A model generated the notes under the pieces. That model made no database searches. It was not told the origin of the DNA and saw only the letters and a list, made by a program, of their open reading frames with translations. Positions 1-64,000 of a stretch of 64,000 nt of DNA are shown here, in pieces; position 1 is the stretch's first letter; the number at the start of each line of letters is the position of its first letter. The DNA comes from Cohnella candidum (GTDB lineage Bacteria > Bacillota > Bacilli > Paenibacillales > Paenibacillaceae), in the NCBI RefSeq assembly GCF_003713065.1, contig NZ_CP033433.1, positions 124,001-188,000 of the forward strand, given 5' to 3'. Made by a program: the position numbers and the translations under genes.

Positions 1-1
1 G

Positions 2-391
2 GACGCCGAGGTGGGCATGGCGGCGGAGATCACGCTGGGGGAAACGACGCTCCAGGGCAAGGTCGTCCAAACGCCGAGCTCGGCTCCCCAGACGCTGAAT
101 AAGGATCTCGCGGAGAAGTACGGCAAAACGCTGTACATCGAGCTTCCGAAGCTGCCGGACAACGCCGAAATCGGCACTTCCGTCGACGTGAAGATCGTGA
201 CGCAGAAGAAGGACAACGTGCTGCAAATTCCGAAAAGCGGCCTGAGGGCTTATCTCGGCCGAACCTTCGTCCGGGTGCTGGAGGAAGGGAAACGCATCCG
301 CGAAATCGACGTCGAACAAGGAATTTCGACGCCGACGGCCGTCGAGATCGTCAGCGGTTTGGAAGAAGGCCAGGACGTGATCCTGCAGTAA
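2..391 (+). CDS. HlyD/RND-type efflux adaptor subunit, C-terminal part (5' end outside window)
   Basis: This is the last ~129 codons of a gene that begins upstream; the frame is open at the left edge. The residues are beta-rich and end with the pattern common in HlyD/MacA-type adaptors: an 'IGTSVDVKI' barrel strand, a 'VLQIPKSGLRAYLGRTFVRVLEEGKRIREIDVEQGI' region and the closing 'VEIVSGLEEGQDVI'. Such adaptors link a membrane pump to the outside; in Gram-positives they pair with MacB/FtsX-type ABC transporters. The next two genes encode exactly such a permease and ATPase, 30-40 nt and a few nt downstream, so the three probably form one operon. What is exported cannot be told from the sequence. 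Confidence 0.8.
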   Translation, partial: DAEVGMAAEITLGETTLQGKVVQTPSSAPQTLNKDLAEKYGKTLYIELPKLPDNAEIGTSVDVKIVTQKKDNVLQIPKSGLRAYLGRTFVRVLEEGKRIREIDVEQGISTPTAVEIVSGLEEGQDVILQ

Positions 392-430
392 TTTTTTCAT
401 AAAGCCAGGGAATGGCAGGGAGGCTTGTCA

Positions 431-3304
431 GTGGCCTTATTCGTAATGATTATCCGCAAAATGGCGCAAAACAAGTGGCTCGTCGCCAGCATGTTCTTCG
501 GCATGCTGATGACCTCCGCGCTCGTGAGCACCATGCCCATTTATTCCGAAGGGATTTTGTCGCGGATGCTGGTGAAAGACCTCGAAGCATCCCAAACCAA
601 ATCCGGCGTCTACCCGGGCACGCATTGGTCGCTGGTCAACTTCTTCAATCAGTCGGACGACAAGCGCCGCCAAACCGTCGCCCGTCTCGACAACTACATG
701 GATACGAAGGCGGCCGCAGGCTTCGGCATCCCGATCCAAGAGCTCGTCCGGGAACGCCGGACGAAGTCCGTTCTGTTCACGTTCGAGGAGCAGGCCCGCA
801 ATACGGGCAAGACCAAACCGAGCACGACGCTCCGGATGTTCAGCGGCCTCGAGAAGCACATTCGCCTGGTCGACGGCCGCATGCCGTCCGACAAGCCGGT
901 GGACGGCGTGTACGAGGTGCTCGTGACGGACCGAGCGCTCGGCAATTTCAAGCTGGTGCTGAATACGGTGCTCGTGCTGGAGGATCCCAAAATCCACGGG
1001 ACGGTAAAAATCAAGCCGGTCGGCGTATTCGCCAAGAAGGAAGATGACGATCCCTATTTCCGGGACACGAGTCTCGGCGACGTCGGCAGCGCCTTCGTCA
1101 TGAACGAGAAGCTGTTCCAATCGGAAATTATCGACCAAGACAAAATCCCGATCGCTTCCGCGGGCTGGTTTTTCGTATTGGATTACACGAAGCTCGAGCT
1201 GCGGGGCGTGCAGGGGTTCCTGGACACCGACAAGCAGCTGCGCAAAACGCTTTCCGCGGCCGTCGGCCAGTATCAAGTCGACTTCACCGTGCCGGCGCTC
1301 AAGACGATCGAGACGTATTTCGACCGGGCGGAGAGGCTGCGTACCCTCATGTGGTCGCTGAACGTCCCCGTCCTGATCATGCTCGGCTTTTACGTGTTCA
1401 TGGTGTCCAATCTCATCGTCGACCGCCAGAAAAACGAGATCGCCGTCCTGCGCAGCCGTGGAGCCGCAAGATGGCAAGTGGTCGCGTCGTTCGCGGCCGA
1501 AAGCCTGCTGCTGTGCGCGATCGCCTGGCTGATCGGACCGCTCATCGGCATGAAGCTGACCGGGATGCTGGGAGCGTCCAACGGCTTCCTGGAATTCGTG
1601 CAGCGTTCGAAAATGCCGGTGCATTTGAACGGAGAAGCGTATTTGTACGGGGGAATCGCAGCGGCGGTGTCCTTCCTCATGACGATGATTCCGGTCCTGC
1701 TGGCCACGAGGGTGTCGATCGTCGGACATAAGCAGCAGCTCGCCCGCTATCAGAAAATCCCGTTCTGGCACAAAGCTTTCCTGGACGTGCTGGCCCTCGG
1801 CGTCTCGCTGTATGGGCTGTACACGTTCCGCGCCAAGCTGAAGGACCTTCAGAGCCTGGGTCTCAATTCCGAAGACATGCGGATCGATCCGCTCCAATTC
1901 GTCGTGCCGGCGTTGTTCGTGCTGGGAGCGGGATTGCTGCTGCTCAGGCTGTATCCGTACGTCCTTAGGCTCGTGTACTGGCTGGGCCGCAAATGGTGGC
2001 CGCCGTCGCTGTACGCGACGCTCATCCAGGTCGGCCGTTCCAACAGCCAGTACCAATTCCTCATGGTGTTCCTGATCATGACGATCGCCATCGGCGTGTT
2101 CAGCGCGGGCGCGGCCCGCACGCTGAACAACAACACGGAGGACCGGATCCGTTACGGCAACGGCGCCGAAATCGTGCTGAAAGCCGCTTGGCCGAACGAT
2201 AAGCCGCCGCAGATGCCGACGATGGGGGGGCCGCCCGCGGCTCCGACGAATGATCCGATCCACTATCTCGAGCCGCCGTTCGATCCGTATCCGAAGCTGC
2301 CGGGCGTGGAAGCCGCGGCGAAAGTGTTCGTGAAGCCGCAAGCGTCGTTCTCTGCCGGGGAAGCGACGGGCTCCGCCACGTTGATCGGCATCGACACCGA
2401 CGATTTCGGACGCGCCGCCTGGCTGCCCGACGGGCTGAACGCCTATCCGTTCTATGACTATTTGAATCTGATCGCTTCCGATTCGAAAGCCGTGCTCATC
2501 TCCAGAACGCTGGCGGACCAGAAGAAGGTGAAGACGGGAGACACGATTTTCGCCGGCTGGGGAGACACCGACAAGCAGCCGTTCATCGTCTACGGGATTA
2601 TCGACTATTTCCCGACTTTCAATCCGAATCCGCCGCTCGGCTCCGTCGACGCATCGAACGAAGAGACGAAGGCGAACGCCCCGATGCTGATCGTCGGCCA
2701 CCTGTCCCGGATCCAGCTGCAGCTCGGTCTCGAGCCGTATGAGGTATGGCTGAAGCTGAAGCCGGACGCGTCCACCGAAGCCTTCTACAAAGGAATCGAG
2801 AAGGCCGATCTCAACTTGACGGACATCGTGAATACGCGGACCGATCTGGTAACCGCGAAAAACGATCCGTTCCTGATGGCGCTGAACGGCGTGCTCACGC
2901 TCGGCTTCATCATCTCGATCCTCGTCAGCTTCGTCGGGTTCCTGCTCTACTGGGTTCTTTCCTTAAAAGGAAGAACGCTGCAAAACGGCATCCTGCGCGC
3001 GGTCGGCCTGTCGCTCCGGCAGCTTATTTCCATGCTCGCGCTGGAGCAGCTGCTGACTTCGGGCATGGCCATTCTCATCGGGGTGGTCGTCGGCAACGTC
3101 GCGAGCCGCCTGTACGTGCCGAATTTCCAGATCGCGTTCAACCCGAGCAGCCTGGTGCCTCCGTTCAAGGTCATGTTCGATTCGATCGATTTCTTCCGGC
3201 TGTATTCGACGGTCGGGTTCATGCTGCTGCTGGGCATCGGCATTCTCGCCTATATGCTGTCCCGCATCCGCATCCATCAAGCGCTGAAGCTCGGGGAGGA
3301 CTGA
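431..3304 (+). CDS. Large FtsX/MacB-type ABC transporter permease
   Basis: About 957 residues. There is one N-terminal membrane segment (near residues 10-35), a long extracytoplasmic domain, a block of membrane helices in the middle (about 310-430, with the FtsX signature region 'QKNEIAVLRSRGAARWQV'), further helices near 480-580, a second extracytoplasmic domain, and a final three-helix FtsX block (about 835-955, 'LKGRTLQNGILRAVGLSLRQLISM'). Two FtsX units per chain is typical of large lipoprotein or peptide export permeases in Firmicutes. The GTG at 431 is preferred because GGGAGG (418-423) lies 7 nt upstream; a TTG at 425 would be only 1-2 nt from it. It sits between the adaptor and the ATPase and ends 4 nt before the latter. 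Substrate unknown. Confidence 0.88.
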   Translation: MALFVMIIRKMAQNKWLVASMFFGMLMTSALVSTMPIYSEGILSRMLVKDLEASQTKSGVYPGTHWSLVNFFNQSDDKRRQTVARLDNYMDTKAAAGFGIPIQELVRERRTKSVLFTFEEQARNTGKTKPSTTLRMFSGLEKHIRLVDGRMPSDKPVDGVYEVLVTDRALGNFKLVLNTVLVLEDPKIHGTVKIKPVGVFAKKEDDDPYFRDTSLGDVGSAFVMNEKLFQSEIIDQDKIPIASAGWFFVLDYTKLELRGVQGFLDTDKQLRKTLSAAVGQYQVDFTVPALKTIETYFDRAERLRTLMWSLNVPVLIMLGFYVFMVSNLIVDRQKNEIAVLRSRGAARWQVVASFAAESLLLCAIAWLIGPLIGMKLTGMLGASNGFLEFVQRSKMPVHLNGEAYLYGGIAAAVSFLMTMIPVLLATRVSIVGHKQQLARYQKIPFWHKAFLDVLALGVSLYGLYTFRAKLKDLQSLGLNSEDMRIDPLQFVVPALFVLGAGLLLLRLYPYVLRLVYWLGRKWWPPSLYATLIQVGRSNSQYQFLMVFLIMTIAIGVFSAGAARTLNNNTEDRIRYGNGAEIVLKAAWPNDKPPQMPTMGGPPAAPTNDPIHYLEPPFDPYPKLPGVEAAAKVFVKPQASFSAGEATGSATLIGIDTDDFGRAAWLPDGLNAYPFYDYLNLIASDSKAVLISRTLADQKKVKTGDTIFAGWGDTDKQPFIVYGIIDYFPTFNPNPPLGSVDASNEETKANAPMLIVGHLSRIQLQLGLEPYEVWLKLKPDASTEAFYKGIEKADLNLTDIVNTRTDLVTAKNDPFLMALNGVLTLGFIISILVSFVGFLLYWVLSLKGRTLQNGILRAVGLSLRQLISMLALEQLLTSGMAILIGVVVGNVASRLYVPNFQIAFNPSSLVPPFKVMFDSIDFFRLYSTVGFMLLLGIGILAYMLSRIRIHQALKLGED

Positions 3305-3308
3305 CGCC

Positions 3309-4205
3309 GTGATCCATTGCGAAGGTTTGGTCAAAATTTACAAAGCCGCGGATCTCGAAGTTTTCGCCCTTCAAGGGCTCGATTTGCACGTGGAAGCCGG
3401 AGAGCTGATGGCGATCATCGGCAACAGCGGAAGCGGGAAGTCGACGCTGCTCAACATGCTGGGCGGACTCGACCGTCCTTCCGCCGGCTCGCTGACGGTG
3501 GACGGACGCAACATGCTGAAAATGACGGAGTCGGACCTCGTACGCTACAAACGCGAAAGCGTCGGTTTCGTATGGCAGAATAACGCGCGCAACCTGATTC
3601 CCTATCTGACGGCGCTGGAGAACGTCGAGCTGCCGATTCTGCTGCAGGGACGCCGCAAACGGATGCGCGCCCTGGAGCTGCTCGAGGCAGTGGGCCTCAC
3701 ACACCGCAAAAACAACAAGCTTCACCAGCTGTCCGGCGGCGAGCAGCAGCGCGTGGCCATCGCCATCGCGCTCGCGAACCAGCCGAAGCTGCTGCTGGCC
3801 GACGAGCCGACGGGATCGCTCGACTCCAAGATGTCGGACCAGATTCTCGACCTGTTCCGCGAGCTGAACCGGACGATCGGCATCACGATCGTCATCGTCA
3901 CGCACGACCCGCTGCTGGCCAAGAAAGTCGACCGGGTCGTCGCCATCCGCGACGGCAAAATCTCCTCGGAGATGCTGAGGAGAAAGTCGTACGCCGAGGA
4001 ACTGGCCGAGCTGGAGCAAGGAATCGCGGCCGCGGAGGAGGATTCCCACATCGAGTACGCGGTGCTCGACAAGGCGGGACGCCTGCAGGTGCCGGCCGCC
4101 TATCTGGAGTCAATCGGCCTCAAGGACTCCAACAAAGTCAAACTCGAGCTCGTCGACGGGAAAATCGTGCTGGCTCCCCCGGAGGAAGTATCCTCATCGA
4201 AATAG
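3309..4205 (+). CDS. ABC transporter ATP-binding protein (MacB/LolD class) with C-terminal AbrB-like extension
   Basis: 298 residues, GTG start after GGGGAGGA. Walker A 'GNSGSGKS' near residue 37, Q-loop region 'FVWQNNARNLIP', signature 'LSGGEQQR', Walker B 'LLLADEPTGSLDS' and the switch histidine in 'VIVTHD' are all intact, and 'ADEPTGSLDS' is characteristic of the LolD/MacB/FtsE class. It would energise the preceding FtsX-type permease. The ATPase domain normally ends near residue 225; here about 70 more residues follow, containing 'GRLQVPAAYLESIGLKDSNK' and a 'VKLELVDGKIVL' strand, which resembles one SpoVT/AbrB-type swapped-hairpin unit. The stop codon lies inside the 5' arm of the terminator. 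Confidence 0.93.
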   Translation: MIHCEGLVKIYKAADLEVFALQGLDLHVEAGELMAIIGNSGSGKSTLLNMLGGLDRPSAGSLTVDGRNMLKMTESDLVRYKRESVGFVWQNNARNLIPYLTALENVELPILLQGRRKRMRALELLEAVGLTHRKNNKLHQLSGGEQQRVAIAIALANQPKLLLADEPTGSLDSKMSDQILDLFRELNRTIGITIVIVTHDPLLAKKVDRVVAIRDGKISSEMLRRKSYAEELAELEQGIAAAEEDSHIEYAVLDKAGRLQVPAAYLESIGLKDSNKVKLELVDGKIVLAPPEEVSSSK

Positions 4206-4229
4206 CGGACCTCGGTCCGCTATTTTTTG
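4201..4229 (+). terminator. Rho-independent terminator after the export cassette
   Basis: An 11-bp perfect stem AATAGCGGACC / GGTCCGCTATT with a 2-nt TC between the arms (in practice a 4-6 nt loop) is followed by a T-run. The left arm includes the TAG stop of the ATPase gene, so translation to the end would compete with folding of the stem. Confidence 0.85.
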
Positions 4230-4337
4230 TCATTCAGCATTTACAAGTTGCATGCCTGCGCATTTCTGAATGACGCAGATAAAACGACAAAAACTGTAAA
4301 CGGATTCAATTCCCGATTCTCAACCGTCGCCGGCGAA

Positions 4338-4346
4338 TGATATGAT
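4338..4346 (+). promoter_or_regulatory. Candidate extended -10 promoter of the sugar-sensing operon
   Basis: TGATATGAT (extended -10 TGnTATGAT) lies 45 nt before the first gene of the sensor operon. A weak -35 (TTCTCA, 18 nt upstream of the hexamer) fits the extended -10 class, which tolerates poor -35 boxes. Confidence 0.5.
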
Positions 4347-4391
4347 GGAATCAGCCAACCCCATTTTGCGGACGAAACGGAGATTTTCCTT

Positions 4392-5369
4392 TTGCAGAAA
4401 CTGGTCTTTACCGTTCTCGGTTTAATATGCGCCGTGTTGTTGTATTTCACGTCGGTTTCGGCCGGCAAAGTGTTTCGCTCCGATTGGCAGCTGCCGAGGA
4501 CGCCCATTCAGCAGCAGCCGCAATACCGCCTCGTGCTGATCACGCAGGAGCTCGAGACGCCCTTCTGGGACCAAGTGGGCCGCGGCGCGAAGGAAGAGGC
4601 GGGTCGGGACGGAGCCAGCATCGAGGTGTGGGGCAGCTACGGCAAAAACCAGGAAGAGTTCCTGAAGAAAATCGAAATCGCGATCGATTCCAAGGTGGAC
4701 GGCATCATCGTACAGGGCCTCGACACCGACGAATTCAAGGATCTGACGAAATACAAGGCGGCCTTTTACGGCATTCCGATCGTCACCGTCGCGAACGACG
4801 TGCCGATGGCGGAAAGCCTGCGCCGGACCTATGTCGGTTCGGACCAATTCGTGGCGGGTCAAATGATCGCGAAGCAGCTGCTTTCGGATATGGGCAAGTC
4901 CGGTACGGTCATCCTCATGGGAGACAGCCGCCATGAATATTATCAACAACGACGGTTGGACGGCATTTACGACGTCCTGAAGGCGTACCCCGGCATCAAG
5001 ACGAAATACGCGGAAACGTTGGATTCGCGGGAACATATCATCGCGACCACGCAGGATATCATGAACCGCTCGCCCGACGTGCAGGCGTTCGTCGCCGTGA
5101 ATGCCAACATCGCGGAGGCGATGATCCAGGAAATCGGCCGGCGCTCCCGCGTCGAACCCTTCCATATCTATTCGTTCGACGACAGTCCGGACACGCTGTC
5201 GCTGCTGAAGCAAGGCAAGCTGGACGGCATGATCGAGCAGTCCCCGCAAGAGATGGGCAAATTGAGCGTGAATCTTCTGATCAAGTGGCTGAAGGGCGAG
5301 ACGGTTCCGCTGAACACCGACGGCTACTTCACGGATATCCGCATGCTGAAAGAGAAGGATGCGCCATGA
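4392..5369 (+). CDS. Membrane-anchored periplasmic-type sugar-binding sensor protein (XylFII-like)
   Basis: 325 residues; TTG start 8 nt after GGAGA. One hydrophobic N-terminal segment (residues 3-23) has no lipobox cysteine, so the protein is probably membrane-anchored rather than a lipoprotein. The rest is a type I periplasmic binding fold of the ribose/xylose class ('RLVLITQELETPFWDQVGRGAKEEA', 'DGIIVQGLD', 'IPIVTVANDVP'). It overlaps the histidine kinase gene by ATGA, and a YesN-type regulator follows. In Clostridium beijerinckii the same order (XylFII-LytS-YesN) senses D-xylose, with the binding protein docking on the kinase and the regulator activating the xylFGH transporter. By inference this protein is the sugar receptor of the system; the actual sugar is not shown by the sequence. 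Confidence 0.82.
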   Translation: MQKLVFTVLGLICAVLLYFTSVSAGKVFRSDWQLPRTPIQQQPQYRLVLITQELETPFWDQVGRGAKEEAGRDGASIEVWGSYGKNQEEFLKKIEIAIDSKVDGIIVQGLDTDEFKDLTKYKAAFYGIPIVTVANDVPMAESLRRTYVGSDQFVAGQMIAKQLLSDMGKSGTVILMGDSRHEYYQQRRLDGIYDVLKAYPGIKTKYAETLDSREHIIATTQDIMNRSPDVQAFVAVNANIAEAMIQEIGRRSRVEPFHIYSFDDSPDTLSLLKQGKLDGMIEQSPQEMGKLSVNLLIKWLKGETVPLNTDGYFTDIRMLKEKDAP

Positions 5370-6832
5370 ACAGCATTCAGAAGAAAATATGGTCGCTCGC
5401 CGCCGTCGTCCTTTTTATCATGGTCGTCATCTGGATCGCTCTCACCTACTACAATCAGAAAACCCAAAATCAATATAACGACATTTTGCAGCGTTACTTG
5501 CGCATGAACGAAGTGAGCAACGCGAGCCAGCAAACCGTCACTACGCTAAACGATTATTCGCTCGCGCCGACGCAGGACAAGCTGAATCAGCTGCAGCGGA
5601 ACAAAGAGCAGCTCATCCAAGCGAAATACGAAATCTTCGACTTGAGGAATGCGGACAACGATTCGGCGATCACCAACTACGTGAACCTAATCGACAGCCT
5701 GATCGAAACGACGGACCGATCGCTTATGTTCAAGTCGGAGAAGGAATCCGAAGAATCGGAAAAAGCGTTCACGGAAGCGACGCGCATTTCCAAGTACATT
5801 TCGGAAATGACGCTGACGCTGATCGACACGGAGCTCAAGACGTACGATCAGTTTTACCGCGGGATCATCGAGCAGTCGTCGGAGCTCAAGAAACTCGGCA
5901 TTTGGCTGCTGCTCTCGATAACGTTTTTGCTGCTGCTGTTCACGTACGCGTTCTCGCTCAGCATCACGAGGCCGGTGCTGAAGCTGACGCAGGCGGCCAA
6001 AGAGCTGTCGCGCGGCCGGTTCGATCTGCAGGTGGAGGTGGCGTCCAACGACGAAATCGCCTTCCTCGCCAAAATGTTCGACCGCATGCGCATCAACATC
6101 AACAACCTTTTCACCGAAATCCAGCAGAAAGCGCAACTGGAGAAAGAGCTTCAGGACAGCAAGCTGCTGCTCCAGGAAAGCCAGCTCCGCAGCCTGCAAA
6201 GCCAGATCAATCCGCATTTCCTGTTCAATACGCTGGACACGCTGTCGAAGAAGGCTTACCTGGAAGGCTCCGAGGAAACGAGCGATTTGCTGGCGAGCGT
6301 CGCCGGCTTGCTGCGCTACAACCTGAAGCGGCTCGACCGTTCCGTCACGCTCTATGATGAAGTCAAAGTGCTTCGGCAGTACATGGAGATCCAGAAAGCG
6401 AGATTCACGGACCGCCTGCAATTCGAATCCGATATCGACGAGTCCGTGCTGTACGTTCAGATTCCCGGTTTGACGCTTCAGCCGATCGTGGAAAACGCGG
6501 TCATCCATGCCGTCGAGCCCCAGGAGGACGGCGGAACGATCCGCTTCCGCATTACGGATGCCGGGGAGCGGGTATTCGTCGAGATTTCCGATGACGGGCC
6601 GGGTATGGAAGAAGACAAAATCAACCAAATCCTAGAAGCGCGCGCCGTCGAAACGGGGGGCCATTCGACCGGAATCGGGTTCAGCAACGTCATGCAGCGG
6701 CTTCGCCTGTTTTACGGCCGCGACGATGTCATCGAAATCGAAAGCGCCGAGGGACAAGGCACGAAGATCCTGTTGAAAATACCGAAAACAAGGGGAACCG
6801 AGAAGGATGATCAAGCTCCTGATCGTGGATGA
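5366..6832 (+). CDS. LytS/YesM-type sensor histidine kinase
   Basis: 488 residues, ATG overlapping the upstream stop (ATGA). Order: membrane helix (about 10-30), extracytoplasmic helical domain (about 31-175), second membrane helix (about 180-205, 'LGIWLLLSITFLLLLFTYAF'), HAMP linker ('ITRPVLKLTQAAKELSRGRF'), His_kinase domain with phospho-acceptor His284 in 'QSQINPHFLFNTL', and a HATPase domain (N-box 'PIVENAVIHA', G-box 'DDGPGM', 'GIGFSNVMQRL'). The ~145-residue outer domain would contact the anchored sugar-binding protein encoded just upstream. It overlaps the response regulator gene by 26 nt, so the three are translationally coupled. Confidence 0.92.
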   Translation: MNSIQKKIWSLAAVVLFIMVVIWIALTYYNQKTQNQYNDILQRYLRMNEVSNASQQTVTTLNDYSLAPTQDKLNQLQRNKEQLIQAKYEIFDLRNADNDSAITNYVNLIDSLIETTDRSLMFKSEKESEESEKAFTEATRISKYISEMTLTLIDTELKTYDQFYRGIIEQSSELKKLGIWLLLSITFLLLLFTYAFSLSITRPVLKLTQAAKELSRGRFDLQVEVASNDEIAFLAKMFDRMRININNLFTEIQQKAQLEKELQDSKLLLQESQLRSLQSQINPHFLFNTLDTLSKKAYLEGSEETSDLLASVAGLLRYNLKRLDRSVTLYDEVKVLRQYMEIQKARFTDRLQFESDIDESVLYVQIPGLTLQPIVENAVIHAVEPQEDGGTIRFRITDAGERVFVEISDDGPGMEEDKINQILEARAVETGGHSTGIGFSNVMQRLRLFYGRDDVIEIESAEGQGTKILLKIPKTRGTEKDDQAPDRG

Positions 6833-8345
6833 CGAGCAGATCGAGCGGGAAGGATTGCTGGCGATCCTGAGCAAAGGCTTTCCCGATCTCGTCATCGAGC
6901 AAGCGAAAAACGGCAAAATCGCCGTCGAAATGGCGGATGAGTTCGCGCCGGACGTCATCCTGATGGACATCAAAATGCCGGGAATGAACGGGCTGGAAGC
7001 GGTCGAAAAGATCGGCTCGGCGCATCCGGACATCAAGTTCGTCATGGTGACGGCGTTCGACTCGTTCGAATACGCGCGGCAAGCGATCAAACTCGGCGTG
7101 AAAGACTATATTCTCAAGCCGAGCAAAGCGAGCGAGATCGTGGCCACGGTCGGGAAAGTGCTGAAGCAGATCGAGGAGGAGCGCAAATCCCTCGAGTCGA
7201 GCAAACTTCAACTGGACGCGCTGCAGAAAGTGCTGCCGGTCGTCGAGACCGACATCGTCACGCAGCTGCTGTTCGATCACGTGCACGAGGTGCACTTGGA
7301 CGAGTTGGTCAAGCTGCTGGACGTCAGTACGGAGAACGAGACGTTCGCGATGACGGTCCTGGTGCCGCCCGGCTCGGAGAGCGCCTACTCCGCGGTCAAG
7401 GACAAGGTCCGGCAAATCGGCAGCGGCTGGGTCGGCGCCCTGAACGGGCGGCAAATCCCGATCATCACGTTCCGGGATCCCGAGAAGACGTTCCGCTCCC
7501 AGGCGGTAACGATGGCGCGGGAGCTGCTCTCCGTCGCGAAGTCCGACACATCCGGTTGGTTCGTCGGCATCGGTAACGTGAGCGCATCGCTGAACCAAAT
7601 CCGGCAGTCCTACCAAGAGGCTCTCATTGCGTCCATGGATCCGACCTTGCCGGTGAAGTACCGGTTTTACGCGGATACGCCCGTCTTGGGCACCACGACC
7701 ACGGGCCAATTGGCAAAGCAGCTGGAGAAGCAGTTTTTCGAACGCATCCGGCTCGGCCAATGGGAGCAGGTCCACTCCGACGTCATGGAGTTCATCCGGC
7801 AATGCGACAACGAGCGGGCGGATCTGCTGCAAGCGCAGCAGCGCGTGCTCGAGCTGTTGTGGGTCGTATCTCGCGTGCTGCAGGAGATGGGCATCGAGAT
7901 CGACACGCCGCTGTTCTCCCGCCAGTCCGCGGATTACCGCCAGCTGAGGGCCGAAGCGGGGCTGCTGCTGGACCGCATGCGCCAGTCGTACTCGGAGCGC
8001 CTCGAGCGCATCGAGCCGGATACGATCCAACAGATCAAGCAGTATGTCGCCGAGCATTCCCATGAGGATATTTCGCTCGAAGCGATCGGGAAGAAGTTCG
8101 AACTGAATCCTTTTTATATCAGCAAAATGTTCAAGGATCAGCTCGGCGTCAACTACATCGATTTCCTGACCGAATGCCGGATCGAGAAAGCGAAGAAACT
8201 GATGGCCGACCCCGAGCGGAGTATGAAGGAAATCACGTTCGAGGTCGGGTATAACGATCCGAACTATTTCAGCAAAGTGTTCAAAAAAATGTCCGACGTG
8301 TCGCCGACGGAATACAGAAGGACGCTGCTCGGGAAAAAAGGATGA
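6807..8345 (+). CDS. YesN-type response regulator (REC + AraC HTH)
   Basis: 512 residues. The N-terminal receiver domain has Asp54 in 'VILMDIKMPGMNG' and the acidic pocket 'IVDDEQ'. The middle ~270 residues have no clear domain, as in other YesN proteins. The last ~100 residues hold two AraC-type helix-turn-helix motifs ('SLEAIGKKFELNPFYISKMF', 'MKEITFEVGYNDPNYFSKVFKK'). The start lies within the 3' end of the kinase gene. It probably activates the transporter genes that follow; AraC-type regulators bind paired direct repeats, and candidate repeats exist in the 9499-9620 gap. Confidence 0.93.
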   Translation: MIKLLIVDDEQIEREGLLAILSKGFPDLVIEQAKNGKIAVEMADEFAPDVILMDIKMPGMNGLEAVEKIGSAHPDIKFVMVTAFDSFEYARQAIKLGVKDYILKPSKASEIVATVGKVLKQIEEERKSLESSKLQLDALQKVLPVVETDIVTQLLFDHVHEVHLDELVKLLDVSTENETFAMTVLVPPGSESAYSAVKDKVRQIGSGWVGALNGRQIPIITFRDPEKTFRSQAVTMARELLSVAKSDTSGWFVGIGNVSASLNQIRQSYQEALIASMDPTLPVKYRFYADTPVLGTTTTGQLAKQLEKQFFERIRLGQWEQVHSDVMEFIRQCDNERADLLQAQQRVLELLWVVSRVLQEMGIEIDTPLFSRQSADYRQLRAEAGLLLDRMRQSYSERLERIEPDTIQQIKQYVAEHSHEDISLEAIGKKFELNPFYISKMFKDQLGVNYIDFLTECRIEKAKKLMADPERSMKEITFEVGYNDPNYFSKVFKKMSDVSPTEYRRTLLGKKG

Positions 8346-8388
8346 GCGGCGGCGGCAGGCATTACGCGATAAAAAGGAAGCGATACGG

Positions 8389-9498
8389 ATGAAAACGGGC
8401 TTCGGGCGGTTCAGGCCGGCCTTGTTGGCGCTGGCGCTGCTGACGGCGTGTTTCTCGGCGGCCTGCAGCGGCGGCGGTACGGAAAGCTCGCCCCCCGCTT
8501 CGGCAACGAAGGCGGAGCAGCATGGAGGCGTCGGGGGAAGCGGCTCCAAACACGGCGGCAAAATCAAAATCGGATTTTCCATGGACACGCTGCTGGAGGA
8601 ACGGTGGCAGAAGGACCGGGATCTGTTCAAGGCCGCGGGGGAAGCACTCGGCGCGGAAGTGGTCATCATGGCGGCGAACGGAGACGACGCGAAGCAAATC
8701 CTTCAGGCCGAGATGATGATCAGCCAGGGCGTCGACATTCTCGTTATCGTGCCTCATGACGCGGGTGCGACGGCGGCGATCGTCAAAAAAGCCCATTCCG
8801 CCGGCATTAAAGTGATGGCTTACGACCGGCTGGTGAAAAACGCGGACATCGACCTGTACGTCTCTTTCGACAACGAGAAGGTGGGCGAGCTGCAGGCGAA
8901 CGCCATCACGAGTATCGTCCCCAGAGGGAAATTCGTCTATATCGGGGGCGCCGATACGGACAACAACGCGCACCTGTTCAAAAAAGGCGTGTTCAACGTC
9001 CTGCAGCCGCTGATCGACAAAGGCGACGTCTCCGTCGTCTACGACCAGTGGACGAAAGACTGGACGCCGGTGAACGCGCTGGCCAACATGCGATCCGCGC
9101 TCAGCGCGAACGGCAACAAGATCGACGCGGTGATCGCCGCGAACGACGCGACGGCGGGAGGCGTCGTCGAGGCGCTGACGGAGCAAGGCCTTGCGGGCCG
9201 CATTCCGGTCGCCGGACAAGACGCCGAGCTTGCGGCGGCCCAGCGCATCGTCGAAGGCACTCAGACGATGACGGTTTATAAGCCGATCAAGCTGCTGGCC
9301 GATAAAGCGGCCGAACTGGCCGTGAAATTGGCGAAAGGCGAAAGCCCCGGCGCGGACCGGAAAGTGAACAACGGCAAAATCGAGGTGCCTTCCGTGCTGC
9401 TCCCTCCGATCGCCGTCGACAAAAACAACATCGACGAGACGATCATCGCCGACGGCTTCCACTCAAGGGAAGACGTGTATAAAAACGCGAAGAAATAA
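8389..9498 (+). CDS. XylF-like sugar-binding lipoprotein of ABC transporter
   Basis: 369 residues. The N-terminal lipoprotein signal has two possible lipobox cysteines, 'LTAC' and six residues later 'SAAC'; only one would be lipidated. A Gly/Ser-rich linker (about 27-55) precedes a type I periplasmic-binding domain ('KIGFSMDTLLEERWQKDRDL', 'VDILVIVPHDAGA', 'GIKVMAYDRLV', 'VIAANDATAGG'), which matches the D-xylose-binding XylF group more closely than ribose RbsB. It lies 43 nt after the response regulator, in the same transcription direction, and no terminator separates them. A second binding protein gene follows after a regulatory gap, so this copy may be made with the sensors rather than with the transporter. 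Confidence 0.88.
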   Translation: MKTGFGRFRPALLALALLTACFSAACSGGGTESSPPASATKAEQHGGVGGSGSKHGGKIKIGFSMDTLLEERWQKDRDLFKAAGEALGAEVVIMAANGDDAKQILQAEMMISQGVDILVIVPHDAGATAAIVKKAHSAGIKVMAYDRLVKNADIDLYVSFDNEKVGELQANAITSIVPRGKFVYIGGADTDNNAHLFKKGVFNVLQPLIDKGDVSVVYDQWTKDWTPVNALANMRSALSANGNKIDAVIAANDATAGGVVEALTEQGLAGRIPVAGQDAELAAAQRIVEGTQTMTVYKPIKLLADKAAELAVKLAKGESPGADRKVNNGKIEVPSVLLPPIAVDKNNIDETIIADGFHSREDVYKNAKK

Positions 9499-9620
9499 TC
9501 TCAGCTTAAAAAAGTATAGACGGTTTTAAAAGAGTGCTATTGTATAGCGCTTACATCCTTTCGGGACGATGTTATATTTGACTTGTTCGAGTCAGACCAT
9601 TTCCGAAAGGGGTCCATTCC
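9499..9620 (+). promoter_or_regulatory. Control region between the two binding-protein genes
   Basis: 122 nt without a gene. It holds two GTATAG motifs 28 nt apart (9514-9519 and 9542-9547) in AT-rich context, a right half of a catabolite-responsive element (GCGCTTACA, 9547-9555; the left half does not match), and a possible promoter TTACAT (9551-9556), 16 nt, TATATT (9573-9578). The Shine-Dalgarno AAAGGGG is at its 3' end. The AT-rich content and the strongly expressed-looking gene downstream suggest this is where the YesN-type regulator acts; that part is inference. Confidence 0.5.
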
Positions 9621-10730
9621 ATGAAAAGAAGTTTCAAGACAATCGCGCTTGTATTGGTTATCGCCGTATTCGCGGCCATCGTCGCAGCTTGCGGCAAAAG
9701 CGGAGGAAGCGGCAGCAAAGTAAGCGTCGGTATCGTATTGCCGACGAAAGACGAGCCGAGATGGGTACAAGACGAACAGCGCTTCAAAGACGCGCTGTCC
9801 GGCTCGAAATACACGACCGAAATCCTGTTCAGCCAAGGTTCTTCCGCTAAGGAAAAAGAAAACGTAGAAACCTTGATCAACAAAGGCATCAAAGTCCTCA
9901 TCATCTGTCCTCAAGACGGCGACGCAGCGGCAGCTGCCGTAGAAGCCGCCAAAAAAGAAGGCATCAAGGTCATCTCCTATGACCGCCTGATCACGAACAC
10001 CGACGCGGTTGACTACTACGTCACGTTCGACAGCGTTGCGGTAGGCGCGGCTCAAGCGCAATACCTGGTCGACCATGCCAAAGGCTCCGGCGAACCGCTG
10101 TACCTGTACGCCGGCGCTGCATCCGACAACAACGCGTTCCTGTTCTTCCAAGGCGCATGGCAAGTTCTGCAGCCGAAAATCGCCGACGGCACGTTCAAAA
10201 TCGCCAACTCCAGCGAAGCCGTCGCTCTGAAAGACAAAAAAGACCTGTCCCGCGACGAGCTGAGCAAAATCATCGGCCAAGTCACGACGAACTGGGATCC
10301 GAACGAAGCCAAAAACAAAGCTCAAACGCACTTGACCGCTGCTGCCGCCGACATGAAAGGCGACGTGGCCATCCTCGCTCCGAACGACGGCACCGCACGT
10401 TCCATCGCCGACGTATTCTCGACCGACTCGGCCGTGAAAAGCTTCGTGATCACCGGCCAAGACGCCGAGAAAGCTTCGATCCAATACGTGATCGACGGCA
10501 AACAATCGATGACGGTGTTCAAAGACGTGCGTACGCTCGTTAAAGACGCAATGGGCATGGCAGTCGAAATCCTCGACGGCAAATCCCCTGCGACGACCGG
10601 TTCCTACAACAACGGCAAAGTCGACGTGAAAGCGAAGCAAACGAAAGTTATCACCGTCGACAAAGACAACGTGAAGAAAGAAATCGTGGATTCCGGCTAC
10701 TACAAAGCAGACGAATTCAAAGGCCTGTAA
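9621..10730 (+). CDS. ChvE/XylF-family monosaccharide-binding lipoprotein (main binding protein of the transporter)
   Basis: 369 residues with a clear lipoprotein signal (residues 1-24, lipobox 'VAAC'). The domain runs 'KVSVGIVLPTKDEPRWVQDE', 'GIKVLIICPQDGDAAAAAVE', 'GIKVISYDRLI', 'VAILAPNDGTA', 'FVITGQDAE', as in the ChvE/multiple-monosaccharide group, which has a longer insert than XylF proper. Codon choice is more uniform than in neighbours (mostly AAA, GAA, CAA), as expected for an abundant protein. It starts after its own control region and is followed by a 16-bp hairpin before the ATPase gene, a layout often seen where the binding protein is made in excess. Confidence 0.92.
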   Translation: MKRSFKTIALVLVIAVFAAIVAACGKSGGSGSKVSVGIVLPTKDEPRWVQDEQRFKDALSGSKYTTEILFSQGSSAKEKENVETLINKGIKVLIICPQDGDAAAAAVEAAKKEGIKVISYDRLITNTDAVDYYVTFDSVAVGAAQAQYLVDHAKGSGEPLYLYAGAASDNNAFLFFQGAWQVLQPKIADGTFKIANSSEAVALKDKKDLSRDELSKIIGQVTTNWDPNEAKNKAQTHLTAAAADMKGDVAILAPNDGTARSIADVFSTDSAVKSFVITGQDAEKASIQYVIDGKQSMTVFKDVRTLVKDAMGMAVEILDGKSPATTGSYNNGKVDVKAKQTKVITVDKDNVKKEIVDSGYYKADEFKGL

Positions 10731-10752
10731 TCGCGAGCGTAAATAAGCCAGT

Positions 10753-10788
10753 GCGGAATAGTGATAGATTCGTCTATCACTATTCCGC
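10753..10788 (+). promoter_or_regulatory. Perfect 16-bp intercistronic hairpin
   Basis: GCGGAATAGTGATAGA and its exact complement flank a TTCG tetraloop, one of the most stable RNA loops. No T-run follows directly, only scattered Ts 10-20 nt on, so it is more likely an mRNA 3'-end protector or partial terminator than a full terminator. It ends 22 nt before the Shine-Dalgarno of the ATPase gene. Confidence 0.8.
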
Positions 10789-10824
10789 TATTGTTAGAGC
10801 TTTTTCTGGTAAGGAGTGGAAACG

Positions 10825-12345
10825 ATGAGCGGCTACATTTTAGAGATGAACAACATCTCCAAAGAATTCACCGGCGTCAAGGCGCTGACCGACGTCAACT
10901 TCAAAGTCGCCAGAGGCGAAATCCACTGTCTGATCGGCGAGAACGGCGCAGGGAAGTCGACGCTGATGAAAGTGCTCAGCGGCGTATATCCTTTCGGTAC
11001 CTATTCGGGCGATATCGTATTCGACGGCAAGGTACAGCAGTTCGGGAAAATCAGCGACAGCGTGAAAACGGGAATCGCGATCATCTACCAAGAGCTGGCG
11101 TTGTTCCCGGACCTTTCCGTGTACGAGAACATATTCGCAGGCAACGAAGTAAGGCGGGGCGCGATCGTCGATTGGAACCAAACGATCATGCAAGCCAAGC
11201 AAATGCTGCAGAAAGTCGGGTTGAACGTCAATCCCGAAACGCTCATTAAAGACCTGGGCGTCGGCAAGCAGCAGCTCGTGGAAATCGCGAAGGCGCTCAG
11301 CAAAGACGTCAAGCTGCTGATTTTGGACGAACCGACCGCGGCGCTGAACGAGAATGACAGTGAAAACCTGCTCAATCTGCTGCGGGAACTGAAGAGACAG
11401 GGCATTACGTGCATCATGATTTCGCACAAGCTGAAAGAAGTCATCTCCATCGCGGATAAAGCGACCGTGCTGCGAGACGGCCGGACCATCTGCACGCTCG
11501 ACGCCGCCAAAGGAGAAATCTCCGAAAGCGTCATTATCAAAAACATGGTCGGCCGCGAAATCGAAGATATTTATCCGAAGAGGCCGAACAAATCGTTTGG
11601 CGACAAAATCCTCGAAGTCAAGAACTGGACCGCCTACGATCCCCAGTCGGGCAGAAACGTTGTGAAAGACGTCAACATGCACGTCAGAAAAGGAGAAATC
11701 GTCGGGGTAGCCGGCTTGATGGGCTCGGGACGGACGGAGCTTGCGCTCAGCATCTTCGGCAATCCAAGGTCCTATAAACTGCAGGGCGAATTGAGGGTGA
11801 ACGGCTCGCCGATGACCTTCACGCACACGAGCGACGCGATCCGCGAAGGTATCGCTTACGTGACCGAAGACCGCAAGGGCGACGGACTGTTCCTGATCCA
11901 GGACATCAAGAGCAACATTACCGCCGCGAATCTGCAAGGCATCGCCTCCGGCGGCTGGATCAACGACAACGAAGAAATCAAGGTCGCCAACGATTACAAG
12001 CAGTCCCTGTACGTCAAGGCGCCTTCCGTCGAGCAGATCGTCGGCAACCTGAGCGGCGGCAACCAGCAGAAGGTGTCGCTGGCCAAATGGATGTTCGTCG
12101 GTCCCAAACTGCTGATTTTGGATGAGCCGACCCGCGGGATCGACGTGGGGGCCAAATTCGAAATCTACTCGATCATGAACAAGCTGATCAGCGAAGGCCT
12201 CAGCATCATCATGATCTCGTCCGAGCTCGGCGAAGTGCTCGGCATGAGCGACCGGGTGTACGTCATGGCCGAAGGCAAGATCAAGGGCGAATTGTCGGCT
12301 GAAGAGGCCAATCAGGAAAAAATCATGCAATTCGCTACGCAATAG
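10825..12345 (+). CDS. Sugar ABC transporter ATPase with two nucleotide-binding domains (XylG/MmsA class)
   Basis: 506 residues. ATG at 10825 chosen because AAGGAG (10811-10816) is 8 nt upstream; an in-frame GTG at 10816 overlaps that site. The first ABC domain has Walker A 'GENGAGKST', a signature weakened to 'LGVGKQQL' and Walker B 'LILDEPTAALN'. The second has a degenerate Walker A ('GLMGSGRTE', lacking the lysine), signature 'LSGGNQQK' and Walker B 'LILDEPTRGID'. This pairing is normal for carbohydrate-uptake CUT2 ATPases. It powers uptake of a pentose or other monosaccharide with the permease that follows after 12 nt. Confidence 0.94.
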   Translation: MSGYILEMNNISKEFTGVKALTDVNFKVARGEIHCLIGENGAGKSTLMKVLSGVYPFGTYSGDIVFDGKVQQFGKISDSVKTGIAIIYQELALFPDLSVYENIFAGNEVRRGAIVDWNQTIMQAKQMLQKVGLNVNPETLIKDLGVGKQQLVEIAKALSKDVKLLILDEPTAALNENDSENLLNLLRELKRQGITCIMISHKLKEVISIADKATVLRDGRTICTLDAAKGEISESVIIKNMVGREIEDIYPKRPNKSFGDKILEVKNWTAYDPQSGRNVVKDVNMHVRKGEIVGVAGLMGSGRTELALSIFGNPRSYKLQGELRVNGSPMTFTHTSDAIREGIAYVTEDRKGDGLFLIQDIKSNITAANLQGIASGGWINDNEEIKVANDYKQSLYVKAPSVEQIVGNLSGGNQQKVSLAKWMFVGPKLLILDEPTRGIDVGAKFEIYSIMNKLISEGLSIIMISSELGEVLGMSDRVYVMAEGKIKGELSAEEANQEKIMQFATQ

Positions 12346-12357
12346 GAGGTACCATCG

Positions 12358-13584
12358 ATGAGTGCAAATCATGGAACGAATCCGGCAGTCAACAATTCCG
12401 CTGCCCCCGGATCCTTATTTCAAGAGGCCAAGTCTCTCGTGAAAGTGAACATCCGCGAGTACGGCATGTACATCGCCCTGTTCGTCATCATGGTCGTTTT
12501 CTCGGTCATGACGGACGGCCTGTTCATCTCCTCCCGGAACCTCAGCAACCTGCTGGACGCCACCGGTTATATCGCGGTACTGGCCGTCGGCATGACGCTC
12601 GTCATCGTCATCCGGCACATCGACTTGTCCGTCGGCTTCGCCGCCGGATTCATGGGCGCGATCGCCGCCATTCTGCTTACGCAAGCCGGCGTTCCGTTCT
12701 ATATCACGATCCCGATCATCCTCGTGCTGGGCATCGTGATCGGCATGTTCAACGGCGTGCTCGTCGCTTCGGTCGGCATTCCTTCGTTCGTCTCGTCTCT
12801 CGCCGCCATGCTGATCTTCCGGGGCGCTCTGCTGCGCGTGACGGAGAAGACCGGAACGATTATCGTCAAAGACGATCACTTCAACGCGATCGGCAACGGT
12901 TACATCCCGGCGATCTCGAGCGTAGGCGGACTGAGCTTGCTGTCGTTGATTCTGGGCGTGGTCGCCATCCTGTTTTATATTTACTCTGAACTTTCCAACC
13001 GCAGGAACAAGCTGAAATACAACTTCGAAGTCGTGTCGGGCGGCATTTTCACGATCAAGCTCGTATTCGTTTCGGCCATCATCGCTTACTTGACCTGGAT
13101 CCTCGCGGGATACCACGGGTTTTCCTGGACGGTCATCATCACGCTCATCGTCGTGTTCGCTTACCATTTCCTGACGACCAAAACCGTGCTCGGCCGGCAC
13201 ATTTATGCCGTCGGCAGCAACCCGGAAGCGGCTCACCTGAGCGGCATAAACGTTAAGAAAATCACGTATATCGTATTCGGTTCGATGGGCATGCTGTCCG
13301 CGCTTTCGGGCATCCTGTTCACGTCCCGCCTGCAATCGGCGACGACGACGGCCGGTACGCTGTTCGAGCTCGACGCGATCGCGGCCGCTTACGTCGGCGG
13401 CGTATCCGCGGCAGGCGGCGTGGGCAAAGTCACCGGCTCCATCATCGGCGCCGTCGTCATGGCTTCCCTGTCCAGCGGCATGAACCTGCTCGGCGTCGGC
13501 ATCTCCTATCAATACATGATCCGGGGCGGCGTCCTCGCGATCGCGGTTATCTTCGACGTCCTGACCCGCAAGAAGAGAGGCTAA
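12358..13584 (+). CDS. Sugar ABC transporter permease (XylH/MmsB class)
   Basis: 408 residues, ATG after TAGGAGGT, which itself contains the ATPase stop codon. Around ten to twelve membrane helices, with the CUT2 permease motif region 'HIDLSVGFAAGFMGAIAAILL' and the conserved 'AVGSNPEAAHLSGINVKKI'. A cytoplasmic loop with 'SNRRNKLKYNFEV' separates two helical blocks, as in XylH and GguB, which are longer than RbsC (~320 residues). It is the last gene of the transporter operon; a strong terminator follows. Confidence 0.93.
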   Translation: MSANHGTNPAVNNSAAPGSLFQEAKSLVKVNIREYGMYIALFVIMVVFSVMTDGLFISSRNLSNLLDATGYIAVLAVGMTLVIVIRHIDLSVGFAAGFMGAIAAILLTQAGVPFYITIPIILVLGIVIGMFNGVLVASVGIPSFVSSLAAMLIFRGALLRVTEKTGTIIVKDDHFNAIGNGYIPAISSVGGLSLLSLILGVVAILFYIYSELSNRRNKLKYNFEVVSGGIFTIKLVFVSAIIAYLTWILAGYHGFSWTVIITLIVVFAYHFLTTKTVLGRHIYAVGSNPEAAHLSGINVKKITYIVFGSMGMLSALSGILFTSRLQSATTTAGTLFELDAIAAAYVGGVSAAGGVGKVTGSIIGAVVMASLSSGMNLLGVGISYQYMIRGGVLAIAVIFDVLTRKKRG

Positions 13585-13611
13585 TCTTTCGATTCTCGTG
13601 ATTGATCGGCG

Positions 13612-13647
13612 AAGAACGGCATCCTGGGATGCCGTTCTTTTATTTTG
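13612..13647 (+). terminator. Rho-independent terminator of the sugar transporter operon
   Basis: A 13-bp perfect stem AAGAACGGCATCC / GGATGCCGTTCTT, then TTTATTTTG. Confidence 0.9.
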
Positions 13648-13707
13648 CCCTTAAGGCGTGGTATATTGGGCGTTGAAATCGAGAGGAACGGACGGGAGTC
13701 GGGAAAC

Positions 13708-14847
13708 ATGCAAAAATACGACGCGATCGTTGTCGGCGCGGGTGCGATGGGCATGTCGGCCGGGTATCATTTGGCGGCGGCAGGACGAAGGGTATTGCTG
13801 ATCGACGCGAACGATCCTCCGCACGACAAGGGCACCCACCACGGCGAAACGCGGATCATCCGGCACGCTTACGGCGAAGGAAGGGAATATACGCCGCTTG
13901 CTCTCCGGGCACAGGAATTGTGGGAGCAGTTGGAGGAACTGACCGGTCGGAAGCTGTTTCTGCCGACCGGGTTTCTGCAGGCCGGAGAGCCGGGGTCTTC
14001 GATGCTCGAGGAAATGGCGGCCAGCGCCCGGGAGCATGGCGTGCCGGTAGAGAGGCTGGACCGCGCCGAAATTCGCCGCCGTTGGCCGGATTTGGCGCTG
14101 CCGGAGTCGAACGAGGCTTGCTTTGAGCCCGAGGGTGGCGTGCTGCTGTGCGAGGATTGCATCCGGAGCTATCGTGAAGCGGCCGAGAAGATGGGTGCCG
14201 TGGTGAAGGCGAACGCTCCCGTCACGGAGATCCGGCCGGACGCGGACGGTGCGACGGTGCTCGCGGGCGGTGAGGTTTACCGCGCGGACGCGCTCGTCGT
14301 GACCGCCGGCAAATACGCCGGCCGGGTGCTGCAGGGCCTTGGCGTCGAGGCGCCGCTTCGGCCGCTGCGCCGTACGGTGGCATGGTTCCCGACGGATCGG
14401 GCGGATTACGATCAGGCGCGTTTTCCGGCTTTTCTGTTCGAAGTGCCGGAAGGGATGTTTTACGGGTTTCCCGGAATCGGTGGAAGCGGCGTGAAGGTCG
14501 GGCGGCATGAGGGACCGGAGCGGCCTTCCCCGCTGGACGGGCCGATGCCCGCGTTCGGGGCTTACCCGGAAGATAGAGGGGATTTGGAAGGTTTTATGGG
14601 CCTCTACATGCCGGGTATAGCCCCCGTCGCATCCAGGGGATCCGCCTGCACGTACACGATGACGCCTGACGAGCATTTTATTTTGGACCGGCATCCGGAG
14701 TATGCCCACGTCGCGATCGGGGCTGGTTTTTCCGGGCATGGGTTCAAGTTCGCCAGCGCGGTCGGGGAAGTGTTAGCTCGTATGGCGTTGAAGGAAGAGC
14801 CGGGATTCGATCTTTCTCTATTTCGGATTTCCAGGTTCATCGGCTGA
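13708..14847 (+). CDS. FAD-dependent monomeric sarcosine oxidase / N-methyl-amino-acid oxidase family
   Basis: 379 residues. The FAD-binding Rossmann motif 'VVGAGAMGMSAGYHLA' is at residues 7-22, 'THHGETRIIRHAYGEG' follows, and Cys314 in 'ACTYTMTPDEHFILDRHP' corresponds to the cysteine that binds FAD covalently in monomeric sarcosine oxidase (Cys315), so the flavin is probably covalent here too. The family oxidises sarcosine, N-methyltryptophan or similar secondary amines to H2O2, aldehyde and amine. ATG 13708 is favoured because similarity begins there and GGGAGTCGGG precedes it; upstream in-frame starts lie in the promoter (TATATT near 13660). A helicase gene follows after 20 nt. Confidence 0.87.
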   Translation: MQKYDAIVVGAGAMGMSAGYHLAAAGRRVLLIDANDPPHDKGTHHGETRIIRHAYGEGREYTPLALRAQELWEQLEELTGRKLFLPTGFLQAGEPGSSMLEEMAASAREHGVPVERLDRAEIRRRWPDLALPESNEACFEPEGGVLLCEDCIRSYREAAEKMGAVVKANAPVTEIRPDADGATVLAGGEVYRADALVVTAGKYAGRVLQGLGVEAPLRPLRRTVAWFPTDRADYDQARFPAFLFEVPEGMFYGFPGIGGSGVKVGRHEGPERPSPLDGPMPAFGAYPEDRGDLEGFMGLYMPGIAPVASRGSACTYTMTPDEHFILDRHPEYAHVAIGAGFSGHGFKFASAVGEVLARMALKEEPGFDLSLFRISRFIG

Positions 14848-14867
14848 AGGAAAGGAGGCTGTGGGGC

Positions 14868-17372
14868 ATGACGCAAACGGGGTTGCCGGTGGAACGCTCC
14901 TTGCCGGAATTGTCGGCGGCGTTGTCCGCAGGGAACGGGGCCGTTCTCGTGGCGGCGCCCGGCGCGGGCAAAACGACGCGCGTTCCGCTCGCGCTGCTCG
15001 GTGAGCCGTGGCTGGCGGGCAGGAAGATCGTCATGCTGGAGCCACGCCGGCTTGCCGCCCGCAGCGCAGCCCGGTATATGGCGGCCCAGCTTGGCGAATC
15101 CGTCGGCGGGACGGTCGGCTACCGGGTGCGCATGGACACGAAGGTCGGTCCGCGGACGCGTATCGAAGTCGTCACCGAGGGCGTGTTGACCCGCATGCTG
15201 CAGAGCGATCCGGGCTTGGAGGAAGTGGGGCTTCTCATCTTCGACGAGTTTCATGAGAGAAGCCTGCAGGCGGACTTGGGCTTGGCGCTGTGCCTTCAGA
15301 CGAGGGAGCTGCTTCGTGACGATTTGCGGCTGCTCGTCATGAGCGCGACGATGGAAGCGGAGCCCGTCGCCCGTCTGCTCGGCGGAGCGCCGGTCATCGT
15401 GAGCGAGGGCCGGCAGTATCCGGTCGATACGCTGTATCGGCCGCCGGCCCGGACAGGGTTGCCCGTCGCGGAAGCGCTTGTGCCTGTGGCGGCGGAAGCG
15501 CTGCGGGATCGACAGGGCGACCTGCTCGTATTCTTGCCCGGGATGGCGGAAATCCGAGCGGCGGAGCGGCTGCTGCGGGAACGGCTGGGAGAGTCTTTGC
15601 TGGACTCGGTACGGATCCATCCGCTGCACGGAAGTCTCCCCGCCGAGGCGCAGGACCGCGCTTTGGCTCCGTCGATCGCGGGCGAGCGTAAGATCGTACT
15701 CGCGACTTCAGTGGCGGAGACGAGCTTGACCGTGGAAGGGATTACGGTCGTCATTGATGGCGGGCTGTCCCGAGTGTCGCGGTTTTCGCCCCGGACCGGC
15801 ATGAGCCGGCTGGAAACGACGGCCGTCTCGGTCGCGTCCGCCGACCAGAGAAGGGGGCGCGCGGGACGTCTGGCGCCCGGCACGTGTTACCGGATGTGGA
15901 GCGAGGAAGAGCATCGCAGGCTGCGAGCGGCGGACGAGCCGGAAATCCGCGAAGCGGATCTCGCGCCGCTCGTGCTCGAGCTCGCGGCGTGGGGAACGCC
16001 GGATCCGGGCGAGCTGCAGTGGCTGGACCCGCCTCCATTGCCGGCGATTCAGCAAGCGCGTGAGCTGCTCGTCTCGCTGGGAGCGTTGTTGCCGAGCGGG
16101 ACCGTTACCGCTCACGGCCGGAGAATGGCCGAGCTCGGCCTGCATCCGAGGCTGGCGCACATGCTGCTTCGCGCGCTGCTTCTCGGCTGGGGCGAGCCGG
16201 CCTGCGAGATCGCCGTGCTGCTCGGCGATCGGGATTTCGCCCGGCCGGCCGACGCGGATTTCCGCCGCCGGCTGGAAGCGCTCCGCGGCAGCGGGACTTC
16301 CTCCGCGGAAGAAGGCGCGCGCCGCCGGTTGGTGGAGGCGGCGGCGCGCTTGAAACGCGAAATCGGCTCGGCGGGAGCAGCAGCCGGTCAAGGCGCGTTG
16401 AGAGGCGGGACGGATCCGTGCGGCCTGCTGCTGGCTTTGGCTTATCCGGACCGGATCGGTCGCCGCCGGGAAGGCGGCAAATATTTGCTCAGCGGCGGAC
16501 GAGGCGCCGCATTCGCGGGCGATCCGCCGCTCGTTCGGGCAGAATGGATCGTCGCGGCGGACGTCGAGGACTCCGGCACCGAAAGCCGGATTCGGCAAGC
16601 GGCGCCCGTAGCGTTGGAGGAATTGCTGGAGCATTTCCCGGAAGCGGTGATCGAAGAGCGTACGGTGACGTGGGACCGGGCCGCCAAGGCGGTGCGCGCC
16701 CGCGTCCGCCGCAAGCTCGGCGCGTTGCTGCTGGAGGAGAAGCCGATGGCTTCCCCTCCGGCGGACCAAATCGAGCGGGCGTTGATGCTAGGCGTCCGCG
16801 AGTCGGGCCTTGAAGCGCTGCCCTGGAACCGGGCTGCCCGGCAATACCAAGAGCGCGCCGTGTTCGTGCGGAGAAGCGATCCGGCATGGCCGGACTTGTC
16901 CGACGAAGCGTTGTTGGACACGCTGGAGGATTGGCTGCTTCCTTTCTGCGGCGGCATGAAAAGCCTCGGCGACCTGCAACGCGTCAACCTCAAGGAGGCG
17001 CTGGAATCCCGGCTTCCGTGGAACCTGCGCCGGGAGTTGGACGAACGCGCGCCGACGCATTGGGAAGTGCCGAGCGGCTCGCGGATTCCGATCGATTACT
17101 CCGATCCCGACTCGCCCGTGCTCGCCGTGCGGCTGCAGGAAATGTTCGGGCTGGCTGAAACGCCGCGCATCGCCGGCGGGCGCGTGCCGCTCACGCTGCA
17201 CCTGCTATCGCCGGCCCAGCGCCCCGTGCAGGTGACGCGGGACTTAGCCAACTTCTGGCGCGACACCTACTTCGAGGTCCGCAAGGACCTCAAAGGCCGC
17301 TACCCGAAGCATTACTGGCCCGACAACCCCCTCGAGGCCGAAGCGACCCGCCGCGCCAAGCCGCGGACTTGA
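14868..17372 (+). CDS. hrpB: ATP-dependent helicase HrpB
   Basis: 834 residues, near the usual ~810-850. Motif I 'GAGKTTRVPLALL', motif II 'DEFHERSLQADLGLAL' (HrpB proteins carry DEFH rather than DEAH), motif III 'MSATM', motif VI 'QRRGRAGRLAPGTCYR', then the HA2 domain and the HrpB-specific C-terminal domain ending in 'FWRDTYFEVRKDLKGRYPKHYWPDNP', which is diagnostic. ATG is 10 nt after AAAGGAGG. The biological role of HrpB is not well defined; it is a DEAH/RHA-type RNA or DNA helicase. Confidence 0.95.
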   Translation: MTQTGLPVERSLPELSAALSAGNGAVLVAAPGAGKTTRVPLALLGEPWLAGRKIVMLEPRRLAARSAARYMAAQLGESVGGTVGYRVRMDTKVGPRTRIEVVTEGVLTRMLQSDPGLEEVGLLIFDEFHERSLQADLGLALCLQTRELLRDDLRLLVMSATMEAEPVARLLGGAPVIVSEGRQYPVDTLYRPPARTGLPVAEALVPVAAEALRDRQGDLLVFLPGMAEIRAAERLLRERLGESLLDSVRIHPLHGSLPAEAQDRALAPSIAGERKIVLATSVAETSLTVEGITVVIDGGLSRVSRFSPRTGMSRLETTAVSVASADQRRGRAGRLAPGTCYRMWSEEEHRRLRAADEPEIREADLAPLVLELAAWGTPDPGELQWLDPPPLPAIQQARELLVSLGALLPSGTVTAHGRRMAELGLHPRLAHMLLRALLLGWGEPACEIAVLLGDRDFARPADADFRRRLEALRGSGTSSAEEGARRRLVEAAARLKREIGSAGAAAGQGALRGGTDPCGLLLALAYPDRIGRRREGGKYLLSGGRGAAFAGDPPLVRAEWIVAADVEDSGTESRIRQAAPVALEELLEHFPEAVIEERTVTWDRAAKAVRARVRRKLGALLLEEKPMASPPADQIERALMLGVRESGLEALPWNRAARQYQERAVFVRRSDPAWPDLSDEALLDTLEDWLLPFCGGMKSLGDLQRVNLKEALESRLPWNLRRELDERAPTHWEVPSGSRIPIDYSDPDSPVLAVRLQEMFGLAETPRIAGGRVPLTLHLLSPAQRPVQVTRDLANFWRDTYFEVRKDLKGRYPKHYWPDNPLEAEATRRAKPRT

Positions 17373-17379
17373 CTCGCGC

Positions 17380-17410
17380 TCACCCCTGACGCCGATCGGC
17401 GCAGGGGTGA
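17380..17410 (+). terminator. Strong hairpin after hrpB, no T-run
   Basis: TCACCCCTG, a bulged A, then CGCC-GATC-GGCG closing into CAGGGGTGA: 13 paired bases with a 4-nt loop. There is no U-tract, so it may be a Rho-assisted or processing end rather than a classic terminator. Confidence 0.45.
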
Positions 17411-17494
17411 TTCGCGTTTCGGCCGCGACACGCGGTATCCCCTTTACTCAGAAAGACCTTTGCGCTGCTCCAAGCTGCTCCCAACAAAGAAACA

Positions 17495-17778
17495 CCCGAT
17501 TTATGTAACTTTCTTGCACAACTCCCCGATTTCCCGCCGCATCCGAGGAATTATGTAACTTTCTTGCACAACTCCCCCGATTTCCCGTCGCTGCCCCGCA
17601 TTTATGTAACTTTCTTGCACAACTCCCCGATTTCCCGCCGCATCCGAGGAATTATGTAACTTTCTTGCACAACTCCCCCGATTTCCCGTCGCTGCCCCGC
17701 ATTTATGTAACTATCTTGCACAACTCCCCCGATTTCTCGCCGCATCCGAGGAGTTACGTAACTTTCTTGCACAACTCC
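17495..17778. repeat. Six-copy tandem array with 50-51 bp period
   Basis: The core GTAACTTTCTTGCACAACTC (one copy has CTATCTTG) begins at about 17505, 17555, 17606, 17656, 17707 and 17758: intervals 50, 51, 50, 51, 51. Between cores the sequence alternates between a 'CGCCGCATCCGAGG' form and a 'CGTCGCTGCCCCGC' form, giving a ~101 bp higher-order repeat. The remaining unique DNA between hrpB and the next gene (17411-17494 and 17779-17890) shows no gene that I can support. No cas genes are present and the inter-core sequences are themselves repeated, so it is not a CRISPR array. Confidence 0.93.
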
Positions 17779-17895
17779 GTCGCGAGACAAAACTGAGCGA
17801 AGGGGATAACGCGTGTAGGCAGATTTAAAAGTTACATGAACCCCTCGTTCCCTCCCAACAACCGGTAAATTCCCCCATTTCCGACTCCGGACTTG

Positions 17896-17904
17896 TGTTA
17901 TGAT
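17896..17904 (+). promoter_or_regulatory. Candidate extended -10 promoter of the second partner-switch operon
   Basis: TGTTATGAT matches TGnTATAAT with one change. It would start RNA near 17911, which rules out the ATG at 17900 as a start and points to 17936 or 17951. Confidence 0.5.
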
Positions 17905-17950
17905 GAAAACGTGGAAAAACCTCGAAAAAGGAAGAATGCGGGGGACCGGA

Positions 17951-18421
17951 ATGGCGGTGCACGGCAACACGGCGGAATCGGAACCGAAGGTGCTTCACCT
18001 GGCTGGAGAGAGTCTCGAGGAGCTTTCGACGCTGCACGATTTTTTCGACAACCTCGCGGGGGAAGCGGGCTGGACCGGCCGGCTCGCCAACGAATTCAAA
18101 CTCTGCTGCGAGGAACTGGTCACCAATACGATCTCTTACGGCTACGCCGAATCTCATGCCGCCAAGGGGATCAAGATTGCCGTTTACGGCCTGCCGCATG
18201 TCGTTACCATGGAGATTACCGACCAAGCGACTCCATTCAATCCTTTCGAGACGGGCGAGCCGGATTTGACGCTGGACGTTGAAAACCGGCCGATCGGCGG
18301 CCTGGGCGTCTATTTCGTCAAGCAAATGATGGACGAGATCTTCTATGAACGAACCGAACCTCCGGGCAACCGGTTGATTTTACGCAAATTTCTCTTGCAG
18401 AACCTGGAGGAAAACCCGTGA
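17951..18421 (+). CDS. RsbW-like anti-sigma/serine kinase ATP-binding protein
   Basis: About 156 residues, HATPase_c_2 (RsbW/SpoIIAB) fold. N-box 'CCEELVTNTISYGY', G1-like 'ITDQATPFNPF' (Ala where kinases usually have Gly of DxG), G2 'GGLGVYFVKQMMDEI'. The start is uncertain: ATG 17951 has GGGGGA 5 nt upstream, ATG 17936 has AAAGGAAG only 1-2 nt away, ATG 17900 lies in the presumed -10. It overlaps the STAS gene by GTGA. In such pairs the kinase phosphorylates the STAS partner on serine and the phosphatase encoded downstream reverses this. No sigma factor is nearby, so its output target is unknown. Confidence 0.85.
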   Translation: MAVHGNTAESEPKVLHLAGESLEELSTLHDFFDNLAGEAGWTGRLANEFKLCCEELVTNTISYGYAESHAAKGIKIAVYGLPHVVTMEITDQATPFNPFETGEPDLTLDVENRPIGGLGVYFVKQMMDEIFYERTEPPGNRLILRKFLLQNLEENP

Positions 18422-18756
18422 ACATTACGACGACCGAGCATAACCATATTACCGTGATGGCGATCGAGGGCCGTTTGGACGGACAGCACGCCCAGTCCGC
18501 GGAGCAGGCGTTCCTGGAACTGGCCGGTGAGGGACGAACCCTCTTCGTGCTGAACTTCGCCAACATGACTTATATCAGCAGCGCCGGCCTTCGGATCGTG
18601 CTCGTCGCCGCCAAGAAAGTGCGTTCCCTGCAAGGCAGGTTGATTTGCGCGGGCATGAACGACCAGGTCCGGGACGTTTTCGAAATGTCCGGCTTCCTGA
18701 GCATTCTCGAAACGGCGGCCACGGCGGAAGAGGCCGTCTCCCTCCTGCAAGCCTAA
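18418..18756 (+). CDS. STAS-domain anti-anti-sigma factor-like protein
   Basis: 112 residues, GTG overlapping the kinase stop, with GGAGGA upstream. The STAS fold is complete: 'ITVMAIEGRLDGQHA', 'LFVLNFANMTYISSAGLRIV', and the closing 'VRDVFEMSGFLSIL'. Ser55 in 'YISSAGL' sits at the position phosphorylated in RsbV and SpoIIAA. It probably switches partners between the RsbW-like kinase and another target, controlled by the PP2C phosphatase that follows after 55 nt. Confidence 0.9.
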   Translation: MNITTTEHNHITVMAIEGRLDGQHAQSAEQAFLELAGEGRTLFVLNFANMTYISSAGLRIVLVAAKKVRSLQGRLICAGMNDQVRDVFEMSGFLSILETAATAEEAVSLLQA

Positions 18757-18811
18757 CGGAGCCTCGGAGGCTCCCTCATCCCAGTCGCAGCCGAAAGGAG
18801 GTCGGGAAACG

Positions 18812-20179
18812 GTGGTATGGAGCGGAATCGCGGCGGCCGCAAGCGGGATAGGCGCTTTCGCGATCGGCGGGGCTTGCGCCTACGCTTATTTGCGAGGACG
18901 AATGCGCAGCGCCAAAACGTTGTTCGAGATCAGCATGTCGCTGAATTCGACGCTGAAGCGCCGCGAGCAATTGGAGATCATCATGAACAGCGCGAAAAAA
19001 GTGCTTCCGGTCGAAGCGGCATCCGTGCTGCTGGCCGATCCCGATACCGGCGAGCTGTTTTTCGAAATGGCGCAGGGAGAGAAATGGGACGCGGTCCGGG
19101 AGATCCGGCTGGCGCCCGGCGAAGGCATCGCGGGCCACGTGGCGGAGACCGGCGCCGGCGTCATCGTGAACGACGCGGCTTCCGACCCGCGCTGGTCGAA
19201 CCGCGTGGCGCAGCGGACCGGGTTCGTGACCCGGAACCTCCTGACGGTTCCCATCGTAAATCAAGGAAGAATAGAAGGGGTCCTGCAGGTCATCAATAAG
19301 ATGGGCAACCGCAAATTCAATTTCCGGGACCGGATGCTGCTCGAACGCGTGGCGAAACCGATGGCCGTCGCCCTCGAGAACGCCCGTCTATACCAGCAGC
19401 TTGAGCAATCGATGGAAGCCTTGCAAAGGACGACGGCGATCAAGGAAAGGCTGGAAAGCGAGCTTCAGATCGCGGGCGGCATCCAGATGAGCTTCCTGCC
19501 GCGCACGATGCCTTCGGCTCAGGAGCCTTACGATATTTGCGCCTTGCTGAAGTCGGCCAAAGAGGTCGGCGGAGACTTCTACAACTTTTTCAAGCTCGAT
19601 GACGACCATCTGTTTTTCACGCTGGGAGACGTCTCCGACAAAGGAATTCCGGCCGCGCTGTTCATGGCGGTAACGCTGACGCTGATCAAGGGGAAGATGA
19701 CGGCTGACCTTACCCCGGGCCAGCTGCTGCGTATGGTGAACGACGAACTGTGCCGCGACAATCCGGTGCTTTTCGCGACGATCGTCTGCGGCGTTTTCCA
19801 TACGAAAACCGGGGAAATCGCGCTCAGCGAAGGAGGCCATTGCACGCCTTACGTCGTCAGGGCGGACGGTGCCGTCGAGCCGGTCAAGCTGCGCAAAAGT
19901 CTGCCGCTCGGCGCAATGGCAGACGTTGAATACCACGACGGGCGCGTCGTTTTGGATCCGGGCGACCGGATCGTCGTCTACACGGACGGGATCACGGAGG
20001 CCGAGAACGCGGCGCTCGAGCAATATTCGGGCGAACGACTCCAAGAGTTTCTGCGGATGACCGCGCCGATGTCCAGCGCCGAGCTGATCGACGCGATGAT
20101 CATGCACGTGTATCTGTTCGCGGACGGGGCGCCACAGTCGGACGACATTGCGGTGTTGAGCCTTCTAAGACGCTCGTAA
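18812..20179 (+). CDS. Membrane-anchored GAF + PP2C (SpoIIE-type) serine phosphatase
   Basis: 455 residues; GTG 9 nt after AAAGGAGGT. One N-terminal membrane segment (about 3-25), a GAF domain (about 45-195, 'LVIN'-type sensor fold with 'VIVNDAASDPRW', 'LLTVPIVNQGRIEGVLQVINK'), a short coiled linker, then a PP2C/SpoIIE domain with metal-binding Asp residues in 'KEVGGDFYNFF' and 'DGITEAENAAL' and 'LGDVSDKGIPAALFM'. This is the RsbU/RsbP-type activator: it would dephosphorylate the STAS protein when the GAF domain senses its signal, whose identity is unknown. Confidence 0.92.
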   Translation: MVWSGIAAAASGIGAFAIGGACAYAYLRGRMRSAKTLFEISMSLNSTLKRREQLEIIMNSAKKVLPVEAASVLLADPDTGELFFEMAQGEKWDAVREIRLAPGEGIAGHVAETGAGVIVNDAASDPRWSNRVAQRTGFVTRNLLTVPIVNQGRIEGVLQVINKMGNRKFNFRDRMLLERVAKPMAVALENARLYQQLEQSMEALQRTTAIKERLESELQIAGGIQMSFLPRTMPSAQEPYDICALLKSAKEVGGDFYNFFKLDDDHLFFTLGDVSDKGIPAALFMAVTLTLIKGKMTADLTPGQLLRMVNDELCRDNPVLFATIVCGVFHTKTGEIALSEGGHCTPYVVRADGAVEPVKLRKSLPLGAMADVEYHDGRVVLDPGDRIVVYTDGITEAENAALEQYSGERLQEFLRMTAPMSSAELIDAMIMHVYLFADGAPQSDDIAVLSLLRRS

Positions 20180-20222
20180 CGTTCACCGCGGATGAAGGCT
20201 ATTCGGAAAGGAGGGCGATCGC

Positions 20223-20894
20223 TTGAAATTGTTCTTTCTATTCGGCTTGCTGTGGTGGCTGCTCGGCAATCCGTTCCTGGCCATTCTCGTGTTGCTCGTG
20301 GTGCTTTATTTGCTCGAACGCCGGTTCATCGGGCTGAGCCCGAGCTTGGTCCGGCCGTTCCGCAGAAGAAGCGGGATCGCCAAATGGAAAAGGCAGCTTC
20401 AGATGAGCCCGCACGACGTGTCCGCGAAATCGGAGCTGGCCCGTTTGCTGATCGAAAGCCGCAAATACGAGGAAGCCAGAAGCGTGTTGCTCGGCATCCA
20501 GGACCAATCCGAGCATTCCGCCGAGTTCTGGAGCGACTTGGGCATCTGCGAGCTGGCGCTGGGCAGGCTGGAGGAGGGCGAACGGGCGATGCTCAGGGCG
20601 CTTGAGATCAGTCCGAGGGTCAAATACGGGCAGCCTTACTTGCGGCTGGGAGAAGCCTGGTCTTCATCCGAACCGGAAAAAGCGCTGCGTTATTTGGAAG
20701 CCTTCAAGGAGGTCAATTCGTCTTCGTGCGAGGCCTACTATCGGCTGGGCGTTCTTTACGCGGGGCTTGGAAAGCGGGAAGAGGCCGCGGCGGCTTTCCG
20801 GGAATGCCGGGAGCTGCACGGGGCGCTTCCCCGTTATCTGAAACGCAAAGAGCGCAAATGGGCGCTGAAGAGCGCACTTCGGGGAAATCGATAA
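20223..20894 (+). CDS. TPR-repeat protein with N-terminal membrane hairpin
   Basis: 223 residues, TTG start after GGAGGG. Two hydrophobic stretches at the N-terminus (about 2-35, 'LFFLFGLLWWLLGNPFLAILVLLVVLYLL') are followed by a basic segment and about four TPR-like helix pairs ('AKSELARLLIESRKYEEARSV', 'EFWSDLGICELALGRLEEGERAMLRALEIS', 'AYYRLGVLYAGLGKREEAAAAF'). Probably a membrane-tethered scaffold. It follows the PP2C gene by 43 nt and ends the operon; a link to the partner switch is inferred only from position. Confidence 0.8.
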   Translation: MKLFFLFGLLWWLLGNPFLAILVLLVVLYLLERRFIGLSPSLVRPFRRRSGIAKWKRQLQMSPHDVSAKSELARLLIESRKYEEARSVLLGIQDQSEHSAEFWSDLGICELALGRLEEGERAMLRALEISPRVKYGQPYLRLGEAWSSSEPEKALRYLEAFKEVNSSSCEAYYRLGVLYAGLGKREEAAAAFRECRELHGALPRYLKRKERKWALKSALRGNR

Positions 20895-20903
20895 TATAAC
20901 GTC

Positions 20904-20935
20904 AAGGGGAGCCTGCATCAAATGCGGCTCCCCTT
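20904..20935. terminator. Hairpin between convergent genes
   Basis: AAGGGGAGCC, bulged T, GCAT-CAA-ATGC, GGCTCCCCTT: 14 pairs. The T-run is short on the plus side (TTTC), but the hairpin lies exactly between the TPR gene and the convergent acidic-protein gene. Confidence 0.6.
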
Positions 20936-20962
20936 TCGCAGCGCAGGAAGAAAGATGAGATC

Positions 20963-21307
20963 TCAGTCTCCGACCGATTCGGCTTCTGCCGTTTCCGTCT
21001 CGTCGGCGGCCACTTCGGCCAGGCCCGGCTCGTCGGCTTCGGCGACGGCTTCTTCAGCAACGTCTTCCGCCACGGCTTCTTCTTCGACTGCAGCTTCTTC
21101 TTCTTGAACTTCGGCAACGGCTTCGTCGCCGGCTTCGGCAACCGCTTCTTCAGCGGCTTCCTCGGTTGCTTCTTCGGCAGCTTCGGCTACCGCTTCGGCT
21201 TCCGTTTCTTCTGCAACGGCCTCTACTTCCTCTTCCGTTGCTTCAGCGGACGCTGTATCCGCTTCCAAGTTTTCGACGGCCAGTACTTCTTCTTCGTTGA
21301 TGTCCAT
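20963..21307 (-). CDS. Highly acidic Ala/Glu-rich low-complexity protein, unknown function
   Basis: 114 residues beginning 'MDINEEEVLAVENLEAD'; ATG 21307 preceded by GGGAGGG and, further up, a TATAAT box. More than two thirds of residues are Ala, Glu or Val in imprecise repeats such as 'AEEA', 'EAVAE' and 'EEEAA'. The frame stays open through a repetitive tract, and only this strand has a good ribosome site and start. No Cys or aromatic residues are present after the start, and no known family is recognised. Predicted to be a long helix or disordered polyanion. It could be a spore or stress protein, but nothing in the sequence says which. Confidence 0.6.
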   Translation of the reverse strand: MDINEEEVLAVENLEADTASAEATEEEVEAVAEETEAEAVAEAAEEATEEAAEEAVAEAGDEAVAEVQEEEAAVEEEAVAEDVAEEAVAEADEPGLAEVAADETETAEAESVGD

Positions 21308-21355
21308 TCCGAATTCCCTCCCGCGAGTTGTTGGGGACAAACCCCTATCTCCCAA

Positions 21356-21382
21356 ATTATACGGTCCTCCAAAAAGTGGCAA
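21356..21382 (-). promoter_or_regulatory. Candidate promoter of the acidic-protein gene
   Basis: Perfect -10 TATAAT on the minus strand (21361-21356) with TTGCCA 15 nt upstream (21382-21377). The spacer is short but the -10 is exact. Confidence 0.5.
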
Positions 21383-21590
21383 CGGTGTTATTTTGAAGGA
21401 TAATGGCGGGTTAAATCGAAAGCGGGACGGTCCGCGCCGATTCCGGAAAACTCGTCAAAACTTCCGATGAAAGGCCTTCCGAAGGCGCGAATCGAAACCT
21501 GTCCGTTTCTAGCTGATAAAATCGAAAAGTTATAGTAGGATGGAAATAACAGGATTGCCGCGACATTCTCTTAATCAAGGAGAGAGACCG

Positions 21591-22088
21591 ATGATCGCCG
21601 AATCGATTTGCGTGAGAAAGGTCAGCACGCCGGAAGAAGCCGGACGGATCGTGGAGTTCTTTTTTTCTCCCGTATCGTTTGACGATGCCAGGCATACGCC
21701 GGGCGAGGTGGAGCATCTCAGCACCCTCCCTTATCGTGCGTTAGAAGGGGATTCTGTCTTCTGGTACGTGACCGACGAAAACGGCGAGGTCATCGGGGTG
21801 TGCAGCATCGCCCAAAACGAGCAGCAAAGCGGCGGATACGGCTGGGACTATCTCGTCGTGCATCGGTCCTTCCGGAAAAGCGGAATCGCTTCCGCGCTGA
21901 TCGAAGAGATGAAGGAGCATCTGGCACGGGTTTCGGCCCGTTACGTGGTCACCTATACGTGTTCCCTCCCGGCCTACGATCCGATCCGCAGGTTGTTCGC
22001 GCGGCACGGTTTCAGCGAAATCGGCAGGCTGCCGGACTACTATTTCGATGGGGAAGACCGGTTGATTTATTACCGCAAGTTAGCCTAG
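21591..22088 (+). CDS. GNAT-family N-acetyltransferase
   Basis: 165 residues. ATG 21591 chosen because AAGGAGAG is 8 nt upstream; an in-frame ATG at 21540 has none. The acetyl-CoA-binding region reads 'WDYLVVHRSFRKSGIASALIEEM' (motif A, R/QxxGxG/A as 'RKSGIA'), followed by 'ARYVVTYTCSLPAYDPIRRLFARHGFSEIGRL', typical of the C-terminal half. It acetylates an amine of unknown identity. It lies 23 nt before the large transporter-like gene and may be co-transcribed. Confidence 0.87.
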   Translation: MIAESICVRKVSTPEEAGRIVEFFFSPVSFDDARHTPGEVEHLSTLPYRALEGDSVFWYVTDENGEVIGVCSIAQNEQQSGGYGWDYLVVHRSFRKSGIASALIEEMKEHLARVSARYVVTYTCSLPAYDPIRRLFARHGFSEIGRLPDYYFDGEDRLIYYRKLA

Positions 22089-22111
22089 GCTGCAAGGAAG
22101 CGGGAGAGTTG

Positions 22112-25100
22112 ATGGAAATCGTCCTTCGGACGCTGAGGCGAATCGGGATCAAGCCGGAGGACCGGCGCAAGCTGTGGCTGATGGCGCCGGTTTTTCTCGT
22201 TTGCGGGATCGCCGAGAGCTTAAACTATAACGGATTCATGACCTTGTTCAACCAGCGTTTGGGCAGCGTCTATCTGCCTTACGTGTATGCGGCGGAAGCC
22301 GTCATCCTTCCCTTGGAGGCGTGGGGGATGAGCTGGCTCGCCGGGAGGCTGTCCAAACCCGCTTTGATGCGGGCGATGTACGCCATCATGTTCGGCGTGA
22401 CGGCCGCCAATGCCGCCGTTTTGCTGGGGCTGCGAATTACCGGTCTCGACTGGCGGTTTTATTATCCGATCCTCTTCTTGAGCTCCAATTTCGTCGTCCG
22501 GCAGCAGACGATCCTTCTGTGGAGTTTAGCTGTAGATCTGTGTCCCACGCAGCAGGCCAAACGGCTGATGCCGATCTTCGTGGCGGCGGCGACGCTCGGC
22601 GGCATCGCGGCGGGCTTGCTGACGCAGGCCGTCAATCCCTTGTTCGGTCCGGACGCAGTCTACGCGCTGGGGCCTATTTTCTTGCTGGCTGCCTCGTTTA
22701 ACTACCGGAAGGCGATCCAACGCTACTTGGTCCCGTTAACGCTGAAAGGCGTCTCCGATTCCGAAGCCGGCTCGGGACCTGCGGCGGCATCCGCCTTGTC
22801 CTCTTCGGAATATTTTCGCCGGACGCTGCGGTCCCCGTTCTTGCTCGGCGTGCTCGGGCTGATGACGGTCATGCCGGCGCTTTACTTCTTAATGGAATTC
22901 GTATTCCTGAACACGGCCCATTCCGCCTATCCCGGCGAAGCGGATTTCGGCCGGATGTTCGGCATGGTGACGACGGCGTTGTTCACGCTGGCTTTCCTGC
23001 TGCAGGCCGTGTCCGGCCGCTTGATGGGCTGGCTCGGCGCGAGCGGCATGCTGACGGCGATTGCCGGCGTTTACGTCGTTTCCTTCGCCTGCGCGTTCGC
23101 TTTCCTGGATTCCTCTGCTGCTCTGGCCGTAGTATCCGGAGGCTATATGCTGACCTATCTGCTGATCTATTACTCTGCGGAGCCTTCGTATCAATTGTTT
23201 TACAAAACGCTTCCTTTGCAGCAGCGGGACGGCTTTCGCTACGTGGCCCAAGGCTTGGCTTCCTTCGCGGGCATTTTGCTCGGCGCGGGGATGCAGGCAC
23301 TTCATACCGTTTTCGGTTGGGGCTTTCCGTTATTAGCGGCGATCGGAACGGCAGGTGCGGGCGCGCTGTTCGTTCTTTCCTGGGGCGTCCGGCGGCAATA
23401 CATGAAAGAACTGGTCCGAAGCATCCAAACGTTCGGCTTGGCGGAACGGGAACTGGCCGGATCGTTCCAGGAGTTCCACCGCAACGCCAAGACGATGGGC
23501 GCCGTTCTCGGCATGCTGCGCGGAGAAGAAGCGGAAGCTCGGCTCGTGGCGCTGGAAATCATCGGCCGGACGCAGGACGCGCGGTATTTGCCGGAGCTGT
23601 TGGCGTTGTTGGAGGATGAGGACGAGCGCATCCGCGCAGGCTCGCTGAAAGCGATGAATTTGGGATCCGCGGATTTGCAGGCGATGATTCGCGTTGCTTC
23701 CCTGGTGGAGGATCCGGATTCGGAAGTGCGGGTCCAAGCGGTACGGCAGCTGGCCCTGATGAAGCATTTGCAGGCGCAGGCCTTTTTCTTCTTAAGGACG
23801 AAGCTGCTCGACCCGCATCCCGCCGTGGCGGCGGAAGCGGTAAAAGCGATGTACGCGCTCGAAAGCGCGCAAAGCTATGAAGCTTGTTTCGAGGTCATCT
23901 CGCAAGTGCTCGAAGCCGGAGGCGAACCGGCCGTCCCGATTTGCCGGGCGGTCGGCGAACTTCGCCTCGTTCGGTTCGCGGAGGACGTGGCCCGCATGCT
24001 GGACGATCCGCACCCTTCCGTCCGCGTCGCGGCGACGTCATGTTTAGGCTTGCTCAGACATGTGCCGGCGTTGCCCCTGCTCTTGGGCAGGCTGTCCGCG
24101 GCGGATCTGGAACTGCGGCGCGCGACGGTCCAGGCGGCCGTCGACATGGGGGGAGCAGCTGTCTCGCCGCTTAAGGCGAGGCTGCCTGAGGCGTCCCCGA
24201 AGGAATGGGAAGTCTCGATAAGGGTATTGTCGCAATTGCTGCCGGACGAGGAAGTGAAGGGTTGGCTTGCCGAGCAGGCCGCGCTGAAGCTGGCCGACAA
24301 CGAAAGCCGCAGCCCATTGCCGGCCGCCTTCCGCTCCGTCGGAAGAGAAGAGTTGGCGACGCTCGCGGACATGCGCCTGCAGGAGCTGCGCGAAGCCGTT
24401 CGGGAAGGCGCATGGGCCGTGCTGCAACGGCTGACGGACGAGCAAGTGACGGCCGCCATTCGGCGCACGCTTGCGGACGAGGATGAAGAGGCGCGCAGCG
24501 GAGGTCTGGAAGTGCTCGCGGAAGGCGTCGGAGAGCGGCGACTATCTCAGCGATTGGCTGCCGCGCTGCAAGCGGACGGCGACGAAGCCGTCGCGCTGGC
24601 GGCCGACGCTGCCCGACGGGCTTTCGAGGAGGTGGCGGCGTCATCGGACGATTGGTGGCGGGAAATGGCGGAAGAGTGGAAGCGGGGAGAGGAGCGGAAC
24701 GGGATGCCGGAAGAGCGGGGTACGCTTGGTCGGTTGAACAAGGTCGTGTTTCTGAAGAAGGTTCCGTTCTTCGCCGACTTGTCGCTGGAAGAGCTGGGGC
24801 TGATCGCGGGATTCGCGGAGGAGAGATCTTATGGGGACGAGGAAGTGCTCGTACGCAGAGGCGAGAAAAATTCGGCGCTCTTCGTCATCGTGGAGGGCAA
24901 CCTCGAGCTGACGAGCGTGTCCGCGGCCGGTTGGGAAGGCACGCTTGGCGTGCTCGGCCCCGGGGACGTGTGCGGCGCCAATTCGGCGCTCGACGAATCG
25001 CCGTCCGCGGTGACCGCGCAGGCGTTCTTCGGTTCGGTGAGGGTTCTGTCGCTGGAAAGGGAGGACGTCACGAGGCTGGTCCGGTTGTACCCGGAGATCG

Positions 25101-25174
25101 GCATCGGGCTGCTTCGCGCTTCGCTCGCGCGGATCCGGCTTCTCGAAGAGATGATGATGCGTTTCGACTCCTGA
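22112..25174 (+). CDS. Fusion: Npt/NTT-type nucleotide-transporter-like membrane domain + HEAT repeats + cyclic-nucleotide-binding domain
   Basis: 1020 residues; ATG 22112 follows GGGAGAG (a TTG 3 nt earlier is also possible). Residues ~15-430 hold about 11-12 membrane helices; 'CPTQQAKRLMPIFVAAATLGGIAAGLLTQ' resembles the conserved loop of ATP/ADP-translocase (NTT) proteins. Residues ~470-850 are helical HEAT-like repeats ('LLALLEDEDERIRAGSLKAMN', 'LVEDPDSEVRVQAVRQLALM', 'MLDDPHPSVRVAATSCLGLL'). Residues ~890-1015 form a cNMP-binding beta barrel ('LKKVPFFADLSLEELGLIAGFAEER', 'LFVIVEGNLELTSV', 'LGPGDVCGANSALDESPSAVTAQA'). In that last part the usual Arg of the phosphate cassette (RxA) is replaced: 'ESPSAVTA'. 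Transport is unproven; NTT-like bacterial fusions of this kind are uncharacterised as far as I know. Confidence 0.85.
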   Translation: MEIVLRTLRRIGIKPEDRRKLWLMAPVFLVCGIAESLNYNGFMTLFNQRLGSVYLPYVYAAEAVILPLEAWGMSWLAGRLSKPALMRAMYAIMFGVTAANAAVLLGLRITGLDWRFYYPILFLSSNFVVRQQTILLWSLAVDLCPTQQAKRLMPIFVAAATLGGIAAGLLTQAVNPLFGPDAVYALGPIFLLAASFNYRKAIQRYLVPLTLKGVSDSEAGSGPAAASALSSSEYFRRTLRSPFLLGVLGLMTVMPALYFLMEFVFLNTAHSAYPGEADFGRMFGMVTTALFTLAFLLQAVSGRLMGWLGASGMLTAIAGVYVVSFACAFAFLDSSAALAVVSGGYMLTYLLIYYSAEPSYQLFYKTLPLQQRDGFRYVAQGLASFAGILLGAGMQALHTVFGWGFPLLAAIGTAGAGALFVLSWGVRRQYMKELVRSIQTFGLAERELAGSFQEFHRNAKTMGAVLGMLRGEEAEARLVALEIIGRTQDARYLPELLALLEDEDERIRAGSLKAMNLGSADLQAMIRVASLVEDPDSEVRVQAVRQLALMKHLQAQAFFFLRTKLLDPHPAVAAEAVKAMYALESAQSYEACFEVISQVLEAGGEPAVPICRAVGELRLVRFAEDVARMLDDPHPSVRVAATSCLGLLRHVPALPLLLGRLSAADLELRRATVQAAVDMGGAAVSPLKARLPEASPKEWEVSIRVLSQLLPDEEVKGWLAEQAALKLADNESRSPLPAAFRSVGREELATLADMRLQELREAVREGAWAVLQRLTDEQVTAAIRRTLADEDEEARSGGLEVLAEGVGERRLSQRLAAALQADGDEAVALAADAARRAFEEVAASSDDWWREMAEEWKRGEERNGMPEERGTLGRLNKVVFLKKVPFFADLSLEELGLIAGFAEERSYGDEEVLVRRGEKNSALFVIVEGNLELTSVSAAGWEGTLGVLGPGDVCGANSALDESPSAVTAQAFFGSVRVLSLEREDVTRLVRLYPEIGIGLLRASLARIRLLEEMMMRFDS

Positions 25175-25286
25175 TGCGGTTGTTTCTTGGGAGCGTTCCG
25201 CCGGATTTGACAATCCCGGGGCGTTCCCGTATATTGGTCGGCGACGGCCCTGCGGAAGACGCGGGGCATGAACGGAGGTTGGCAGC

Positions 25287-26420
25287 ATGAGAGGATCCGG
25301 ACGGAACGGACCCCGCGGGCCGGAGCGGAGAGAAAGCGGCGGCCGGGGCGACCGGCCGAATGACCGTGCACGGGGAACCGAACGCAGGGAGCGCCAGGAG
25401 AGGGGCGGACGGGATTCGCGTCCCGGATCTCGGACGGAACGCCCTGGCCAAGGGGCGTTCGGCGCCCGTCCGGATCGCCGGGCAGGCGCCGCGCCGGGCG
25501 GCAGGAAGGAACGTAAGGCGCCCGGCGGGTCGGCCCCGCTCAAGATGGGCCGCATTAAAGGAGAATGGATGGAGATCCGCCTTCCGGAAGGGCTGGCGGG
25601 TGCTCCCATGCAGGCGGTCGTCAAGCATTTGCCGCTTCCGCCGAAGCTCCTCTCCAAGCTGATGCACGGCAAGGGCTTGTTACTGCAAGGACCCCAACTG
25701 CGTCTGCACCTGTTCCCGCGGGAGAAACGCGATTTTCCGCCGGACTGGATGGAACTGAACATCCTGTACGAAGACGAATTCTCGCTGGTGGTCAACAAGC
25801 CGGCCGGCATCGAAGTGCATCCGAGCGAGCACGGCCAGCGGCGGACGTTGGCCCACGGGGTTTCGGCGTACTACGAGATGAGCGGACAGGAGGTCCGGAT
25901 CCGCCATATCCATCGGATCGACAAGGAGACGACCGGCCCGGTCCTATACGCCAAAAACGAGTTCGCCCACTACCAATTCGATAAAGCGATGCGGGAGAAG
26001 CAGATCGAACGCGTCTACCTGGCGCTCGCGGAAGGCGTCGTTAAACAAGATAAAGGAACGATCAACAAGCCGATCGGACAGGACCGCCATCACTCGACGC
26101 GCCGCCGCGTCAGCGAAACCGGGGATGCAGCCGTGACGCACTACGAGGTGGTCGAACGCTTCGCCGACCATACGCTCGTCCGGCTGCGGCTCGAGACCGG
26201 GCGCACGCACCAAATCCGCGTCCACATGGCGGCCATCGGCCATCCTTTGGCCGGGGACGGCATGTACGGCGGTACGCGGAAAGTCATGGCGCGCCAAGCG
26301 CTTCATGGGGAGAGGCTGATTTGGCAGCACCCTTGGACCGGCGAGAAGCAGCTAGTTCGCGCCCCGCTGCCCGACGACTTCCAACGCGCGCTTGAGGAGC
26401 TTCGCCGCGAGCGCCGCTAA
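25287..26420 (+). CDS. RluA/RluD-family pseudouridine synthase with Arg/Gly-rich N-terminal tail
   Basis: 377 residues; ATG 9-10 nt after GGAGGT. The first ~85 residues are almost wholly Arg, Gly, Glu, Pro and Ser and should be disordered. Then comes a short S4-like region ('VVKHLPLPPKLLSKLMHGKGL'), and from about residue 150 the catalytic domain: 'LYEDEFSLVVNKPAGIEVHP', the motif II 'HIHRIDKETTGPVLYAK' with the catalytic Asp, and 'LETGRTHQIRVHMAAIGHPLAGDGMYGG'. It converts uridine to pseudouridine in rRNA or tRNA; the exact site cannot be assigned. Convergent with the glycosidase-like gene, sharing a terminator. Confidence 0.9.
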   Translation: MRGSGRNGPRGPERRESGGRGDRPNDRARGTERRERQERGGRDSRPGSRTERPGQGAFGARPDRRAGAAPGGRKERKAPGGSAPLKMGRIKGEWMEIRLPEGLAGAPMQAVVKHLPLPPKLLSKLMHGKGLLLQGPQLRLHLFPREKRDFPPDWMELNILYEDEFSLVVNKPAGIEVHPSEHGQRRTLAHGVSAYYEMSGQEVRIRHIHRIDKETTGPVLYAKNEFAHYQFDKAMREKQIERVYLALAEGVVKQDKGTINKPIGQDRHHSTRRRVSETGDAAVTHYEVVERFADHTLVRLRLETGRTHQIRVHMAAIGHPLAGDGMYGGTRKVMARQALHGERLIWQHPWTGEKQLVRAPLPDDFQRALEELRRERR

Positions 26421-26430
26421 TCCGAACGTT

Positions 26431-26474
26431 AAAAAACCGACCCGACGGCCGCCAAGGCCATCCGGTCGGTTTTT
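26431..26474. terminator. Bidirectional terminator
   Basis: AAAAACCGACC pairs with GGTCGGTTTTT, and an inner GGCC/GGCC extends the stem; A-run on the left and T-run on the right serve both convergent genes. Confidence 0.85.
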
Positions 26475-26481
26475 ACTTGCT

Positions 26482-27738
26482 TCAGCCTTTTCTGCACAAG
26501 GCTTCCGTCATGAGATAGGAAATCGTCGATTCCGCTCCGCAGTTGATGTTCGGTCCCGATTCCATCAGCCCGTCGCAGCAACTGCCGTCCCGAGGATCGA
26601 TCATCGCCGCCTGCTTGTCGTTTTCACCGTAGAACCAGCCCAGCGCCATGTCCCGCATGGCCCTGAGATGGGCGTTCTGGCCGAACGGCGAACGGCTTCC
26701 GAAAGCCGGACGACGGTTAGACGTTCCGCGGGATCCGGCCTTGGTTTGCGAATTCCATTCCGTAACGGAGCGGGATCCGAGGCTGGCGAGGACGAGATCC
26801 TCGGCGTCGTCGGAGTCCAACTGACCTGCGTGCTCGACCGCCAGCGCGGCTTCCTCCAGCGCGAGCGCCAGCTTGAACATTTCCAGCGGCTGCTGGTCCC
26901 AGCGGCTGACGGAATCGGGTTTGCCCCATCCGTCATTGCCGATCGGGCGAAGCCAGCCTTCTTCCGCGGTCATCATCTCGCAGAGGAAGGAGAGGCTTTC
27001 CAGCCCGTTATTCAGCGTTTCCCGCTGGCCCGTGACGCGGTACGTCCGCAGCATGGCCCACGGCAGCGTGCCGTTGCTGTAGGTCATCGCCGGTTCGAAC
27101 CAGCGCCACCCCTCATCGGAGATGCTGCGGAATTCCTCGTTCATGATCCGCTCGACCCGCTTCATGTAGGTCGTCAACTGTTCCCTCCAGGAGTCCGGGA
27201 GGTCGATGAGGCCTTTGGCGCCCGCTTCAATGACATGGGCGCTCGCCGCCATCGCGAACGCTTGGCCGCGAAGCGAGTCGATCTCGTTCATCGTCTGCAG
27301 CGCGTTCATGAACAGCGTTCTCGCCGTATGGCGGAGAGGGCCGTCCAGCCGGACCCAAGCATCCGCGACCGCCCAGATGGAACGGCCCTGGCAATCATGG
27401 TTGGCGGACATTTCTTCCGGTTCCGGAGATCGGTCGTAAGCGATGTTATTGTGCCACCAGCCGTCCTCGTACTGCGTCCAAAGCAGAAAAGCCATGTAGA
27501 TCTCGGCAAGACCCGTCAGCGTAGTCCTGTCTTGCGGCGCGAGCGCCTCATCCCCGAGCGATAACCATTCGGTCACGACCCAGAGGGCGCGGGCGTTGTC
27601 GTCCGTCGTGTAGCCTTCGACGCGGCGCGGTATGCGCCCGAGCGCATGCTCGAGAAGCCCCGTATCGTCCGTCAATCGGCGCAGATGGGCGAACGAGGGC
27701 GGCGCATAACGGCGCTGCCGGGCTCTGTCAGCCGACAT
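26482..27738 (-). CDS. Probable alpha/alpha-toroid glycosidase-like protein
   Basis: 418 residues; ATG 27738 lies inside the 3' end of the upstream glycosyltransferase gene (11-nt overlap). The sequence is rich in Trp and Asp/Glu in helical repeats ('GYTTDDNARALWVVTEWLSLG', 'QYEDGWWHNNIAYD', 'GWRWFEPAMTYSNGTLPWAML', 'GWLRPIGNDGWGKPDSVSRWDQQPLEM'), which resembles six-hairpin glycosidases. 'CDGLMESGPNINCGAESTISYL' near the end is probably a substrate-site loop. No signal peptide, so it acts in the cytoplasm, presumably on the product of the GT4 enzyme and the nucleotidyltransferase upstream. The exact family and reaction are not identified. Confidence 0.7.
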   Translation of the reverse strand: MSADRARQRRYAPPSFAHLRRLTDDTGLLEHALGRIPRRVEGYTTDDNARALWVVTEWLSLGDEALAPQDRTTLTGLAEIYMAFLLWTQYEDGWWHNNIAYDRSPEPEEMSANHDCQGRSIWAVADAWVRLDGPLRHTARTLFMNALQTMNEIDSLRGQAFAMAASAHVIEAGAKGLIDLPDSWREQLTTYMKRVERIMNEEFRSISDEGWRWFEPAMTYSNGTLPWAMLRTYRVTGQRETLNNGLESLSFLCEMMTAEEGWLRPIGNDGWGKPDSVSRWDQQPLEMFKLALALEEAALAVEHAGQLDSDDAEDLVLASLGSRSVTEWNSQTKAGSRGTSNRRPAFGSRSPFGQNAHLRAMRDMALGWFYGENDKQAAMIDPRDGSCCDGLMESGPNINCGAESTISYLMTEALCRKG

Positions 27739-28912
27739 CGGCAATCGTGGCCCTCTGGTCGGATACGATTTGGCCGAACAACCGCAGGTGCTGCGCGCCC
27801 ACCTGCGGCCAATGCATCGAGCGGCCGATGTCCGTGATGATGCGTTCCCACCGGCCGAGCATCCCCGGATAGGAGAACAGCTCGATGATTTTGGCGCTCC
27901 AAGCTTCCACGTCGCCGTAAGGAAGCAGCATGTCTTCATGCCCTTGAACCAGATCTCTAGCGTAGCAGTAGGGAGTTGAAAGGATCGGCCGTCCCAAGCC
28001 CGCCGCATACGCGAGGGTGCCGCTCGTAATTTGCTGCATGCCGGGATAAGGAGTGATGTACAAGTCCGCCGCGGAGATCAAGGCGGCCAGTTCATCTTCG
28101 GGGATGTACCGGTTGATCATCTGCACGTGATGCGTCAAGCCGATCTCTTCGATCAAAGCCGTCAGCTCATCCCGATAAGCTTCGCCTTCGTTTTTGCGCA
28201 CCTCCGGATGCGTAGCGCCGGCGATGACGTACAGCAAATCCGGTACGGCTTGCACGGCTCCGGCCATCGCGCGGAGCGCGAACTCGATGCCTTTGCTGCG
28301 GCCGAGGAGGCCGAACGTGAACAGGACCTTACGGTTTTCCCAACCGTGCGCGCGCCGGGTGGCTTGGCGTCCGTTGCTCGGGAGCGGCGTCCCGTGCGGG
28401 ATGAAAGAGATTTTCTCCAGCGGGATCCCGAAGCTTTCGTGCAAATAGCCGATGGCCTTGCGGTTCATGACGAGCAGGTGGTCGCTCCACTCGGCGATTT
28501 CTTTTTGTACCGAAGCGTAAGGCTCCATCGGCTGCTCGAAAACGGTATGGAAGGTCGTAACGACGGGTTTGTTTACCCTTTTCAGGAATTCCAGGGCGTA
28601 ATTGCCCGCGTCTCCGCCGAAAATGCCGAACTCATGCTGCAGGGAAACGATATCTACCGAGCTTTGATTGACCGTTTCCGCCTGCCTGCGGTATTCCTCG
28701 ATATCGGGTTTGATCAGCGGCCACATCCATGGCTCGCGATAATCCAAACGTTCCTCGTCGTTGCAGATCGCGATGACCGGATCCTGCGAACGGTTTCCTT
28801 TGGCCAGGTTCACCGCTTCCCGCAAGTGGTGGGTATAAGTGGCCAATCCGCATTTTTTGGGTACGTACGTGCTGACATAAGCGATTTGTGGCATACGTCC
28901 GTTCAAGGTCAC
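27728..28912 (-). CDS. GT4-family glycosyltransferase
   Basis: 394 residues. The GTG at 28912 is preferred: GGAGGT is 9 nt upstream and GTGA overlaps the stop of the previous gene; ATG 28894 (MPQIAYVSTY) is the alternative. The N-terminal Rossmann domain begins 'IAYVSTYVPKKCGLATYTHHLREAV', and the C-terminal GT-B donor domain shows 'VLFTFGLLGRSKGIEFALRAMA' and the E-x7-E-like region 'YPGMQQITSGTLAYAAGLGRPILSTPYCYARDLV'. It transfers a sugar from an activated donor, probably supplied by the nucleotidyltransferase encoded just upstream. Confidence 0.88.
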   Translation of the reverse strand: MTLNGRMPQIAYVSTYVPKKCGLATYTHHLREAVNLAKGNRSQDPVIAICNDEERLDYREPWMWPLIKPDIEEYRRQAETVNQSSVDIVSLQHEFGIFGGDAGNYALEFLKRVNKPVVTTFHTVFEQPMEPYASVQKEIAEWSDHLLVMNRKAIGYLHESFGIPLEKISFIPHGTPLPSNGRQATRRAHGWENRKVLFTFGLLGRSKGIEFALRAMAGAVQAVPDLLYVIAGATHPEVRKNEGEAYRDELTALIEEIGLTHHVQMINRYIPEDELAALISAADLYITPYPGMQQITSGTLAYAAGLGRPILSTPYCYARDLVQGHEDMLLPYGDVEAWSAKIIELFSYPGMLGRWERIITDIGRSMHWPQVGAQHLRLFGQIVSDQRATIADVG

Positions 28913-29952
28913 TGGCGCTGCACCTCCAGAATTCGATTGCATACCGCTTCGTGAAGAATGTGGGGTCCGACCTGCATGCCCGAACCGAAAATGCATTCGT
29001 TCAGCTGGGCGCCGCTGCGGATTTTGCAACGATCCCACAGGATCGACTGGGTCATCCGGACCCCGCTGCCGATGCGGCTTCCGTTACCGATCACCGAGTA
29101 CGGCCCGATGACCGACCGGTCTCCGATCGTCACGTCGTTGCCGATCATGACCGGGGGAACGAAGAGGACGCCTTGGCCGACGCGGACATTCTCGCCGAGC
29201 CAAATGCCTTTCTCTTCGCCGTCCTGGCCGTCGATCGGAAGCGGAAACCTGCGGTCGAGCAAGTCCCAATGGAGCTGGCGGTACCGGGCTTTCGTGCCCA
29301 TATCCATCCAATAGCCTCCGATGGGATGGCCGTATACGCCGCTGCCGTTCTCGATCAGAAGCGGGAACGTTTCCTTCTCGATGGAAACGGGCTGCCCGGC
29401 CGGTACGTGATCCAGCGCCCGGCGTTCCATAATGTATATGCCGGCGTTGATCCGATTTGACGGCGCCTCTTCTTTTTTCGGTTTTTCGACGAAGCGGAAG
29501 ATCCGGCCGTCTCCATCTTGCTCTACGACCCCGTAATGGGAAGGGTCTTCCACTTCGGTTAAGCAGATCGTCACGGCACCGCCGTGGTTCTCATGAAATT
29601 TAAGCGCGGACGCCAAGTCCACCTGGTGGATGATGTCCGCGTTCACCACGATGAACCTGTCGCTGAGCAGCGGCTCGGCGTTTTTGATCGCGCCTGCCGT
29701 GCCGAGCAGCTCTTTCTCGACCGCGTAATCGATCCGGACTCCGTATTTGGAACCGTCGCCGAGATGGCTTTCGATCATTTCGCGGTAATACTTCACGGCA
29801 ATGACGAACTCGCTTACGCCTTGCTCTTTATAATGCAGGAGCAAATGCTCCAGCCAAGGTCTGTTTCCTACCAATGCCATCGGCTTCGGAAGATTCTCCG
29901 TCAGCGGACGCAGTCTCGTTCCCAGTCCTCCGGCGAGGAAGAGTGCTTTCAT
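28909..29952 (-). CDS. NDP-sugar pyrophosphorylase (mannose/glucose-1-phosphate nucleotidyltransferase type)
   Basis: 347 residues; ATG 29952 is 11 nt after GGAGG. The N-terminal nucleotidyltransferase domain has the signature 'ALFLAGGLGTRLRPLTENLPKPM' and metal/sugar-site motifs 'VVNADIIHQVDL' and 'INAGIYIMER'. The C-terminal part is a left-handed beta-helix of hexapeptide repeats ('LGENVRVGQGVLFVPPVMIGNDVTIGDRSVIGPYSVIGNGSRIGSGV'). This arrangement is typical of GDP-mannose or dTDP/UDP-glucose pyrophosphorylases; the sugar and base are not certain. First gene of a three-gene minus-strand operon. Confidence 0.9.
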   Translation of the reverse strand: MKALFLAGGLGTRLRPLTENLPKPMALVGNRPWLEHLLLHYKEQGVSEFVIAVKYYREMIESHLGDGSKYGVRIDYAVEKELLGTAGAIKNAEPLLSDRFIVVNADIIHQVDLASALKFHENHGGAVTICLTEVEDPSHYGVVEQDGDGRIFRFVEKPKKEEAPSNRINAGIYIMERRALDHVPAGQPVSIEKETFPLLIENGSGVYGHPIGGYWMDMGTKARYRQLHWDLLDRRFPLPIDGQDGEEKGIWLGENVRVGQGVLFVPPVMIGNDVTIGDRSVIGPYSVIGNGSRIGSGVRMTQSILWDRCKIRSGAQLNECIFGSGMQVGPHILHEAVCNRILEVQRQ

Positions 29953-30046
29953 GTATGGATCAGCCTCCGTTTTCAAATTCTCAGCCCCGAGGGGTCGACT
30001 GTCCTTCTATTAACGCAGTTTCCGCCGTGCCGAATCAGATTGAGAG

Positions 30047-30094
30047 AAAAAAAACGACATTTCCCGTGCCGCTGCTCGCGTGGGAAATGTCGTT
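30047..30094 (-). terminator. Terminator of the DUF1328 gene
   Basis: AACGACATTTCCC (30053-30065) pairs with GGGAAATGTCGTT (30082-30094). Read on the minus strand it is followed by eight Ts (30054-30047). The rest of the 29953-30276 gap shows no further gene; a weak TTAATA box near 30010 may serve the nucleotidyltransferase operon. Confidence 0.8.
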
Positions 30095-30276
30095 TTTAAT
30101 GGTGTCTTCGATAGTTCGTTCAAGCTTCATTCCGGAGTGGAATCCTTGCGTCTCTCTCCCCTGGCATGACCGGTAAGAGCGCGTCGGCCGCCTGTTAGGC
30201 TAAGGCTTACTTTACCGGAAAGAGGAAGGGATTGCAAGGATTATCCAGATAGCCGGTCCGCTCTCCGACCGCTTCG

Positions 30277-30444
30277 TTATAGGTTTCTGCTGCGGCGGCC
30301 GGTGAACAGCGAGACGATGAACAGGATCAAGAAAATGAAGAACAGGATTTTGGCGATTCCGGCAGCGGCGCTGACGATTCCGCCGAATCCGAAAATCGCG
30401 GCGACGATGGCCACGACGAGAAATACCATTGCCCAGTACAGCAT
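30277..30444 (-). CDS. DUF1328 (YtjA-type) small membrane protein
   Basis: 55 residues: '[20 protein letters not shown]', then a second hydrophobic helix and a basic tail 'TGRRSRNL'. Two membrane helices and the 'AxxxFGFGGI' loop define DUF1328. ATG 30444 follows GGAGGA. A sigma-B-type promoter lies upstream on the same strand (30556-30530). Function unknown; members are often stress-induced. Confidence 0.92.
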
Positions 30445-30529
30445 CGTGAACTCCTCCTCCAAATTTGTAGGTGTCGCGTCGGATCGGCTTCCGGGATTCG
30501 GGGAGGGCCGGTCCGTTGCTAGTCGTTGC

Positions 30530-30556
30530 TTACCCGGCGCACCGGGACCTTGAAAC
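30530..30556 (-). promoter_or_regulatory. Sigma-B-type promoter for the DUF1328 gene
   Basis: On the minus strand GTTTCA (30556-30551), 15-nt spacer, GGGTAA (30535-30530). The Bacillus sigma-B consensus is GTTTaa, 12-15 nt, GGGTAT. It faces away from the plus-strand site at 30582-30608. Confidence 0.68.
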
Positions 30557-30581
30557 GGCGGAAATCCTTTTGCTTTCGGCT

Positions 30582-30608
30582 GTTTCGGAGCTCGGCAAGA
30601 CCGGGTAA
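30582..30608 (+). promoter_or_regulatory. Sigma-B-type promoter for the DUF948 gene
   Basis: GTTTCG (30582-30587), 15-nt spacer, GGGTAA (30603-30608), about 90 nt before the DUF948 start. It is 26 nt from the divergent site on the other strand. Confidence 0.62.
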
Positions 30609-30698
30609 CTCCTAGGAAACAGACGAATTTCGGCACCGGCATTCGACAAGTCTTCGAAGTCTGAATGCAGGTGATCGGATCAACATGGAGGGATGCAA

Positions 30699-31277
30699 TT
30701 GAACACCAACGCAATCATCGCATGGAGCGTAGCCGTCGCAGCCGTCGCATTTGCCGCCTTGTGCGTCTATCTGGTCACCGTTTTGAAGGATGTCCGGCGA
30801 TCGCTCGTCTCCGCCAAATCGACGGTAGATGAAGTCAACCAAACGATCGGAAGCCTTCAAGGAGAAATCCAGCGCCTGACCCATACGGTCAATGGAATTA
30901 CTTCGGACGTACAAGGAAAGCTGCAGGCGACGGATCCTCTGTTCGACGCCGTTCGCGACGTGGGCGTCATGCTCCGCGACGTGACGGGCACCGCCCGCGA
31001 GACCGCGCACAGTTTCTCGAGGGCCATGCGGCGCAAAGCTTCCGAAATCGATTCGGGAGCGGCCAAGCTGAGCTGGCTGCGGTACGCCGCGCTGGGAATG
31101 CGCGTCGTGTCCGGCTTGAAGAACGGCTGGCAGCAGGCGTCCCGCAAACCGCAAACGCAAGGCGTCGATCAAGCGGATAATGGCCAGGTTTATATGGAAT
31201 CCGACGATTCCGTGCAACCGCTCCTGAACGTCCGTCAACAGACCGATCGGGAATCCTACGACCCTATGAACCTTTAA
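30699..31277 (+). CDS. DUF948 (YtxG-like) general stress protein
   Basis: 192 residues from a TTG at 30699, 6 nt after GGAGGG; the ATG at 30693 touches that site and is unlikely. One N-terminal membrane helix (about 6-29), then a coiled-coil-like region ('[41 protein letters not shown]') typical of DUF948, and a basic C-terminal part. In Bacillus subtilis the ytxG-ytxH genes belong to the sigma-B regulon, which fits the promoter seen here and the YtxH gene at 44682. Confidence 0.88.
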
Positions 31278-31307
31278 TTCCTCTCCGCTAAGAGGAGGCC
31301 AACGGAT

Positions 31308-31643
31308 ATGCTCAAATCATGGTTATTATTGCTTGCGTCAGGACACCGAGGCGGAGCGCCCGATTCCGGCTGCCCCGCCCAAGAGGCGGCATGGTCAGGC
31401 GAAACGGCTGCATGGCCGGCCCGGCAGGCGCCGGTGCGCGAGGAAGAAGGAAACATGCCGAAAGATTCGGCCTTTTCCTCCCGGAGGACGGCGTTTCGTT
31501 TCGAAGGCGGCCTAAGAAGCCGCGAATCCGGGCGAAACGCCGCCTTCCGAGAGGACGCGAGTCCTTCCTCGGCCGGCGATACCTGGCGCGGAGAAAGAAA
31601 CGAATCTCATATCGGCCAGCAGACGGCATACTATTCTTCTTAA
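31308..31643 (+). CDS. Hypothetical protein, weakly supported
   Basis: 111 residues with a good ribosome site (AAGAGGAGG, 9 nt before the ATG), 30 nt after the DUF948 gene. The composition is Arg/Ser/Ala/Gly-rich without clear secondary structure ('SRRTAFRFEGGLRSRESGRN'), and no family is recognised. Other frames across this stretch are also open, so coding is supported mainly by the ribosome site and position. Confidence 0.4.
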   Translation: MLKSWLLLLASGHRGGAPDSGCPAQEAAWSGETAAWPARQAPVREEEGNMPKDSAFSSRRTAFRFEGGLRSRESGRNAAFREDASPSSAGDTWRGERNESHIGQQTAYYSS

Positions 31644-31669
31644 ATTTTTGTTTTCTATTCGGAAGGCTT

Positions 31670-31695
31670 GTTTCAAGTCGAGGGAGAATGGGTAA
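31670..31695 (+). promoter_or_regulatory. Sigma-B-type promoter for the YflT-like gene
   Basis: GTTTCA (31670-31675), 14-nt spacer, GGGTAA (31690-31695), 42 nt before the ATG. One of the closest matches to the consensus in the window. Confidence 0.78.
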
Positions 31696-31737
31696 GGGTA
31701 TAGAGCAGTTAGAGACCGCCGAAGGAGGAGAGAGACC

Positions 31738-32061
31738 ATGAAAGCCTATGCGAAACTGGTGAACAATGGCCTGGAAGCCGTCGACGTCGTGAAAGATCTG
31801 CACCGGCAAGGGTACTCCGACAAGGAGATTTACGTGCTGGCGCACAGTAAAGATAGAACGGACAGGCTCGCGGACGCCACGAACGCGAACACCGTCGGCA
31901 TATCCGAAGAAGGAATGTTCGATGCGATGGCGAACCTGTTCCGTGACCGCGGCGACGAACTTCGCCACAAGATCGAATCGATGGGGTTCGACTCGAACGA
32001 AGCGGGCATGTACGAAGCGGAGCTCGACCGGGGCAAAGTGCTTGTCATGGCCCGACACTGA
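31738..32061 (+). CDS. YflT-family general stress protein (GSP17M domain)
   Basis: 107 residues; ATG after GGAGGAGAGAG. The fold starts 'AYAKLVNNGLEAVDVVKDLHRQGYSDKEIYVLAHSKDRTDRLAD', the usual GSP17M beta-alpha-beta start, followed by 'GMFDAMANLFRDRGDELRHKIESMGFDSNEAGMYEAELDRGKVLVM'. Molecular function unknown; YflT of B. subtilis is a sigma-B-dependent protein, and the promoter here agrees. Confidence 0.92.
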   Translation: MKAYAKLVNNGLEAVDVVKDLHRQGYSDKEIYVLAHSKDRTDRLADATNANTVGISEEGMFDAMANLFRDRGDELRHKIESMGFDSNEAGMYEAELDRGKVLVMARH

Positions 32062-32078
32062 GGCGCCGGAACAATCGG

Positions 32079-32122
32079 GAATAAGGAATGAGGGCAGCTT
32101 CGCTGCCGCTCATTCCTTATTC
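32079..32122 (+). terminator. Long 20-bp hairpin between yflT-like and rsbY-like genes
   Basis: GAATAAGGAATGAG + GGCAGC, loop TTC, GCTGCC, bulged G, CTCATTCCTTATTC: 20 pairs with one bulge. A T-run is absent (GCGTTTG follows), so termination may be partial. Confidence 0.6.
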
Positions 32123-32220
32123 GCGTTTGTTGCTGCCCCATGAACGACTGCCGGGCAACGCAGCGTGAACACCAACATCAGGTTACCTACGGCACATTCC
32201 AAGGAGACGATCGAAACCTT

Positions 32221-33381
32221 ATGCGCGTTCTAATCGTGGATGACAATGCCATGAACGTCATGGTGATACAGGAAATGCTCAAACGGGCGGGGTACGCCCA
32301 AATCAGCGCCGCCTATTCGGCGGAGGAAATGTTCGAGACGCTTCGGGCGTCGGGCGGTTCGGATTCCTTGCTCGGCACGAAAATCGATTTGATCCTTCTG
32401 GACATGATGATGCCCGCGATGGATGGGATCGAAGCCTGCCGGCTGCTGCAGGCGGACAGCCGATTCCGCGACATTCCGGTCATCATGGTGACGGCCATCG
32501 GCGACTCCCGCAAGCTGGCAGAGGCGCTGGACGCCGGCGCCATCGATTTCGTGACGAAGCCGATCAACAAAACCGAGCTGCTCGCCCGCATCCGCTCCGC
32601 GCTTCGGCTCAAGAGCGAATTGGACTGGCACAAAGAGCGGGACCGCCGCCTGCGCGAGGAGCTCAATTTGGCCCGCCAGGTTCAGGAAGCCGTCTTGCCG
32701 GTGGCGACGTCGGAGAACGGCGTTCGCGTCCAAGCTTATTTCCGCGCGTCAGAAGAATTGGCGGGAGACTTGTATGCTTGGCATCGCAGAGGGGAACACC
32801 GCTGGGCGCTCGCGGTCATCGACGCGATGGGCCATGGCATCTCTTCTTCGCTGGTCAGCATGTTCGTGGCATCCGTCTTGAAGGAAGCCATGCAAAGCCT
32901 CTGGACTCCCGAACGGGTTTTCCGGGAGGTGAACCGCCGCCTGATGGGCCTTCGTCCCGAAAACGAGCTGGTCCAATATTATTGCACCGGCATTTACGTC
33001 ACGTTGGATTTGGAGAACGGCAAACTCGAATACGCGAACGCGGGCCATCCTCCGGGTTTTCTCTACGCAGACGGCCAGTCCGTCCCGGAACGCTTGAATT
33101 CCACCTCCGCTCCTCTCGGGATGTTCGAAACGCTGGAAGTCGTTTCCCGGAGTTTGACGATATCGCCGGGAGATCGGCTTTTCCTGTATACCGACGGAAT
33201 TTTAGGCCCTTTCGAAGGAGAAGGAGAGGACCAACTCGAGCGGTTTACGGGTTTCTTGCATGAGCAAGGGAGCGACGCGGCCAAGCTGGAGGCCATGATC
33301 GAGAGCACCCCGCTGGACGGACGGTCGGATGACCGCTGCCTGGTCAGGGTCGATATCGGAACGGGAGAGATCGGGGAATGA
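32221..33381 (+). CDS. REC-PP2C serine phosphatase, RsbY-like sigma-B activator
   Basis: 386 residues from ATG 32221 (AAGGAG 14 nt upstream; an upstream in-frame ATG at 32140 lacks a site). Receiver domain residues 1-125 with Asp61 in 'LILLDMMMPAMDG'; linker helix; PP2C/SpoIIE domain from ~145 with 'ELAGDLYAWHRRGEHRWALAVIDAMGHGISSSLV' and 'LFLYTDGI'. RsbY of Bacillus cereus has this build: phosphorylation by the hybrid kinase RsbK turns on the phosphatase, which dephosphorylates RsbV and frees sigma-B. The hybrid kinase gene overlaps its stop (ATGA), and rsbV lies 8.5 kb downstream. Confidence 0.9.
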   Translation: MRVLIVDDNAMNVMVIQEMLKRAGYAQISAAYSAEEMFETLRASGGSDSLLGTKIDLILLDMMMPAMDGIEACRLLQADSRFRDIPVIMVTAIGDSRKLAEALDAGAIDFVTKPINKTELLARIRSALRLKSELDWHKERDRRLREELNLARQVQEAVLPVATSENGVRVQAYFRASEELAGDLYAWHRRGEHRWALAVIDAMGHGISSSLVSMFVASVLKEAMQSLWTPERVFREVNRRLMGLRPENELVQYYCTGIYVTLDLENGKLEYANAGHPPGFLYADGQSVPERLNSTSAPLGMFETLEVVSRSLTISPGDRLFLYTDGILGPFEGEGEDQLERFTGFLHEQGSDAAKLEAMIESTPLDGRSDDRCLVRVDIGTGEIGE

Positions 33382-36300
33382 AAATCAAGACGAAGCTGAT
33401 TGTCGGGTTCGCCGTGATTCTGTTGATTTTGGCCAGCGTCACGGCTTTCGGTTATGTCCGGTTGACCCGAATGGACGACAGCATGAGCTCGTTTTACGAT
33501 AACCGGTTCCAGAAAGTCCAAATCGTCGTGAACGCGCGCGGGGAAGTGAACGCGGCCAATGCCGTCATTACGGGCATTATCATGGGGACCACGGAACCGA
33601 AGAGCGGCGTGAGCGAGATCACCAACCGGCTCACCGCCGCGGCCAAGCAATTTGCGCTGCTGAGCGATTCGCATGCGACGGCGGTCGAAAAGCAAATCAT
33701 CGAGCAAATCAAGAACAACGCCAAAGGCTACGGCGAATTTCTAAATTCCTTCATGCGGCTTGCGCAGGAAGGCAAAGTCGAAGAGGGCAAGCAGCTCTAT
33801 GTGTCCAAAGGAATCCCCTCGACCGTGCTAGTCATTAATTCTTTAAACGGATTGATTGTCTACGAACAGCAGACGCTCGAGGAAGAGATGGCGAACACGA
33901 AAGCGATGTACAAGGACACGGTGCGCATGGTGGCCGCGCTGACCGTGCTCGGCATCCTGCTTGGACTCGCCGTCCTGCTGTGGGTGCTGCCCCAAATCAC
34001 GAAAGGCCTTAATCAACTGGGGCGGATGGCCGACCGGTTCTCGAAAGGCAGGCTGAAAGGCTTCGCCCGCATGAATATCCGCGCGAAGGACGAGCTAGGC
34101 GACCTGGCCCGCGTTTTCCGCCATATCGCCATGGATTTGCTGGCCAAAAACGAGAAGGAGAACGAATATAACGCGATCCTGCAGCGGCAGGCGCGCAAGG
34201 ATGCGCAGATGGCGCGCGTGACCGAGCTCTTGCGCCAAACCTCCGACACGGATGCGGTGGCCCAATCGTTCATCGACGAATTCGCTCCGGTCGTCGGGGC
34301 GGCTTACGGCGCCGTCTATCTGGTCGACCCGGCTTCCAGGGGCAAAATGCTGCAACTGGCGGGATCCTACGCCGGATCCGGCGACGCCGTCGGAACGACG
34401 GCGACCGTTCGACGCGGCGAAGGCTTGGTCGGGCAATGCGCGGCAACGGGCAACGCCATCGTGCTGGACGAGGTGCCTCAGGGATACGTCCGCATCTCCT
34501 CCGGACTCGGTTCGTCGGAACCGCGGCAGCTGGCGCTTCAGCCCGTTAAGTTCGACGAGGAGATCATCGGGGTTATCGAATTGGCGGGCACGGAGGCATT
34601 CCGGCAAGACGATTTGGAACTGCTGGCGGATTTGGCCGTCCAGTTCGGCACGCTCGTCCAGAATATCCGGTCCCGCCAGCGGGTCGAAGAGCTGCTGAGG
34701 GAATCTCAAGCGCAATCCGAAGAGCTGCAGGCGCAATCCGAAGAGCTCATTTCCCAGTCGGAGACGCTGCGCCAAACGAACGACGAGCTGGAGGCGCAGC
34801 GCAACGAGCTCAAGCGTTCGGAAGCCCGCCTCCAGCAGCAGCAGGAAGAGCTCGAGCACGCGAACCAGGAGCTGACCGTCAAGACGCAGGCGCTGGAGGA
34901 GCATATCGATCGCACGGAAACGCAGAACCGCCAAATCGCGAAAGCGAACGCGGACCTGGAGCGTCAGGCGCTGCAGCTCGCCATGACCGGCAAGTACCGT
35001 TCCGAATTCCTCGCCAACATGTCGCATGAGCTGCGGACTCCGCTGAACAGCCTGCTTATCCTCTCCGAATTTTTGGCGGAAAACAAGGAAGGCAACCTGA
35101 ACGAGAAACAGAAGGAGTACATGAAGACGATCCATTTGTCCGGCACGGATCTGCTCAAGATGATCGACGAAATTCTGGATCTGTCCAAGGTGGACGCCGG
35201 CAAAATGGAGATTCACCCCGAATGGACCGTGATCGGCGACATCGCGACCTATTTCGAACACCAATATACCCCCATGGCCCTGCAAAAAGGGCTGACCCTT
35301 TCGGTCGACTCGGAAGAGGGAATCCCGCAGGCGATTTGGACGGACGGCCATCGGCTCAAACAGATTCTCCGAAACCTGTTCTCCAACGCGATCAAATTCA
35401 CGCATGCCGGATCGGTCAGCCTGGCGATCGTGAAGCCGACGGAAGAGGATCTGGCTTCCCTTCCCAAGCGGACGGACGGCGATTACGTCGCCTTCCGGAT
35501 CTCCGACACGGGCATCGGCATCTCCCCGGAAAAGAGCGAAGTGATTTTCGAAGCATTCCGCCAAGCGGACGGAACGACGAGCCGCAAGTACGGGGGAACC
35601 GGCCTGGGGCTCACGATCAGCCGCGAACTGGCGAAGCTGCTGGGCGGCTGGATCCGCTTGGAGACGGAAGCGGGACGGGGCAGCACGTTCACGTTGATTT
35701 TGCCGGAACGCGCGCCGGCGTCCGAGGCGGCGAATGCCGAAGCGCCGCATACCGACGTCTATCCGGAAGTCGCGGCGGCCGGCGTCCTGCCCGGAGAATC
35801 GGACGCATCCCTGTCGCCCGTTGCCGAGCACGGGAATGAGCCCGTTCCGGATGACGACCGCGATTCGCTGGCCGAGGGCGACCGCGTCCTTCTTATCGTG
35901 GAAGATGACATCCATTTCGCCAAAGTGCTGCTCGAAATGGCGAGAACGCGGGGCTTCAAGGGCGTTATCGCCCTGCGCGGCGACGAGGGACTGGAAAGAG
36001 CGCGTACGCTGAAGCCCGACGCCATCCTGCTCGACATCCAGCTTCCGGTAACGGACGGATGGTCGATTCTGCATCAATTGAAATTGGACAAGGAGACGCG
36101 GCATATCCCGGTACAGGTCATTTCCGTCACGGAGCAGAGCTCCCACGGCCTTCGCATGGGCGCTCTGGACCATTTGAAGAAGCCGGCGACCGCGCAGCAG
36201 CTGGAGGAAGTGTTCACCAACATTTCGACGGTGCTCGACCGGAAGCCGAAACGTCTCCTGCTCGTCGAACCGAATCAGGAAGACGTACAGAACCTGACCG

Positions 36301-37052
36301 AGCTGATCGGACACGACGACGTGCTGGTCGAGGCGGTCTCTTCCGCGGAAGGCGCCTGGGAACAGCTGCAGAACCACGCTTATGACTGTCTCGTGCTAAG
36401 CTCCGGCCTGGATGACGGCAGCGGTATCGCATTGATGGAAAAAATCCAGCGGTCGCCGAACCTACATCGCATGCCGGTCATCCTTCACGGCGGAGAAGAA
36501 AGCCAAGAAGAGGCGCTTTGGGAATTCCGGAAGTTCGCGGACAAGATCGTCATGAAAGACGTCAAATCTCCCGAGCGCCTGCTGGAAGAGACGGCGTTGT
36601 TCCTGCACCGGGTGGAAGCGGAGCTGCCGGAGGAGAAGCGCAGAATGCTCCGCAAGCTTCACCGCCGGGAAGCGCCTTTCGAGAACAAAAAGGTGCTGCT
36701 CGTCGATGACGACGTTCGCAACGTATTCGCGCTCTCCAGCGTGCTGGAGCACCGCAAGATGGAAGTCGTGTATGCCGAGAACGGCAAGGACGCGCTGGAG
36801 AAATTGGAGGAACATCCGGACGTCGACATCATCCTGATGGATATCATGATGCCGGAAATGGACGGTTACGAGGCCATGACCCGGATTCGGGAAAACGCCG
36901 CCTGGAAATCCATCCCCATTATCGCCCTTACGGCGAAAGCCATGAGGGACGACAGAAGCAAGTGCATTGAAGCCGGAGCTTCGGATTACATCACGAAGCC
37001 GGTTCATACCGAGCAGCTGCTTTCTCTGATGCGAGTGTGGCTTTATCGATGA
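33378..37052 (+). CDS. Hybrid sensor histidine kinase with three receiver domains, RsbK-like
   Basis: 1224 residues. Order: membrane helix (~7-28), CHASE3-like helical outer domain (~30-175), second helix (~180-203), HAMP, GAF (~285-425), Gln/Glu-rich coiled coil (~435-530), HisKA with His550 in 'FLANMSHELRTPLNSLL', HATPase ('NLFSNAIKFTHAG', 'DTGIGI', 'GTGLGLTI'), then REC1 (Asp886 in 'ILLDIQLPVTDG'), REC2 (Ser1008 replaces the acceptor Asp: 'CLVLSSGLDDG') and REC3 (Asp1155 in 'ILMDIMMPEMDG'). RsbK of B. cereus has CHASE3-GAF-HisKA-REC and feeds RsbY; the neighbours here are the matching phosphatase and CheR methyltransferase. REC2 is a pseudo-receiver. Confidence 0.9.
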   Translation: MKIKTKLIVGFAVILLILASVTAFGYVRLTRMDDSMSSFYDNRFQKVQIVVNARGEVNAANAVITGIIMGTTEPKSGVSEITNRLTAAAKQFALLSDSHATAVEKQIIEQIKNNAKGYGEFLNSFMRLAQEGKVEEGKQLYVSKGIPSTVLVINSLNGLIVYEQQTLEEEMANTKAMYKDTVRMVAALTVLGILLGLAVLLWVLPQITKGLNQLGRMADRFSKGRLKGFARMNIRAKDELGDLARVFRHIAMDLLAKNEKENEYNAILQRQARKDAQMARVTELLRQTSDTDAVAQSFIDEFAPVVGAAYGAVYLVDPASRGKMLQLAGSYAGSGDAVGTTATVRRGEGLVGQCAATGNAIVLDEVPQGYVRISSGLGSSEPRQLALQPVKFDEEIIGVIELAGTEAFRQDDLELLADLAVQFGTLVQNIRSRQRVEELLRESQAQSEELQAQSEELISQSETLRQTNDELEAQRNELKRSEARLQQQQEELEHANQELTVKTQALEEHIDRTETQNRQIAKANADLERQALQLAMTGKYRSEFLANMSHELRTPLNSLLILSEFLAENKEGNLNEKQKEYMKTIHLSGTDLLKMIDEILDLSKVDAGKMEIHPEWTVIGDIATYFEHQYTPMALQKGLTLSVDSEEGIPQAIWTDGHRLKQILRNLFSNAIKFTHAGSVSLAIVKPTEEDLASLPKRTDGDYVAFRISDTGIGISPEKSEVIFEAFRQADGTTSRKYGGTGLGLTISRELAKLLGGWIRLETEAGRGSTFTLILPERAPASEAANAEAPHTDVYPEVAAAGVLPGESDASLSPVAEHGNEPVPDDDRDSLAEGDRVLLIVEDDIHFAKVLLEMARTRGFKGVIALRGDEGLERARTLKPDAILLDIQLPVTDGWSILHQLKLDKETRHIPVQVISVTEQSSHGLRMGALDHLKKPATAQQLEEVFTNISTVLDRKPKRLLLVEPNQEDVQNLTELIGHDDVLVEAVSSAEGAWEQLQNHAYDCLVLSSGLDDGSGIALMEKIQRSPNLHRMPVILHGGEESQEEALWEFRKFADKIVMKDVKSPERLLEETALFLHRVEAELPEEKRRMLRKLHRREAPFENKKVLLVDDDVRNVFALSSVLEHRKMEVVYAENGKDALEKLEEHPDVDIILMDIMMPEMDGYEAMTRIRENAAWKSIPIIALTAKAMRDDRSKCIEAGASDYITKPVHTEQLLSLMRVWLYR

Positions 37053-37888
37053 ATCTTCATAACCCCGTTGACCCGGAGCTCGAAAAGCTGGAAATCAGCC
37101 TGCTCCTGGAAGGTATCTTCCGCCAATATGGATATGATTTCCGAAATTACGCCTATACCTCCGTGAAACGGAGGGTCACGCACCGGTTGCAGCTGGAAGG
37201 CTTCGACACGGCGACGAGGCTGCTGGACGGCGTCCTTCACGATCCGGAGATGTTCCACCGCCTGCTCGGCGATCTGGTCATCCCCGTGACGGAAATGTTC
37301 CGCGATCCCGAAACGTTCCAAGCGTTCCGAGACGGCATCGTGCCGGAGCTTCGCAAGCTGCCGTATGCGAGGATTTGGCATGCCGGCTGCTCGACCGGGG
37401 AGGAGCCCTATTCGATGGCGATCCTGCTCGAAGAAGAGGGCTTGCTCGACAAAACCCGGATTTACGGAACGGATATCAGCGAGGGCGCGCTGGAGCAGGC
37501 CAAGGACGGTGTCATGCCCCTCGAGAGAATGCAGCTGTATACGCAGAATTACCAAGCTTCGGGCGGCAAGCGGGCGTTCTCCGAATATTACGTTTCGGAC
37601 CACGGCTTGGTCCTGATGAAGCCTTTTCTGCGCAAAAATATCGTGTTCGCCCGGCATAATCTGGTGACCGACCGTTCGTTTAACGAATTCCAAGTCATCT
37701 TCTGCCGGAACGTCATGATCTACTTCGATACGGTCCTGCGCGAGCACGTGCATCGACTGTTCTATGAGAGTCTGGCCGTCGGCGGATTTCTCGTGCTGGG
37801 CAACAAAGAATCCATTTCGTTCACGCCGATGGCCGAACGCTACGAAGTGTTTGACGACGCAAACAGGATTTATCGCAAAGTCGTGTGA
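37049..37888 (+). CDS. CheR-type methyltransferase, RsbM-like
   Basis: 279 residues; ATG overlaps the kinase stop (ATGA). The CheR N-terminal helical domain ('LEGIFRQYGYDFRNYAYTSVKRRVTHRL') is followed by a SAM-binding domain: motif I 'IWHAGCSTGEEPYSMAILLEE', 'RIYGTDISEGALEQAK', and the family-specific 'VIFCRNVMIYFD'. No chemotaxis receptor is nearby. In B. cereus RsbM, a CheR homologue, methylates the RsbK kinase and damps it, so the kinase encoded upstream is the likely substrate here. Confidence 0.9.
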   Translation: MNLHNPVDPELEKLEISLLLEGIFRQYGYDFRNYAYTSVKRRVTHRLQLEGFDTATRLLDGVLHDPEMFHRLLGDLVIPVTEMFRDPETFQAFRDGIVPELRKLPYARIWHAGCSTGEEPYSMAILLEEEGLLDKTRIYGTDISEGALEQAKDGVMPLERMQLYTQNYQASGGKRAFSEYYVSDHGLVLMKPFLRKNIVFARHNLVTDRSFNEFQVIFCRNVMIYFDTVLREHVHRLFYESLAVGGFLVLGNKESISFTPMAERYEVFDDANRIYRKVV

Positions 37889-37912
37889 CATGTGAGGAGA
37901 GGAGGAGCCTAG

Positions 37913-39952
37913 TTGTCCGACGTTCAACCGGTGCCGCTGCTTTTGGTCGACGACCACGTCGAGAATCTGTTGGCGCTGGAAGCCGTATTGTCCGCGGAAA
38001 ATTATCGGCTCGTCCGCGCTGAATCCGGCGAGGAGGCCTTGCGCCACGTGTTGCGCGAAGAATTCGCCGTTATCGTGATGGACGTGCAGATGCCGGGGAT
38101 GGACGGCTTCGAAACGGCGAGGCTGCTCAAGTCCAGGGAGAAAACGAAGGACGTGCCCATTCTGTTCATTTCCGCGACCAACCGGGAAGCCGTGGACCAA
38201 TTCCAGGGTTATTCGGCCGGGGCTGTGGATTACCTGGTCAAACCGATCGTTCCCCCGATTTTCAAAGCCAAAATCGCCGCGTTCGTGCGGATGTACCTGA
38301 ATAACCGGGAGCTGGAGGAAAGGCAGAAGCAGCTCGAACAGCAGAAGGCGGAGCTGGAGTCCGTCAACCGCGAGCTTCTCCGGGTGACCTATGGCCTGAC
38401 GACCGCGGAAGCGAAGTCCCGGATGATTTTCGATACGTCCATTGACGGCATGTTCATTTTCGACGCGACGGGGAACATTTTGTCCGTGAATCCGGCGATG
38501 GAGCGGCTGTTCGGCTACAAAGCGGGCGAGCTGGTCGGTTACCCGGCCGAGAAAATCCTCCCCGCGATCGAGGAAATGCGGGGCCGACGCTTCGAGGGGC
38601 GCGGAGAAGCTTTCGAAGTCCCGCCCTTCGTGACCGGCGTGGTGTGCGAAATGACCGCTTGCAAGAAAGGCAACGCCTTGTTCGAGGCCGAAATTCAGCT
38701 GGGGGAGTCGGTCATCGACGAACAGCGGTTATACGCCTGCACGGTGCGGGACATCACGGACCGCAAAGGGACGATGCGGCTGCTGACGGAAGCCAAAAAC
38801 GCGGCCGAAATCGCTTCGCGGGCGAAAAGCGAATTTTTGGCGGTCATGAGCCACGAGATCCGGACCCCGATGAACGGGCTGATCGGGATGAGCGACCTGA
38901 TGTACGAGACGGCCATGTCGAGGGAGCAGGAAGCCTACGCCCACGCGATTCGTGATAATGCGAACCGTTTGCTCTCGATCATGAACGATATCCTCGATTT
39001 CACCAGCATGGAATCCGGCAAAATCGAGCTCGACGAGCAGCCGTTTTCGCTGCGGGAGTGCTTGGCCGACGTCATCGGAAAATTCCGCGAGGAAGCGGAA
39101 CGCAAAGATTTGGAGCTGGTGTGGGAGCTTGAGGAAGACGTGCCGGAATACGTGGTGGGGGATCCGCACCGATACCGGCAGATTTTGCACCATTTGATCA
39201 ACAACGCCGTGAAATTCACCGGGTCCGGCGGGGTGTACGTGCTGGTGAGAACGAGGGAAGAGGCGCCGTCGGCACCCGGGGATCCGCCGAAAATCCGCCT
39301 GGAGACGACCGTGCAGGATACGGGAGAGGCCATTCCGGAGGAAAAGAGACACCGGCTGTTCATGCCCTTCTCGCAGATGGATTCTTCCATGACGCGCAAG
39401 CACGGCGGAACGGGGCTGGGGCTCGCCGTCTGCCAGACGCTGGCCAAGGCGATGGGCGGGGGCGTGCGCCTCGCCTCGCGGGACCGCTCGGGCAACCGGT
39501 TCGTCTGCCGGATCAACGTCGCGCCGTTCGAGTGGCCGGCCGAGTTTCCCCGCTTGTCGGCCGCCGCCGGGGCGCTTCGCAGTCAACCCGTTTTGATCGT
39601 CGCGCGCGACGCGTTCCGCAGAAGGCTGCTTTCCGCGCTCTCGCGGAAGCTGGGCTTGGCTCCGCTTGGCGCGACGTGCCCGGCGGCTGCTTTGTCGTGG
39701 CCGAGCCGCAATAAAGCGTTGCTCGCGATCGTGGACGAATACGCCGACGACGAACGCGAGATCATCCGCCATTGGGGGGAGGAAGGCGTCCGGACGCTGT
39801 GTATCCGCGCGTCCGGCGTCTCCGGTCCTTTGCCCGAACCGATGCCCGGATGCGAAATCGTCGAAGGCCCCGTGTCCCTGTCCGGCCTGAAGTCCTTTTT
39901 CGGAGAAACGCTCATGGAGAACAGGGTTCAAAGCCGCTCCCGCCGGGTATAG
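37913..39952 (+). CDS. REC-PAS hybrid histidine kinase with degenerate C-terminal receiver
   Basis: 679 residues; TTG start after a strong GAGGAGAGGAGG. Receiver domain (1-125) with Asp57 in 'VIVMDVQMPGMDG', coiled linker, PAS domain (~165-290, 'SIDGMFIFDATGNILSVNPAMERLFGY'), HisKA with His314 in 'FLAVMSHEIRTPMNGL', HATPase ('HLINNAVKFTG', 'GGTGLGLAVC'), then ~120 residues that begin like a receiver ('QPVLIVARDAFRRRLLSALSRKL') but lack the acidic pair and acceptor Asp. Soluble: no membrane segment. It is not part of the standard B. cereus RsbY-K-M set; position suggests it joins or tunes that phosphorelay. Its 3' end carries a sigma-B-type promoter for the next gene. Confidence 0.88.
   Translation: MSDVQPVPLLLVDDHVENLLALEAVLSAENYRLVRAESGEEALRHVLREEFAVIVMDVQMPGMDGFETARLLKSREKTKDVPILFISATNREAVDQFQGYSAGAVDYLVKPIVPPIFKAKIAAFVRMYLNNRELEERQKQLEQQKAELESVNRELLRVTYGLTTAEAKSRMIFDTSIDGMFIFDATGNILSVNPAMERLFGYKAGELVGYPAEKILPAIEEMRGRRFEGRGEAFEVPPFVTGVVCEMTACKKGNALFEAEIQLGESVIDEQRLYACTVRDITDRKGTMRLLTEAKNAAEIASRAKSEFLAVMSHEIRTPMNGLIGMSDLMYETAMSREQEAYAHAIRDNANRLLSIMNDILDFTSMESGKIELDEQPFSLRECLADVIGKFREEAERKDLELVWELEEDVPEYVVGDPHRYRQILHHLINNAVKFTGSGGVYVLVRTREEAPSAPGDPPKIRLETTVQDTGEAIPEEKRHRLFMPFSQMDSSMTRKHGGTGLGLAVCQTLAKAMGGGVRLASRDRSGNRFVCRINVAPFEWPAEFPRLSAAAGALRSQPVLIVARDAFRRRLLSALSRKLGLAPLGATCPAAALSWPSRNKALLAIVDEYADDEREIIRHWGEEGVRTLCIRASGVSGPLPEPMPGCEIVEGPVSLSGLKSFFGETLMENRVQSRSRRV
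39926..39950 (+). promoter_or_regulatory. Sigma-B-type promoter inside the 3' end of the kinase gene
   Basis: GTTCAA (39926-39931), 13-nt spacer, GGGTAT (39945-39950); the -10 is the exact consensus. It lies 26 nt before the ATG of the YflT-like gene at 39976. Confidence 0.7.
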
Positions 39953-39975
39953 CTGTGATAAAAGGAGTGAGCGAG

Positions 39976-40467
39976 ATGAGCGTCCATATCGGGATTTTCA
40001 ACAAGGAAGAAGAAGTGGTGGAAGCGATCCGCATGCTTCGCGAAGCAGGCGTCGACCATGACGGCATTCGGGTCATCGTCAAAAACGCGGAAAACGCGCC
40101 GCTGATCGCATCCAGTACCGACATCGCGGTAGAGGATCTGACGGACATTGAAGACGCGCGCGACCGGGATACCGGAGTGACGGACGGGCTGCCCATCGGA
40201 GTGGTCGGAGTCACCGCCGGCAACCTGGGATCCGGCGCGCCGTTTGCCGGGTATCCGGGGGGCTTCGTCATCGGGGCTTTCGATTGGAATGAGGACAACG
40301 GCGACAGGGAGAGAGTGCTGCGCGACGTAGGCGTGCCGGATCACGCGGCGGAACGCTGCGAAGACGAAGTCGGTGCAGGCCGCTACTTGGTGCTGGCCGA
40401 CACCGAAGAGGACACGAACGCGCCGACGATTCTCCGTCACGCAGGCGCTTCCGACGTGCTGCATTGA
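39976..40467 (+). CDS. YflT/GSP17M-like general stress protein, longer variant
   Basis: 163 residues; ATG 9 nt after AAAGGAG. It starts 'VHIGIFNKEEEVVEAIRMLREAGVDHDGIRVIVKNAENAPLI', a GSP17M-type start, then a Gly-rich middle ('GLPIGVVGVTAGNLGSGAPFAG') that could be a short membrane-tilted or flexible loop, and 'VPDHAAERCEDEVGAGRYLVLAD', the usual closing of this family. Its own sigma-B-type promoter lies in the preceding gene. Function unknown. Confidence 0.85.
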   Translation: MSVHIGIFNKEEEVVEAIRMLREAGVDHDGIRVIVKNAENAPLIASSTDIAVEDLTDIEDARDRDTGVTDGLPIGVVGVTAGNLGSGAPFAGYPGGFVIGAFDWNEDNGDRERVLRDVGVPDHAAERCEDEVGAGRYLVLADTEEDTNAPTILRHAGASDVLH

Positions 40468-40514
40468 CGAGTAGTTTGCAACGGAGTTCAAATTTCAATA
40501 AAATGGAAAAGACG

Positions 40515-40570
40515 AAGAACGTCCGGTTCTTTCCCTTCGGGATAGGAGCCAGGACGTTCTTTTATTTTTT
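40515..40570 (+). terminator. Terminator of the YflT-like gene
   Basis: AAGAACGTCC pairs with GGACGTTCTT over a 27-nt loop that can itself form a small helix; TTATTTTTT follows. It ends 18 nt before the nuclease-like gene, whose transcript must start by read-through or within this region. Confidence 0.8.
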
Positions 40571-40587
40571 CGGGAGGGATGGCGGGA

Positions 40588-41256
40588 ATGAATTTCGAGC
40601 AGGCGCATGAAGCTTTTATCACGCATCATCTGCAGAGAAGGACCGGGGAGCGCAGGGGCCGTTTAGAACGGGGGCATCGAGAGGCGGAGAAGTTGTTTTG
40701 CGGTAACGTTTGGTGGTCTCTTCGAGGGAATTTTGACAACCTGCATAGGGAATTTGAAGTGCTCGACTGGCGGGGGATGTCCTATTTCTGCGATTTCGCT
40801 TGGCTGACGGAGTGGGTAAAGTTGATCATCGAAATCAAAGGTTTCGGTCCGCACGTAAGGGACATGGACAGGCAGAAGTATTGCAACGAACTGAATCGGG
40901 AAACCTTTTTAGCCGCCATGGGTTATCAGGTGATTTCGTTTGCGTATGACGACGTCGCTCATCGACCGGAGCTGTGCATCGCCTTGCTGCGTATGATAAT
41001 CAGCCGTTATCATACGGAATCCTCCCCGGTCACTCTGCAGACCTTGTCCGAGAGAGAAAGCATTCGTTTGGCGTACACACTCGCTCGACCTTTGCGTCCC
41101 ATCGACATTGAGAACCATCTTAAAGTCAACCATCGTACCGCCGTTCGAACGCTGCAATCGCTTTGCTCCAAAGGCTGGTTTGCTCCCGTTACCGGCGCGG
41201 AAGGGAAACATATCGTGCGTTATGAACTTCAACGAACCATAATGCGGCTGCTGTAA
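40588..41256 (+). CDS. PD-(D/E)XK nuclease-like (DUF559/Vsr-type) protein with C-terminal winged-helix-like region
   Basis: 222 residues; ATG 40588 is 9 nt after GGGAGGG (ATG 40579 touches that site). The core reads 'YFCDFAWLTEWVKLIIEIKGFGPH' with Asp and Glu-x-Lys spaced as in the PD-(D/E)XK fold, then 'RETFLAAMGYQVISFAYDDV', the closing of DUF559/Vsr-like nucleases. The last ~75 residues ('RPIDIENHLKVNHRTAVRTLQSLCSKGWFAPV') form a helix-turn-helix-like module. Base use is less GC-rich than neighbours, suggesting transfer. No methylase or partner gene is nearby. Biological role unknown. Confidence 0.72.
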   Translation: MNFEQAHEAFITHHLQRRTGERRGRLERGHREAEKLFCGNVWWSLRGNFDNLHREFEVLDWRGMSYFCDFAWLTEWVKLIIEIKGFGPHVRDMDRQKYCNELNRETFLAAMGYQVISFAYDDVAHRPELCIALLRMIISRYHTESSPVTLQTLSERESIRLAYTLARPLRPIDIENHLKVNHRTAVRTLQSLCSKGWFAPVTGAEGKHIVRYELQRTIMRLL

Positions 41257-41260
41257 AATT

Positions 41261-41437
41261 CCTGCGATCATGCAGGTTTTTCATTCGGGCGTCGTCCGTC
41301 GGGGATCAAAGATGCAAAAGTACATGTTTTTAACAACGGATATCGATATCAGGTTAGATTGGATTTAAATGCCTGCACGATTGCAGGCTTTTCCGTTTAT
41401 GGGCGAGAAGAGTGGCTAAATACCTGCACAATTGCAG
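41261..41437. repeat. Three CCTGC...GCAGG hairpins, two of them 51 bp apart
   Basis: CCTGCGATCATGCAGG (41261), CCTGCACGATTGCAGG (41372) and CCTGCACAATTGCAG (41423), each followed by TTTT. The last two are exactly 51 bp apart, the same period as the arrays at 17495 and 55077. The first may end transcription of the nuclease-like gene. No gene is seen in 41257-41460. Confidence 0.75.
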
Positions 41438-41468
41438 TTTTGGCCGCCGCGTGACAAGCGCGAAAACA

Positions 41469-41515
41469 AAAACGGATAGAGGCTCGGGCTGGTTGCCGAA
41501 GCCTCTATCCGTTTT
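41469..41515. terminator. Terminator, mainly for the minus-strand small membrane protein gene
   Basis: AAAACGGATAGAGGC pairs perfectly with GCCTCTATCCGTTTT over a 17-nt loop; on the minus strand TTTTTGTTTT follows. Confidence 0.85.
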
Positions 41516-41545
41516 AACGACACGGTTCGTTCCGATTACGGCGAA

Positions 41546-41716
41546 TCATTTGAACCAAGGGAATACGTATCTTACGATGAAATACAGGATACCGAAGAAG
41601 ATCACGAGGTAGGCCGCGTATTTGATGAAAGTCGACAATACGAGGCTGGAATCCGATTTTTCCTCCACGCGGCGTTCTTCGATATCGACGTCATGGTCCA
41701 CGTCACGGTAGCTCAT
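41546..41716 (-). CDS. Small single-pass membrane protein, unknown function
   Basis: 56 residues from ATG 41716 (GGGAGG 7 nt upstream; a TTG 18 nt earlier overlaps that site). The N-terminal half is charged ('SYRDVDHDVDIEERRVEEKSDSS'), and the C-terminal half is one membrane helix ('YAAYLVIFFGILYFIVRYVF') ending 'PWFK'. A sigma-B-type promoter (41805-41779) lies upstream on the same strand, divergent from that of rsbV. No family recognised. Confidence 0.8.
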   Translation of the reverse strand: MSYRDVDHDVDIEERRVEEKSDSSLVLSTFIKYAAYLVIFFGILYFIVRYVFPWFK

Positions 41717-41778
41717 GGGAAAGCCTCCCTTCAAGGATGTCGGCCAAGGCGCGGTGCCTAGTGCCTACTTACCACGTT

Positions 41779-41805
41779 TTACCCGAACGGCCGATTGCAT
41801 GAAAC
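41779..41805 (-). promoter_or_regulatory. Sigma-B-type promoter for the small membrane protein gene
   Basis: Minus strand GTTTCA (41805-41800), 15-nt spacer, GGGTAA (41784-41779). Its -35 lies 27 nt from the -35 of the rsbV promoter on the other strand. Confidence 0.68.
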
Positions 41806-41832
41806 GCCGGAGAAAATAAACCCGGGAAGCCT

Positions 41833-41858
41833 GTTTCGTTCCCGGAAGTTTCGGGTTA
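41833..41858 (+). promoter_or_regulatory. Sigma-B-type promoter of the rsbV-rsbW-sigB operon
   Basis: GTTTCG (41833-41838), 14-nt spacer, GGGTTA (41853-41858), 61 nt before rsbV. Autoregulation of this operon by sigma-B is established in Bacillus. Confidence 0.75.
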
Positions 41859-41919
41859 TAACTTCATTAGAGCCTTTATTTCTCCAATACCGTTTTGACG
41901 ACCCGAAAGGAGCTTTGAG

Positions 41920-42240
41920 ATGCTGCCGAACAAATTTACGCTCCGGACCGAAAATCGGGAAGGACGCACGATCGTTTATGTCGGGGGTGAACTCGATCTT
42001 GAGGTAGCCTCCCAAATGAGGGCGGCGATGGAACCTCTGATGGAGCTTTCCGACCGCCGGCTCACCTTGAATTTGCGCGACCTCAAATATATTGACAGCA
42101 CCGGCATCGGGATTTTGATTTCCGTCCTGAAGGCCCGGCATTCCCGTAACGCGCCGTTTGACGTGGAGCATGTTCCAGGACATATCCGCAAGCTGTTCGA
42201 TATGACCGGGATCACTCCGTTCCTGGCTGCCGCCGAATAA
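41920..42240 (+). CDS. rsbV: Anti-anti-sigma-B factor RsbV
   Basis: 106 residues, usual RsbV length; ATG after AAAGGAG. STAS fold with 'GRTIVYVGGELDLEVASQMRAAM', 'LTLNLRDLKYIDSTGIGILISVLKAR' and 'IRKLFDMTGITPFL'. Ser60 in 'YIDSTG' is the residue phosphorylated by RsbW; only the unphosphorylated form binds RsbW and frees sigma-B. The likely phosphatase is the RsbY-like protein at 32221. First gene of the sigB operon, with its own sigma-B promoter. Confidence 0.95.
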   Translation: MLPNKFTLRTENREGRTIVYVGGELDLEVASQMRAAMEPLMELSDRRLTLNLRDLKYIDSTGIGILISVLKARHSRNAPFDVEHVPGHIRKLFDMTGITPFLAAAE

Positions 42241-42273
42241 ACCAAAATCGGAAAGGAATGTGAGGAACCCCAC

Positions 42274-42714
42274 ATGGCCAAAGACAGACAAGTGACGTTG
42301 TCGGTTCCCGCCCAAGCGGAATTCGTCGATTTGATCCGTTTGACGCTGTACGGAATCGCAAGCAAAATGAAATTCTCTTTCGAAGAGATTGAAGATATGA
42401 AGGTCGCCGTGTCCGAGGCCGTCAACAACGCCGTTTTGCATGCCTACGGCGGAGAAGACGGGGTCATCGACGTGACCTTTGCCGTCACCTAGGAGGAGCT
42501 GGCGATCAACGTGCGAGACCACGGTGTGAGCTTCACTCCCGCGGATAACCAAGAATCGGCGTCCCTTCATGGCAAGTCGATTGACGAAATCCAGTCGGGC
42601 GGATTGGGACTGTATTTAATGCAAGCATTGATGGACCACGTCGAAGTGAAGCAAGTCGGCGGGACATCGGTGACTCTGGTCAAGAAACGCGCGCGCTCGG
42701 AAGAGACGGCGTGA
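42274..42714 (+). pseudogene. rsbW: rsbW (anti-sigma-B serine kinase) interrupted by in-frame TAG; possibly a split gene
   Basis: The reading frame 42274-42714 covers a complete RsbW (146 codons) except for TAG at 42490-42492. The first piece (72 residues) carries 'VPAQAEFVDLIRLTLYGIASKM' and the N-box 'MKVAVSEAVNNAVLHAYGGE'. After the TAG the frame continues 'EELAINVRDHGVSFTP' (G1 box) and 'SGGLGLYLMQALMDHVEV' (G2 box). The TAG forms part of TAGGAGGAG, a strong ribosome site, with GTG at 42511 (12 nt on) opening a 67-residue second piece (42511-42714). All other kinase residues are intact and there is no frameshift. It may be a nonsense mutation, a read error, or a kinase made as two pieces. 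If inactive, sigma-B would lack its anti-sigma factor. Confidence 0.85.
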
Positions 42715-43496
42715 CGATGTCCTTACCACCCGCGCGTTTGCCCGACGACGCGATTTCCATGCTGATCGAATATCAAAGGACGATGTCCAACGAATTGGCG
42801 GAAGAGCTGATCAGGCACTATGAACCGATGGTCCGGATGGCCGCGAACAAGATGTCGCGCAACCGGCCCGATCTGTTCGACGATCTTTATCAAGTAGGCC
42901 AAATGTCGTTGTTCCGTCTGCTGAAGCAGTTCGATCCCGAAATGGGAATGCCGTTCGAACCTTATGCGATGAAAAGCATCATCGGACACATGAAGAACTA
43001 CTTGCGGGACAAGTCCTGGTACGTGCAGGTGCCCCGCAGAATCAAGGAAAAAGGCTTGGTCGTACAACAAGCGATCGACGAATTGACCGTTTCCCTCGAA
43101 CGATCCCCGAACGTGGAAGAAATCGCCGCGCACCTGGGGCTGGAGCTGGAGGAAACCCTCGAAATTCTGGCCGGGCGCGACTTGTACCATTACGTCTCCC
43201 TTGATACTCCGATCTCGGACGAGGAGAACACGGCGGTGCTCGGCGAGCTGATCGGCTCCCCTACGGACGATTACGCAGCGCTCGAAAGGAAGCTGGACCT
43301 GCAGGAAGCCATGTCGGAGCTGAAAGCGGAAGAGAGGGAAGTGCTTCTGCTCGTCTTCGAAGGCGGATTGTCGCAGCGAACGATCGCCGAACGGCTCGGC
43401 GTTTCCCAGATGAGCGTCTCCCGGATCCAGAAACGGGCGATCGACAAGCTGAAACAGCTGCTCACCGAGAAAGACGGGGAATACGACGCCTTATAA
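42711..43496 (+). CDS. sigB: RNA polymerase sigma factor SigB
   Basis: 261 residues; GTG overlaps the rsbW stop (GTGA), or ATG 42717. Region 2 'DLYQVGQMSLFRLLKQFDPEMGMPFEPYAMKSIIGHMKNYLRDKSWYVQVPRRIKEK' and region 4 'EREVLLLVFEGGLSQRTIAERLGVSQMSVSRIQKRAIDKL' are complete and of the sigma-B/F/G group. Position after rsbV and rsbW identifies it as SigB. It directs the general stress response; several genes around it carry promoters of matching type. A terminator follows. Confidence 0.95.
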   Translation: MTMSLPPARLPDDAISMLIEYQRTMSNELAEELIRHYEPMVRMAANKMSRNRPDLFDDLYQVGQMSLFRLLKQFDPEMGMPFEPYAMKSIIGHMKNYLRDKSWYVQVPRRIKEKGLVVQQAIDELTVSLERSPNVEEIAAHLGLELEETLEILAGRDLYHYVSLDTPISDEENTAVLGELIGSPTDDYAALERKLDLQEAMSELKAEEREVLLLVFEGGLSQRTIAERLGVSQMSVSRIQKRAIDKLKQLLTEKDGEYDAL

Positions 43497-43511
43497 CCTG
43501 CCATCATCCGT

Positions 43512-43541
43512 AACCTCCGCTTTCGCGCGGAGGTTTTTTCT
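43512..43541 (+). terminator. Terminator of the sigB operon
   Basis: AACCTCCGC, loop TTTCGC, GCGGAGGTT, then TTTTTT. Confidence 0.9.
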
Positions 43542-43593
43542 GAATTTTCCGGCGAGATTAAGGAAACTCTCATCCGCGCCGGATCCCGCTTTC

Positions 43594-43619
43594 GTTTCAT
43601 CGTCCGCTCCAAGGTGTAA
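43594..43619 (+). promoter_or_regulatory. Possible sigma-B-type promoter for the 113-residue hypothetical gene
   Basis: GTTTCA (43594-43599), 14-nt spacer, GTGTAA (43614-43619); the -10 differs from GGGTAA at one base, so this is the weakest of the set. Confidence 0.45.
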
Positions 43620-43662
43620 TAGTCTGTACGGCAATACACCCTAGCCAAAGGAGTTGGACACG

Positions 43663-44004
43663 ATGACGGTGAAATATCGAATCCGTTGCGCAGAGAGCGA
43701 TATTTTTGTCCTCGAGAAGGAAAGCGGGTTTCACCTCACCATCGGCGCCCGGGTGAATCCGCTCAGCTTCGGAAACAAGCTTGCCGAATTCGAATCTCTC
43801 GGACAAGCCGTGGACGCGGCCGAGCACTTTTGCAAGCTGTATGCGCTTTCCAAAGAGTACGGCTATCATTTGCAAAACTCGGATCTCCGCAAGGAAGGGA
43901 AAAATCCGATCCCCGTGCCGAAGCTGCTCGGCCTCAAGCTGTCGCAAGATGAGATCAAGACGTACCTGGAACAAGACGAGCTGCTGTTCGGCGCGCATGG
44001 TTAA
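43663..44004 (+). CDS. Hypothetical protein, 113 residues
   Basis: ATG 43663 is 9 nt after AAAGGAG. A soluble, compact-looking protein: 'VKYRIRCAESDIFVLEKESGFHLTIGARVNPLSF', then a helical half with 'AAEHFCKLYALSKEYGYHLQNSDLRKEG' and 'LSQDEIKTYLEQDEL'. No family recognised. A possible sigma-B promoter precedes it and a shared terminator follows, so it may belong to the stress set. Confidence 0.75.
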   Translation: MTVKYRIRCAESDIFVLEKESGFHLTIGARVNPLSFGNKLAEFESLGQAVDAAEHFCKLYALSKEYGYHLQNSDLRKEGKNPIPVPKLLGLKLSQDEIKTYLEQDELLFGAHG

Positions 44005-44028
44005 AAAAACGAAATTAAACCCTACAAA

Positions 44029-44056
44029 AAACCTCCGATCCTCGGATCGGAGGTTT
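44029..44056. terminator. Bidirectional terminator between convergent genes
   Basis: AAACCTCCGATCC, TC, GGATCGGAGGTTT; an A-run on the left gives TTTTTT for the minus strand. Confidence 0.85.
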
Positions 44057-44080
44057 CGTTTGTCAACGCGCGTGCCGCTT

Positions 44081-44587
44081 TCAGTGCTGGATCGGGTCCG
44101 AGACGAGGCCTTCCTGCCGGAGCTCTTGTCCGGTTTTCACGCGCTGCATGTCTTGGCCGAGCCGTTTCGCGTCCTCGAAATCCTGCACCATGGAGCCGTT
44201 AGCGGCACTTGCGACCGAACGCGTCGTCTGGGGAATCGGTTTGCGGTCGGAGTCTCGGTCCGGAGAGTAGGAACGGGCGTGGATCGCTTCGATTCGCGAC
44301 CGGAGGGCGATCAGCCGCCGCTTCGCGGATTCGCGGACGTGTTCGGGAACTTCCGAGTCCGATACTCCGTCGAAGAAGGAAGTTTCGCCGTCCAGCCGCA
44401 AGGTGCCGTCCTGTTCCTCGAAAGGAACCTGGAAAACGTACGTCGTTCCGCCGCCGAATTCCAGCTCGGTGCGGTACGTGGAGTAATGCACCGCGGAATC
44501 CCGCACGAATCCCGCTTGGGACAGGGCCTCCTTGAAGGCGGCGGCGGGGGCGCTCAAGGTCAGGTTCGTATTCGGCATCATTTGCAT
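44081..44587 (-). CDS. Hypothetical protein, 168 residues
   Basis: ATG 44587 follows GGGAGA by 8 nt. The first ~75 residues look like a small alpha/beta domain ('LSAPAAAFKEALSQAGFVRDSAVHYSTYRTELEFGGGTTYVFQVPFEEQDGTLRLDGETSF'). A helical Arg/Glu-rich stretch follows ('VPEHVRESAKRRLIALRSRIEAI'), then a low-complexity tail. No family recognised. It lies 94 nt downstream of the YtxH gene on the same strand and is probably read from the sigma-B-type promoter in front of that gene. Confidence 0.72.
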   Translation of the reverse strand: MQMMPNTNLTLSAPAAAFKEALSQAGFVRDSAVHYSTYRTELEFGGGTTYVFQVPFEEQDGTLRLDGETSFFDGVSDSEVPEHVRESAKRRLIALRSRIEAIHARSYSPDRDSDRKPIPQTTRSVASAANGSMVQDFEDAKRLGQDMQRVKTGQELRQEGLVSDPIQH

Positions 44588-44681
44588 CTGTCATTCTCCC
44601 TTCTTCGTTTCCAGCAAGAGGGGCCAGCCGCCGGCCTTTGCAGGTCGGGGTGGCCCATCTGTGAGAGATTACGGCGAACGG

Positions 44682-45005
44682 TCAGTTCACGTTTTTCTGC
44701 TGGTCGGCGTTTTGGCTTTTCCAGGTTTGCACTTCTTCTTTGGCGGCGCCGACGGCGGTTTTGGTTTTGTCCATCAGGTCCGTCGCTTGCTGGCCTACCT
44801 GTTTGGCCATGCTCTGGGCTTTCCCCGCGGCGCTGGCAGCCACTTGTTTCGTTTTGTCCTGTACGTCCATATAGCGGTTTTTCAGGTCGGAACGAAGCTC
44901 GCGTCCCGGCTTGGGTGCGAACAGCAGCCCGGCTGCCGCTCCGATGAGACCTCCGATCAGGACGCCTTTCGTCAGACCGCCTTTGCTTCCGGCGTTTTCA
45001 TTCAT
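44682..45005 (-). CDS. YtxH-domain general stress protein
   Basis: 107 residues; ATG after GGAGGA. One N-terminal glycine-rich membrane helix ('GVLIGGLIGAAAGLLFAPKPGRELRSDL', the YtxH signature) followed by an amphipathic helical tail rich in Lys, Gln and Ala. YtxH proteins are sigma-B-dependent in Bacillus, matching the promoter found 62 nt upstream of the start. Confidence 0.93.
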   Translation of the reverse strand: MNENAGSKGGLTKGVLIGGLIGAAAGLLFAPKPGRELRSDLKNRYMDVQDKTKQVAASAAGKAQSMAKQVGQQATDLMDKTKTAVGAAKEEVQTWKSQNADQQKNVN

Positions 45006-45066
45006 GGGAATTCCTCCTTCATGGTTTTCAAGTAAGCGAAGACTGCAGTGAGGTACGTACTTTCCT

Positions 45067-45091
45067 TTACCCGTCCCTCATGAAATGAAAC
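45067..45091 (-). promoter_or_regulatory. Sigma-B-type promoter for the ytxH-like gene
   Basis: Minus strand GTTTCA (45091-45086), 13-nt spacer, GGGTAA (45072-45067). Confidence 0.75.
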
Positions 45092-45232
45092 CCGCCCTTT
45101 CCCGAGGGAGCGCTTTCGTCTACAATAGGAAAAGATAAAATGCGGGCTGCGCCCGCTATGCCCGGAAGGCCGGCCAAGGGACGCCCCGCGTCTTGCGATC
45201 GGCCTTCCGGCAGGAGAGGGAGACGGACGGAA

Positions 45233-47026
45233 ATGGATTTGTCGAACAGCTTGAGATCTTCGCCGGTGTCTTTCGGCGGGGGATCGGGGTCCGGCAGGGA
45301 GAGCCGGAAATGGACAAGGCTGGATTTGGTTTTGGTCTTGTTGTTGATGTTGGTTTCGGCCGTCATGTCCCTCTGGGATCTTGGCAACCGAACGGGCGCC
45401 CAGACCTATTGGAAGCCCAGCGTCAGCGGGGAAGGCTTCACCGTCGACTTCGGCAAGGAGCGGGCGGTGGACAGGCTGAACTTGTACGAAGGGCCCGGGG
45501 CTCACGGCAGAACGAAAATCGAATGGTCCGCCGACGGGCAGAATTGGGAGCTCTACGCGGAAATCGAACACAAGCACAATCGCGTGTTCACCTGGAAGTC
45601 GGAAAATAAATCCATTACGGCGCGCTACATGCGCTTCACCGCCGTCAGCACCGGTTATACGCTGTACGAGGCGGCGTTTTTCACCAAAACGGTCACGACG
45701 GTGGCCATTCCGATCGCGCAAGTGACGGACAACGGCAAAGCGGGTTCCGCCACGGTCGGAAGCGGCCTGAACGTCTTCGACGAGCAGGAATACGCGCCGT
45801 ATCGCCCCGATTACCGCAACAGCATGTATTTCGACGAGATTTACCACGGCAGGACGGCTTATGAATTCATCGAGAAAATGGAGCCGTACGAGAACACCCA
45901 TCCTCCGCTCGGCAAGGTCATTCTGGAGCTGGGGATCCGTTTGTTCGGCATGACGCCCTACGGTTGGCGGTTTATGGTTGCCGTGGGGGGAACCTTGATG
46001 GTACCGGTGATGTACGCGGCTGCCAAAGGGATGTTCGGCCGCACGAGATACGCGTTCCTGGCCGCGCTGCTGCTCGTCCTCGAGGGTTTCCATTTCGTGC
46101 ACTCCCGCATCACCAACGTCGACATTTTCGGCGTCACCTTTACGGTCGTCATGTACTACGCGATGCACCGGTACGGGGAAACCGTCTGGCGGGACGGCTT
46201 CAAACGCGGGCTCGGTTGGCTCGCGCTCAGCGGCGTTTTCTTCGGATGCGCATCGTCGGTAAAGTGGAATTATATGTACGGAGGCGCGGGACTGGCGATC
46301 CTGTTCTTCCTGGCCTTATTCCGGAAAATCCGCCAGTCCAGGTCGGAAGGACAGCGGCGCGTCGTCCGGCGGACACTGCTTACGCTGCTCGCGGCCGCCG
46401 TCTTCTTCGTTGCCGTTCCGGCTTCCATTTACGTGGCCTCCTACATCCCTTACGAGCGTGCTACGCAAGCGAATGACGGTATAAAGGACCTTTGGCAGTA
46501 CCAGAAGAACATGTACAACTATCACAAAGGCGTCAAGGAAGCGCACCCCTATGCGTCCAAGTGGTATACGTGGCCTTTGATGCTGCGGCCCGTCTGGTAT
46601 TACGGCGGCCAGGACCTGGCGCCGGGAGAGGCGCAAAGCATCGCGGCGATCGGGAATCCGCTCATTTGGTGGGGCGGTTTGCTGGCGATGCTGGCTTCGT
46701 GGTGGATCGGATGGCGGAGGCGGGATCGAATCGTGCTGACGATCGCGGTCATGTATCTGTCCTTCTACGTCCCCTGGATGGTGGCGCCTCGGAGCATCAC
46801 GTTTCTGTATCACTACTTCCCGATGGTGCCGCTGCTCATCCTGTCCCTCGTATGGATGATGCGTTGGTGGGAAGAGCGCTATCGGGACGGCCGCAGGCTG
46901 ACGACTGCCGCGGTCGTCGCGGCCGCAGGACTGTTCGTTTGGTTTTATCCGGTGCTGGCCGGCGTGATGATCAGCCGGGAATGGATGAACCTGTTCATCC
47001 GTTGGCTGCCCAGCTGGGGATTTTAA
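45233..47026 (+). CDS. PMT-family (dolichyl-/polyprenyl-phosphate-mannose) protein glycosyltransferase with inserted discoidin-like domain
   Basis: 597 residues; ATG 45233 after GGGAGA. After the first membrane helix (~27-47) about 110 residues form a beta-rich domain ('YWKPSVSGEGFTVDFGKERAVDRLNLYEGPG', 'KIEWSADGQNWELYAEI', 'ITARYMRFTAVS') resembling an F5/8-type discoidin module. The PMT/GT39 catalytic loop follows: 'YFDEIYHGRTAYEFIEKMEPYENTHPPLGK', with the conserved acidic pair and His. About ten further helices run to the end. The enzyme would transfer a sugar from a lipid-linked donor to proteins outside the membrane. The next gene is a GT2 of the type that makes such donors. Confidence 0.88.
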   Translation: MDLSNSLRSSPVSFGGGSGSGRESRKWTRLDLVLVLLLMLVSAVMSLWDLGNRTGAQTYWKPSVSGEGFTVDFGKERAVDRLNLYEGPGAHGRTKIEWSADGQNWELYAEIEHKHNRVFTWKSENKSITARYMRFTAVSTGYTLYEAAFFTKTVTTVAIPIAQVTDNGKAGSATVGSGLNVFDEQEYAPYRPDYRNSMYFDEIYHGRTAYEFIEKMEPYENTHPPLGKVILELGIRLFGMTPYGWRFMVAVGGTLMVPVMYAAAKGMFGRTRYAFLAALLLVLEGFHFVHSRITNVDIFGVTFTVVMYYAMHRYGETVWRDGFKRGLGWLALSGVFFGCASSVKWNYMYGGAGLAILFFLALFRKIRQSRSEGQRRVVRRTLLTLLAAAVFFVAVPASIYVASYIPYERATQANDGIKDLWQYQKNMYNYHKGVKEAHPYASKWYTWPLMLRPVWYYGGQDLAPGEAQSIAAIGNPLIWWGGLLAMLASWWIGWRRRDRIVLTIAVMYLSFYVPWMVAPRSITFLYHYFPMVPLLILSLVWMMRWWEERYRDGRRLTTAAVVAAAGLFVWFYPVLAGVMISREWMNLFIRWLPSWGF

Positions 47027-47080
47027 CGGCATCTTAGAGACATGAAGAATTCGGATTCGGGCATGAAAGGGGTGACGGAC

Positions 47081-48067
47081 ATGGGTGGAGCATGCTTCCT
47101 GTCCGTAGTCATACCAATGTATAACGAAGAAGAGGTCATCGAAACGACGTACCGTCGGTTGACCTCGGTCTTGGGAACGATAGGAGAGACCTACGAGCTC
47201 GTATTCGTCAACGACGGCAGCCGGGACCGGACCGCGGAAATCATGAGGGGAATATGCGAAGTCGACCCGCATGTAAAAATGGTCGATTTCTCGCGCAACT
47301 TCGGGCACCAGATCGCGGTAACCGCCGGCATGGATTACGCGTCGGGACGCACGGTCGTGCTGATCGACGCCGACTTGCAGGACCCGCCGGAAATCATCCC
47401 GGAAATGGTGAACCGCTGGCGCGAAGGGTACGACGTCGTCTATGGGAGACGCATCGCGAGGCGCGGAGAAACTTGGTTCAAAAAGCTGACGGCGACGATG
47501 TTTTACCGGCTGCTCCGTTCGATGACTTCGGTCAGCATCCCCGTCGACACGGGCGATTTCCGGCTGATGGACCGCAAGGTCAGCGATACGCTGTCCTCGA
47601 TGCGCGAGCGAAGCCGTTATATCCGCGGAATGGTGAGCTGGGCGGGCTTCCGCCAAACCTCCGTCGATTACGTGAGGGAAGAACGGTTCGCCGGCGAAAC
47701 GAAATACCCGCTGAGGAAAATGCTCCGCCTGTCGGCCGACGCCATCACTTCCTTCTCGACGAAGCCGCTCAAACTGGCCGGCGTTCTCGGCTTCCTGCTG
47801 TCGGCTGCCGGCTTCGTGTACTTGCTCGTCGTGCTGTATCAACGGCTGTTCACGCATTCAACCCAGCCGGGGTGGAGTTCGCTAATCGTCATCAGCCTCT
47901 TCTTCCACGGCATCACGCTGTCGCTGCTCGGCGTGATGGGCGAATACATCGGCCGGATTTATGAAGAATCCAAAGGAAGGCCGCTTTATGTCGTGTCGGA
48001 GGCCGTCAACTTCGAAGGCGCCGCACAAGAAAGCAGACAAGCAGAACCGGCGATCGTTCGCCGTTAA
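47081..48067 (+). CDS. GT2 polyprenol-phosphate glycosyltransferase (GtrB/DPM1-like)
   Basis: 328 residues from ATG 47081 (AAGGGG 9 nt upstream; an ATG at 47042 is possible). 'LSVVIPMYNEEEVIETTYRRL', 'LVFVNDGSRDRTAEIM', the metal-binding 'LIDADLQDPPEIIPEM', and two C-terminal membrane helices ('LAGVLGFLLSAAGFVYLLVVLY', 'LIVISLFFHGITLSLLGVMGEYIGRIYEE'), the GtrB pattern. It makes undecaprenyl-phosphate-sugar (mannose or glucose), the donor for the PMT-like enzyme 55 nt upstream. Confidence 0.92.
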   Translation: MGGACFLSVVIPMYNEEEVIETTYRRLTSVLGTIGETYELVFVNDGSRDRTAEIMRGICEVDPHVKMVDFSRNFGHQIAVTAGMDYASGRTVVLIDADLQDPPEIIPEMVNRWREGYDVVYGRRIARRGETWFKKLTATMFYRLLRSMTSVSIPVDTGDFRLMDRKVSDTLSSMRERSRYIRGMVSWAGFRQTSVDYVREERFAGETKYPLRKMLRLSADAITSFSTKPLKLAGVLGFLLSAAGFVYLLVVLYQRLFTHSTQPGWSSLIVISLFFHGITLSLLGVMGEYIGRIYEESKGRPLYVVSEAVNFEGAAQESRQAEPAIVRR

Positions 48068-48203
48068 TCGAAGGCCGTCCCCGGCTGCGCAGGCGAGGGG
48101 GCAGCTTTTCGTTTGGCGTCCAAGCCGCCGGAATTGCGGAAGCCGCCGATTTGGTGCATATTCAGGAGAGCACGATATTTCAGCAGATGCGGAGACGGTT
48201 CAA

Positions 48204-49220
48204 ATGGATCAAATGATAGGGAAAATCGGGGATGTCCCGTTAGTCGGCGTTACGAGGGCGGGGCTGGTGGAGAACGTACACCGGGGAAGAATTTGCGTCG
48301 TTTCCGCCGACGGCGGCAAGGTGATCGAGGCGCACGGCGACGTAGAGGCCAAGACGTACGTCCGGTCGACCGCGAAGCCCTTGCAAGCGATCGCATCGCT
48401 GCTGGGCGGCGTGGACCGGGCATGCGGTTGGGAGGATCGCCATCTCGCGATGATGGCGGCATCGCAGCGGGGCTATCCGGAGCAAATGGAAGCGCTGGGG
48501 GAAATGCTGTCGTCCTCCGGCGTGCCGGAAGAGGCGCTGGCATTCCATCCTTACAAGCCGACGGCTTCCGGGCCGCGCGATGAATGGGCGAAAGAAGGCG
48601 GCAAGCCGAGAAAGCTGTATCATACGTGCGCGGGCAAGCATCTGGGCATGCTGGCGTGGTGCCGTTTGAACGGTTGGCCGCTTGCCGGCTACACGGAGCC
48701 GGACCACCCTTCCCAGCAGGAAATTACGCGCCGCGTGCTGGCTTGGACGGGAACGGACGAATCGGACAGCGCGATCGGCCGTGACGGCTGCGGTTTGCCG
48801 GTAGCGGCCATTCCGATGAGCCGAATCGCGCTGGGCTACGCGCGGCTGGCCTGCCCGGACGCGGCGCCCGATCCGGACGCGGCGCAAGCGGCTTCGAGGG
48901 TGGCGGCCGCGATGAACCGTTATCCGGACTTGGTCGAAGGACCGGGACGGCTGGCCAGCCTGCTGCTCCGGGATCCGAACGTCGTCGCCAAAAGCGGCGC
49001 GCAAGGGCTGTTCGCCATCGGCCTGCGGCGCGAAAGGCTCGGAATCGCGATCCACGTTTCGGACGGGACCGAAGCGGCTTGGCCCTATATCGTCATGAGC
49101 TTGCTGGAGCGCTACGGAGGCGTTGAAGAGGCGACGATGTCCGCCCTGACGTCGAGATTTCCCGCGGCACTCATGAACGATGCCGGCGCGATCGCCGGGA
49201 CCTGGAAACCGCTCGTCTAA
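48204..49220 (+). CDS. Class 3 L-asparaginase (AnsA_2 / Rhizobium type)
   Basis: 338 residues; ATG 9 nt after GGAGA. 'YVRSTAKPLQAIASLLGG', the SxxK-like region with Ser and Lys; 'LYHTCAGKHLGMLAWC' and 'AIGRDGCGLPVAAIPMSRIALGYARLA', the two cysteine motifs of the Rhizobium etli asparaginase family. It hydrolyses L-asparagine to aspartate and ammonia, in the cytoplasm (no signal). Its stop overlaps the stop of the convergent AraC gene by 4 nt. Confidence 0.9.
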   Translation: MDQMIGKIGDVPLVGVTRAGLVENVHRGRICVVSADGGKVIEAHGDVEAKTYVRSTAKPLQAIASLLGGVDRACGWEDRHLAMMAASQRGYPEQMEALGEMLSSSGVPEEALAFHPYKPTASGPRDEWAKEGGKPRKLYHTCAGKHLGMLAWCRLNGWPLAGYTEPDHPSQQEITRRVLAWTGTDESDSAIGRDGCGLPVAAIPMSRIALGYARLACPDAAPDPDAAQAASRVAAAMNRYPDLVEGPGRLASLLLRDPNVVAKSGAQGLFAIGLRRERLGIAIHVSDGTEAAWPYIVMSLLERYGGVEEATMSALTSRFPAALMNDAGAIAGTWKPLV

Positions 49221-50104
49221 TCGGCGGATGCCGAGGGGGAAGACGGTTCGAACCGGTTCACGGCTGCTCGGTATTCGGTAGGGGACTGCCCATACCGGCG
49301 TTTGAACTGCTTAGAGAAATACAAGGGATCCGGGAATCCGGCGGAGGAGGCGACCTGCTCGATCGTCAATTCGGGCCTTTCGCGCAGCAGCCTTCTCCCT
49401 TGGTCGATCCGGTGCCGGGTCAGGAACGTGGCGGGCGACAGGCCCGTCTTTGCTTTAAACAACCGGGACAAGTACGCCCGGTTGTAGCCGAGCGTTTCGG
49501 CCATGCCTTCGATCGTCACGGGCTCGGCGTATTGCGCGGTCAAATACCCGATGATCTGCCCGACCAATTCCTCGCTGTGGGAAGAGGGGCGAAGCGGGGC
49601 GGGGACGGATTCGTCCGCCCGTTCCTGCAGCGCGGACAGGAGCAGCAGCAGATGGCCTGCCGCTTCCAGAGACGCCGCTCGGCTTCTCGCCAGGAAGGCG
49701 TCGTAGATGCTTCGGCAGCGTTCCCCCGGCACCCGGCTCGCCCCGGTCCTTGCCACGGGGTTCCCGGCGGCCAGGCCGGTCGTTTGCACCAAAGCAGACG
49801 CGTGCGTGCCGGCGAATGCCACCCACCGGTAGCGCCAGGGCTCTTCTTCGTCCGAAGCGTAGCTGGCCAATTGATTGGGAGGGATCAGGAACGTATCTCC
49901 CGCCCCCAATTCGGCTTCGAAATCCTCCAGCCGGAATCGTCCTTTGCCGGAAGTCACATGGTGCAGCAAATAATAATCGACGACTTTCGGGCCGACGCGA
50001 TGTCCCGGCTTCGTCTGGCTCTCTCCGGCAAACAACACCGTCAGCTCCCCCGGCTCCACGCTGACGGGGTTGGAAACGACTCGGTACGTGGGCGTTTTCG
50101 GCAT
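49217..50104 (-). CDS. AraC-family regulator with cupin sensor domain, probably of the gal operon
   Basis: 295 residues; ATG 6 nt after GGAGGG. The N-terminal cupin-like domain ('YYLLHHVTSGKGRFRLEDFEAELGAGDTFLIPPNQLASYASDEE') is followed by two AraC helix-turn-helix motifs ('TIEGMAETLGYNRAYLSRLFKAKTGLSPATFLTRHRI', 'IEQVASSAGFPDPLYFSKQFKRRYGQSPTEYR'). It is divergent from galK, 173 nt away, and probably controls the gal operon by sensing a sugar; melibiose- and raffinose-type regulators have this build. Confidence 0.9.
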   Translation of the reverse strand: MPKTPTYRVVSNPVSVEPGELTVLFAGESQTKPGHRVGPKVVDYYLLHHVTSGKGRFRLEDFEAELGAGDTFLIPPNQLASYASDEEEPWRYRWVAFAGTHASALVQTTGLAAGNPVARTGASRVPGERCRSIYDAFLARSRAASLEAAGHLLLLLSALQERADESVPAPLRPSSHSEELVGQIIGYLTAQYAEPVTIEGMAETLGYNRAYLSRLFKAKTGLSPATFLTRHRIDQGRRLLRERPELTIEQVASSAGFPDPLYFSKQFKRRYGQSPTEYRAAVNRFEPSSPSASAD

Positions 50105-50163
50105 GGCGTTCCCTCCGCTTCATGACTCCCATTGTAACATTTCTACTGCGAATCCGCCCGCCA

Positions 50164-50232
50164 TGAAGTCACATTTCTCCATGCGAACGACACTTCACGC
50201 CATTTTGGGCATCAGAGGCTTTCTTATATACT
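50164..50232 (+). promoter_or_regulatory. Candidate operator and promoter of the gal operon
   Basis: Inverted TGAAGT (50164-50169) and ACTTCA (50192-50197), 22 nt apart, precede a possible promoter TTGGGC (50205-50210), 16 nt, TATACT (50227-50232). The layout suits an AraC activator bound just upstream of -35. The rest of the 50105-50277 gap shows nothing else. Confidence 0.45.
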
Positions 50233-50277
50233 CATAGATAGAATCGTAACTATTCGAGAAACGAAGGTGGCCTACCG

Positions 50278-51459
50278 ATGGCGAAACTCGCACAATTGAA
50301 ATCATTGTTCTTGGAGCAGTTCGGCGGCAAGGAATCCGATATTTCCTTCTTTCAGGCGCCCGGAAGGGTCAATCTGATCGGCGAGCACACCGACTATAAC
50401 GGCGGCTCCGTGTTCCCGGCGGCTTTGACGTTCGGCACGACTCTCCTGGTTTCCCCGCGCGAGGACGGCAAGCTTCTGTTCGCTTCGACGAATTTCCCTA
50501 TTACCCGGGAAATTGCGACCGGCTCGCTCGCGTTCGACGAGGCGGACGACTGGACGAATTACCCCAAAGGAATCGTGTGGGAACTGGCGCAGCGCGGCAT
50601 CCCGCTGTCGAGGGGCTACAATTTCCTCTACCATGGCGAGATCCCGAACGGAGCCGGCTTGTCGTCTTCCGCTTCGATCGAGGTCGTCACCGCCTTCGCG
50701 CTGCTGACTTTGGAAGGAAGAGAGACGGATACCGTCGAAATTTCCTTATGGTCGCAGCATGCCGAAAACGAATTCGTCGGCGTGAAATGCGGCATCATGG
50801 ACCAATTCGCGGTCGCCAACGGCAAGAAGGACCATGCGATCCTGCTGGATTGCGACACGCTTCGTTACGAGCTCGTTCCGTTCCGCACGGGGGATAACAA
50901 GCTGGTCATCGGCAACACGAACAAACGCCGCGGCCTGGTCGATTCCAAATACAACGAGCGCCGCTCCCAATGCGAGCAGGCCGTCCGCGACCTGCGCCAG
51001 GCGTTCCCGGAGCTTCAACTGCTCGGGCAGCTCACGCTGCCCCAGTACCGCGAGAACGAAGGGCTCATCCAGGACGAGACGGTACGCCGGCGCGCGCGGC
51101 ACGTCGTCGAGGAGATCGACCGGGTTTCCCGTTCGATGGAAGTGCTGAAGCAAGGGGACTTGGCCGCGTTCGGACAGCTCATGAACGCTTCGCACGACTC
51201 GCTGCGGGACTTGTACGAAGTAACCGGCGACGAGCTCGACGCCATGGTGTCCGCGGCCCGCGAAGTGCCCGGCGTGCTCGGTTCGCGCATGACGGGCGCC
51301 GGCTTCGGCGGCTGCACGATTTCCTTGGTCCATGGCGATTCCGTGGACCGGTTTATCGAAGAGGTAGGGAAGAAATACGAATCCGCCACCGGCCTGCATC
51401 CTGATTTCTACGTCTGCGACATCGGCGACGGCGTGCGGCAATTGAAGGAGGAAGCGTAA
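50278..51459 (+). CDS. galK: Galactokinase
   Basis: 393 residues, standard length. Galactose-binding signature 'GRVNLIGEHTDYNGGSVFP', ATP-binding 'IPNGAGLSSSASIEV', catalytic Asp in 'KCGIMDQFAVANG', and GHMP motif 3 'SRMTGAGFGGCTISL'. It phosphorylates alpha-galactose to galactose-1-phosphate, the first Leloir step after mutarotation. First gene of galK-galE-galT-mutarotase-like; galE begins 2 nt after its stop. Confidence 0.97.
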   Translation: MAKLAQLKSLFLEQFGGKESDISFFQAPGRVNLIGEHTDYNGGSVFPAALTFGTTLLVSPREDGKLLFASTNFPITREIATGSLAFDEADDWTNYPKGIVWELAQRGIPLSRGYNFLYHGEIPNGAGLSSSASIEVVTAFALLTLEGRETDTVEISLWSQHAENEFVGVKCGIMDQFAVANGKKDHAILLDCDTLRYELVPFRTGDNKLVIGNTNKRRGLVDSKYNERRSQCEQAVRDLRQAFPELQLLGQLTLPQYRENEGLIQDETVRRRARHVVEEIDRVSRSMEVLKQGDLAAFGQLMNASHDSLRDLYEVTGDELDAMVSAAREVPGVLGSRMTGAGFGGCTISLVHGDSVDRFIEEVGKKYESATGLHPDFYVCDIGDGVRQLKEEA

Positions 51460-51460
51460 C

Positions 51461-52447
51461 ATGGCGGTATTGGTCACGGGCGGGGCGGGGTACATCGGCT
51501 CCCATACGGTAGCCGCGCTTTTGGAGAAAGGCGAACAGGTCGTCGTCGTCGACAACCTGTACCAAGGCCATCGGGAAGCGGTGCTCGGAGGCAAGCTGTA
51601 CGAGGGCGATTTGCGCGACGAGGCTTTCCTGTCCCGCGTATTCGAGGAGAACGAAATCGACGGCGTCATCCACTTCGCCGCGAACTCCCTCGTCGGAGAG
51701 AGCATGAAGGACCCGGGCAAATACTATCACAACAACGTTTACGGTACGCTGTGCCTGCTGGAGCAGATGAAGAAATCCGGCGTTTCGCGCATCGTGTTTT
51801 CGTCGACGGCCGCAACTTACGGCGAGCCGGAGCGGGTACCGATCGACGAGTACGACCGGACGGTGCCGACGAACGCGTACGGCGAAACGAAGCTGGCCAT
51901 GGAGAATATGATCCGCTGGTTCGACGTCGCCCACGGAATCCGCTCGGTGTCCCTGCGTTACTTCAATGCGGCCGGCGCCCACGACAGCGGCAGGATCGGC
52001 GAAGATCATCAGCCGGAAAGCCACCTCATCCCGCTCGTGCTTCAGGTGGCGCTCGGACAGCGGGAAACGATCTCGGTGTTCGGCGAAGACTACCCGACGG
52101 ACGACGGGACCTGCGTCCGGGATTACATCCATGTCAGCGATTTGGCGGACGCGCACATCCTGGCTCTTAAACGGCTCCGCGATGGCGGCGGCAGCGCGAT
52201 CTACAACCTGGGCAGCGGCAAAGGCTACTCCGTCAAACAGGTGGTCGAGGTCGCGCGCGAAGTGACCGGACATCCGATTCCGGTTTCGATGGAAGCCCGG
52301 CGCGCCGGAGATCCCGCGGTACTGGTCGCTTCGTCGGACAGGGCCCGCAGAGAACTCGGCTGGAAGCCGGCCCGCGAACGGCTCGAAGAGATCATCGCCA
52401 GCGCATGGCGCTGGCATAGCAGCCATCCGCACGGTTACGAAAATTGA
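51461..52447 (+). CDS. galE: UDP-glucose 4-epimerase
   Basis: 328 residues. NAD-binding 'VTGGAGYIGSHTVAAL', catalytic Ser-x(n)-Tyr-x3-Lys in 'VFSSTAATYGEP' and 'TNAYGETKLAME', and 'YFNAAGAH', which is typical of GalE. It interconverts UDP-galactose and UDP-glucose. Ribosome site 'GGAGGAAG' overlaps the galK end, so the genes are translationally coupled. Confidence 0.97.
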   Translation: MAVLVTGGAGYIGSHTVAALLEKGEQVVVVDNLYQGHREAVLGGKLYEGDLRDEAFLSRVFEENEIDGVIHFAANSLVGESMKDPGKYYHNNVYGTLCLLEQMKKSGVSRIVFSSTAATYGEPERVPIDEYDRTVPTNAYGETKLAMENMIRWFDVAHGIRSVSLRYFNAAGAHDSGRIGEDHQPESHLIPLVLQVALGQRETISVFGEDYPTDDGTCVRDYIHVSDLADAHILALKRLRDGGGSAIYNLGSGKGYSVKQVVEVAREVTGHPIPVSMEARRAGDPAVLVASSDRARRELGWKPARERLEEIIASAWRWHSSHPHGYEN

Positions 52448-52464
52448 TCGGAGGATCGCGCAAC

Positions 52465-54072
52465 ATGCCTGACAACGAGAGAATAACGGATGCTTCGTCA
52501 CCCTTCCGCATCAGCGCGAGTATCGACCGTTTGGTCGCTTTCGCGCTGGACCGCGGGCTGATCGAACCGCTCGACGAGGAAGCCGCCCGTAACGCGCTGC
52601 TCGATTTGTTCCGGTTGAACGGACCGGAAACTCCGGCGAAGGAAAGCGCGGAAACCGAGGGCGGATCGCTTTCGCTGCCGGAAAGTCCTGTTCCGCTGCT
52701 CGAACCGCTGCTTGATGCAGCCGTCCGCTTGGGTCTGATCCCGGACGACACGCTGACGTTCAAGGACCTGTTCGACGCCCGGATCATGGGATTGTTGATG
52801 CCGAGGCCTTCCGAGACGTTCAAGCTGTTCCGCGAGCGGAAAGAGCGAATGGGCATGCAGGAGGCGACGGACTGGTTCTACCGCCTGAACATCGACGTGA
52901 ACTACATTCGGATGGACCGGATCAAGAAAAACGGCTACTGGCGCCACCCGACCGTAGACGGCGAACTGGAAATCACGGTAAACCTGTCCAAGCCGGAGAA
53001 GGACCCGCGGGAAATCGCGCTTCTGAAGACGCTGCCCCAAGCCCATTACCCGAAGTGCCTGCTCTGCAAGGAAAACGTCGGCTATGCCGGCCGTCCCGAC
53101 CACCCCGCGCGGCAAAACCTGCGGATCCTGCCGCTGACGCTGCAAGGGGAGCCGTGGTATTTCCAATACTCGCCGTACGTGTACTATAATGAACACAGCA
53201 TTGTATTCCGCGGCGAACATGTGCCGATGAAAATATCCCCGGAGACGTTCGCCCGGCTGCTCGATTTCGTCGAACAGTTTCCGCACTATTTCATCGGCTC
53301 CAACGCGGATCTGCCCATCGTCGGCGGGTCCATCCTGAACCACGACCATTTCCAAGCCGGCCGGCACGTGTTTCCGATGGAAACCGCGGCGGTCGCCGAA
53401 TGGTTCACGGTTCGGGGCGAACCGGCGGTGAAGGCGGGGATCGTCCGTTGGCCGCTGTCCGTCCTTCGCGTGCGTTCCTCGGATCGCGAAGCCTTGCTCC
53501 GCGTTTGCGGAAACGTACTCGCGCAGTGGCGCGGCTACTCCGATCCGTCGGCGGATATCGCCGCTTATACGGAAGGCACGCCTCACAACACGATCACGCC
53601 GATCGCGCGTCTTCTGGATGACGGGGAATACGAGATGGATCTCGTGCTCCGCAACAACCGGACGAGCGAGGAGCATCCCGACGGCATCTTTCACCCGCAT
53701 CGGGAGCTGCATCACATCAAGAAGGAAAACATCGGCTTAATCGAAGTGATGGGACTCGCGGTGCTGCCCGGACGTCTGCAGGACGAATTGGCGGCGATCG
53801 GCGCTATCCTGAGCGGCAAGACCGCTTACGATCCGGCCGCTTTGGCCGAAGCCGGGCATCCGTTGAACAAGCATGCGCCTTGGATTTCCGAACTCGTCTC
53901 CCAGCACGGAGTCGCCGTCGCGCCGGACCGGGCGGCCGCGATTCTGCGGGAGGCCGTGGGAGATAAATTCCACGCGGTGCTGGCGGACGCCGGAGTATTC
54001 AAGGCGGACGGCGCGGGCGAAGCGGCGTTCCGCAGGTTTCTCGAAGCATCTGCAATTCTAGCGTCTTCTTAA
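52465..54072 (+). CDS. galT: Galactose-1-phosphate uridylyltransferase, class II (Firmicutes type)
   Basis: 535 residues; ATG 52465 is 8 nt after GGAGGA. A class II GalT (about 490-530 residues), not the ~350-residue class I: 'DFYRLNIDVNYIR'-type region ('DWFYRLNIDVNYIRMDRI'), 'YPKCLLCKENVGYAGRP' and 'GGSILNHDHFQAGRH' with the active-site His region. The stretch at residues ~50-75 ('ETPAKESAETEGG') is a variable insert. It exchanges galactose-1-phosphate and UDP-glucose. Confidence 0.95.
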   Translation: MPDNERITDASSPFRISASIDRLVAFALDRGLIEPLDEEAARNALLDLFRLNGPETPAKESAETEGGSLSLPESPVPLLEPLLDAAVRLGLIPDDTLTFKDLFDARIMGLLMPRPSETFKLFRERKERMGMQEATDWFYRLNIDVNYIRMDRIKKNGYWRHPTVDGELEITVNLSKPEKDPREIALLKTLPQAHYPKCLLCKENVGYAGRPDHPARQNLRILPLTLQGEPWYFQYSPYVYYNEHSIVFRGEHVPMKISPETFARLLDFVEQFPHYFIGSNADLPIVGGSILNHDHFQAGRHVFPMETAAVAEWFTVRGEPAVKAGIVRWPLSVLRVRSSDREALLRVCGNVLAQWRGYSDPSADIAAYTEGTPHNTITPIARLLDDGEYEMDLVLRNNRTSEEHPDGIFHPHRELHHIKKENIGLIEVMGLAVLPGRLQDELAAIGAILSGKTAYDPAALAEAGHPLNKHAPWISELVSQHGVAVAPDRAAAILREAVGDKFHAVLADAGVFKADGAGEAAFRRFLEASAILASS

Positions 54073-54089
54073 AATGGAGGAGTGAGCGT

Positions 54090-55019
54090 ATGGCAGCGGT
54101 ATTGACGGAAGTCATTCAGCACGAGCGTTGGGGACGCTGCGTTTCGATCCGTAACGGCAGCTTGGAGATTCTCGCGACATTGGATTTCGGACCCCGGATC
54201 ATCCATTTGTCTTCCGCGGGCGGCACCAATTTGTTCTTCGAGGATTCGGAAAGCAAAATCGCCCAAACGAGCGCGGACTTCGACGTCGTCGGAGGCGGAG
54301 CGTGGAACATTTACGGCGGCCATCGCCTTTGGACGAGTCCGGAGCGCATTCCGCGCACGACGTACCCCGACAACAACCCGGTGGAATGGGAGAAGATCGG
54401 GGACAACGGCATCCGGCTGCGCGCTCCGCAGGAGCGTTGGAATCAGGTCACCAAAGTAATCGAGCTGACCGTGGACGCGGACGGCTCTACCGTCCGGCTG
54501 GTTCACCGCGTGACGAACAACGGTCCTTGGCCGATCACGTTCGCGCCGTGGGCGCTCTCCGTCATGGGTGGCGGAGGCCGCGCCGTCGTGCCGATGGCCG
54601 GCACCGACACGGGACTGCTGCCGAACCGCCGGTTCATTCACTGGCCTTACAACCGGCTGAACGATCCGCGCGTCCGGTTTACCGAAACGGAACTGGTCGT
54701 CGATCAGGGAGAAGGCCCGACGCCTTACAAAATCGGGACGGACAACGAAGCGGGCTGGGCGGCTTACAGCAATCATGGCGATACCTTCATCAAACGTTAC
54801 CGTCCGGTTCCGGGCGGCGTTTATCCGGACTTCGGCGTTTCTTTCGAGATGTACACGAACAGCTTCATGCTGGAACTTGAAACGCTCGGGGAGCTGCGGG
54901 AAGTCGAATCGGGCGATGCGGTCGTCCACGAGGAAACGTGGCAAGTGGTCGCCGGCCTGGATTTGAAGCAAGGAAACCCGGAGGATGCCGTATCCTTGTT
55001 GAAGCCTTACGTGAAGTAA
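54090..55019 (+). CDS. Galactose-mutarotase-fold protein (DUF4380-type), probably acting in galactose use
   Basis: 309 residues; ATG after GGAGGAG, 17 nt after galT. Beta-sandwich pattern of the mutarotase-like fold ('LEILATLDFGPRIIHLSSAGGTNLFFED', 'NIYGGHRLWTSPERIPRTTYPDNNPVEWE', 'WPITFAPWALSVM', 'FGVSFEMYTNSFMLELETLG'). It does not carry the GalM active-site motif set and looks like DUF4380 instead. Its place as fourth gene of the gal operon suggests it stands in for GalM; activity is unproven. Confidence 0.78.
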   Translation: MAAVLTEVIQHERWGRCVSIRNGSLEILATLDFGPRIIHLSSAGGTNLFFEDSESKIAQTSADFDVVGGGAWNIYGGHRLWTSPERIPRTTYPDNNPVEWEKIGDNGIRLRAPQERWNQVTKVIELTVDADGSTVRLVHRVTNNGPWPITFAPWALSVMGGGGRAVVPMAGTDTGLLPNRRFIHWPYNRLNDPRVRFTETELVVDQGEGPTPYKIGTDNEAGWAAYSNHGDTFIKRYRPVPGGVYPDFGVSFEMYTNSFMLELETLGELREVESGDAVVHEETWQVVAGLDLKQGNPEDAVSLLKPYVK

Positions 55020-55076
55020 CTGTTTCTCGGTATCCCTTCGGCTCAGAATGGGGAAGGCGATCGCACCTTTTGCGGA

Positions 55077-55200
55077 ATAACACGGGTTTTGCGTATTATC
55101 GAATGCTTTTCGGTATCGCGCGGCTTAATAACACGTGTTTTGCGTGTTACGCAGGTCAGTCCCGCAATATGCAGCACTTTAACACGCGTTTTACGCATTA
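55077..55200. repeat. Three hairpin units TAACACG(N7)CGTGTTA with 51 bp period
   Basis: TAACACG begins at 55078, 55129 and 55180, exactly 51 bp apart. In the second copy it is a perfect 7-bp inverted repeat with CGTGTTA around a 7-nt loop (TGTTTTG); copies one and three have one or two changes in the right arm. The period equals that of the arrays at 17495 and 41261 although the sequence differs. Confidence 0.88.
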
Positions 55201-55221
55201 CGGCAAGATTCTGCACAAAAC

Positions 55222-55258
55222 AAAACCTCGAAAGCGAGCCCGCTTTCGAGGTTTTCTT
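55222..55258. terminator. Bidirectional terminator between gal operon and DUF1128 gene
   Basis: AAAACCTCGAAAGCG, loop AGCC, CGCTTTCGAGGTTTT: 15 perfect pairs; TTTTCTTG on the plus side, TTTTGTTTTG on the minus side. Confidence 0.92.
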
Positions 55259-55280
55259 GTTCTCCTGATGCCAAGCTCCG

Positions 55281-55502
55281 TCAGCTCCGCAGCCGTCCCA
55301 ACTCGGAGACGATCGCCTCGACTTCGCTGATGCTGAAACGGTCCTTGGAAATCACCATATCGTATATGTCCTTGAGGTCCTCGTATTTGCCGGCGTCGAA
55401 GCTTGAAGCCTGCATCGCGGACCCGGTGGCCATGCGAAGCTTCGTTTTGATCGTCTCGATCATATATTCCACGTTGGCTTGGGTCGGTTTCGATAAGTCC
55501 AT
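55281..55502 (-). CDS. DUF1128 (YfkK-type) protein
   Basis: 73 residues; ATG after AGAGGA. A small all-helical protein: 'NVEYMIETIKTKLRMATGSAMQASSFDAGKYEDLKDIYDMVISKDRFSISEVEAIVSELGRL', the DUF1128 pattern of Bacillales. Function unknown. Confidence 0.93.
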   Translation of the reverse strand: MDLSKPTQANVEYMIETIKTKLRMATGSAMQASSFDAGKYEDLKDIYDMVISKDRFSISEVEAIVSELGRLRS

Positions 55503-55622
55503 GCCGATCTTCCTCTCGCGTTTGGGGATGCCTTTATTGTATCACAGGAATTGGCGTTGCGCGTTCCGGCATGGTAACCTGAAGGAAATGAACCGCTGGG
55601 CGGGGAAGACGGGGAACGAGGA

Positions 55623-56138
55623 ATGCGGGAGGTATGGCCGGATCGGCCGATCCGGGTGGACGGGCCGGGGATGGCGGCATTCGCGCGGCAGATCGCGGAG
55701 CGCCATCCGCTTGGAGAAATGACTTTTCTATGCATCGGTACGGACCGGTCGTCCGGCGATTGCTTGGGACCATGGGTCGGAACCTTGCTGGAAGAAGCAG
55801 GATTCCCGAAGGTCATCGGAACGCTGGCGAACCCCTGCGACGCGGATCGGCTGCCGGAAGTGATTCCGGCGCTCCCCGCGGCGGGTAAAATATTAACGGT
55901 GGACGCCTGCCTCGGACGTCCGGAATCGGCGGGCTTCTACCTGGTGGATGCGGGCCCGCTCACGCCGGCCCGGTCCGTCGGCAAGAAATTCCCTCCCCTC
56001 GGCACTTACAGCGTGGCCGGAATCGTGGGGGCGGCCGGGCCGAAGCCTTACCGGGCCTTGCAAACCGCGTCCGTATATCGCGTCATGAACATGGCGCGCG
56101 AAATCGCCGACGCCCTCGTCCGGGGCTGGCTGCCCTAA
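55623..56138 (+). CDS. yyaC: Spore protease YyaC family protein
   Basis: 171 residues. 'FLCIGTDRSSGDCLGPWVGTLL' (motif IGTDRS-GD-LGP) and 'LTVDACLG' and 'GKKFPPLGTYSVAGIVGA' define the YyaC/DUF1256 family of sporulating Firmicutes, related in fold to hydrogenase-maturation and GPR-type proteases. Its presence supports a spore-former. Start at ATG 55623; the ribosome site is weak (GAGGA adjoining the ATG), so a start at GTG 55656 is possible. Confidence 0.88.
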   Translation: MREVWPDRPIRVDGPGMAAFARQIAERHPLGEMTFLCIGTDRSSGDCLGPWVGTLLEEAGFPKVIGTLANPCDADRLPEVIPALPAAGKILTVDACLGRPESAGFYLVDAGPLTPARSVGKKFPPLGTYSVAGIVGAAGPKPYRALQTASVYRVMNMAREIADALVRGWLP

Positions 56139-56163
56139 CTATCGAACGAAGGATGTGCTGAGC

Positions 56164-56970
56164 ATGCAAAACGCGGATTCCAACATGGATTACCTGCCGG
56201 CATTCGAACACAAAGGGAGCGGCGTACCGATCGTGCTGCTGCATGGATTTTGCGGGAGCCGGCGCTATTGGTACGATGTCCTTCCCGTTCTCTCCTCGCA
56301 TTATCACGTCATCGTGCCCGACTTGCGGGGCCACGGCTCCTCGCCGGTATCGGAAGGTACGTATACGATGGAGCGGCTGGCCGACGACACGCTGGCGCTG
56401 CTTGACCGGTTGAAAATCGAGAAAGCCTTCGTGTTCGGCCATTCTCTCAGCGGCTATTCCACGCTCGCTTTCGCGGAAAAGTATCCGGAGCGTCTTCTCG
56501 GCTTCGGTCTCGTTCATTCCACTCCGCTTCCGGATACCGAGGCGGGGCGGGAAGGGCGGTTGAAAGCGGCGGCTCAAATCCGCGAAGAAGGCGTCCAAGC
56601 TTTTGTCGACGGCCTCATTCCCAAGCTGTTCGCGCCGGAGCACCGTACCTCGATGGAACAGAAGGTGAAGGCGGCCAAAGATATGGGTTACGCTACGTCG
56701 GCGGAAGGCGCGATCGGCTGCGCGCTCGGCATGCGGGATCGGCCGGACCGCACGGACGTGCTCATGCGCACGGATCTTCCCGTGCTTTTGCTGGCCGGCG
56801 AGTTGGACGAGGTCATTCCGGAGGAACGCCGATTTCCGGTAGCACACGCCAACATTACCGCGGTCACGCTGCCGGGCGTCGGGCACATGGGCATGATGGA
56901 AGACCCGGCCCGGTTCGCGGATGAAATAGCGGCCTTTATCGAAAAGAGCAGGGGGAACGAGGGTGCATGA
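56164..56970 (+). CDS. Alpha/beta-fold hydrolase
   Basis: 268 residues from ATG 56164 (AAGGA 9 nt upstream; GTG 56155 is an alternative). Oxyanion region 'VLLHGFCGSRRYW', nucleophile elbow 'FGHSLSGYSTLAF' (Ser), acid in 'LLLAGELDEVIP', catalytic His in 'GVGHMGMMEDP'. A complete catalytic triad. Substrate unknown; the closest groups are carboxylesterases and haloperoxidase-like enzymes. It overlaps the next gene by 8 nt. Confidence 0.9.
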   Translation: MQNADSNMDYLPAFEHKGSGVPIVLLHGFCGSRRYWYDVLPVLSSHYHVIVPDLRGHGSSPVSEGTYTMERLADDTLALLDRLKIEKAFVFGHSLSGYSTLAFAEKYPERLLGFGLVHSTPLPDTEAGREGRLKAAAQIREEGVQAFVDGLIPKLFAPEHRTSMEQKVKAAKDMGYATSAEGAIGCALGMRDRPDRTDVLMRTDLPVLLLAGELDEVIPEERRFPVAHANITAVTLPGVGHMGMMEDPARFADEIAAFIEKSRGNEGA

Positions 56971-57625
56971 ACGGGACTACCTGATGCGTTTGATCGCGCG
57001 GGCGGCTTCGGCGCTCGGGGCGGTCATGGGCCTTCGGGAACAGAAAAAGCCGGATCAGGCGATCCAGGAAATCAACGAGTTTCTGGCCCGTGAGCTGCGC
57101 ATGCGGAGCCGGATCGCGATGGGCCTATCCGATCAAGAACTGCTGTCGATGCTGACGGCGGGCGGCGTGCCGAATGCGGAATCGGTTGCGGTGATCGCCG
57201 CCTTCCTTCAGGAGGAGGCCGAGGTGCTGACGGATCTCGGCCGGACGGAAGAGAGCGTGCCGCGGTTCGCCAAGGCACTGCGTCTGAATCTGTACCTCAT
57301 GCGGGAAAACGGCGGATTCGACGGCTGGAACATCGAGGAGAGAATCGGGCGTCTGCTCGATTCCCTCGCGCCGTACGAGTGGGACGAGGAAACCGCGCGC
57401 GCCGTTTGGCCGTGGCTCGAAGCTTCCGGCAAGCTGTCGCAGGCCGAGGACTTGCTGTACGAGATGCGCGAGCGGTTCGGCATCGGACGGGAAGAAGGGC
57501 TGGCCTTCTACGAAAGGCTGGCTCTTCTTGACGAAGAGACGCTGCAAGCGGGAGGATTGTCCCGCGAGGAAGTGGAAGAAGGCCGCCGGCAATGGCTGGC
57601 GGCCGCGAAGGAGAATGCGGGATGA
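56963..57625 (+). CDS. Helical protein of unknown function (DUF6483-like)
   Basis: 220 residues, GTG start inside the end of the hydrolase gene. All-helical and acidic, with a repeat-like layout: 'MRLIARAASALGAVMGLREQKKPDQAIQEINEFLARELRMRS', 'SVAVIAAFLQEEAEVLTDLGRTEESVPRFAKALRLNLYLM', 'AEDLLYEMRERFG'. It resembles small TPR-like proteins of the DUF6483 type; I am not certain of that assignment. It overlaps the methyltransferase gene by ATGA and is probably co-transcribed with it. Confidence 0.75.
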   Translation: MHERDYLMRLIARAASALGAVMGLREQKKPDQAIQEINEFLARELRMRSRIAMGLSDQELLSMLTAGGVPNAESVAVIAAFLQEEAEVLTDLGRTEESVPRFAKALRLNLYLMRENGGFDGWNIEERIGRLLDSLAPYEWDEETARAVWPWLEASGKLSQAEDLLYEMRERFGIGREEGLAFYERLALLDEETLQAGGLSREEVEEGRRQWLAAAKENAG

Positions 57626-58815
57626 AGACGGGTAGCCAAGAGGGCGGCTGGGAGCAATTCCTGAAGATGACCGTGGCGGAAGAGCATTTGCTGCAGGCGA
57701 CGTTCAGCCAGCCCAGGCGCAAGGACGGACAGACGGCGCGCAAAGTGTCCGTGCGTCCGCTGCGTCTCAAAAACGAAAAGTTCTATCAGTTCGAGAGGCT
57801 GCAGGACAACAAGGCGTTCCACGAGAACGTGCCGGAAAGCGAGGCCGGCGGCAAGCTGATCGAGACGATGTCGGAATACCGGCAAGCGCTGGTGAAAACG
57901 CCGGACGCCGACGTGCAGCTGCTGGCGAACAAGAAGGGCGCGGTCACCCTCCTGAAGGGCAAGCCGACCGGGAATCCGGCGAAACGGGAGACCTCGCATA
58001 ACCGGGTCAAATCCTACGTCATTCCCGACGGCGAGCCCGTGCCGTTCCTCGTCCGCCTCGGCGTCATGACGCCGGAGGGCCGCGTCGTCAAAGCGAAGTA
58101 CGATAAGTTCCGGCAAATCAACCGGTTTCTCGAAATGATCGCCGACGTGCTGCCCGAGCTGCCGCGCGGCCGTCCCCTCACCGTCGTGGATTTCGGCTGC
58201 GGCAAGTCTTATTTGACGTTTGCCCTATACTATCTGCTCGCCGTTAAAGAGGGATTGCCCGTGCGCATCGTCGGGCTCGACCTGAAGGCGGACGTCATTC
58301 GGGAATGTTCCCTCCTGGCGCAGGACCTGGGGTGGGACAATCTGAACTTCTCCGTCGGGGACATCGCGGATTACGAGGGATCATCATCCGTAGACATGGT
58401 CGTGACGCTCCATGCGTGCGATACGGCGACGGATGCCGCGCTCTTGAAGGCCGTCTCTTGGGGCGCCTCGGTCATTTTGTCCGTTCCTTGCTGCCAGCAC
58501 GAGCTGTTCCGGCAAATCTCCCAGCCCGTGCTGAAGCCCCTGCTGAAACACGGAATCCTGAAAGAGCGTTTCGCCGCGCTGGTGACGGACGCCATCCGGG
58601 CGAACCTGCTGGAGACGGCCGGCTACAAAACGCAGATGCTCGAATTCATCGATCTGGAGCATACGCCCAAAAACCTGCTGATCCGCGCGGTAAAAGGAAA
58701 GCAGGGGGATGCGGACGATGCCCGGCGGGAATACGAGGCTTTCCGCGATTTTCTCTCGGTTTCTCCTTATATGGAGAGGGAGTGGCCGAAAGACTTGCCG
58801 GTCGCGGGGCGATAG
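57622..58815 (+). CDS. Class I SAM-dependent methyltransferase (Methyltransf_32-like)
   Basis: 397 residues; ATG overlaps the upstream stop (ATGA). The N-terminal ~185 residues are a basic, RNA-binding-like domain ('VSVRPLRLKNEKFYQFERLQDNKAFHENV'), followed by a Rossmann methyltransferase: motif I 'TVVDFGCGKSYLTFALYYLLAV', 'RIVGLDLKADVIRECSLLAQDLGW', motif IV-like 'VVTLHACDTATDAALLKAVSW', and 'ILSVPCCQHELFRQI'. This pattern fits Methyltransf_32 proteins (COG0500), some of which act on RNA. The target is not known. Confidence 0.87.
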   Translation: MKTGSQEGGWEQFLKMTVAEEHLLQATFSQPRRKDGQTARKVSVRPLRLKNEKFYQFERLQDNKAFHENVPESEAGGKLIETMSEYRQALVKTPDADVQLLANKKGAVTLLKGKPTGNPAKRETSHNRVKSYVIPDGEPVPFLVRLGVMTPEGRVVKAKYDKFRQINRFLEMIADVLPELPRGRPLTVVDFGCGKSYLTFALYYLLAVKEGLPVRIVGLDLKADVIRECSLLAQDLGWDNLNFSVGDIADYEGSSSVDMVVTLHACDTATDAALLKAVSWGASVILSVPCCQHELFRQISQPVLKPLLKHGILKERFAALVTDAIRANLLETAGYKTQMLEFIDLEHTPKNLLIRAVKGKQGDADDARREYEAFRDFLSVSPYMEREWPKDLPVAGR

Positions 58816-58860
58816 GTGTTTCGAGCGAGCACAGTTTAGGAAAAAATTAGGGAAACCCGA

Positions 58861-58890
58861 TTGTCGGAAAAAGATGGCATATGTTAAAAT
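58861..58890 (+). promoter_or_regulatory. Promoter of the diguanylate cyclase gene
   Basis: TTGTCG (58861-58866), 18-nt spacer, extended -10 TGTTAAAAT (58882-58890). A seven-codon frame (TTG start at 58902 after GGAGGG, stop at 58923-58925) lies between promoter and gene and could be a leader peptide. Confidence 0.65.
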
Positions 58891-58944
58891 GGAGGGAAGC
58901 TTGTCTAACCGGAATTTTGAATAAGAGACCTTTCCAATGAAAAG

Positions 58945-60609
58945 GTGACCGCCTTGGCACTTTTCTGGCCCGATATGCTCCTCTTTGTCTCCCTGCTCAT
59001 CTTGTTCGTTTGCGTGCTTGCGTTCAACCGGATCACGCAAACGCACAAGGTGTATTTGGCTTTTCATTTCGTGATGATGCTTTGGCCGTTCGGCCAATTC
59101 ATGGTCAACACGACGGGGTATCTCCATTTTCAGGAAGCCTATATTAAGCTCGCCTTTACCGCGCTGTCGCTGCTGGGTCCGGGCTGGCTCGTTTTCGTTT
59201 TCTTCCTGACCGGCCGAGCGGCGCTTTTGACCGCATCCAAAACACTGCTGTATCTGCTGCCTTCTCTGCTCTGCGCGGCGGGCGTCCTATGGAACCCGGG
59301 GAACATCTTCATGACGCCGCAAGACGGCTCCTATCTCCATCACGAGTACGGCCCGTTTTTCTGGCTGCTCGTGGTCGTGGAGTTCCTCTATTTCATCATC
59401 GCGCTTCTGATCATGTTCCACGCATTGAAATCCGTCCATTCGCTGAATCAGCGCAAGCAGCTCGCGATCGCCGTCATCGGCATTTTCGTATTGACCGGTT
59501 TCAGCGTGCTGGACCTGCTGATCAACGTGCTGCTGGCTCCCTGGCTGCCGGTCATTCCGGGGATGATGTCCCTCGGCATCCTGCTGTCGGATTGCTGCTT
59601 CGTCGTCGCCATCTACCGGTACGGCATGTTCGACATCCTCAGCATGGCCCAGCGGGATATCTTCTCGCACATGACCATGGGGATCATCGTCGTGGACGAA
59701 AACGGCAAAGTGCTGGAAGTGAACCGGGGCGCCGCTCCGTTCGTCCATACGGCCAAGGGCGACGTGTTCGAGATGGAGAAATTCCTGTCTCCGCTGCACA
59801 CGCAGGGAGAAGTTAATGAATTTCTGTATAAATACCGAAATAATCCTCAAGAGCGCATGCAAACCGAAATTACGCTCGCCGACAACATGACCCGCCACGT
59901 GACCATCCAGATTTCCCCGGTGCTGGACGACCGCAAATCGCTGATCGGGCGCGTGATCACGTTTCACGACGTCACGGAGCTGCGCAAGCTGGTCGACGAG
60001 ATGAACCGGAAGAACGAAGCGCTGCACGAAAGGAACCTCGAGCTGGTCACGATCCAGGAAGAGCTGTTCCGGGTCAACCAGAAGCTCGAGCAGATGGCCA
60101 TTACCGACGGCCTGACCGGCTGTTACAACCGGCGGTACCTCATGCAGCAGCTGGAGCACGAAGTGCTGCTGAACATGCGTTACCGGATTCCGTTCTCCGT
60201 GTTTCTGTTCGATATCGACCATTTCAAGCAGATCAACGACCGCCACGGCCATCTGGTCGGGGACGAAGTCATCAAGAGCACCGCCGAAATCGTGCGGGAC
60301 AAGCTCCGGAGAACCGATATTCTCGCCCGGTACGGAGGCGAGGAATTCACGATTTACCTGCCGCATACGGGACGGGAGCAGGCGGAGCTGCTGGCGGAAC
60401 GGATCATGTACGCCATTAACCATAACGAAGTGGCGGCCGGCTCCGAGAACGTCAAGATCACCATCAGCATGGGCATCGTGACGGAGGACGGAGACGATAT
60501 CCGCTTCGAAGATCCCAAGGAATATTTGCGGGAAGTGTTTGCCCGCGCGGACTCCGCGCTGTATAAAGCGAAAAACGGTGGAAGAAACCGGGTCGTACTG
60601 GCCCATTAA
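58945..60609 (+). CDS. Diguanylate cyclase with 7TM sensor, PAS and GGDEF domains
   Basis: 554 residues from GTG 58945; TTG 58954 (8 nt after AAAGGTG) is equally plausible. About seven membrane helices (1-215) of the histidine-kinase-type 7TM sensor fold, a PAS domain (~225-355, 'IFSHMTMGIIVVDENGKVLEVN'), a coiled linker, and a GGDEF domain (~385-550) with 'ITDGLTGCYNRRYL', 'FDIDHFKQINDRHGHLVGDEVI' and the active motif 'GGEEF'. The inhibitory site RxxD is present ('RRTD' followed by five residues and GGEEF), so it should be product-inhibited. It makes c-di-GMP; the ligand sensed is unknown. Confidence 0.92.
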   Translation: MTALALFWPDMLLFVSLLILFVCVLAFNRITQTHKVYLAFHFVMMLWPFGQFMVNTTGYLHFQEAYIKLAFTALSLLGPGWLVFVFFLTGRAALLTASKTLLYLLPSLLCAAGVLWNPGNIFMTPQDGSYLHHEYGPFFWLLVVVEFLYFIIALLIMFHALKSVHSLNQRKQLAIAVIGIFVLTGFSVLDLLINVLLAPWLPVIPGMMSLGILLSDCCFVVAIYRYGMFDILSMAQRDIFSHMTMGIIVVDENGKVLEVNRGAAPFVHTAKGDVFEMEKFLSPLHTQGEVNEFLYKYRNNPQERMQTEITLADNMTRHVTIQISPVLDDRKSLIGRVITFHDVTELRKLVDEMNRKNEALHERNLELVTIQEELFRVNQKLEQMAITDGLTGCYNRRYLMQQLEHEVLLNMRYRIPFSVFLFDIDHFKQINDRHGHLVGDEVIKSTAEIVRDKLRRTDILARYGGEEFTIYLPHTGREQAELLAERIMYAINHNEVAAGSENVKITISMGIVTEDGDDIRFEDPKEYLREVFARADSALYKAKNGGRNRVVLAH

Positions 60610-60642
60610 CGAAGTTCAGTTCGTCGTGTCGGAGGTGTCGGG

Positions 60643-61326
60643 ATGAGACGTTTGGGACTATCGCTGGGGATCGGGTTGTCGATCGCGTTCAGCGCGGCCG
60701 TTACGGCCGTGCATCTCGCTTGGGGAAGCGGCCCGGATCAGGCGGTTACCGCGGCGTGGATCGGGCTTGCTTTCCTTGCGATCACGGTGCCTCTCGGTTG
60801 TTTTTTCGGCGTCCAATACGACAAGCTGAGAGGTTGGGCGGAGCGCGACACGCTGACCGGCGCCTGTACGCGCCGGTTCCTGCAGACCGGTTACCCGAGG
60901 CTCGTCGCGCAGGCGGACCGCAGACGCAAGCGGATGTCGGTGCTGCTCGTCGACGTGAACGATTTCAAGGCCGTCAACGACACGCTCGGACACGCGAAGG
61001 GCGACGAATTGCTCCGCAAACTCGCGTGCGGACTGATGAACGCATCCCGTCACGGCGAGATCGTGGGACGTTGGGGCGGCGACGAATTCCTGCTTCTATG
61101 CCCGTACGGCGACCGTTCGGCGCTCGAGGCGCTGAACCGGGCGATCTCGGAGCAGATCGCAGGCATTTCGGCGCAATGGAACCGGCCTTTGTCGGTATCG
61201 GTCGGAACGGCGGTCTACCCGGATGACGGAAGGGTGCTCGACGAGCTCGTGCAAGCGGCCGACCGAGGCATGTATGCCGACAAGCACCGTCGCAAGGAAG
61301 TTGTCCAGCAGCGGCTGAAAGCATAA
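60643..61326 (+). CDS. Small membrane diguanylate cyclase (GGDEF)
   Basis: 227 residues; ATG after GGAGGT. Two membrane helices (~4-22 and ~33-55) and a GGDEF domain with 'ERDTLTGACTRRFL', 'LLVDVNDFKAVNDTLGHAKGDELL' and 'GRWGGDEFLLLCPYG'. The position of the inhibitory site reads 'RHGE', so the RxxD site is absent and product inhibition is not expected, unlike its neighbour. 33 nt after the first cyclase gene. Confidence 0.92.
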   Translation: MRRLGLSLGIGLSIAFSAAVTAVHLAWGSGPDQAVTAAWIGLAFLAITVPLGCFFGVQYDKLRGWAERDTLTGACTRRFLQTGYPRLVAQADRRRKRMSVLLVDVNDFKAVNDTLGHAKGDELLRKLACGLMNASRHGEIVGRWGGDEFLLLCPYGDRSALEALNRAISEQIAGISAQWNRPLSVSVGTAVYPDDGRVLDELVQAADRGMYADKHRRKEVVQQRLKA

Positions 61327-61366
61327 AGAAACCGGGAAAAAAGTCTTACGCAAATAGACATGCATG

Positions 61367-61375
61367 TGGTAATAT
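61367..61375 (+). promoter_or_regulatory. Candidate extended -10 promoter for the riboswitch-PilZ unit
   Basis: TGGTAATAT (TGn + TAATAT) would start RNA near 61382, about 20 nt before the riboswitch aptamer. Confidence 0.55.
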
Positions 61376-61400
61376 AGAATCAATATGACAGACTTGAGAC

Positions 61401-61492
61401 GTCGATAATTGGCAAACTTGCCGAAAGGCAAGGACGCAAAGCTACAGGGTCTAACGTTCGCTCGTCGAACTACGACAGCCTGGCTGCCGAAT
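61401..61492 (+). promoter_or_regulatory. Cyclic-di-GMP-I (GEMM) riboswitch aptamer
   Basis: The sequence has the GEMM landmarks: GGCAAAC, the hairpin CTTGCC-GAAA-GGCAAG with its GAAA tetraloop, the invariant GGACGCAAAGC (61432-61442), then a CAGGGTCTAA receptor-strand region and a second arm closing with GCCTGGCTGCCG. It lies just after two c-di-GMP-synthesising genes and before a PilZ (c-di-GMP-binding) gene. A terminator hairpin follows 40 nt downstream, so ligand binding probably decides read-through. Confidence 0.9.
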
Positions 61493-61528
61493 CGTCCCGT
61501 ACACCGTACATAGGGATTTTGGCGAACA

Positions 61529-61562
61529 GGCTGCTTCCGATCGGGAGCCGCCTTTTTATTTT
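61529..61562 (+). terminator. Riboswitch expression-platform terminator
   Basis: GGC-TG-CTTCC, loop GATC, GGGAG-CC-GCC, then TTTTTATTTT. It lies between the aptamer and the PilZ gene. Confidence 0.8.
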
Positions 61563-61600
61563 ACATAGACAAAGTGAGATAGGGAAAGGTGGTCGCTGGC

Positions 61601-62302
61601 ATGAGAAACGGTTGGAGCTCGCAGGCCGGCCTGGCGAGCGCGAACGGGGATCTGCTTCCGCTGAATGTCCTGCTGCATTGCCGGACGGTGGTGGAATCGC
61701 AAAATTTCGTAACGACCGGCCTGATGACGCACGTCGAAGGCGAGTTGTTCGAGGTGGAGCTCAGCGAGTTCGAATCATTCGAGCTGGGCGAGAAAGTCAA
61801 ACTGACGATTTACACGCCGGCGGGCATCCAGACGTTTCCGTCTACCATTTTCGCGAAATACGAAGGCGCGATCGCGCTCATCCAGCCTCCCGAGGTGCAT
61901 AAGAAATTCGAGGAGAAGCGCGAGCATCCCCGCGTTGAAGTCAGCGGCAGCGTGCAGCTCGTCGACGTTTTGGATAAGGAAGGCAATCCGGTCGAAGTGA
62001 CCCTGCGGAATATCAGCGTATCCGGCATCGCATTCGAGGCGCCGGACCTGCCGGCGTTTACGAAGGAAGCCACAATGAAAGCGACCGTCGGTCTCGGCTT
62101 CGAGTTCAATTGCGAGCTGGAAATCGTGAGAAGGGATCGCCAGGAAGAAGGCTTGATGTGCGGCGCGAAAATGAAGCTGCTGGAGCCCGATATGCTGCGT
62201 CCCCTGCGCGCGTTGATCCTTCGCCAGCAGGTGGAGCGGAACGTCCGCACCCGCAAAGAGAACGAGAACAAGAAGCATACCGCCGTTTTCAAAAAAGCTT
62301 GA
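61601..62302 (+). CDS. PilZ-domain c-di-GMP effector protein
   Basis: 233 residues from ATG 61601 (AAAGGTGG upstream; GTG 61589 overlaps it). N-terminal YcgR-like domain (~1-105) and C-terminal PilZ domain (~110-215) with the c-di-GMP-binding pair: 'EKREHPRVEV' (RxxxR) and 'NISVSGIAFEAP' ((D/N)xSxxG). Such proteins act on motility or surface-polymer machinery when they bind c-di-GMP. Expression is under the GEMM riboswitch, so the same signal controls both its synthesis and its activity. Confidence 0.92.
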   Translation: MRNGWSSQAGLASANGDLLPLNVLLHCRTVVESQNFVTTGLMTHVEGELFEVELSEFESFELGEKVKLTIYTPAGIQTFPSTIFAKYEGAIALIQPPEVHKKFEEKREHPRVEVSGSVQLVDVLDKEGNPVEVTLRNISVSGIAFEAPDLPAFTKEATMKATVGLGFEFNCELEIVRRDRQEEGLMCGAKMKLLEPDMLRPLRALILRQQVERNVRTRKENENKKHTAVFKKA

Positions 62303-62332
62303 TCGGTTAAGGTCGTCCATATTGCTCAATTC

Positions 62333-62365
62333 CGGCAGGTCCTTCATACTGGACCTGTCGTTTTT
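62333..62365 (+). terminator. Terminator of the PilZ gene
   Basis: CGGCAGGTCC and GGACCTGTCG (one G-T pair) around an 8-nt loop, then TTTTT. Confidence 0.85.
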
Positions 62366-62404
62366 CGTGTTTACGGCATGCGTAGATTCGGAGGATTCAG
62401 GATC

Positions 62405-64000
62405 GTGAGAAAGTTCGGTCATTTCGCCGCTGCGGCGGTGTTGGCGGGATTGCTCGGGTGGTCGGCCTGGCGATTTGGGCTGTTTTACGACGATGACGCG
62501 TATTCGGCCGAGCTCCTCGTATTCGCCGCCGTGCTGGCGGGATTGCCATGGGTTGTGTGGGGCCGTAAGGAATCCTTGCCTGCCGCGGCTTTGTTTCCGC
62601 TGGGCGTGGCTGCTTGTTACGGCATCACCCTGCTGATGGGTCCCGCTTCCTACTCCGGAACGGTAGATTCGATGCTTCGGTGGACGGCGTTTGCCGGCTG
62701 GCTGACTTTGTTGTCCTTGTGGGGGAAGAAGCCCGGTCATCGGGGATGGGGAGAAGCGGCCATTCAGGCAATAGGTTTGTTCCTGCTCGTCGGAGGCTGG
62801 CTGGGTTGGTTCGGATGGCTGTCTTTTCCCGAGATCGTGCTCCGATTCGACGACCCCGAATTGTCCGCGACCGGCGTTCGTCTGGCCGGATTCCTGCAGT
62901 ATTCTAACGCGTACGCCGCGGTTTTGGCTTTCTTCTTGCTGCGGCAATGGCAGGGATGGGCGGGGGCCGGCAAGCTGAGGGCGATCGCGGCGAGCTTGTC
63001 CGCCATTCCCTATGCGGGGGCGATCGCGTTAACCGAATCCAGGGGAGCGATTGCCGCTCTGCTGGCCGGATTCGTGCTGGCGCTGGTTTTCGCGGACGGG
63101 CGCAGGGAGAGGGGAAAACTGCTGCTCGTCGCGTGTTGGACGCTGCTTGGCGGCTGCGCGGCCGCGGGCGGTGCGCTTCGCGCCGTCGCCGCCGGCGGCT
63201 CTTGGGGCTGGTTGACGGCAGGTGTACTCGTTGCCGGAGCCGGCGCTCTGTATGGCTTGTGGCTGTGGACTTCACGGCGGGGAAAAGGGGAAGGCTGGCC
63301 GACAGTTATTCTGTGGGCGGGTGTGACGGTTTTGGCGTTGGCATTAGGTGCGGCTGCTTATGCGTGGATGGGGAGCATGGGGAACGGCAGCCGCCTGTCC
63401 GGCGGAGAGTTCGGCACCGCCGCTTCGCGCCTGCTCTTCTACCGGGACGGTTGGCGCATGTTCCTGGATTCGCCTTGGCTTGGCTTCGGAGGCGACAGCT
63501 GGCGATCTTTGTTCGGTTACTATCAATCCCAGCCTTACGTCGGCAGCGAAGTGCACAGCGGGTATCTCGATATGCTGCTGGATACGGGGTTGCTAGGGTT
63601 GGCCGCTCTCGCGGTAATGCTCGTCGTTTGGATTCGCCGGGTGTGGAAAACGCGGCGCGAGGCGCTGGCTCCCGCCGCGGTTCTTTTGCTGCATGCGGCC
63701 GTGGATTTCGATTTTTCCTACGCCTGGATCTGGCTGCTGCTGCTCGCGTGGTTTGCGCTGTTCTCCGCGAACGCGGAAGCCGGTCGGCCCGACGCACGCC
63801 GATGGCGGGCCGCCGGCGGAGTAGCCGCCGCGCTGCTGCTGGGCGCGTCGGCGTGGGGCCTGTGGGCGGCTTGGCATGGCCATGCCGCCGCCCGGGACTT
63901 GGCCGCCGCCCGGCGGACGGCGACCCCTGCCGCGCGCGAAGCGAAGCTGCGCGCGGCGCTTACGGCGAATCCGGCGCTTGTCCGGATTCGCTTGGCGCTC
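62405..64000 (+). CDS. O-antigen ligase/polymerase-like (Wzy_C) membrane protein, 3' end outside window
   Basis: At least 532 codons, open to the right edge; GTG 9 nt after GGAGGA. About ten to twelve membrane helices. The Wzy_C region shows 'LTESRGAIAALLAGFVLAL', then an outer loop with 'LLFYRDGWRMFLDSPWLGFGGDSW' and 'EVHSGYLDMLLDTGLLGLAAL', the typical H-x-YL-x-LL-x-GL ending of O-antigen ligase-type proteins. After residue ~480 the start of a soluble helical region is seen ('AARDLAAARRTATPAAREAKLRAAL'), as in fusions with TPR domains. It probably polymerises or ligates a cell-surface polysaccharide. Confidence 0.85.
   Translation, partial: MRKFGHFAAAAVLAGLLGWSAWRFGLFYDDDAYSAELLVFAAVLAGLPWVVWGRKESLPAAALFPLGVAACYGITLLMGPASYSGTVDSMLRWTAFAGWLTLLSLWGKKPGHRGWGEAAIQAIGLFLLVGGWLGWFGWLSFPEIVLRFDDPELSATGVRLAGFLQYSNAYAAVLAFFLLRQWQGWAGAGKLRAIAASLSAIPYAGAIALTESRGAIAALLAGFVLALVFADGRRERGKLLLVACWTLLGGCAAAGGALRAVAAGGSWGWLTAGVLVAGAGALYGLWLWTSRRGKGEGWPTVILWAGVTVLALALGAAAYAWMGSMGNGSRLSGGEFGTAASRLLFYRDGWRMFLDSPWLGFGGDSWRSLFGYYQSQPYVGSEVHSGYLDMLLDTGLLGLAALAVMLVVWIRRVWKTRREALAPAAVLLLHAAVDFDFSYAWIWLLLLAWFALFSANAEAGRPDARRWRAAGGVAAALLLGASAWGLWAAWHGHAAARDLAAARRTATPAAREAKLRAALTANPALVRIRLAL

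Follow-up and report, generated by a model that had tools for sequence, protein, structure and literature searches.

RsbW is a serine kinase that phosphorylates RsbV and an anti-sigma factor that inhibits SigB by binding it. Its loss has been described in several bacteria, with differing outcomes. In Listeria monocytogenes, one study (PMC13068326) reports that two rsbW nonsense mutants, with stops at codons 23 and 37, formed small colonies and were among the strains with raised SigB activity when tested; the mutants arose under laboratory acid selection, and one is listed with the slower growers at 30 °C. Passages of a second source (PMC10210984) describe RsbW loss as deleterious in Bacillus, report a S. 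aureus rsbW mutant that resembled a SigB mutant owing to coupled translation, and attribute less SigB and no growth defect to C. difficile without RsbW. The same inhibitor is lost in all three, with an outcome that hinges on autoregulation and on the coupling of sigB to rsbW. In B. subtilis, according to PMC8073009, interlocked feedbacks make SigB respond with extreme sensitivity to how RsbV and RsbW are balanced. Our search of the open literature found no publication joining Cohnella, sigB and rsbW, and the titles and abstract openings that it returned named no split RsbW.

Here we describe an rsbV-rsbW-sigB operon of Cohnella candidum in which rsbW is interrupted by an in-frame amber codon. 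All positions refer to the window, the 64,000-nucleotide stretch of DNA that was analyzed, unless another locus is named. As in the L. monocytogenes mutants (PMC13068326), the stop lies within rsbW and the rest of the sigB operon is kept. However, the Cohnella allele is known from a genome sequence alone, has its stop at codon 73, and comes from a different family. Nonsense alleles of rsbW are thus already published in Listeria, and Cohnella is a further case.

Results

The genome is a single contig of 5,289,049 bases and is 99.93% complete. The best named matches of the window's SigB all belong to Cohnella species, with C. pontilimi at the top (95% identity). Two genes of the operon are intact by reading frame and by domain and family profiles, both on the + strand: rsbV (41920–42240, 106 aa), which encodes the STAS-domain anti-sigma factor antagonist, and sigB (42711–43496, 261 aa). 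Between them lies the rsbW reading frame (42274–42714, + strand), which has one interruption and was delimited with open reading frames, Pfam and NCBIfam models, and a whole-genome profile search. Upstream of rsbV is a putative SigB-type promoter motif (GTTTCG, 14 nt, GGGTT; 41833–41857, + strand), named by its resemblance to the SigB consensus. A terminator-like hairpin follows sigB on its 3′ side (43512–43535, + strand), from a pattern match that found 3 such hairpins vs. 2.1 expected in shuffles. The order rsbV-rsbW-sigB was present in 88 of 88 loci, all of which had been gathered via sigB or the operon itself. Neither RsbV (24 conserved positions) nor SigB (82 conserved positions) shows a single deviation, which rules out compensating damage in either protein at those positions. 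A stop that our script counted in one other sigB gene (L019) sits at the C-terminal end and is not internal.

As a first-pass annotation of the window had described, a single RsbW frame starts at ATG 42274 and is cut by one TAG (42490–42492, + strand) at codon 73. The frame past the TAG stays open until TGA 42712–42714, with neither a frameshift nor other decay. The first piece (42274–42492, + strand) comprises 72 codons and the stop and is matched by Pfam and NCBIfam models. GTG 42511 opens a possible restart frame of 67 codons (42511–42714, + strand; putative), which Pfam identifies as the second half of RsbW and which the GTG of sigB at 42711 overlaps by GTGA. The motifs of the protein are named N-box, G1, and G2. 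Pfam HATPase_c_2 matches both pieces, over profile positions 1–62 and 72–127 of 127. The NCBIfam RsbW models also match both, each under the whole-protein cut-off (for NF003144, 95.3 and 53.4 bits vs. a cut-off of 145). In a whole-genome search for the family, the match at rsbW passes through exactly one TAG, and owing to this codon no single open frame crosses the whole HATPase_c_2 domain. Because the pieces span one family end to end and lie between rsbV and sigB, where rsbW belongs, the interruption is more than a chance arrangement.

To place the codon among relatives, we collected 88 loci (59 from named genomes, plus 29 from further genomes of the same genus). Ten of these were duplicates by rsbW DNA, leaving 78 distinct rsbW genes, of which 29 belong to Cohnella and 49 to Paenibacillus or its kin. 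Every one of the 78 has an open frame, of 146–160 codons, with no stop at codon 73. The first-pass annotation had held that intact relatives, with the TAG in this strain alone, would mark a private nonsense mutation and not a split gene, and this is the pattern that emerged: only this genome is cut, and it shows no further decay. We found no second isolate of the species, so a strain-private TAG and a species-fixed one are indistinguishable here. Among 36 other genomes of the genus, 29 were read at codon 73 and four gave no rsbW DNA match (G001, G009, G018, and G029); the other three match but were unread there, since the contig of G024 ends before the codon and the loci of G003 and G014 were not fetched. 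The residues at codon 73 across the 29 are E in 13, D in 7, A in 5, V in 2, K in 1, and G in 1.

A protein search with the read-through frame returned 581 hits, and the closest full-length RsbW relatives among the matches listed are 92, 90, and 88% identical. In the best 120 of the 581, position 73 is occupied in 120 of 120, by 13 kinds of residue; because predicted proteins cannot reveal stops, the former count shows only that full-length genes exist and are common. Such tolerance at position 73 would suit a reading in which read-through of the TAG yields enough useful full-length RsbW. We consider this the least probable of the explanations weighed here, given that no CTA anticodon was found among 58 tRNAs (detected by an Rfam model and typed with ARAGORN, such that a tRNA outside the Rfam model would be missed) and that the control domains described below hold no in-frame stops. 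Amber suppression or recoding was rejected on the same two grounds.

The whole-genome HATPase_c_2 search revealed no second close RsbW. Its only other strong matches are SpoIIAB, intact beside spoIIAA and sigF in the spoIIA operon, and a divergent HATPase_c_2 protein at 17900–18421, which reaches 29.7 bits on the RsbW model vs. the cut-off of 145. Judged by sequence, it is likely that neither stands in for RsbW.

Conserved residues were retained on both sides of the stop. The interrupted RsbW has 0 deviations at 57 positions that are at least 97% conserved in the genus (29 on the N-terminal side of the stop and 28 on the C-terminal side), and the comparison with the best 120 of 581 proteins likewise revealed no deviation at 33 invariant positions or at 51 that are at least 95% conserved. 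Because the remaining frame keeps every residue conserved among its kin, the lesion looks recent, an age estimated from sequence conservation. In comparison with C. pontilimi, the part of the gene upstream of the stop has a dN of 0.063 and the part downstream 0.096; the same comparison gave 0.096 and 0.19 for the intact relatives L002 and L006. Dating by dN/dS was abandoned, as dS to the nearest relative (1.5 to 2.2) is saturated and provides no date. Relative-rate comparisons involved few counts: with relative P0001 and outgroup P0004, the window gene had 1 vs. 4 changes in its second half and 3 vs. 1 in its first, and with P0003 and outgroup P0005 it had 7 vs. 1 in the first half.

Since a single base is involved and a second isolate was not found, we also considered that the TAG is an assembly base error or is peculiar to the sequenced clone, with rsbW intact in the species. 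One gene elsewhere in the assembly does look faulty: two overlapping ABC_tran matches (profile 1–111 and 111–137) in different frames point to a likely frameshifted ABC gene on contig 1 at 4297134–4297597, outside the window. However, control domain matches from the same assembly contained no in-frame stop in 256 cases (none in 123 ABC_tran matches, from 150 candidates scored out of 196, and none in 133 Response_reg matches), and the one HATPase_c_2 match of 40 that does contain a stop is rsbW itself. The zero among controls argues against a generally faulty assembly and makes a base error at the TAG less likely; we regard this explanation as improbable.

The stop and codons 74–75 together form a Shine-Dalgarno-like run, TAGGAGGAG (42490–42498, + strand), and the TAG had been proposed to double as a ribosome-binding site for the second piece. 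The run is present as described, but comparison across the genus weakens that role. Its GAG GAG is an ordinary pair of acidic codons, and open frames in 23 of the 29 distinct genus relatives carry an acidic pair at 74–75, exactly GAGGAG in 2 of the 29. The run also lies 12–14 nt from GTG 42511, a gap that exceeds the usual Shine-Dalgarno spacing. Ten of 29 genus relatives in any case encode the valine at the restart site with GTG.

An AlphaFold model of P0001, the 92% identical relative (mean pLDDT 82.5, pTM 0.78, 41 sequences), has strands at residues 64–71 and 75–82, and the stop would fall in the turn between them. Restarting at residue 80 would lose residues 74–79 and keep three of the eight residues of the second strand. 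P0001 aligns without gaps at the stop site to B. subtilis RsbW (6m36). With P0001 as the query, this structure and those of SpoIIAB (1l0o, 1til, and 1th8) belong to the same family by sequence; all four are whole proteins, whereas the Cohnella frame is cut between two strands. Searches with the separate pieces yielded ten short database homologues. By eye, none of them stops at residue 72 or begins at residue 80, although P0126 and P0130 end close by.

These observations bear on the proposal that the strain has a natural split kinase, with a restart at GTG 42511 and pieces of 72 and 67 residues that assemble into a working RsbW. The predicted position of the stop in a turn, the in-frame GTG only 18 nt downstream, and the undamaged conserved positions in both pieces are what such a protein might have, but the same split is retained in 0 of 78 distinct relatives. 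Because the Shine-Dalgarno-like run is made of the stop and ordinary codons, because the GTG is distant from it, and because the restart would cost the protein most of a core strand (75–79 of 75–82 in the model), a two-piece working kinase is possible but unlikely, and the first-pass suggestion of one is not supported. In its most specific form, a fresh split whose two parts join at the opened beta hairpin to form a weaker RsbW, with translation of the second part keeping SigB synthesis coupled, we would be very surprised to see it confirmed.

Discussion

Of the options raised by the first-pass annotation, a nonsense allele gained the most, since none of the 78 distinct relatives has a stop at this codon. 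Its option of a deregulated SigB is likely too, although the overlap of rsbW with sigB leaves either direction conceivable. Translation is predicted to terminate at amber codon 73, midway through the ATP-binding domain, such that RsbW is likely lost and SigB left without its inhibitor. We assign a probability of roughly one half to this reading of a stop that occurs in no relative read. Comparable broken brakes have been published in Listeria, and we therefore think that the Cohnella allele is likely a recent mutation of an ordinary sort rather than a novel type of two-piece protein.

What the loss would do to SigB output depends in part on the operon's own promoter. Of 29 distinct genus loci, 27 have a SigB-type motif in the 400 nt preceding rsbV (the exceptions being L006 and L084); with the distance limited to about 115 nt, 58 of 88 loci have one, vs. 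2.6% of base shuffles. Given the motif upstream of rsbV, autoregulation of the sigB operon is likely, as judged from sequence. Free SigB would then be likely to transcribe its own operon and keep the general stress response switched on, although the lack of the motif in L006, a near relative, counts against this. The motif also sets this Cohnella apart from C. difficile, whose operon, according to PMC10210984, has no SigB promoter.

The alternative is that the allele is polar: ribosomes terminating at codon 73 would not arrive at the rsbW/sigB overlap, leaving little SigB and an almost SigB-negative strain. All 27 distinct genus contexts have the stop-start overlap, as do 40 of 44 others, and sigB in the window starts with GTG, vs. 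ATG in 25 of 27 genus contexts. The S. aureus rsbW mutant, with its SigB-mutant phenotype through coupled translation (PMC10210984), points the same way. By contrast, SigB activity was raised in the Listeria rsbW nonsense mutants (PMC13068326), a further ATG is available at 42717, and any restart at GTG 42511 would finish at the same overlap. Given the 4-nt overlap between rsbW and sigB, lowered production of SigB has to be taken seriously as a competing explanation, if a tentative one; in our analysis, raised output is the more likely direction after RsbW loss. The near relative L006 also has a GTG sigB start alongside an intact rsbW, indicating that GTG need not be compensation.

If the base is real, and RsbW is lost as we predict, this would be a natural genome whose SigB pathway is seemingly intact except for its central inhibitor. 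Such a genome would test whether autoregulated SigB is tolerable in the family, and in which direction the rsbW-sigB coupling pushes SigB output. Claims about stress responses drawn from this Cohnella genome hinge on one base that needs confirmation.

Close upstream of the operon is a likely SigB input system (32140–39952), consisting of a REC-SpoIIE phosphatase (32140–33381), a hybrid sensor kinase with GAF and three REC domains (33378–37052), a CheR-like open reading frame named by eye (37037–37888), and a second REC-PAS kinase (37913–39952). The set resembles RsbY-RsbK-RsbM of Bacillus cereus. With RsbW gone, this input system would lack a switch to operate.

The window holds a second partner-switching set at 17900–20179, composed of the divergent HATPase_c_2 protein (by score not RsbW), a STAS protein, and a GAF-SpoIIE phosphatase. 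Just before its first gene (17602–17970), and at 774–1476 of locus L189 near spoIIA, translations of likely non-coding open reading frames contain short repeats of ~14–18 residues, which hint at tandem DNA repeats in both places.
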